Shown here: positions 1 to 15,690 of the stretch, in pieces | Layout of the letters: each line of letters begins with the position of its first letter | Position numbering within the stretch: the stretch's first letter is position 1 | Assembly (NCBI GenBank): GCA_021787255.1 | Contig: JAJYMD010000223.1 | Span: forward strand, 1 to 15,690 | Length of the DNA stretch: 15,690 nt | Reading direction: 5' to 3' | Source: Actinomycetes bacterium | GTDB taxonomy: Bacteria > Actinomycetota > Acidimicrobiia > Acidimicrobiales > RAAP-2 | Notes under the pieces: generated by a model | Told to the model about the DNA's origin: nothing | Database searches by the model: none | Seen by the model: only the letters and a program-made list of their open reading frames with translations | Made by a program: the position numbers and the translations under genes

Positions 1-1
1 C

Positions 2-457
2 GATGTTGCGTGGCTGGGGGCGACCTGGCGGGGGCCGCTCCTGCTCAAGGGCGTGATGCGCGTTGGCGAGGCCAAGCGCGCCGTGGACGCGGGCGTCACG
101 GCCATCTCGGTGTCGAACCACGGCGGCAACAACCTCGACGGGACGCCTGCGTCGATCCGAGCGCTCCCCGCGGTCGCCCGGGCGGTGGGCGACCAGGTCG
201 AGGTGGTGCTCGACGGCGGGGTGCGGCGCGGTTCGGACGTCGTGAAGACCCTCGCCCTCGGCGCCCGTGCGGCGATGGTCGGCCGCGCGCCGCTGTGGGG
301 TCTGGCCGCCAGCGGCCAGGCCGGCGTGGAGAACGTGCTCGACGTCCTGCGCTCGGGGATCGACTCGACGTTGCGGGCGATCGGTCGGTCGTCGGTGCAC
401 GAGCTGTGCGACGGAGACGTCGTCGTGCCTGCCGGCTTCGTGCGGCAGCTCGGTTGA
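2..457 (+). CDS. mftD: MftD, mycofactocin FMN-dependent oxidase/synthase (C-terminal part)
   Basis: This is the last 151 residues of an FMN-dependent alpha-hydroxy-acid dehydrogenase family protein. The frame is open to the left edge, so the N-terminus lies outside the window; the ATG at 53 is internal. Visible motifs are LLLKGV (FMN/active-site lysine strand), SNHGGNNLDG (the catalytic-histidine loop) and DGGVRRGSDVVK followed by MVGRAPLWG (FMN phosphate binding). The run from the HGG loop to the terminal VVVPAGFVRQLG closely follows MftD as I know it from mycobacteria. MftD acts after MftC and MftE in mycofactocin biosynthesis, oxidising the AHDP intermediate to premycofactocin. A mycofactocin-type SDR and MftF downstream support the call over generic lactate or glycolate oxidases. 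The next gene starts 12 bases after the stop, so co-transcription is likely. Confidence 0.95.
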   Translation, partial: DVAWLGATWRGPLLLKGVMRVGEAKRAVDAGVTAISVSNHGGNNLDGTPASIRALPAVARAVGDQVEVVLDGGVRRGSDVVKTLALGARAAMVGRAPLWGLAASGQAGVENVLDVLRSGIDSTLRAIGRSSVHELCDGDVVVPAGFVRQLG

Positions 458-469
458 GGTGGCCGGGCC

Positions 470-1258
470 GTGGCGGTGAGACCGGTCGCCGTGGTCACCG
501 GTGCCGCGCGGGGGATCGGCGCGGCCACGGTCCGGGGGCTGGCGGCGCTGGGCTGGCGCGTCGTCGCCGTCGACCGGTGCGAGGACGACCCGGTCGTGCC
601 GTACCGGCTGGCCTCCAGGGCGGAGCTCGAGGCCGTGGTGGAGGAGGCCGGGGACGACGTGGTCGCGGCGATCGCGGACGTGCGCGACCTCGAGGCGCTC
701 GAAAGGATCGTCCTCGACGCCGAGGCGCGCTGGGGAGGGGTGGACGCCGCGGTCGCCGCCGCGGGCGTCGTCGCGGGCGGTGCGCCGGCCTGGGAGGTCC
801 CCGTCGAGGTCGAGCGGGCCGTCCTCGACGTCGATCTCGGGGGCGTGCTCACGCTCGCACGTGTCGCGATCCCGGCGATGCTCCGGCGGCCGCAGCCGCG
901 GCGGGGCCGGTTCCTCGCCGTGGGCTCCGCGGCGGACACGAGAGGGCTGCCGTCGCTCGCCGCCTACTGCGCGGCGAAGTCCGCGGTCGCGGGCTTCGTC
1001 CGCGCGCTCGCGGTGGAGCTCGGTGACCAGGGGATCACCGCCAACGCGGTCAGCCCGGGATCGACCGGGACGGCGGTCCTCGAGGCGTCGGCCGACCTCT
1101 ACGGGCTTTCCTCGGCCGCCGTCTTCGCCGACCAGCAGCCGATCCGTCGCCTGCTCGCACCGGAGGAGATCGCGCGCGTGCTCGTCTTCCTTGCGGACGG
1201 GTGCTCGGGCGGCATCACCGGCGCGGTGGTGCGCGTCGACGGTGGGCTTTCGCTCTGA
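470..1258 (+). CDS. Mycofactocin-associated short-chain dehydrogenase/reductase
   Basis: This is a 262-residue classical SDR. The dinucleotide motif TGAARGIG is at residues 10-17. The usual NAAG is AAAG here (VAAAGVVAGG), the catalytic serine lies in VGSAAD, and the YxxxK pair is in AAYCAAK. The C-terminus GAVVRVDGG is typical of the family. The GTG at 470 is chosen as start; a GTG at 476 would only remove two residues. From family knowledge, SDRs encoded between mftD and mftF are a mycofactocin-coupled subgroup that bind NAD(H) tightly and pass electrons to mycofactocin instead of exchanging the nucleotide. The substrate, probably an alcohol or carbinol, cannot be read from the sequence. The gene sits 12 bases after mftD and runs into mftF. 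Confidence 0.9.
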   Translation: MAVRPVAVVTGAARGIGAATVRGLAALGWRVVAVDRCEDDPVVPYRLASRAELEAVVEEAGDDVVAAIADVRDLEALERIVLDAEARWGGVDAAVAAAGVVAGGAPAWEVPVEVERAVLDVDLGGVLTLARVAIPAMLRRPQPRRGRFLAVGSAADTRGLPSLAAYCAAKSAVAGFVRALAVELGDQGITANAVSPGSTGTAVLEASADLYGLSSAAVFADQQPIRRLLAPEEIARVLVFLADGCSGGITGAVVRVDGGLSL

Positions 1259-1328
1259 GCGCTCTGAGCCGCCCCCACCGGTCCGGGCGGCCGGCGGCGT
1301 CGGCGTCCTCGATCCCGCGGCGCTCGGC

Positions 1329-2753
1329 GTGCGGCCCGACGAGCCGTTCCCCCAAGGGGTACGAGTGGACCTCGCGCCGGACGTCCGCTGCCTGGCGCCG
1401 GGGGTCCTGTTCGGGGGGACGCCGCCGCGCGTGGTGCGTCTCGGCCGACGCGGCGCCGAGCTGCTGGGCGCGCTGGAGCGCGGGCCGGTCAACGGGACGG
1501 CGTCGGCCCGGCTCGTCCGCAGGCTGACCGACGTGGGCATCGCGATCCCGCGCCCGTGCGGAGCCGACGTCGCGCACGCAGCGACCCACGACGTGACGGT
1601 CGTCGTCCCGGTGCGCGATCGCCCCGCCGAGCTCGCCGGTTGCCTGGAATCGCTCGGGAGCCGCCACCGAGTCGTCGTCGTCGACGACGGGTCCCTCGAC
1701 CCGGCCGCGGTGGCCGCGATCTGCCGTGAGCGCGGCGCAGACCTGGTCCGAAGGGAGGTGCCGGGGGGCCCCGCCGCGGCGCGCAACGCCGGGCTGCGCG
1801 CCGTCAGCTCCGAGCTGGTCGCGTTCGTCGACAGCGACTGCCTGCCGGGGCCTTGCTGGATCGAGGGGCTCTCAGCGCACTTCGTCGACCCGCTCGTCGC
1901 GGGCGCAGCTCCGCGCATCGTGCTGCCGGCCGGGTGGAGGGGCTCCTCGCTCATGGACCTGGGCCGCAGCGCTGCCCCCGTCCACCCCGCAAGCAGGGTC
2001 CCCTACGTCCCGGCGGCGGCCGTCGTGCTCCGGCGCGCCGCGCTGGGCGCAGGCTACGACGAGCGGCTCCGCTACGGCGAGGACGTGGACCTCGTGTGGC
2101 GCCTCGTCGAGGCCGGCTGGAGGATCCGCTACGTGCCCGACGTCGAGGTCGCGCACCGGGATCCTGTGGAGATCCTGCAGCGTCTCAGGCGACGCTTCTT
2201 CTACGGAACCTCGGTCGGTCCGCTCGCGCGGGCGCACCCGGGCACGCTCGGCCACCTCGTCGTGGGCGTCGGGCCCGCGTGCGCCGTCTGCTGCCTCCTC
2301 CTGGGCGCTCCGGGCCTCGCAGCGCTCGCATGGGCGGCCACGGCGGCGCACCTCGCCCGGCGTCTCCGCCCCTTTGGGACCAAGAGCCGCTTCGCCCTCG
2401 CGCTCTCGAGCGTCCAGGTGCTCCACGCGTGGGTCGGGCTCGGCAGGTGGTGCACCACCTTCGGCGTGCCGCTGCTGGGTGCCTCGGCGCTCGGGTGGCG
2501 CACGCGCCCGGCTCGCCGGGCACGTCGGGCGCTGGCGGTGCTCGTCGGCTCGGCGCTGCTCGCCAGACTCGTGGGCGAGCGCGGAGGGGACCGGCGCGTG
2601 GTGGTGGACGACTGCCTGGGCGGGCTCGCCTACGGCTGCGGGGTGGTGGCCGGCTGCGCGCGCGCCGGCGTCGTGGGCCCGTTGCTCCCGCGGATCGCCC
2701 GCCAGACCTTCTCCGGGGTGGCGGGCATGTCGAGGTGGCGCACGCCGAGGTGA
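1329..2753 (+). CDS. mftF: MftF, mycofactocin glycosyltransferase
   Basis: This membrane-associated family 2 glycosyltransferase decorates premycofactocin with a beta-glucan chain in mycobacteria. With the GTG at 1329 the protein has 474 residues, the usual MftF size. An N-terminal PqqD-like/winged-helix segment (about residues 5-75) starts with PFPQGVRVDLAPDVR, matching the LPDGF-type start of MftF. The GT-A domain follows, with VVVDDGS (about 118-122), the DSD metal motif (about 168-170), GPAAARN, and GEDVDLVWRL (about 250-259). Hydrophobic segments follow near residues 305-345. The C-terminal AYGCGVVAG and LLPRIAR are conserved in the family. An alternative GTG at 1242 would overlap the SDR by 17 bases and add 29 poorly conserved residues; neither start has a strong ribosome site. 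The 3' end overlaps the convergent molybdenum hydroxylase gene by 124 bases. Confidence 0.9.
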   Translation: MRPDEPFPQGVRVDLAPDVRCLAPGVLFGGTPPRVVRLGRRGAELLGALERGPVNGTASARLVRRLTDVGIAIPRPCGADVAHAATHDVTVVVPVRDRPAELAGCLESLGSRHRVVVVDDGSLDPAAVAAICRERGADLVRREVPGGPAAARNAGLRAVSSELVAFVDSDCLPGPCWIEGLSAHFVDPLVAGAAPRIVLPAGWRGSSLMDLGRSAAPVHPASRVPYVPAAAVVLRRAALGAGYDERLRYGEDVDLVWRLVEAGWRIRYVPDVEVAHRDPVEILQRLRRRFFYGTSVGPLARAHPGTLGHLVVGVGPACAVCCLLLGAPGLAALAWAATAAHLARRLRPFGTKSRFALALSSVQVLHAWVGLGRWCTTFGVPLLGASALGWRTRPARRARRALAVLVGSALLARLVGERGGDRRVVVDDCLGGLAYGCGVVAGCARAGVVGPLLPRIARQTFSGVAGMSRWRTPR

Positions 2754-4939
2754 GCGAGCGCGTCGACCACCGCGTTCTGGACCGCAGGCGTCGAGCCGAT
2801 GGTGGCGGACTCCCCGATGCCCTTCACGCCGAGCTCGTTGCGCGGCGTCGGGGTCTCCATCGTCGCCGTCTCGAAGCTCGGGAGCTCCGTGGCGCTGACG
2901 AACAGGTAGTCCGCGAGGCTCGTGGTGAGGGGGTTGCCCAGCTCGTCGTAGCGGAACTCCTCCAGCAGCGCCTGCGCCGCCCCCTGGGCGAGCCCGCCGT
3001 GGACCTGTCCCTCGGCGAGCAGCGGGTTCACGATGCGGCCGGCGTCGTCGAGCGCGACCATGCGGCGCAGGGCGACGCGTCCGGTCTCGACGTCCACCTC
3101 CACCACCGCCAGGTGCGCCCCGAAGGGGAACGTCGGCCCGGGCGAGGGGTAGTCCACCTCGGAGAGCAGCGGCATGCCCTTCTCGATCGCCGCGGCCGCG
3201 AGCTCCCCCCAGCTGCGCCTCGAGGCGGGCGACCCCGCGACCTGCAGACCGGTGCCGTCCTGGGCGACGACGTCGTCCGCGGAGGCCTCGAGGAGCTGCG
3301 CGGCCAGCTCCTCGGCCGCATCGAGGACCTCGACCGCAGCCTTCCTCGCGGCCATGCCTCCCATCTGCAGCGAGCGCGAGCCGTAGGTGCCGACGCCGCG
3401 GGCGACGAGGTCGGTGTCGGAGTGGACGAACACGACGTCATCGAGCGGGACCCCGAGCTCGTCGGCGACGAGCATCGACCACGCGGTGTCGTGGCCCTGG
3501 CCGTGGGGAGAGGTCCCCGTCTTCACGACCACCTTGCCGTCGGGGCGCACCTCGACCGAGGAGAACTCGCTTCCCGGGACGCCGTTGGTGATCTCGACGT
3601 AGACCGACAGCCCGATGCCGAGCTGGACGGGCTCGCCCGACTCGCGTCGCGCCCGCTGTTCGGTGCGCAGCTCCTCGTAGCCCGCGACCTCGAGCAGCCT
3701 CGCCAGCGCGGCGTCGTAGTCGCCGATGTCGTACTCGGTGCCGGTGGCGTTGGTGTAGGGGAACGGGTCGGTCCCCCTCACGAGGTTGCGCCGGCGCACC
3801 TCCGCGGGGTCGATCCCGACCTCGGCCGCGAAGATGTCCATCGCCCTCTCGATGGCGGCGGTGGCCTCGGGCCGCCCGGCGCCGCGGTAGGCCACGACCG
3901 GCGTCGTGTTCGTGACGACGGAGGTGAAGTGGCACTCGGCCTTGTCGATCGCGTAGGTGCCGGTGAGCATCATGCGCGTGAACATCGGCAGGAAGGCGCC
4001 GAGGGCGGGGTAGGCGCCGGAGTCCTGGACGATCTCCAGGCGGTAGGCCAGGACGCGCCCGTCGCGCGACCCGCCGATCGTGACCTGCTGGAACTGCGCG
4101 CGTCCGTGACCGAGGCTCACCATGGACTCCGAGCGCGTCTCGACCCAGCGGACCGGACGCCCGAGCCGCCGCGCGATCGCGGCGACGAGGACCTCTTCTG
4201 GGTACGTCGCCGACTTCGAGCCGAAGCCGCCGCCGACGTCCGGCGAGACGACGTGCACCGCCGCGGTCTCCAAGCCGAGCTGGCGGGCGATCGCGTCCCG
4301 CAGCGCGAAGGGTGCCTGGCTCGAGGCGAAGACCGTGAGCCGTCCGTCGGCCTCGACGCGCGCGGCCGCCGCCCGTACCTCGAGCGGGCAGGGCGCGAGG
4401 CGCTGGTTCACGATGCGCTGGCTGACCACGACCTCGCAGCCCTCGAAGAGCGACTCGTCGCGCTCGAACGACGGCTCGAAGGCGACGTTGGTCCCCGCCT
4501 CGTCGAACAGCGCCACGGTCCCGCTGAGCGCCTCTTCGGGGTCGACCAGGGCCGGCAGCGGCTCGTAGTCGACCTCGATCAGCTCGAGGGCGTCGACCGC
4601 CTCGGCTAGGGTCTCTGCGACGACGGCGGCGACCAGGTCGCCGACGAAGCGGACCTTGCCGTCGCAGAGCAGCGGACGCGCCATGCGTGCATCGATCACG
4701 GGCAGCTCGGGGGCGAGCGGCGGGAGACCGAGGTCGGCACCGGTCAGGACCTCCACCACCCCTGGCGCGCCGGCCGCCGCCGAGACGTCGAGACGCCCGA
4801 CACGTGCGTGGGCGAGCGGCGAGTGGAGGAAGCCGACCCAAAGCGCAGAAGGGAGGTCGAGGTCGGCGACGTAGGAGCCGCCGACGGTGAGGAACTTCGG
4901 GTCCTCCTTGCGGAGGACGCGGTTGCCGAGGATGCTCAC
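2630..4939 (-). CDS. Xanthine dehydrogenase/CoxL-family molybdopterin-binding large subunit
   Basis: This 769-residue protein is the molybdopterin cytosine dinucleotide-binding catalytic subunit of a molybdenum hydroxylase. It begins with NRVLRKEDPKFLTG-like residues and a hammerhead domain (first about 140 residues). VGGGFGSK lies near residue 237, AYRGAGRPE near 350-358, PHGQGHDT near 480, and VKGIGES with the catalytic glutamate near 705-710. The loop is AYRGAGR, not the AYRCSFR of form I CO dehydrogenase, so it is a form II or other hydroxylase of unknown substrate (aldehyde, purine, N-heterocycle or aromatic). The start is GTG with GGAGAGG just upstream. Partner subunits for FAD and 2Fe-2S, normally encoded beside it, are absent from the window. 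The tail beyond PEKVWRAIRG is proline/threonine-rich and lies inside mftF antisense. Confidence 0.9.
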   Translation of the reverse strand: MSILGNRVLRKEDPKFLTVGGSYVADLDLPSALWVGFLHSPLAHARVGRLDVSAAAGAPGVVEVLTGADLGLPPLAPELPVIDARMARPLLCDGKVRFVGDLVAAVVAETLAEAVDALELIEVDYEPLPALVDPEEALSGTVALFDEAGTNVAFEPSFERDESLFEGCEVVVSQRIVNQRLAPCPLEVRAAAARVEADGRLTVFASSQAPFALRDAIARQLGLETAAVHVVSPDVGGGFGSKSATYPEEVLVAAIARRLGRPVRWVETRSESMVSLGHGRAQFQQVTIGGSRDGRVLAYRLEIVQDSGAYPALGAFLPMFTRMMLTGTYAIDKAECHFTSVVTNTTPVVAYRGAGRPEATAAIERAMDIFAAEVGIDPAEVRRRNLVRGTDPFPYTNATGTEYDIGDYDAALARLLEVAGYEELRTEQRARRESGEPVQLGIGLSVYVEITNGVPGSEFSSVEVRPDGKVVVKTGTSPHGQGHDTAWSMLVADELGVPLDDVVFVHSDTDLVARGVGTYGSRSLQMGGMAARKAAVEVLDAAEELAAQLLEASADDVVAQDGTGLQVAGSPASRRSWGELAAAAIEKGMPLLSEVDYPSPGPTFPFGAHLAVVEVDVETGRVALRRMVALDDAGRIVNPLLAEGQVHGGLAQGAAQALLEEFRYDELGNPLTTSLADYLFVSATELPSFETATMETPTPRNELGVKGIGESATIGSTPAVQNAVVDALAHLGVRHLDMPATPEKVWRAIRGSNGPTTPARAQPATTPQP

Positions 4940-5020
4940 AGCCTCTCCCGTGGTCGCGTGCCGGTGGCGCAGCTTACCGTTGCCGCTCGGCTCGGAGGAG
5001 GGGGGTTAACCTCGTGCCCC
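4940..5020. promoter_or_regulatory. Divergent intergenic region between the molybdenum hydroxylase gene and fhs
   Basis: These 81 bases must carry signals for both divergent genes. TANNNT-type minus-10 candidates sit back to back: TACCGT at 4975-4980 for fhs, and TAAGCT on the minus strand at 4976-4971 for the hydroxylase gene. No convincing minus-35 element is visible for either. A GGAGGAGGGGGG Shine-Dalgarno stretch (4994-5005) serves fhs. The promoter assignment is only a suggestion; the region's role is inferred from gene orientation. Confidence 0.35.
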
Positions 5021-6718
5021 GTGGCCTTCCCCTCCGATCTCGAGATCGCACGCGGCGCCTGCTTGAAGCCGCTGCAGGAGATCGCGGCGACGATGGGGAT
5101 CGGCGAGCACCTGCTGGAAGCCTACGGGCCTGCGGTCGCCAAGATCCGGCTCGAGGCGATCCAAGAGCTCGCCGACCGTCCGAAGGCGAAGTACGTCGTG
5201 GTGTCGGCCGTCACCCCGACGCCCCTCGGCGAGGGCAAGACGACCACCACCGTCGGCTTGGGCCAGGCGATGCGCCACATCGGCAAGCAGGCGACGGTCG
5301 CGATCCGCCAGCCGTCGATGGGCCCGACCTTCGGGATCAAAGGCGGGGCGGCGGGAGGCGGCTACAGCCAGGTCGTCCCGATGGAGCTCTTGAACCTCCA
5401 CCTCACCGGCGACTTCCACGCGGTCACCGCCGCCCACAACCTCCTCTCTGCGATCGTCGACAACCACCTCTACCAGGGCAACGCGCTCGGGCTCTCCCTG
5501 GAGGACATCGTCTGGCGGCGAGTCCTGGACGTGAACGACCGTTCGCTTCGGAACGTCGTGATCGGCCTGGGCCCCCGCGAGGACGGCGTCACCCGCCAGG
5601 CCGGTTTCGACATCACCGCGGCCTCCGAGGTGATGGCGATCTTCGCCCTCGCCACGTCGCTTCAGGACCTGCGGGCCCGCCTCGGGCGGATCGTCGTCGG
5701 CTACACGGGCTCCGGCACCCCGGTCACCGCCGAGGAGCTGAGGGCCGCCGGCGCGATGGCCGTCTTGCTGCGCGACGCGCTCAAGCCGAACCTCCTGCAG
5801 ACCTTGGAGCACACGCCCGTCCTGGTCCATGCAGGGCCCTTCGGGAACATCGCCCACGGCAACAGCTCGATCCTCGCCGACCGGATCGGCATCAGAGCCG
5901 GCGACTTCCTCGTGACCGAGGCCGGCTTCGGGGCGGACATGGGCGCGGAGCGGTTCTTCAACATCAAGTGCCGCACCTCGGGCCTCGCCCCGGACGCCGC
6001 CGTCGTCGTCGCGACCGTCCGGGCGCTGAAGGCCCACTCGGGCAACCACCGCATCGTGGCCGGGAGACCCCTCCCCGAGGCGCTCCTCGCCGAGAACCCC
6101 GACGAGGTGCACGAAGGCGGCGCGAACCTGCGCAAGCAGATCGAGAACATCCAGATCCACGGCGTGACCCCGGTCGTCGCCGTCAACGCCTTCCCGACCG
6201 ACCATCCCTCCGAGTGGTCGGCCGTCGCGGAGATCGCGGCATCGATGGGGGTGAGGAGCGCCGTCTGCCACCACTTCACCGAGGGGGGCGCCGGCGCGGT
6301 CGAGCTGGCGGAGGCCGTCGTGGAGGCGGCCGAGGAGCCCTCCCGGTTCCAGATGCTCTACCCCGACGACATGGCGCTGCGTGACAAGATCTACACGGTC
6401 GCGACCAAGGTGTACGGCGCAAAGGACGTGTCGTACTCGCCCGACGCCGCACGCGCGCTCGACCGCTACGAGTCGGCCGGGTTCGGGCACCTTGCCGTGT
6501 GCATCGCGAAGACCCATCTTTCGATCTCCTCGGACCCCGCCCTGAAGGGCGCCCCGACGGGGTGGACCCTTCCGGTCCGAGACGTGCGCGCTTCGGTCGG
6601 CGCGGGCTTCGTGTACCCGATCTGCGGGGAGATCCGCACCATGCCCGGGCTCGGGAGCAACCCCGCCGCGTTCTCGATCGACCTCGACGCCGACGGCGAG
6701 ATCGTCGGGCTGTCCTAG
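5021..6718 (+). CDS. fhs: Formate-tetrahydrofolate ligase
   Basis: This 565-residue enzyme catalyses the ATP-dependent, reversible joining of formate to tetrahydrofolate, giving 10-formyl-THF. The length and whole-chain similarity fit the homotetrameric bacterial enzyme. The P-loop TPTPLGEGKT is at residues 65-74. Further conserved segments are RQPSMGPTFGIKGGAAGGG, NLHLTGDFHAV, FGNIAHGNSS, TEAGFGADMG, VYGA followed by a C-terminal CIAKTH, and PICGEIRTMPGLG. GTG at 5021 is the start, 16 bases after a strong GGAGGAGG stretch; upstream in-frame codons lie in the hydroxylase gene's antisense and are not conserved. It leads a plus-strand set with two FolD-family genes, so together they interconvert formate and methylene-THF. 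In Sphingobium SYK-6 the homologue (LigH) supports THF-dependent O-demethylation of vanillate and syringate, which fits the neighbouring lig operon. Confidence 0.98.
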   Translation: MAFPSDLEIARGACLKPLQEIAATMGIGEHLLEAYGPAVAKIRLEAIQELADRPKAKYVVVSAVTPTPLGEGKTTTTVGLGQAMRHIGKQATVAIRQPSMGPTFGIKGGAAGGGYSQVVPMELLNLHLTGDFHAVTAAHNLLSAIVDNHLYQGNALGLSLEDIVWRRVLDVNDRSLRNVVIGLGPREDGVTRQAGFDITAASEVMAIFALATSLQDLRARLGRIVVGYTGSGTPVTAEELRAAGAMAVLLRDALKPNLLQTLEHTPVLVHAGPFGNIAHGNSSILADRIGIRAGDFLVTEAGFGADMGAERFFNIKCRTSGLAPDAAVVVATVRALKAHSGNHRIVAGRPLPEALLAENPDEVHEGGANLRKQIENIQIHGVTPVVAVNAFPTDHPSEWSAVAEIAASMGVRSAVCHHFTEGGAGAVELAEAVVEAAEEPSRFQMLYPDDMALRDKIYTVATKVYGAKDVSYSPDAARALDRYESAGFGHLAVCIAKTHLSISSDPALKGAPTGWTLPVRDVRASVGAGFVYPICGEIRTMPGLGSNPAAFSIDLDADGEIVGLS

Positions 6719-6742
6719 CCCGTCCTGCTTCGGCGGCCTCGC

Positions 6743-7624
6743 GTGACGGCGCTCATCCTCGACGGGCGGTCTCGCAGAGACGAGATCCTCGAGTCCCTGC
6801 GCGCCGAGCTGGAAGCTTCCGGCCGGCCACAGGTCAGCTTCGCCACGGTCCTGGTCGGCGACGACGAGGCGAGCATGCGCTACGTGGCGCTGAAGCACAG
6901 GGCCGCCGAGCAGGTCGGCATCCGCGTGCGAGCCGTCCGGCTCCCCCGTTCGGCACCCCAGGCGCATGTCGAAGAGGCGCTCCTCGCCCTGTCCTCCGAC
7001 CCGTCTGTGCACGGCATCCTGCTGCAGCTGCCGCTCCCGGCGGGCCTCGACGAGGCGGCCGCCGCCTCCTGCATCGATCCCCGCAAGGACGTCGACGGGA
7101 TGACCGCCTTCTCGCTGGGCCGGCTCGTGCAAGGCCGTGGCGCCCATCGGCCGTGCACGGCCGCCGGGGTGCTGGACCTGCTCCGCCGCCACGGCATCGA
7201 CCTCTCGGGACGCCGCGCCGTCGTCGTCGGGCGGGGGTCGCTCGTCGCCATCCCCCTGGCGCTCATGCTGGCGGGCGCACAGAGCGCGGGCGGTGAGGGG
7301 TGCGCGGCGGTCACGGTGACCGACGCCGACGCGCCCGACCTGGCCGAGGTGTGCCGCGCCGCAGATCTCGTCGTGTCCGACGTCGGCCGCCCCCGCCTGG
7401 TGCGGGCGGAGTGGATCAAGCCCGGTGCGACCGTCGCGGACGTCGGGGTGTCCTTCGTGGATGGCAAGCTCGTCGGCGACGTGGACCCGAAGGTGGCCGA
7501 GGTCGCCGGGGCGCTCGTGCCGAACCCCGGCGGGGCGGGTCCGATGACCGTCGCCCTGCTCCTGCGCAACACCCTGGACGCCGCGAGGTCGGCGGGCGTG
7601 CTCGGCGAGGCGCAGGAGAGGTAG
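6743..7624 (+). CDS. folD: FolD, methylene-THF dehydrogenase/methenyl-THF cyclohydrolase (altered cofactor loop)
   Basis: This is a 293-residue FolD-family protein. The family oxidises 5,10-methylene-THF to methenyl-THF with NADP and hydrolyses that to 10-formyl-THF. Active-site residues are in place: VGDDEAS then Y47-V-x-x-K51 (the catalytic lysine), GILLQLPLP with Q95, and KDVDG at 115-119; PCTAAG follows. The dinucleotide loop is not canonical. Where FolD usually has VVGRS-x-x-VG[KR]P, this protein has VVGRGSLVAIP (161-171), losing the serine and the GK/GR pair. The later CHSRT-like NADP-phosphate loop reads VTDAD after a short insertion. The terminal PNPGGAGPMT is retained. Start is GTG at 6743, 24 bases after fhs. 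It may be mainly a cyclohydrolase, or use another cofactor; its tandem paralogue has the complementary pattern. Confidence 0.93.
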   Translation: MTALILDGRSRRDEILESLRAELEASGRPQVSFATVLVGDDEASMRYVALKHRAAEQVGIRVRAVRLPRSAPQAHVEEALLALSSDPSVHGILLQLPLPAGLDEAAAASCIDPRKDVDGMTAFSLGRLVQGRGAHRPCTAAGVLDLLRRHGIDLSGRRAVVVGRGSLVAIPLALMLAGAQSAGGEGCAAVTVTDADAPDLAEVCRAADLVVSDVGRPRLVRAEWIKPGATVADVGVSFVDGKLVGDVDPKVAEVAGALVPNPGGAGPMTVALLLRNTLDAARSAGVLGEAQER

Positions 7625-7666
7625 GGGAGAGGCAGAGGCGAGGCCGAGGAAAGGGAGAGGCAGAGG
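7625..7666 (+). repeat. Purine-rich spacer with a duplicated 14-bp element
   Basis: The gap between the two folD-family genes is almost wholly purine on the plus strand. The 14-mer GGGAGAGGCAGAGG occurs at 7625-7638 and again, identical, at 7653-7666; the second copy places GAGGAG next to the ATG at 7669. It holds several Shine-Dalgarno-like cores and probably serves translation of the second gene. It may be a simple-sequence duplication. Confidence 0.7.
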
Positions 7667-7668
7667 AG

Positions 7669-8595
7669 ATGGAAGCGACGGTCATCGACGGGACGGCGGT
7701 CTCGCACGCGCTGCGGGCCAGGTTGCTCGGCGAGCTGGCCGCGGTGCGCGCCTCGGAGGTGGAGCCGGGGCTGGCGAGCGTGGTGGTGGGCGACGACTAC
7801 GCCGCGCACGCCTATGAGCGCCGGCTTCGCCGCCTTGCAGGAGCCCTGGGCCTTCGGTTCCAGCCCGAGCGGCTACCTGCCGACGCGGAGCTCGCCGAGG
7901 TGCTCGCCACCGTCGGAAAGCTGAACGCCGACCCGAGGATCAGCGGGATCCTCGTCCTGCGCCCCCTGCCCGCCCACCTCTCGGAGCTGGAGCTGTACCG
8001 CACGCTCGACCCGCTGAAGGACGTCGAGGCGGTCCACCCCGCCAACGCCGGCTTGATGGCGCGCGGCACGCCGCGGTTCGTGCCCTCCACGCCCGCCAGC
8101 TGCTTCTGGCTTCTCGACGACTACTTCGGCCGCACCGGGCGCGACCCGAGGACCGCTCTCGAGGGCAGGACGGTGGTCGTCGTCGGCAGGAGCCACAACG
8201 TCGGCAAGCCTGCGGTCTGGCTCGCCTTGGACCGCGGGGCGATCGTCGTGAGCTGCGATGAGCACGCCTCTCGGGCAGGGAGGCTGGCCGAGTTCACCCG
8301 CCAGGCGGACGTGCTGATCGTGGCGGCCGGCTCTCCTGGGCTCGTCACCGGCGACATGGTGAAGGACGGCGTGATCGCGATCGACGTGGGCATCAACCCG
8401 GTGGTGGCGGAGAGCGGGCGGGTGCACCTCGTCGGCGACCTCGACTTCGACAGCGTGGCCGGGCGCGCGGAGGCGCTCACCCCGGTCCCCGGCGGGGTCG
8501 GGCCCGTCACCGACGTCTGGCTGGTGCGCAACGCGGTCCTCGCGTCGGTCGTCCAGCACACGACGCTGGCCATCGGGCCCTGGCCGACCGACTGA
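7669..8595 (+). CDS. FolD paralogue lacking the catalytic lysine; possible monofunctional methylene-THF dehydrogenase
   Basis: This 308-residue protein is FolD-like over its full length but diverged at the active site. The tyrosine Y49 is kept, yet the YVxxK lysine is L53. GILVQLPLP reads GILVLRPLP, so the glutamine is L97. KDVDG reads KDVEA (117-121), and PCTP reads PSTP. The dinucleotide part is canonical: VVGRSHNVGKP (171-181) and TPVPGGVGPVT. From memory, yeast Mtd1, a monofunctional NAD-dependent methylene-THF dehydrogenase, also lacks this lysine and glutamine and has KDVEG. I therefore infer dehydrogenase without cyclohydrolase activity; a regulatory or heteromeric subunit is also possible. 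The ATG at 7669 has an ideal GAGGAG. The frame is intact, so it is not a pseudogene. It lies 44 bases after folD and is probably co-transcribed with it. Confidence 0.85.
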   Translation: MEATVIDGTAVSHALRARLLGELAAVRASEVEPGLASVVVGDDYAAHAYERRLRRLAGALGLRFQPERLPADAELAEVLATVGKLNADPRISGILVLRPLPAHLSELELYRTLDPLKDVEAVHPANAGLMARGTPRFVPSTPASCFWLLDDYFGRTGRDPRTALEGRTVVVVGRSHNVGKPAVWLALDRGAIVVSCDEHASRAGRLAEFTRQADVLIVAAGSPGLVTGDMVKDGVIAIDVGINPVVAESGRVHLVGDLDFDSVAGRAEALTPVPGGVGPVTDVWLVRNAVLASVVQHTTLAIGPWPTD

Positions 8596-8613
8596 TCGGC
8601 CGCGGACGCCACC

Positions 8614-8677
8614 CTGGGCGGTGCGCGACGTCTGGGCGGCGCGCGACGTCTGGGCGGTGCGCTACCCCTGGGCGGCG
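8614..8677. repeat. 18-bp tandem repeat at the convergent end of folD paralogue and ligC
   Basis: Three 18-bp units stand head to tail at 8614-8631, 8632-8649 and 8650-8667, followed by a partial unit at 8668-8677. The consensus is CTGGGCGGYGCGCGACGT; units one and two differ at one base, and unit three changes its last bases to CTACCC, which contains the ligC stop. The array fills most of the 66-base gap between the convergent genes and enters the ligC C-terminal codons. I see no clear intrinsic terminator there. Confidence 0.85.
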
Positions 8678-9612
8678 AGCTGGCGGTCCAGGTCCCCGAG
8701 CACCCTGTAGCAGCCGAGGACCTGGGCGATGCTGGCGTTCGGCTCCCGCCCCTCGGTGACGGCTGCGACGAACTCGCGGTCTTGCAGCTCGATCCCGTTC
8801 GTGGAGACGTCCACCTTCGAGACGTCGATCGGGTGCTCGTAGCCGTCGACGAGGTCGTCGTAGCGGGCGATGTAGGTCCCGTGATCGCAGATGTAGCGAA
8901 AGAAGCTCCCGAGCGGCCCGTCATTGTTGAAGCTGAGCGAGAGCGTGCAGATCTTGCCGCCCGCAGTGCGCAGCTGGATCGACATGTCCATCGCGATCCC
9001 GAGCTCCGGGTGGATCGGGCCCTGGACGGCGTTCGCGACCGTGACCTCCTCACCGGTCTGGTACTGGAAGAGGTCGACCGTGTGCGCCGCGTGGTGCCAG
9101 AGCAAATGGTCGGTCCAGCTTCGGGGCTGGCCGAGGGCGTTCATGTTGGTCCGGCGGAAGAAGTAGGTCTGCACGTCCATCTGCTGGATCGTGAGCTCGC
9201 CAGCCTGGATGCGCTTGTGGATCCACTGGTGGGACGGGTTGAAGCGACGGGTGTGGCCGGCCATGCACACGAGCCCCGTCTCGCGCTGGACCCGGTCGAT
9301 CTCGGCGGCGCCCTGCCAGCTGTCGGCGACCGGGATCTCCACCTCGACGTGCTTGCCGGCGCGCATCGCGGCGATCGCCTGGGCGGCGTGCAGCTGGGTC
9401 GGGGTGCACAGGATCACCGCGTCGACGTCGTCACGCCCGAGGGACTCGGCGAGGTCCGTCGTCGCATGGCCGATGCCGTAGCGTTCCGCGACCTGCTTCG
9501 TGGGCTCGGCGCGGCGGCCGACGATCGAGGTCACCTCGACCCCGTCGATGCAGGCGAGGGCGTCGAGATGCTTGATGCCGAAGGCGCCGGCACCGGCGAG
9601 GGCGATGCGCAC
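8662..9612 (-). CDS. ligC: LigC, 4-carboxy-2-hydroxymuconate-6-semialdehyde dehydrogenase
   Basis: This 316-residue Gfo/Idh/MocA-family enzyme oxidises the hemiacetal form of the LigAB product to 2-pyrone-4,6-dicarboxylate, using NADP(+). The Rossmann motif GAGAFG is at residues 7-12. The stretch around residues 153-185 (RRTNMNALGQPRSW, then LLWHHAAHTVDLFQ) is the hallmark of LigC/PmdC and sets it apart from sugar dehydrogenases of the family. Length agrees with the SYK-6 enzyme (about 315). Start is GTG at 9612 with GAGGAG upstream. It follows ligB with 9 bases between and is the last gene of the operon. Its 3' end carries part of an 18-bp tandem repeat array. Confidence 0.95.
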   Translation of the reverse strand: MRIALAGAGAFGIKHLDALACIDGVEVTSIVGRRAEPTKQVAERYGIGHATTDLAESLGRDDVDAVILCTPTQLHAAQAIAAMRAGKHVEVEIPVADSWQGAAEIDRVQRETGLVCMAGHTRRFNPSHQWIHKRIQAGELTIQQMDVQTYFFRRTNMNALGQPRSWTDHLLWHHAAHTVDLFQYQTGEEVTVANAVQGPIHPELGIAMDMSIQLRTAGGKICTLSLSFNNDGPLGSFFRYICDHGTYIARYDDLVDGYEHPIDVSKVDVSTNGIELQDREFVAAVTEGREPNASIAQVLGCYRVLGDLDRQLAAQG

Positions 9613-9621
9613 GGGGTCTCC

Positions 9622-10932
<1,311 letters not shown>

Positions 10933-10936
<4 letters not shown>

Positions 10937-11829
10937 GGGCGGTCTCCCCAGTACAGGCGCATCGGGTTGTCCACGAGCAGCTTCCTTTGCAGCTCGTCGC
11001 TCGTGGCGATCGTCGGCACGTAGTCGACGAGCTTGCCATCGTCGGGCATGTGGTCCTTCAAGTTCGGGTGCGGCCAGTCGGTCCCGAAGAGCACTCGATC
11101 GGGGAACGACTCGACCACGCGGCGGTGGAAGGGCACCACGTCGTCGTAGCCGGGCGGGCCCGAGATGCTCAGCCGCTCCGCGCCGCTCACCTTCGCCCAG
11201 AACTGCGGGTGCTCGGCCATCAGGCGCAGGAAGAGGCCGAACTCCGGCCCGTCCACCGGCTTGCGGACGTCGGGCCGTCCCGTGTGGTCGACGACCACCT
11301 GGGTCGGCAAGGAGGTGAAGAAGTCCCATCGCTCGGCGAGGTCCTGCGCCTCGAAGTAGACGACCACGTGCCAGCCGAGCGGCGCGATCCGATCGACGAT
11401 CGAATGGTAGTACGCGTCGGGCTTCGGGTCGGCCAAGCGGCGGACGAAGTTGAACCGGACGCCGCGCACCCCGGCTTCGTCCAGCTCGGCCAGCTCGGCG
11501 TCGCTCACCTGGGGACGGACCACGGCGATCCCGCGTGCGAGTCCTTGCGAAGCCGCGAGCGCGTCCACCAGCGCGCGGTTGTCCGCGCCGTGGCAGGTCG
11601 CCTGGACGATCACGTTGCGCTCGAAGCCGAGCAGGTCTCGAAGCGCGAAGAGCTGCTCCTTGGTGGCGTCGCAGGGCGTGTACTTGCGCTCGGGCGCGTA
11701 CGGGAACACGTCGCCAGGACCGAAGACGTGGCAGTGGGCGTCGACCGCGCCGGGGGGCAGGCGATAGGCGGGCTTCGAGGGGTGGGGGTCGAAGCAGAGC
11801 CAGTCCGGGTCCATCTGGAAGGCACCCAC
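10933..11829 (-). CDS. ligI: LigI, 2-pyrone-4,6-dicarboxylate hydrolase
   Basis: This 298-residue amidohydrolase-superfamily enzyme opens the lactone of 2-pyrone-4,6-dicarboxylate to 4-oxalomesaconate. It is metal-independent in SYK-6. Key residues match: H32 and H34 in DAHCHVFGPG, H182 in VVVDHTGRPD, and D251 in LFGTDWPHPN, each one to three positions from the SYK-6 numbering (H31, H33, H180, D248). VIVQATCHG and RGVRFNFV are also typical. The GTG at 11829 starts one base after the ligJ stop; an in-frame ATG five codons later (11814) is possible. Its stop overlaps the ligA start by four bases. The order I-A-B-C equals the D-A-B-C order of the Comamonas pmd operon. Confidence 0.95.
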
Positions 11830-11830
11830 G

Positions 11831-12850
11831 TCAGCGTCCCTGCGCCTTCAAGATCGCGTCGAGGCGCGGGTACACGCGTCGAGCGTTCTCCGAGAGCACC
11901 CGCGATCTGTCCTCCTCGGAGAGCCCGCTGGCCTCGACATAGCGCCGGGTGTCGTCGAAGTGGTGGCCGGTCTCGGGGTCGACGCCCCTGACCGCGCCGA
12001 TCATCTCCGAGCCGAACAGGATGTTCCCGGGGTCGATCACCTTGAACAGCAGGTCGATCCCCGGCTGGTGGTAGACGCAGGTGTCGAAGAAGACGTTGCG
12101 CATCACGTGCTCGGCGAGCGGCGGGCGCTTCAGCATGTCGGCGAGGCCCCGGTAGCGGCCCCAGTGGTAGGGGACGGCCCCGCCGCCGTGGGGGATGACG
12201 AAGCGGAGCTCGGGGAAGTCGGCGAACAGGTCGCCTTGGACGAGCTGCATGAAGACGGTGGTGTCCGCGTTCAGGTAGTGGGCTCCGGTCGTGTGGAAGC
12301 TCGGGTTGCAGCTCGCCGAGACGTGGATCATCGCCGGGACGTCGAGCTCGACCATCTTCTCGTAGAAGGGGTACCAGGCCTTGTCGGTGAGGGGCGGGGA
12401 GGTCCAGTGGCCGCCGCTCGGGTCCGGGTTCAGGTTGCAGCCGACGAAGCCGAGCTCGGTGACGCAGCGCTCCAGTTCCGCGATCGAGCCGGTGATGGGG
12501 GCACCGGGCGACTGGGGGAGCTGGCAGACCCCGACGTAGGTCTCTGGGTAGAGGTCCACCACCCGCTTGATCAGGTCGTTGCACGCCCGCGACCACGCGA
12601 GGCTCACGCGCTCGTCGCCGACGTGGTGGCCCATCGCGGAGGCCCTCGGGGAGAAGATGGTCAGGTCGGTCCCGCGCTCGCGGACCAGGCGGAGCTGGTT
12701 GGTCTCGAGCGACTCGCGGATCTCCTCGTCGGGGATGGCGGGGTAGGGCGGAGGGGATCCTCCGGCGTCGAAGGCCGCCTTCTGGGCTTCCCGCCAGCGG
12801 TCGTGCTGCTCGGGCGCGGTCGTGTAGTGCCCGTGACAGTCGATGATCAC
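11831..12850 (-). CDS. ligJ: LigJ, 4-oxalomesaconate hydratase
   Basis: This 339-residue amidohydrolase-fold enzyme adds water to 4-oxalomesaconate to give 4-carboxy-4-hydroxy-2-oxoadipate. It belongs to the Zn-dependent LigJ/PmdE type, which is unrelated to GalB hydratases. H6 and H8 in DCHGHY are metal ligands. Other conserved blocks are FSPRASAMGHH, NLNPDPSGGHWTSPPLTD, PAMIHVSASCN, HTTGAHYLNADTT, VIPHGGGAVPYHWGR, FFDTCVYHQPGIDLL and SEMIGAVRG. Length is nearly identical to SYK-6 LigJ (341). The start is GTG at 12850, 16 bases after ligU with a GGGGTGAGGG stretch as ribosome site. It sits between ligU and ligI, so consecutive pathway steps are neighbours. Confidence 0.96.
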   Translation of the reverse strand: MIIDCHGHYTTAPEQHDRWREAQKAAFDAGGSPPPYPAIPDEEIRESLETNQLRLVRERGTDLTIFSPRASAMGHHVGDERVSLAWSRACNDLIKRVVDLYPETYVGVCQLPQSPGAPITGSIAELERCVTELGFVGCNLNPDPSGGHWTSPPLTDKAWYPFYEKMVELDVPAMIHVSASCNPSFHTTGAHYLNADTTVFMQLVQGDLFADFPELRFVIPHGGGAVPYHWGRYRGLADMLKRPPLAEHVMRNVFFDTCVYHQPGIDLLFKVIDPGNILFGSEMIGAVRGVDPETGHHFDDTRRYVEASGLSEEDRSRVLSENARRVYPRLDAILKAQGR

Positions 12851-12866
12851 CGTGCCCTCACCCCCG

Positions 12867-13973
12867 TCACCTCGTCACCTCCGGCACCTTCCACACCGAC
12901 GCGGGCACGAAGACCTCCCCGCGCATCAGCAGCCGCGCGGTGCGCAGCAGGGCTGCCCGGTTGACCGTGACGGCGTCGCCCTCCACGTCCACGTCCATCG
13001 AGACCGTGAAGACCCCGCTCGGGTGCTCGACGTCGAGGTCCACCAGCCCGCTGGTGCGCTCGAGCGTCGCGACCTCCGCCGCCACGGAGCCGGGGACCAG
13101 GCAAGCCGTCGCGACGGAGACGGCACCGAAGACGCCGATGGCCTCGTGGACCCGGTGAGGGATGAAGCTGCGGGTCGCGACCGCCCCGCCGTGCTCGGCG
13201 GGGGCGAGCAGGCTCACCTTGGGGACGGTCTTGTGAGAGACGTCGCCGAGGTGCATCAGCGGGCCGGCGGCGAGCCGGATGGCCTCGACCTTTGCCCGCA
13301 GCGTGTCGTTGGCCTCGAGCTCGGCCGGGCGCTCGGAGCCGCTCAGTCCAAGGTCGGACGCCTTGACGCAGACGACCGGCATGCCGTTGTCGATGCAGGT
13401 GACCCGCACGCCCTCGACCACGTCGACCGGGCTCTTCGTCGGCAGCAGCGCTCCGCACGAGGAGCCGGCGACGTCCAGGAAGTCGATGGGGATCGGGGCG
13501 TGGGTGCCGGGCACCCCGTCGATCCTGGCGCTTCCCTCGTAGGTGACCGCGCCGTCCGGCGTGGGAACGTGCGCCACGGCCAGGCTCTGGGTGTTCTCCA
13601 TCCAGATCCGCACAGGGGTGACCGGTCCCGTGGCGGGAACCAGACCCTCCTCGATGGCAAAGGGCCCGACCCCCGCCAGGATGTTCCCGCAGTTCTGGTT
13701 GTCGGAGACCTCGGGCCGGTCCGGCCACACCTGGAGGAAGAGATAGTCGACGTCCGCGTCGTCGCGTGCCGAGGGCGCGATCACTGCGACCTTGGAGGTG
13801 AGGGGATGGGCTCCGCCCATCCCGTCGATCTCCCGAGGATCGGGTGAGCCCATGGCCGCGAGCAGCACGGCGTCGCGCAGCGTCCGGTCTCGAGGCAGGT
13901 CGCGGGCGTGGAAGTAGAGGCCCTTCGACGTCCCGCCCCGCAGCACCGAGCAACGGATCGCCGTCTGGCTCAT
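12867..13973 (-). CDS. ligU: LigU, 4-oxalomesaconate tautomerase (PrpF family)
   Basis: This 368-residue PrpF-family isomerase has the diaminopimelate-epimerase-like fold. It converts one double-bond isomer of 4-oxalomesaconate, as released by LigI, to the isomer that LigJ hydrates. Motifs are [12 protein letters not shown] (residues 10-21), [15 protein letters not shown] with K61, [17 protein letters not shown] with C95, and [14 protein letters not shown]61 and C95 align with the lysine and cysteine that I recall as catalytic in SYK-6 LigU (K66, C100). General PrpF aconitate isomerases share these, so the specific assignment rests on the surrounding lig genes. The ATG at 13973 overlaps the ligK stop as ATGA; upstream in-frame codons belong to ligK antisense-phase sequence. 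Confidence 0.93.
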
Positions 13974-14659
13974 CGAAGCTCCGCCGACTCGACGTAGGTG
14001 AGGCCGCGCTGGGCGAGCTTCTCTCGCATCGAGTAGAGGTCGAGCCCGAGCTCGCCCTTGGCGAGCAGCGCCCGACGCTCGGCCTCGCTCGCTTCGCGCG
14101 CCCGGGAGCGCTCCAGCACCGATGCCGCCTCTTCCCGGCGGACCACCACGACCCCGTCGTCGTCGGCGAGGATGACGTCGCCGGGCCGGACGTAGGCGCC
14201 GGCGCAGACGATCGGCGTCTGGACGTTGGCGACCGTCTCCTTCACGGTTCCCTGAGCGGAGACGGCCCGGGACCACACCGGGAAGCGCATCTCGGTGAGG
14301 ACCGCGACGTCGCGCACGCCCGCGTCGATGACGAGTCCCCGGACGCCGTGGGCGACGAGGCTCGTCGCGAGGAGCTCGCCGAAGTAGCCGTCCTCGCAGG
14401 GGCTGGTCGGGGCGACGACGAGGACGTCACCGGGCTTGGCCTGCTCGACCGCCACGTGGATCATCCAATTGTCGCCGGGCGCGCCCTCGACGGTGAGCGC
14501 GTTGCCCGCCACCTTGATCGGCCGGTAGATCGGGCGCAGGCAGGAGGCCAGCAGCCCGGTGCGCCCCTGGGCTTCGTGCACCGTGGCGACGCCGAGCTCG
14601 CCGAGCGCGTCGATCACGTCGAGGTCGGTGCGTGCGACGTTCTTGACCACGACGGCCAT
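13970..14659 (-). CDS. ligK: LigK, 4-carboxy-4-hydroxy-2-oxoadipate aldolase (RraA-like)
   Basis: This 229-residue class II pyruvate aldolase cleaves 4-carboxy-4-hydroxy-2-oxoadipate to pyruvate and oxaloacetate, and usually also decarboxylates oxaloacetate. The RraA-like fold is shown by [13 protein letters not shown] near the N-terminus, the [21 protein letters not shown] segment, [10 protein letters not shown], and [10 protein letters not shown], whose arginine and aspartate are the catalytic and metal-site residues in P. putida HMG/CHA aldolase. A final helical segment contains [11 protein letters not shown]. The ATG at 14659 has AGAGGGG about 8 bases upstream; GTG at 14665 is an alternative two codons earlier. 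It is the first lig gene of the operon and overlaps ligU by four bases. Being first, it lies next to the presumed promoter region. Confidence 0.94.
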
Positions 14660-14893
14660 GTTCACACCCCTCTTGTTCTTCTTGTCTTCTTCTCGAGCCT
14701 TCGTCCCGAGCTTGGGCTGTCCCCGGCCCCGATGGCGCTGGTGGGGCACGTCGCCTCGATGGGCTCGGCGGTCTCGGTCATGGTAACGCCACGACGTCGC
14801 CGTCAGCCCGAGCCCACAGGCGCAGGCTTGTAGGCTGCGCGCTGCCTGGCGCTCCCCGCCTGTGCCCAGCCGAGCCGGAGGGTGGCATGCAGC
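14660..14893 (-). promoter_or_regulatory. Gap upstream of ligK; likely operon leader or promoter region
   Basis: This 234-base gap is the longest in the minus-strand gene set, in which other spacings are 1-40 bases. It contains an A/G-rich, unstructured-looking minus-strand tract (14695-14667) ending in the ligK ribosome site, and an inverted repeat with 8-base arms, GGGCTCGG at 14761-14768 and CCGAGCCC at 14808-14815, which could be an operator. I see no convincing minus-35/minus-10 pair. A separate lig promoter here is inference from the spacing. Confidence 0.4.
14662..14781 (-). CDS. Possible 39-codon leader ORF upstream of ligK
   Basis: A short frame starts at ATG 14781 and stops two bases before the ligK ATG, so its ribosomes would end at the ligK start. 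The first 22 codons all end in G or C as in real genes here. The last part holds clustered rare codons (ACA AGA AGA ACA AGA), which argues against an ordinary gene but would suit a leader peptide. No good Shine-Dalgarno is visible. Its N-terminus [11 protein letters not shown] loosely resembles that of LigA. I recognise no family and give it low confidence. Confidence 0.25.
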
Positions 14894-15559
14894 TCAGCCA
14901 CCCGCCGCAGTCTCGTCACCGGCGAGCCATCGTGCCCCTCGCGCGTAGAGCTCCTCGACCGCCGGGCCGGTGAGCCCGGGCATGTCGGGCTTGACCGTGT
15001 AGCCGATCCTGGTCTGCAGGTAGGCGAGGTGGCGGTAGCCCGCAGGGAAGCTCTCGAGGAGCCCGCGGTCGAGCTCGAGGCGCGCCGACGGATCGACCGG
15101 GTCGATCCTGTCCTTCTCGTAGATGGGCTGTCGTTCCACAAGGCCCCAACGATCCTCCCGGACGGCGAAGAAGTCGTAGAAGCGACCGGTGCAGACGACG
15201 TCGCACCACACGTCCTCGACGAGGGCGCGCTGGGAGATCGTCATCTTGGTCTGGGCGACGGCGTGCTCACCGGCGACGTCGACGGTGGTGCCGCCGAGGA
15301 AGTGCAGGATGCGCACGCCCCGAGCGGCACCCTCCCGGCTCGTCGCGATGAAGTCGTCGACCGAACCCTGGAACCACGTGGCGTTCATGCGGCCCGGCTG
15401 GTGCCAGACCTTCCTGAAGCGGTCCCAGTTCATCGCGTCGCGCCAGATCGCCCACTCCTCGACGAGGTCCCGGATGACGGCGCGCTCGGCGCAGGGCTGT
15501 ACGTGGCCTCCTCGTCCACACCTTGTCCATGCCACGTCCATGCCCATGCCCATGTCCAT
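14894..15559 (-). CDS. NTF2/SnoaL-like family protein of unknown substrate
   Basis: With the first ATG this protein has 221 residues. An NTF2-like alpha+beta cone domain starts at about residue 28 with IRDLVEEWAIWRDAMNWDRFRKVWH and continues through ATWFQGSVDDFI, ILHFLGG, AQTKMTISQRA, CTGRFYDFF and IYEKDRIDPVD. Such domains occur in SnoaL cyclases, scytalone dehydratases and the small subunits of ring-hydroxylating dioxygenases, so a role in aromatic or polyketide-like chemistry is possible but not shown. Residues 1-27 are unlike the family. The start lies in a hexamer repeat giving four in-frame ATGs (15559, 15553, 15547, 15541) and a GTG (15535), and no clear ribosome site chooses among them. 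It is 234 bases upstream of ligK on the same strand and 37 bases downstream of another gene's stop. Confidence 0.8.
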   Translation of the reverse strand: MDMGMGMDVAWTRCGRGGHVQPCAERAVIRDLVEEWAIWRDAMNWDRFRKVWHQPGRMNATWFQGSVDDFIATSREGAARGVRILHFLGGTTVDVAGEHAVAQTKMTISQRALVEDVWCDVVCTGRFYDFFAVREDRWGLVERQPIYEKDRIDPVDPSARLELDRGLLESFPAGYRHLAYLQTRIGYTVKPDMPGLTGPAVEELYARGARWLAGDETAAGG

Positions 15560-15585
15560 GCTGTGCCTGTGCCTGTGCCTGTGCC
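15536..15585. repeat. Two adjacent 6-bp repeat blocks at the NTF2-like gene start
   Basis: Four copies of GYCCAT occupy 15536-15559 and four exact copies of TGTGCC occupy 15562-15585, with two bases between. One more GTCCAT lies at 15525-15530. On the minus strand the first block supplies the in-frame ATG ladder of the NTF2-like gene and the second forms its immediate upstream region. Both have period six, so unit changes would not shift the frame but would alter the leader or the start spacing. Confidence 0.9.
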
Positions 15586-15596
15586 CGGCCGCTGCG

Positions 15597-15690
15597 CTAT
15601 GACAGCGGCGGCTTGAAGCCCTTCGGCGGGCCGATCCATGTGCCGAGAGGCGTCATCACTGTGGGTGCGGTGTTCTGGAAGAAGCGGTCC
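15597..15690 (-). CDS. C-terminal 30 codons of an unidentified protein
   Basis: A minus-strand frame enters from the right edge and stops with TAG at 15599-15597. The visible residues begin DRFFQNTAPTVMTPLG and end PPKGFKPPLS. Codons end mostly in G or C, as in the neighbouring genes, which supports real coding. I do not recognise the family from so short a piece. It is upstream of the NTF2-like gene by 37 bases on the same strand, so the two are probably one operon. Confidence 0.6.
   Translation of the reverse strand, partial: DRFFQNTAPTVMTPLGTWIGPPKGFKPPLS

Follow-up and report, generated by a model that had tools for sequence, protein, structure and literature searches.

Genes at the locus

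The window, that is, the whole stretch of 15,690 nucleotides analyzed here, comes from contig JAJYMD010000223.1 of an Actinomycetes bacterium (assembly GCA_021787255.1); the nearest relative with a name (L002) is an Actinomycetes genome assembled from a metagenome. Three consecutive genes on the + strand encode a formate-tetrahydrofolate ligase (FTHFS) and two FolD proteins, here called FolD1 and FolD2. The genes considered in this work are:

2630..4939, - strand: large subunit of the xanthine dehydrogenase/CO dehydrogenase (molybdenum-hydroxylase) type, divergent from FTHFS
5021..6718, + strand: FTHFS (PF01268)
6743..7624, + strand: FolD1, proposed cyclohydrolase (PF00763, PF02882)
7669..8595, + strand: FolD2, proposed dehydrogenase-only enzyme (PF00763, PF02882)
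8662..9612, - strand: Gfo/Idh/MocA oxidoreductase (PF19858, PF01408) in a putative LigC-like place in protocatechuate 4,5-cleavage
9622..10464, - strand: class III extradiol dioxygenase beta subunit, LigB-like (PF02900)
10466..10936, - strand: small reading frame from the codon model, named LigA-like for its place as putative dioxygenase alpha subunit
10933-11829 and 11831-12850, - strand: two amidohydrolase-family genes (both PF04909), putatively LigI/LigJ-like
12867-13973, - strand: PrpF-like isomerase (PF04303)
13970-14749, - strand: RraA-like aldolase (PF03737), forming with the PrpF-like gene a putatively LigU/LigK-like pair

The FTHFS reading frame is open from 4808 and ends at 6718, with the start at 5021 picked by the codon model; its product scored 831 bits with PF01268 and 803 bits with NF010030 (cut-off 652). 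Both folD reading frames are intact (FolD1, 293 amino acids with a GTG start; FolD2, 308 amino acids with an ATG start). Against PF00763 and PF02882, whose cut-offs are 32.8 and 27, FolD1 scored 101.3 and 164.8 bits and FolD2 91.2 and 150 bits, and their assignment draws as well on motifs, a tree and AF2 models. The molybdenum-hydroxylase large subunit, whose best NCBIfam match was NF041018 (648 bits, cut-off 790), is kept in the genus as the neighbor of FTHFS; a homolog adjoins FTHFS in L148-L151 and L153, and L268 has a reading frame of equal length in the same position. Further upstream, the window contains part of a mycofactocin locus (the end of mftD, a mycofactocin-coupled SDR and mftF). 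The - strand genes downstream of FolD2 have, as predicted from their families, the gene content of a protocatechuate 4,5-cleavage cluster, with the LigB-like protein at 505.9 bits in NF009903 (cut-off 317); the individual Lig roles are putative.

FolD2 and the loss of the bifunctional catalytic set

The original prediction, that FolD2 retains the dinucleotide motif VVGRSHNVGKP and carries Leu53, Leu97 and KDVEA in place of the usual catalytic residues, was borne out, and the losses characterize its relatives. Among the best 120 (P0001-P0120) of 6759 matches passing, the catalytic Lys was replaced by L, V or I, the catalytic Gln by L or M, and the folate-binding Asp by Glu, each in 120 of 120. 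Thus, where bifunctional FolDs have the Lys of YxxxK, Gln and Asp, FolD2 has L, L and E. The comparison set comprised 78 ordinary FolDs among the 80 loci that the FolD2 profile picked up in a scan of genome contigs, and K, Q and D were each kept in 78/78; the scan patterns were too general, and because these FolDs share its pattern words, the GRSxNVG and DVGI motifs in them carry no independent weight. The substitutions in FolD2, like those in FolD1 described below, are beyond chance because they are conserved across relatives.

Passages of two sources describe the roles of the YxxxK Lys, the Gln and the Asp that binds folate, and give Lys56, Gln100 and Asp125 a part in both the dehydrogenase and the cyclohydrolase steps (PMC3368264, PMC6443876); part of a computational study describes Lys56 as aiding mainly binding during the dehydrogenase step (PMC9173628). 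Since FolD2 lacks all three residues, the case for its dehydrogenase activity rests on its intact dinucleotide motif, its conservation, the company of its gene and a reported precedent rather than on catalytic residues. Taken together, these make it quite likely that FolD2 is a dehydrogenase-only enzyme. Its 2'-phosphate site carries Asp-Glu, which suggests that it probably uses NAD. Databases call Lys-less FolDs bifunctional wherever they are named, so one-carbon models of such bacteria are probably wrong about the site of methenyl-THF hydrolysis.

FolD1 and its dinucleotide site

FolD1 was evaluated in a set of 28 sequences consisting of the window protein and 27 of the 30 nearest matches listed (P0121-P0150), from which P0121 and P0147 (shorter than 255 amino acids) and the basal P0150 were left out. 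FolD1 had been described as keeping the catalytic set (Lys51, Gln95 and KDVDG), and it does; the K, Q and D of bifunctional FolDs are present in 28 of 28 sequences. It had also been described as having lost both the VVGRSxxVG[KR]P loop and the later NADP-phosphate loop. The first loop reads VVGRGSLVAIP in FolD1, and the change of VG to VA in GxxxVG occurs in all 28 sequences, supporting that part of the claim. The Ser-to-Gly change in GRS was rejected as a sign of lost NADP binding, given that ordinary FolDs of the same order have GRG in 34 of 34 sequences.

The loss in the later loop was substantiated as well. The 2'-phosphate of NADP is bound in the human enzyme by Arg173, His196 and Ser197, according to passages of PMC3368264, and FolD1 lacks the full ligand set by our own mapping to human numbering: His196 and Ser197 are lost in 28/28 sequences (with Asp in place of His196 in 26/28), and Arg173 is kept in 18/28. 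Ala215 is replaced by Asp in 25/28, whereas Thr148 and the DVG motif are retained. In FolD1 itself, the two new Asp residues occupy positions 194 and 213. Mean entropy over 13 NADP contacts was 0.60 bits in FolD1 and 0.62 bits in bifunctional relatives (28 sequences each). P0150, which branches off first within the FolD1 group, has GRSALVG and already lacks the His-Ser pair, suggesting that the second loop probably changed before GxxxVG.

Mean dN/dS was 0.27 for FolD1 (10 pairs, one sequence partial), 0.15 for FolD2 (21 pairs), 0.12 for FTHFS (15 pairs) and 0.15 for canonical FolD (45 pairs). The FolD1 value is well below 1, indicating that FolD1 is still selected. The ratio of Rossmann-domain to catalytic-domain divergence was 1.11 for FolD1 (95% interval 0.85-1.41, overlapping the intervals of the other groups) compared to 0.80 and 0.81 for FolD2 and 0.73 and 0.77 for two canonical groups; the share of column bootstraps with no FolD1 excess was 0.038, 0.004, 0.000 and 0.002 in the four comparisons. 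These divergence patterns show an apparently relaxed constraint on the Rossmann domain of FolD1.

Ancestry and predicted structure

A tree of 89 FolDs, whose bootstrap was not fully settled, joined FolD2 to all sampled Lys-less FolDs with a support of 100/100, and FolD2 and the FolDs of Wood-Ljungdahl (WL) clusters formed one clade, also with 100/100. FolD1 was placed next to ordinary K-bearing FolDs, including those of the same order (28 sequences, 100/99). Tandem duplication was rejected as the origin of the pair; the best tree joining FolD1 and FolD2 was 114 log units worse (AU p 0.00014). The original prediction that one bifunctional enzyme was split between neighbors therefore stands in its complementary, conserved losses and falls in its common origin, and the separate ancestry makes the pair a meeting of two lineages rather than a split duplicate.

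The AF2 models (pLDDT 93.8 for FolD1 and 92.0 for FolD2) were ordinary FolD folds. A resemblance of FolD2 to yeast Mtd1, named as an NAD-dependent dehydrogenase in the title of the 1edz entry, had been suggested and was not upheld. The FolD fold is common to both, although identity is only about 20% and the nearest structures to the FolD2 model, as to that of FolD1, were bifunctional FolDs, with Mtd1 clearly less similar. One source states that Mtd1 has only the cyclohydrolase function and yet describes the dehydrogenase reaction (PMC11064299).

FolD2 and FchA across genomes

The unrelated cyclohydrolase FchA (FTCD_C) was sought in 40 genomes, 34 with FolD2 and 6 with the WL sister type, made up of 5 strong matches, 29 of the 59 in a second set (all 23 at at least 55% identity and 6 of WL type) and 6 more. 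FchA was found in 26 of the 40, and in none of the six that belong to the genus of the window. An FTCD_C gene lies beside FolD2 and FTHFS in seven loci (L154, L162, L167, L168, L174, L175 and L179) and beside FolD2 in L172, a short contig that does not carry FTHFS. The WL-type clusters L182-L185 have FTHFS, FchA and FolD together, and L182 also has RACo, CooC-like and CdhD genes. FolD2 of L161 and its kin occurs in another setting, the neighbors in L161 being DNA ligase and gatC/amidase genes.

Every FolD was sought in the 34 of these genomes outside the genus (28 with FolD2, 6 with the WL type). The Lys-less protein was the sole FolD over the cut-off in 12, and FchA was present in 11 of these (6 of 7 with FolD2 and 5 of 5 with the WL type). 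The exception, G459, is 66% complete, and a strict rule that genomes with no canonical FolD have FchA was set aside at 11/12. A full second FolD was found in 19 of the 34 genomes, with K, Q and D in 19/19; fragmentary or borderline second matches in G318, G220 and G474 were placed in neither class. The 14 genomes of the 40 without FchA contained a K/Q/D FolD in 13 cases, counting FolD1 for G614 and G622. These counts suggest that FolD2 is rarely found without another protein able to perform the cyclohydrolase step; we draw no statistical association from them, as FchA is likewise present in 12 of the 19 genomes that have a full second FolD. FolD2 thus appears to belong to a widespread family of dehydrogenase-only enzymes that are often partnered by FchA.

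FolD1 within the genus

Of 13 genomes of the genus, 8 have FTHFS, 6 have FolD2, 10 have a canonical folD and one (G611) has an FTCD_C gene; FolD1 is present in 4 of the 6 FolD2 carriers. FolD2 is missing from all five genomes that lack FTHFS. The contig of G001 ends inside FTHFS, making the absence of FolD2 there uninformative, and the absence of any FolD from G620 (82% complete) indicates that assemblies of the genus have gaps. The tandem pair that the original prediction proposed to look for recurs in the genus, although, among the FolDs read, FolD1 turned up in only 4 of the 40 genomes that carry FolD2 or the WL type.

FolD1 lies directly behind FTHFS in G614, G617, G621 and G622. In G611, this slot holds the FTCD_C gene, whose product scored 57 bits, under the NCBIfam FchA cut-off of 275. 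FolD1's location in the place of FchA, between the ligase and FolD2, suggests that it is probably a cyclohydrolase. G613 and G616, which are closely related to G617 (dS about 0.14), have lost FolD1, retaining only remnants of it between FTHFS and FolD2 (33 bp in L148 of G613; 31 and 123 bp in L149 of G616), and they lack FchA as well. FolD1 is thus dispensable where a canonical folD exists, and the canonical folD must serve in these two genomes. The decay of FolD1 in two sister species and the canonical folD in most genomes of the genus mean that the pair is not a strict unit. The earlier concern that a canonical folD elsewhere might make the pair dispensable accordingly applies to FolD1; both sister species kept FolD2.

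A search across 395 genomes sampled from the class found 251 with matches at E 1e-55 or better, the best listed having 54% identity. The 20 loci read from this search all had ordinary FolD motifs, and no FolD1-type gene from outside the genus was among the matches listed.

A proposed oxidative one-carbon route

Outside the window itself, relatives carry genes for tetrahydrofolate-dependent O-demethylation near this gene set. LigM and MetF-like genes are on the contig with FTHFS and FolD2 in G613, G614, G616 and G617, and in G621 they are on another contig with one gene between them. LigM of L153 and L261 scored 886.5 bits (NCBIfam cut-off 580) with a MetF-like gene behind it, and homologs of both occur in L262, L263 and L265. 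The MetF-like protein matched MTHFR models weakly (57-65 bits, cut-off 293.7). Directly behind FolD2 is a DesA/LigM-type gene in L153 (under both cut-offs) and, in L162, L168 and L172, a gene over the LigM cut-off for which the DesA model scores higher yet under its own cut-off. The neighbors in L154 are sarcosine-oxidase genes, another folate-bound source of one-carbon units. The LigM/DesA, MetF-like and sarcosine-oxidase neighbors make the oxidative direction, from methyl- or methylene-THF to formate, likely. With the protocatechuate 4,5-cleavage genes of the window also taken into account, FTHFS, FolD1 and FolD2 are probably an oxidative one-carbon module for lignin methoxyl groups.

Judging from the neighbors in relatives, LigM/DesA O-demethylases of the vanillate or syringate type would transfer the methoxyl methyl group to tetrahydrofolate, and the MetF-like enzyme would yield methylene-THF. 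FolD2 would oxidize methylene-THF to methenyl-THF, probably with NAD, and FolD1 would convert methenyl-THF to formyl-THF by means of its intact Lys, Gln and Asp, its own NADP site being no longer used. FTHFS would then release formate and make ATP. FolD1 would thus be an ordinary-type FolD recruited to the slot of FchA, with its dehydrogenase role lost. We infer all of these enzyme roles from sequence, ancestry and neighbors, and the account as a whole, with an oxidative route in which FolD2 is the dehydrogenase and FolD1 the cyclohydrolase, falls just short of an even chance. That FolD1 is a cyclohydrolase whose dehydrogenase role is gone is evenly balanced between true and false. We propose more tentatively that a FolD-derived cyclohydrolase has displaced the unrelated FchA beside a dehydrogenase-only FolD2, so that proteins of two ancestries would run consecutive steps.

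The main alternative, which leaves FolD2 dehydrogenase-only and makes FolD1 a bifunctional enzyme switched from NADP to NAD, providing the cyclohydrolase and a second dehydrogenase, is rather unlikely in our estimation. NAD-binding Rossmann folds usually have an Asp where the second strand ends, and the Asp replacing His196 lies at this position. The new residues of FolD1 are mostly fixed rather than drifting, with Thr148 and DVG kept, and the fixation of several contact positions at new residues keeps an NAD-linked FolD1 viable as a rival; oxidative flux would also favor NAD. However, the Asp at Ala215 and the Ala in GxxxVG are absent from 78 diverse FolDs, the Rossmann domain is evolving faster than the catalytic one, and FolD2 already supplies a dehydrogenase.

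Both genes could instead be redundant, decaying or without either activity, with the canonical folD doing the work. The frequency of canonical folD in the genus, the loss of FolD1 from two sister species, a dN/dS for FolD1 double that of FolD2 and the absence from FolD2 of three residues tied to both activities in the passages cited above (PMC3368264, PMC6443876) favor this explanation, which we consider improbable given that dN/dS is well below 1 for both genes, that the remaining active-site residues of FolD1 are invariant, and that a Lys-less FolD is the sole FolD found in 12 of the 34 genomes outside the genus. Even less probable, to the point of being very doubtful, is an obligate heterodimer in which FolD1 performs the folate chemistry and FolD2 provides the nucleotide site. 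FolDs are homodimers, and the genes are adjacent with complementary losses; yet the active site of a FolD is contained in a single chain, the two proteins have separate ancestry, and, apart from the four genomes with FolD1, no FolD1 was among the FolDs read in 33 of the 40 genomes, three others having second matches.

Comparison with known systems

The FolD of Clostridium perfringens reportedly is a dehydrogenase only, working beside a separate cyclohydrolase (FchA) and formyl-THF synthetase (Fhs), as Aluri et al. are said to have found in 2016. That study is cited in PMC7219735. In its proposed activity FolD2 would resemble this enzyme, and many FolD2-type genes lie within the same trio; the window differs in having a second FolD in the place of FchA. 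The FolD2 half of the proposal is therefore of an already-known type, and the FolD1 half, if true, is new. Searches of open-licence PubMed Central texts listed no account of an enzyme derived from FolD with cyclohydrolase activity alone, nor of two FolD genes in tandem within an O-demethylation cluster. A FolD that retained the cyclohydrolase activity alone would mirror the dehydrogenase-only FolDs, and half-reactions that share one active site could then be studied apart in natural proteins. The locus further suggests that uncultured Actinomycetota may process lignin methoxyl carbon through folate.

The proposed protocatechuate 4,5-cleavage and THF-dependent O-demethylation logic is like that of Sphingobium SYK-6, where passages of PMC6888825 describe a ligM-metF-ligH operon and FolD, with O-demethylation supplying MetF, FolD and formyl-THF synthetase. 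A single bifunctional FolD is assumed for SYK-6, whereas the window has two FolDs of different ancestry beside the ligase. The Acetobacterium woodii cluster, given in part of PMC10472528 as fhs1-fchA-folD-rnfC2-metV-metF, has a similar FTHFS-FchA-FolD order in an acetogenic setting, unlike the aromatic catabolism setting of the window. The methylene-THF dehydrogenase of Peptostreptococcus productus, called monofunctional and said to use NADP in passages of PMC6443876, resembles the role proposed for FolD2 in this one-step label, by description only, and its stated cofactor would differ from the NAD probably used by FolD2.

Other FolD types, with and without the catalytic lysine

A separate FolD type lacking the catalytic lysine of YxxxK, and sister to FolD2, was detected in the Wood-Ljungdahl-type clusters L182-L185 and in loci L135-L137 and L139-L141. 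Its motifs are MYRGQVE, ILPLRPF or ILPLRPY, and GHSNxVGKP, and in L182-L185 it is adjoined by the separate cyclohydrolase FchA and formate-tetrahydrofolate ligase (FTHFS). Members of this type from all of these loci are probably dehydrogenase-only, like FolD2.

Second FolDs of family f68 (L236-L238, L240-L246) bear the lysine, and GYG, GFG or GHG replaces GRS of the dinucleotide loop; FolD2 is also present in these genomes and FchA in most. These proteins are possibly a case parallel to FolD1. Separately, in genome G220 the C-domain of a second FolD (G220:C1:990031-990517) was divided between two adjoining matches, as by a frame shift.

Gene neighborhood

FolD1 remnants were found between FTHFS and FolD2 in L148 and L149, from two sister species of the genus in which FolD1 has been lost. 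The window's FolD1-FolD2 spacer (7622-7668), immediately 5' of the FolD2 start, is rich in purines and consists of near-repeats resembling GAGGCAGAGG.

Other features of the window:
53-2753, the end of mftD, a gene for a mycofactocin-coupled SDR, and mftF, all mycofactocin genes adjoining the C1 genes
2630-4939, large subunit of a molybdenum hydroxylase, transcribed divergently from FTHFS
10466-10936, ORF in the dioxygenase alpha-subunit place, with an N-terminal low-complexity stretch (Thr-Glu-Pro-Thr-Lys-like)

The mycofactocin-C1 gene order recurs in L151 and L153 and, as judged by ORF lengths only, in L268. The hydroxylase subunit was retained alongside FTHFS in the genus loci read. The real start of the 10466-10936 ORF may lie further in than called.
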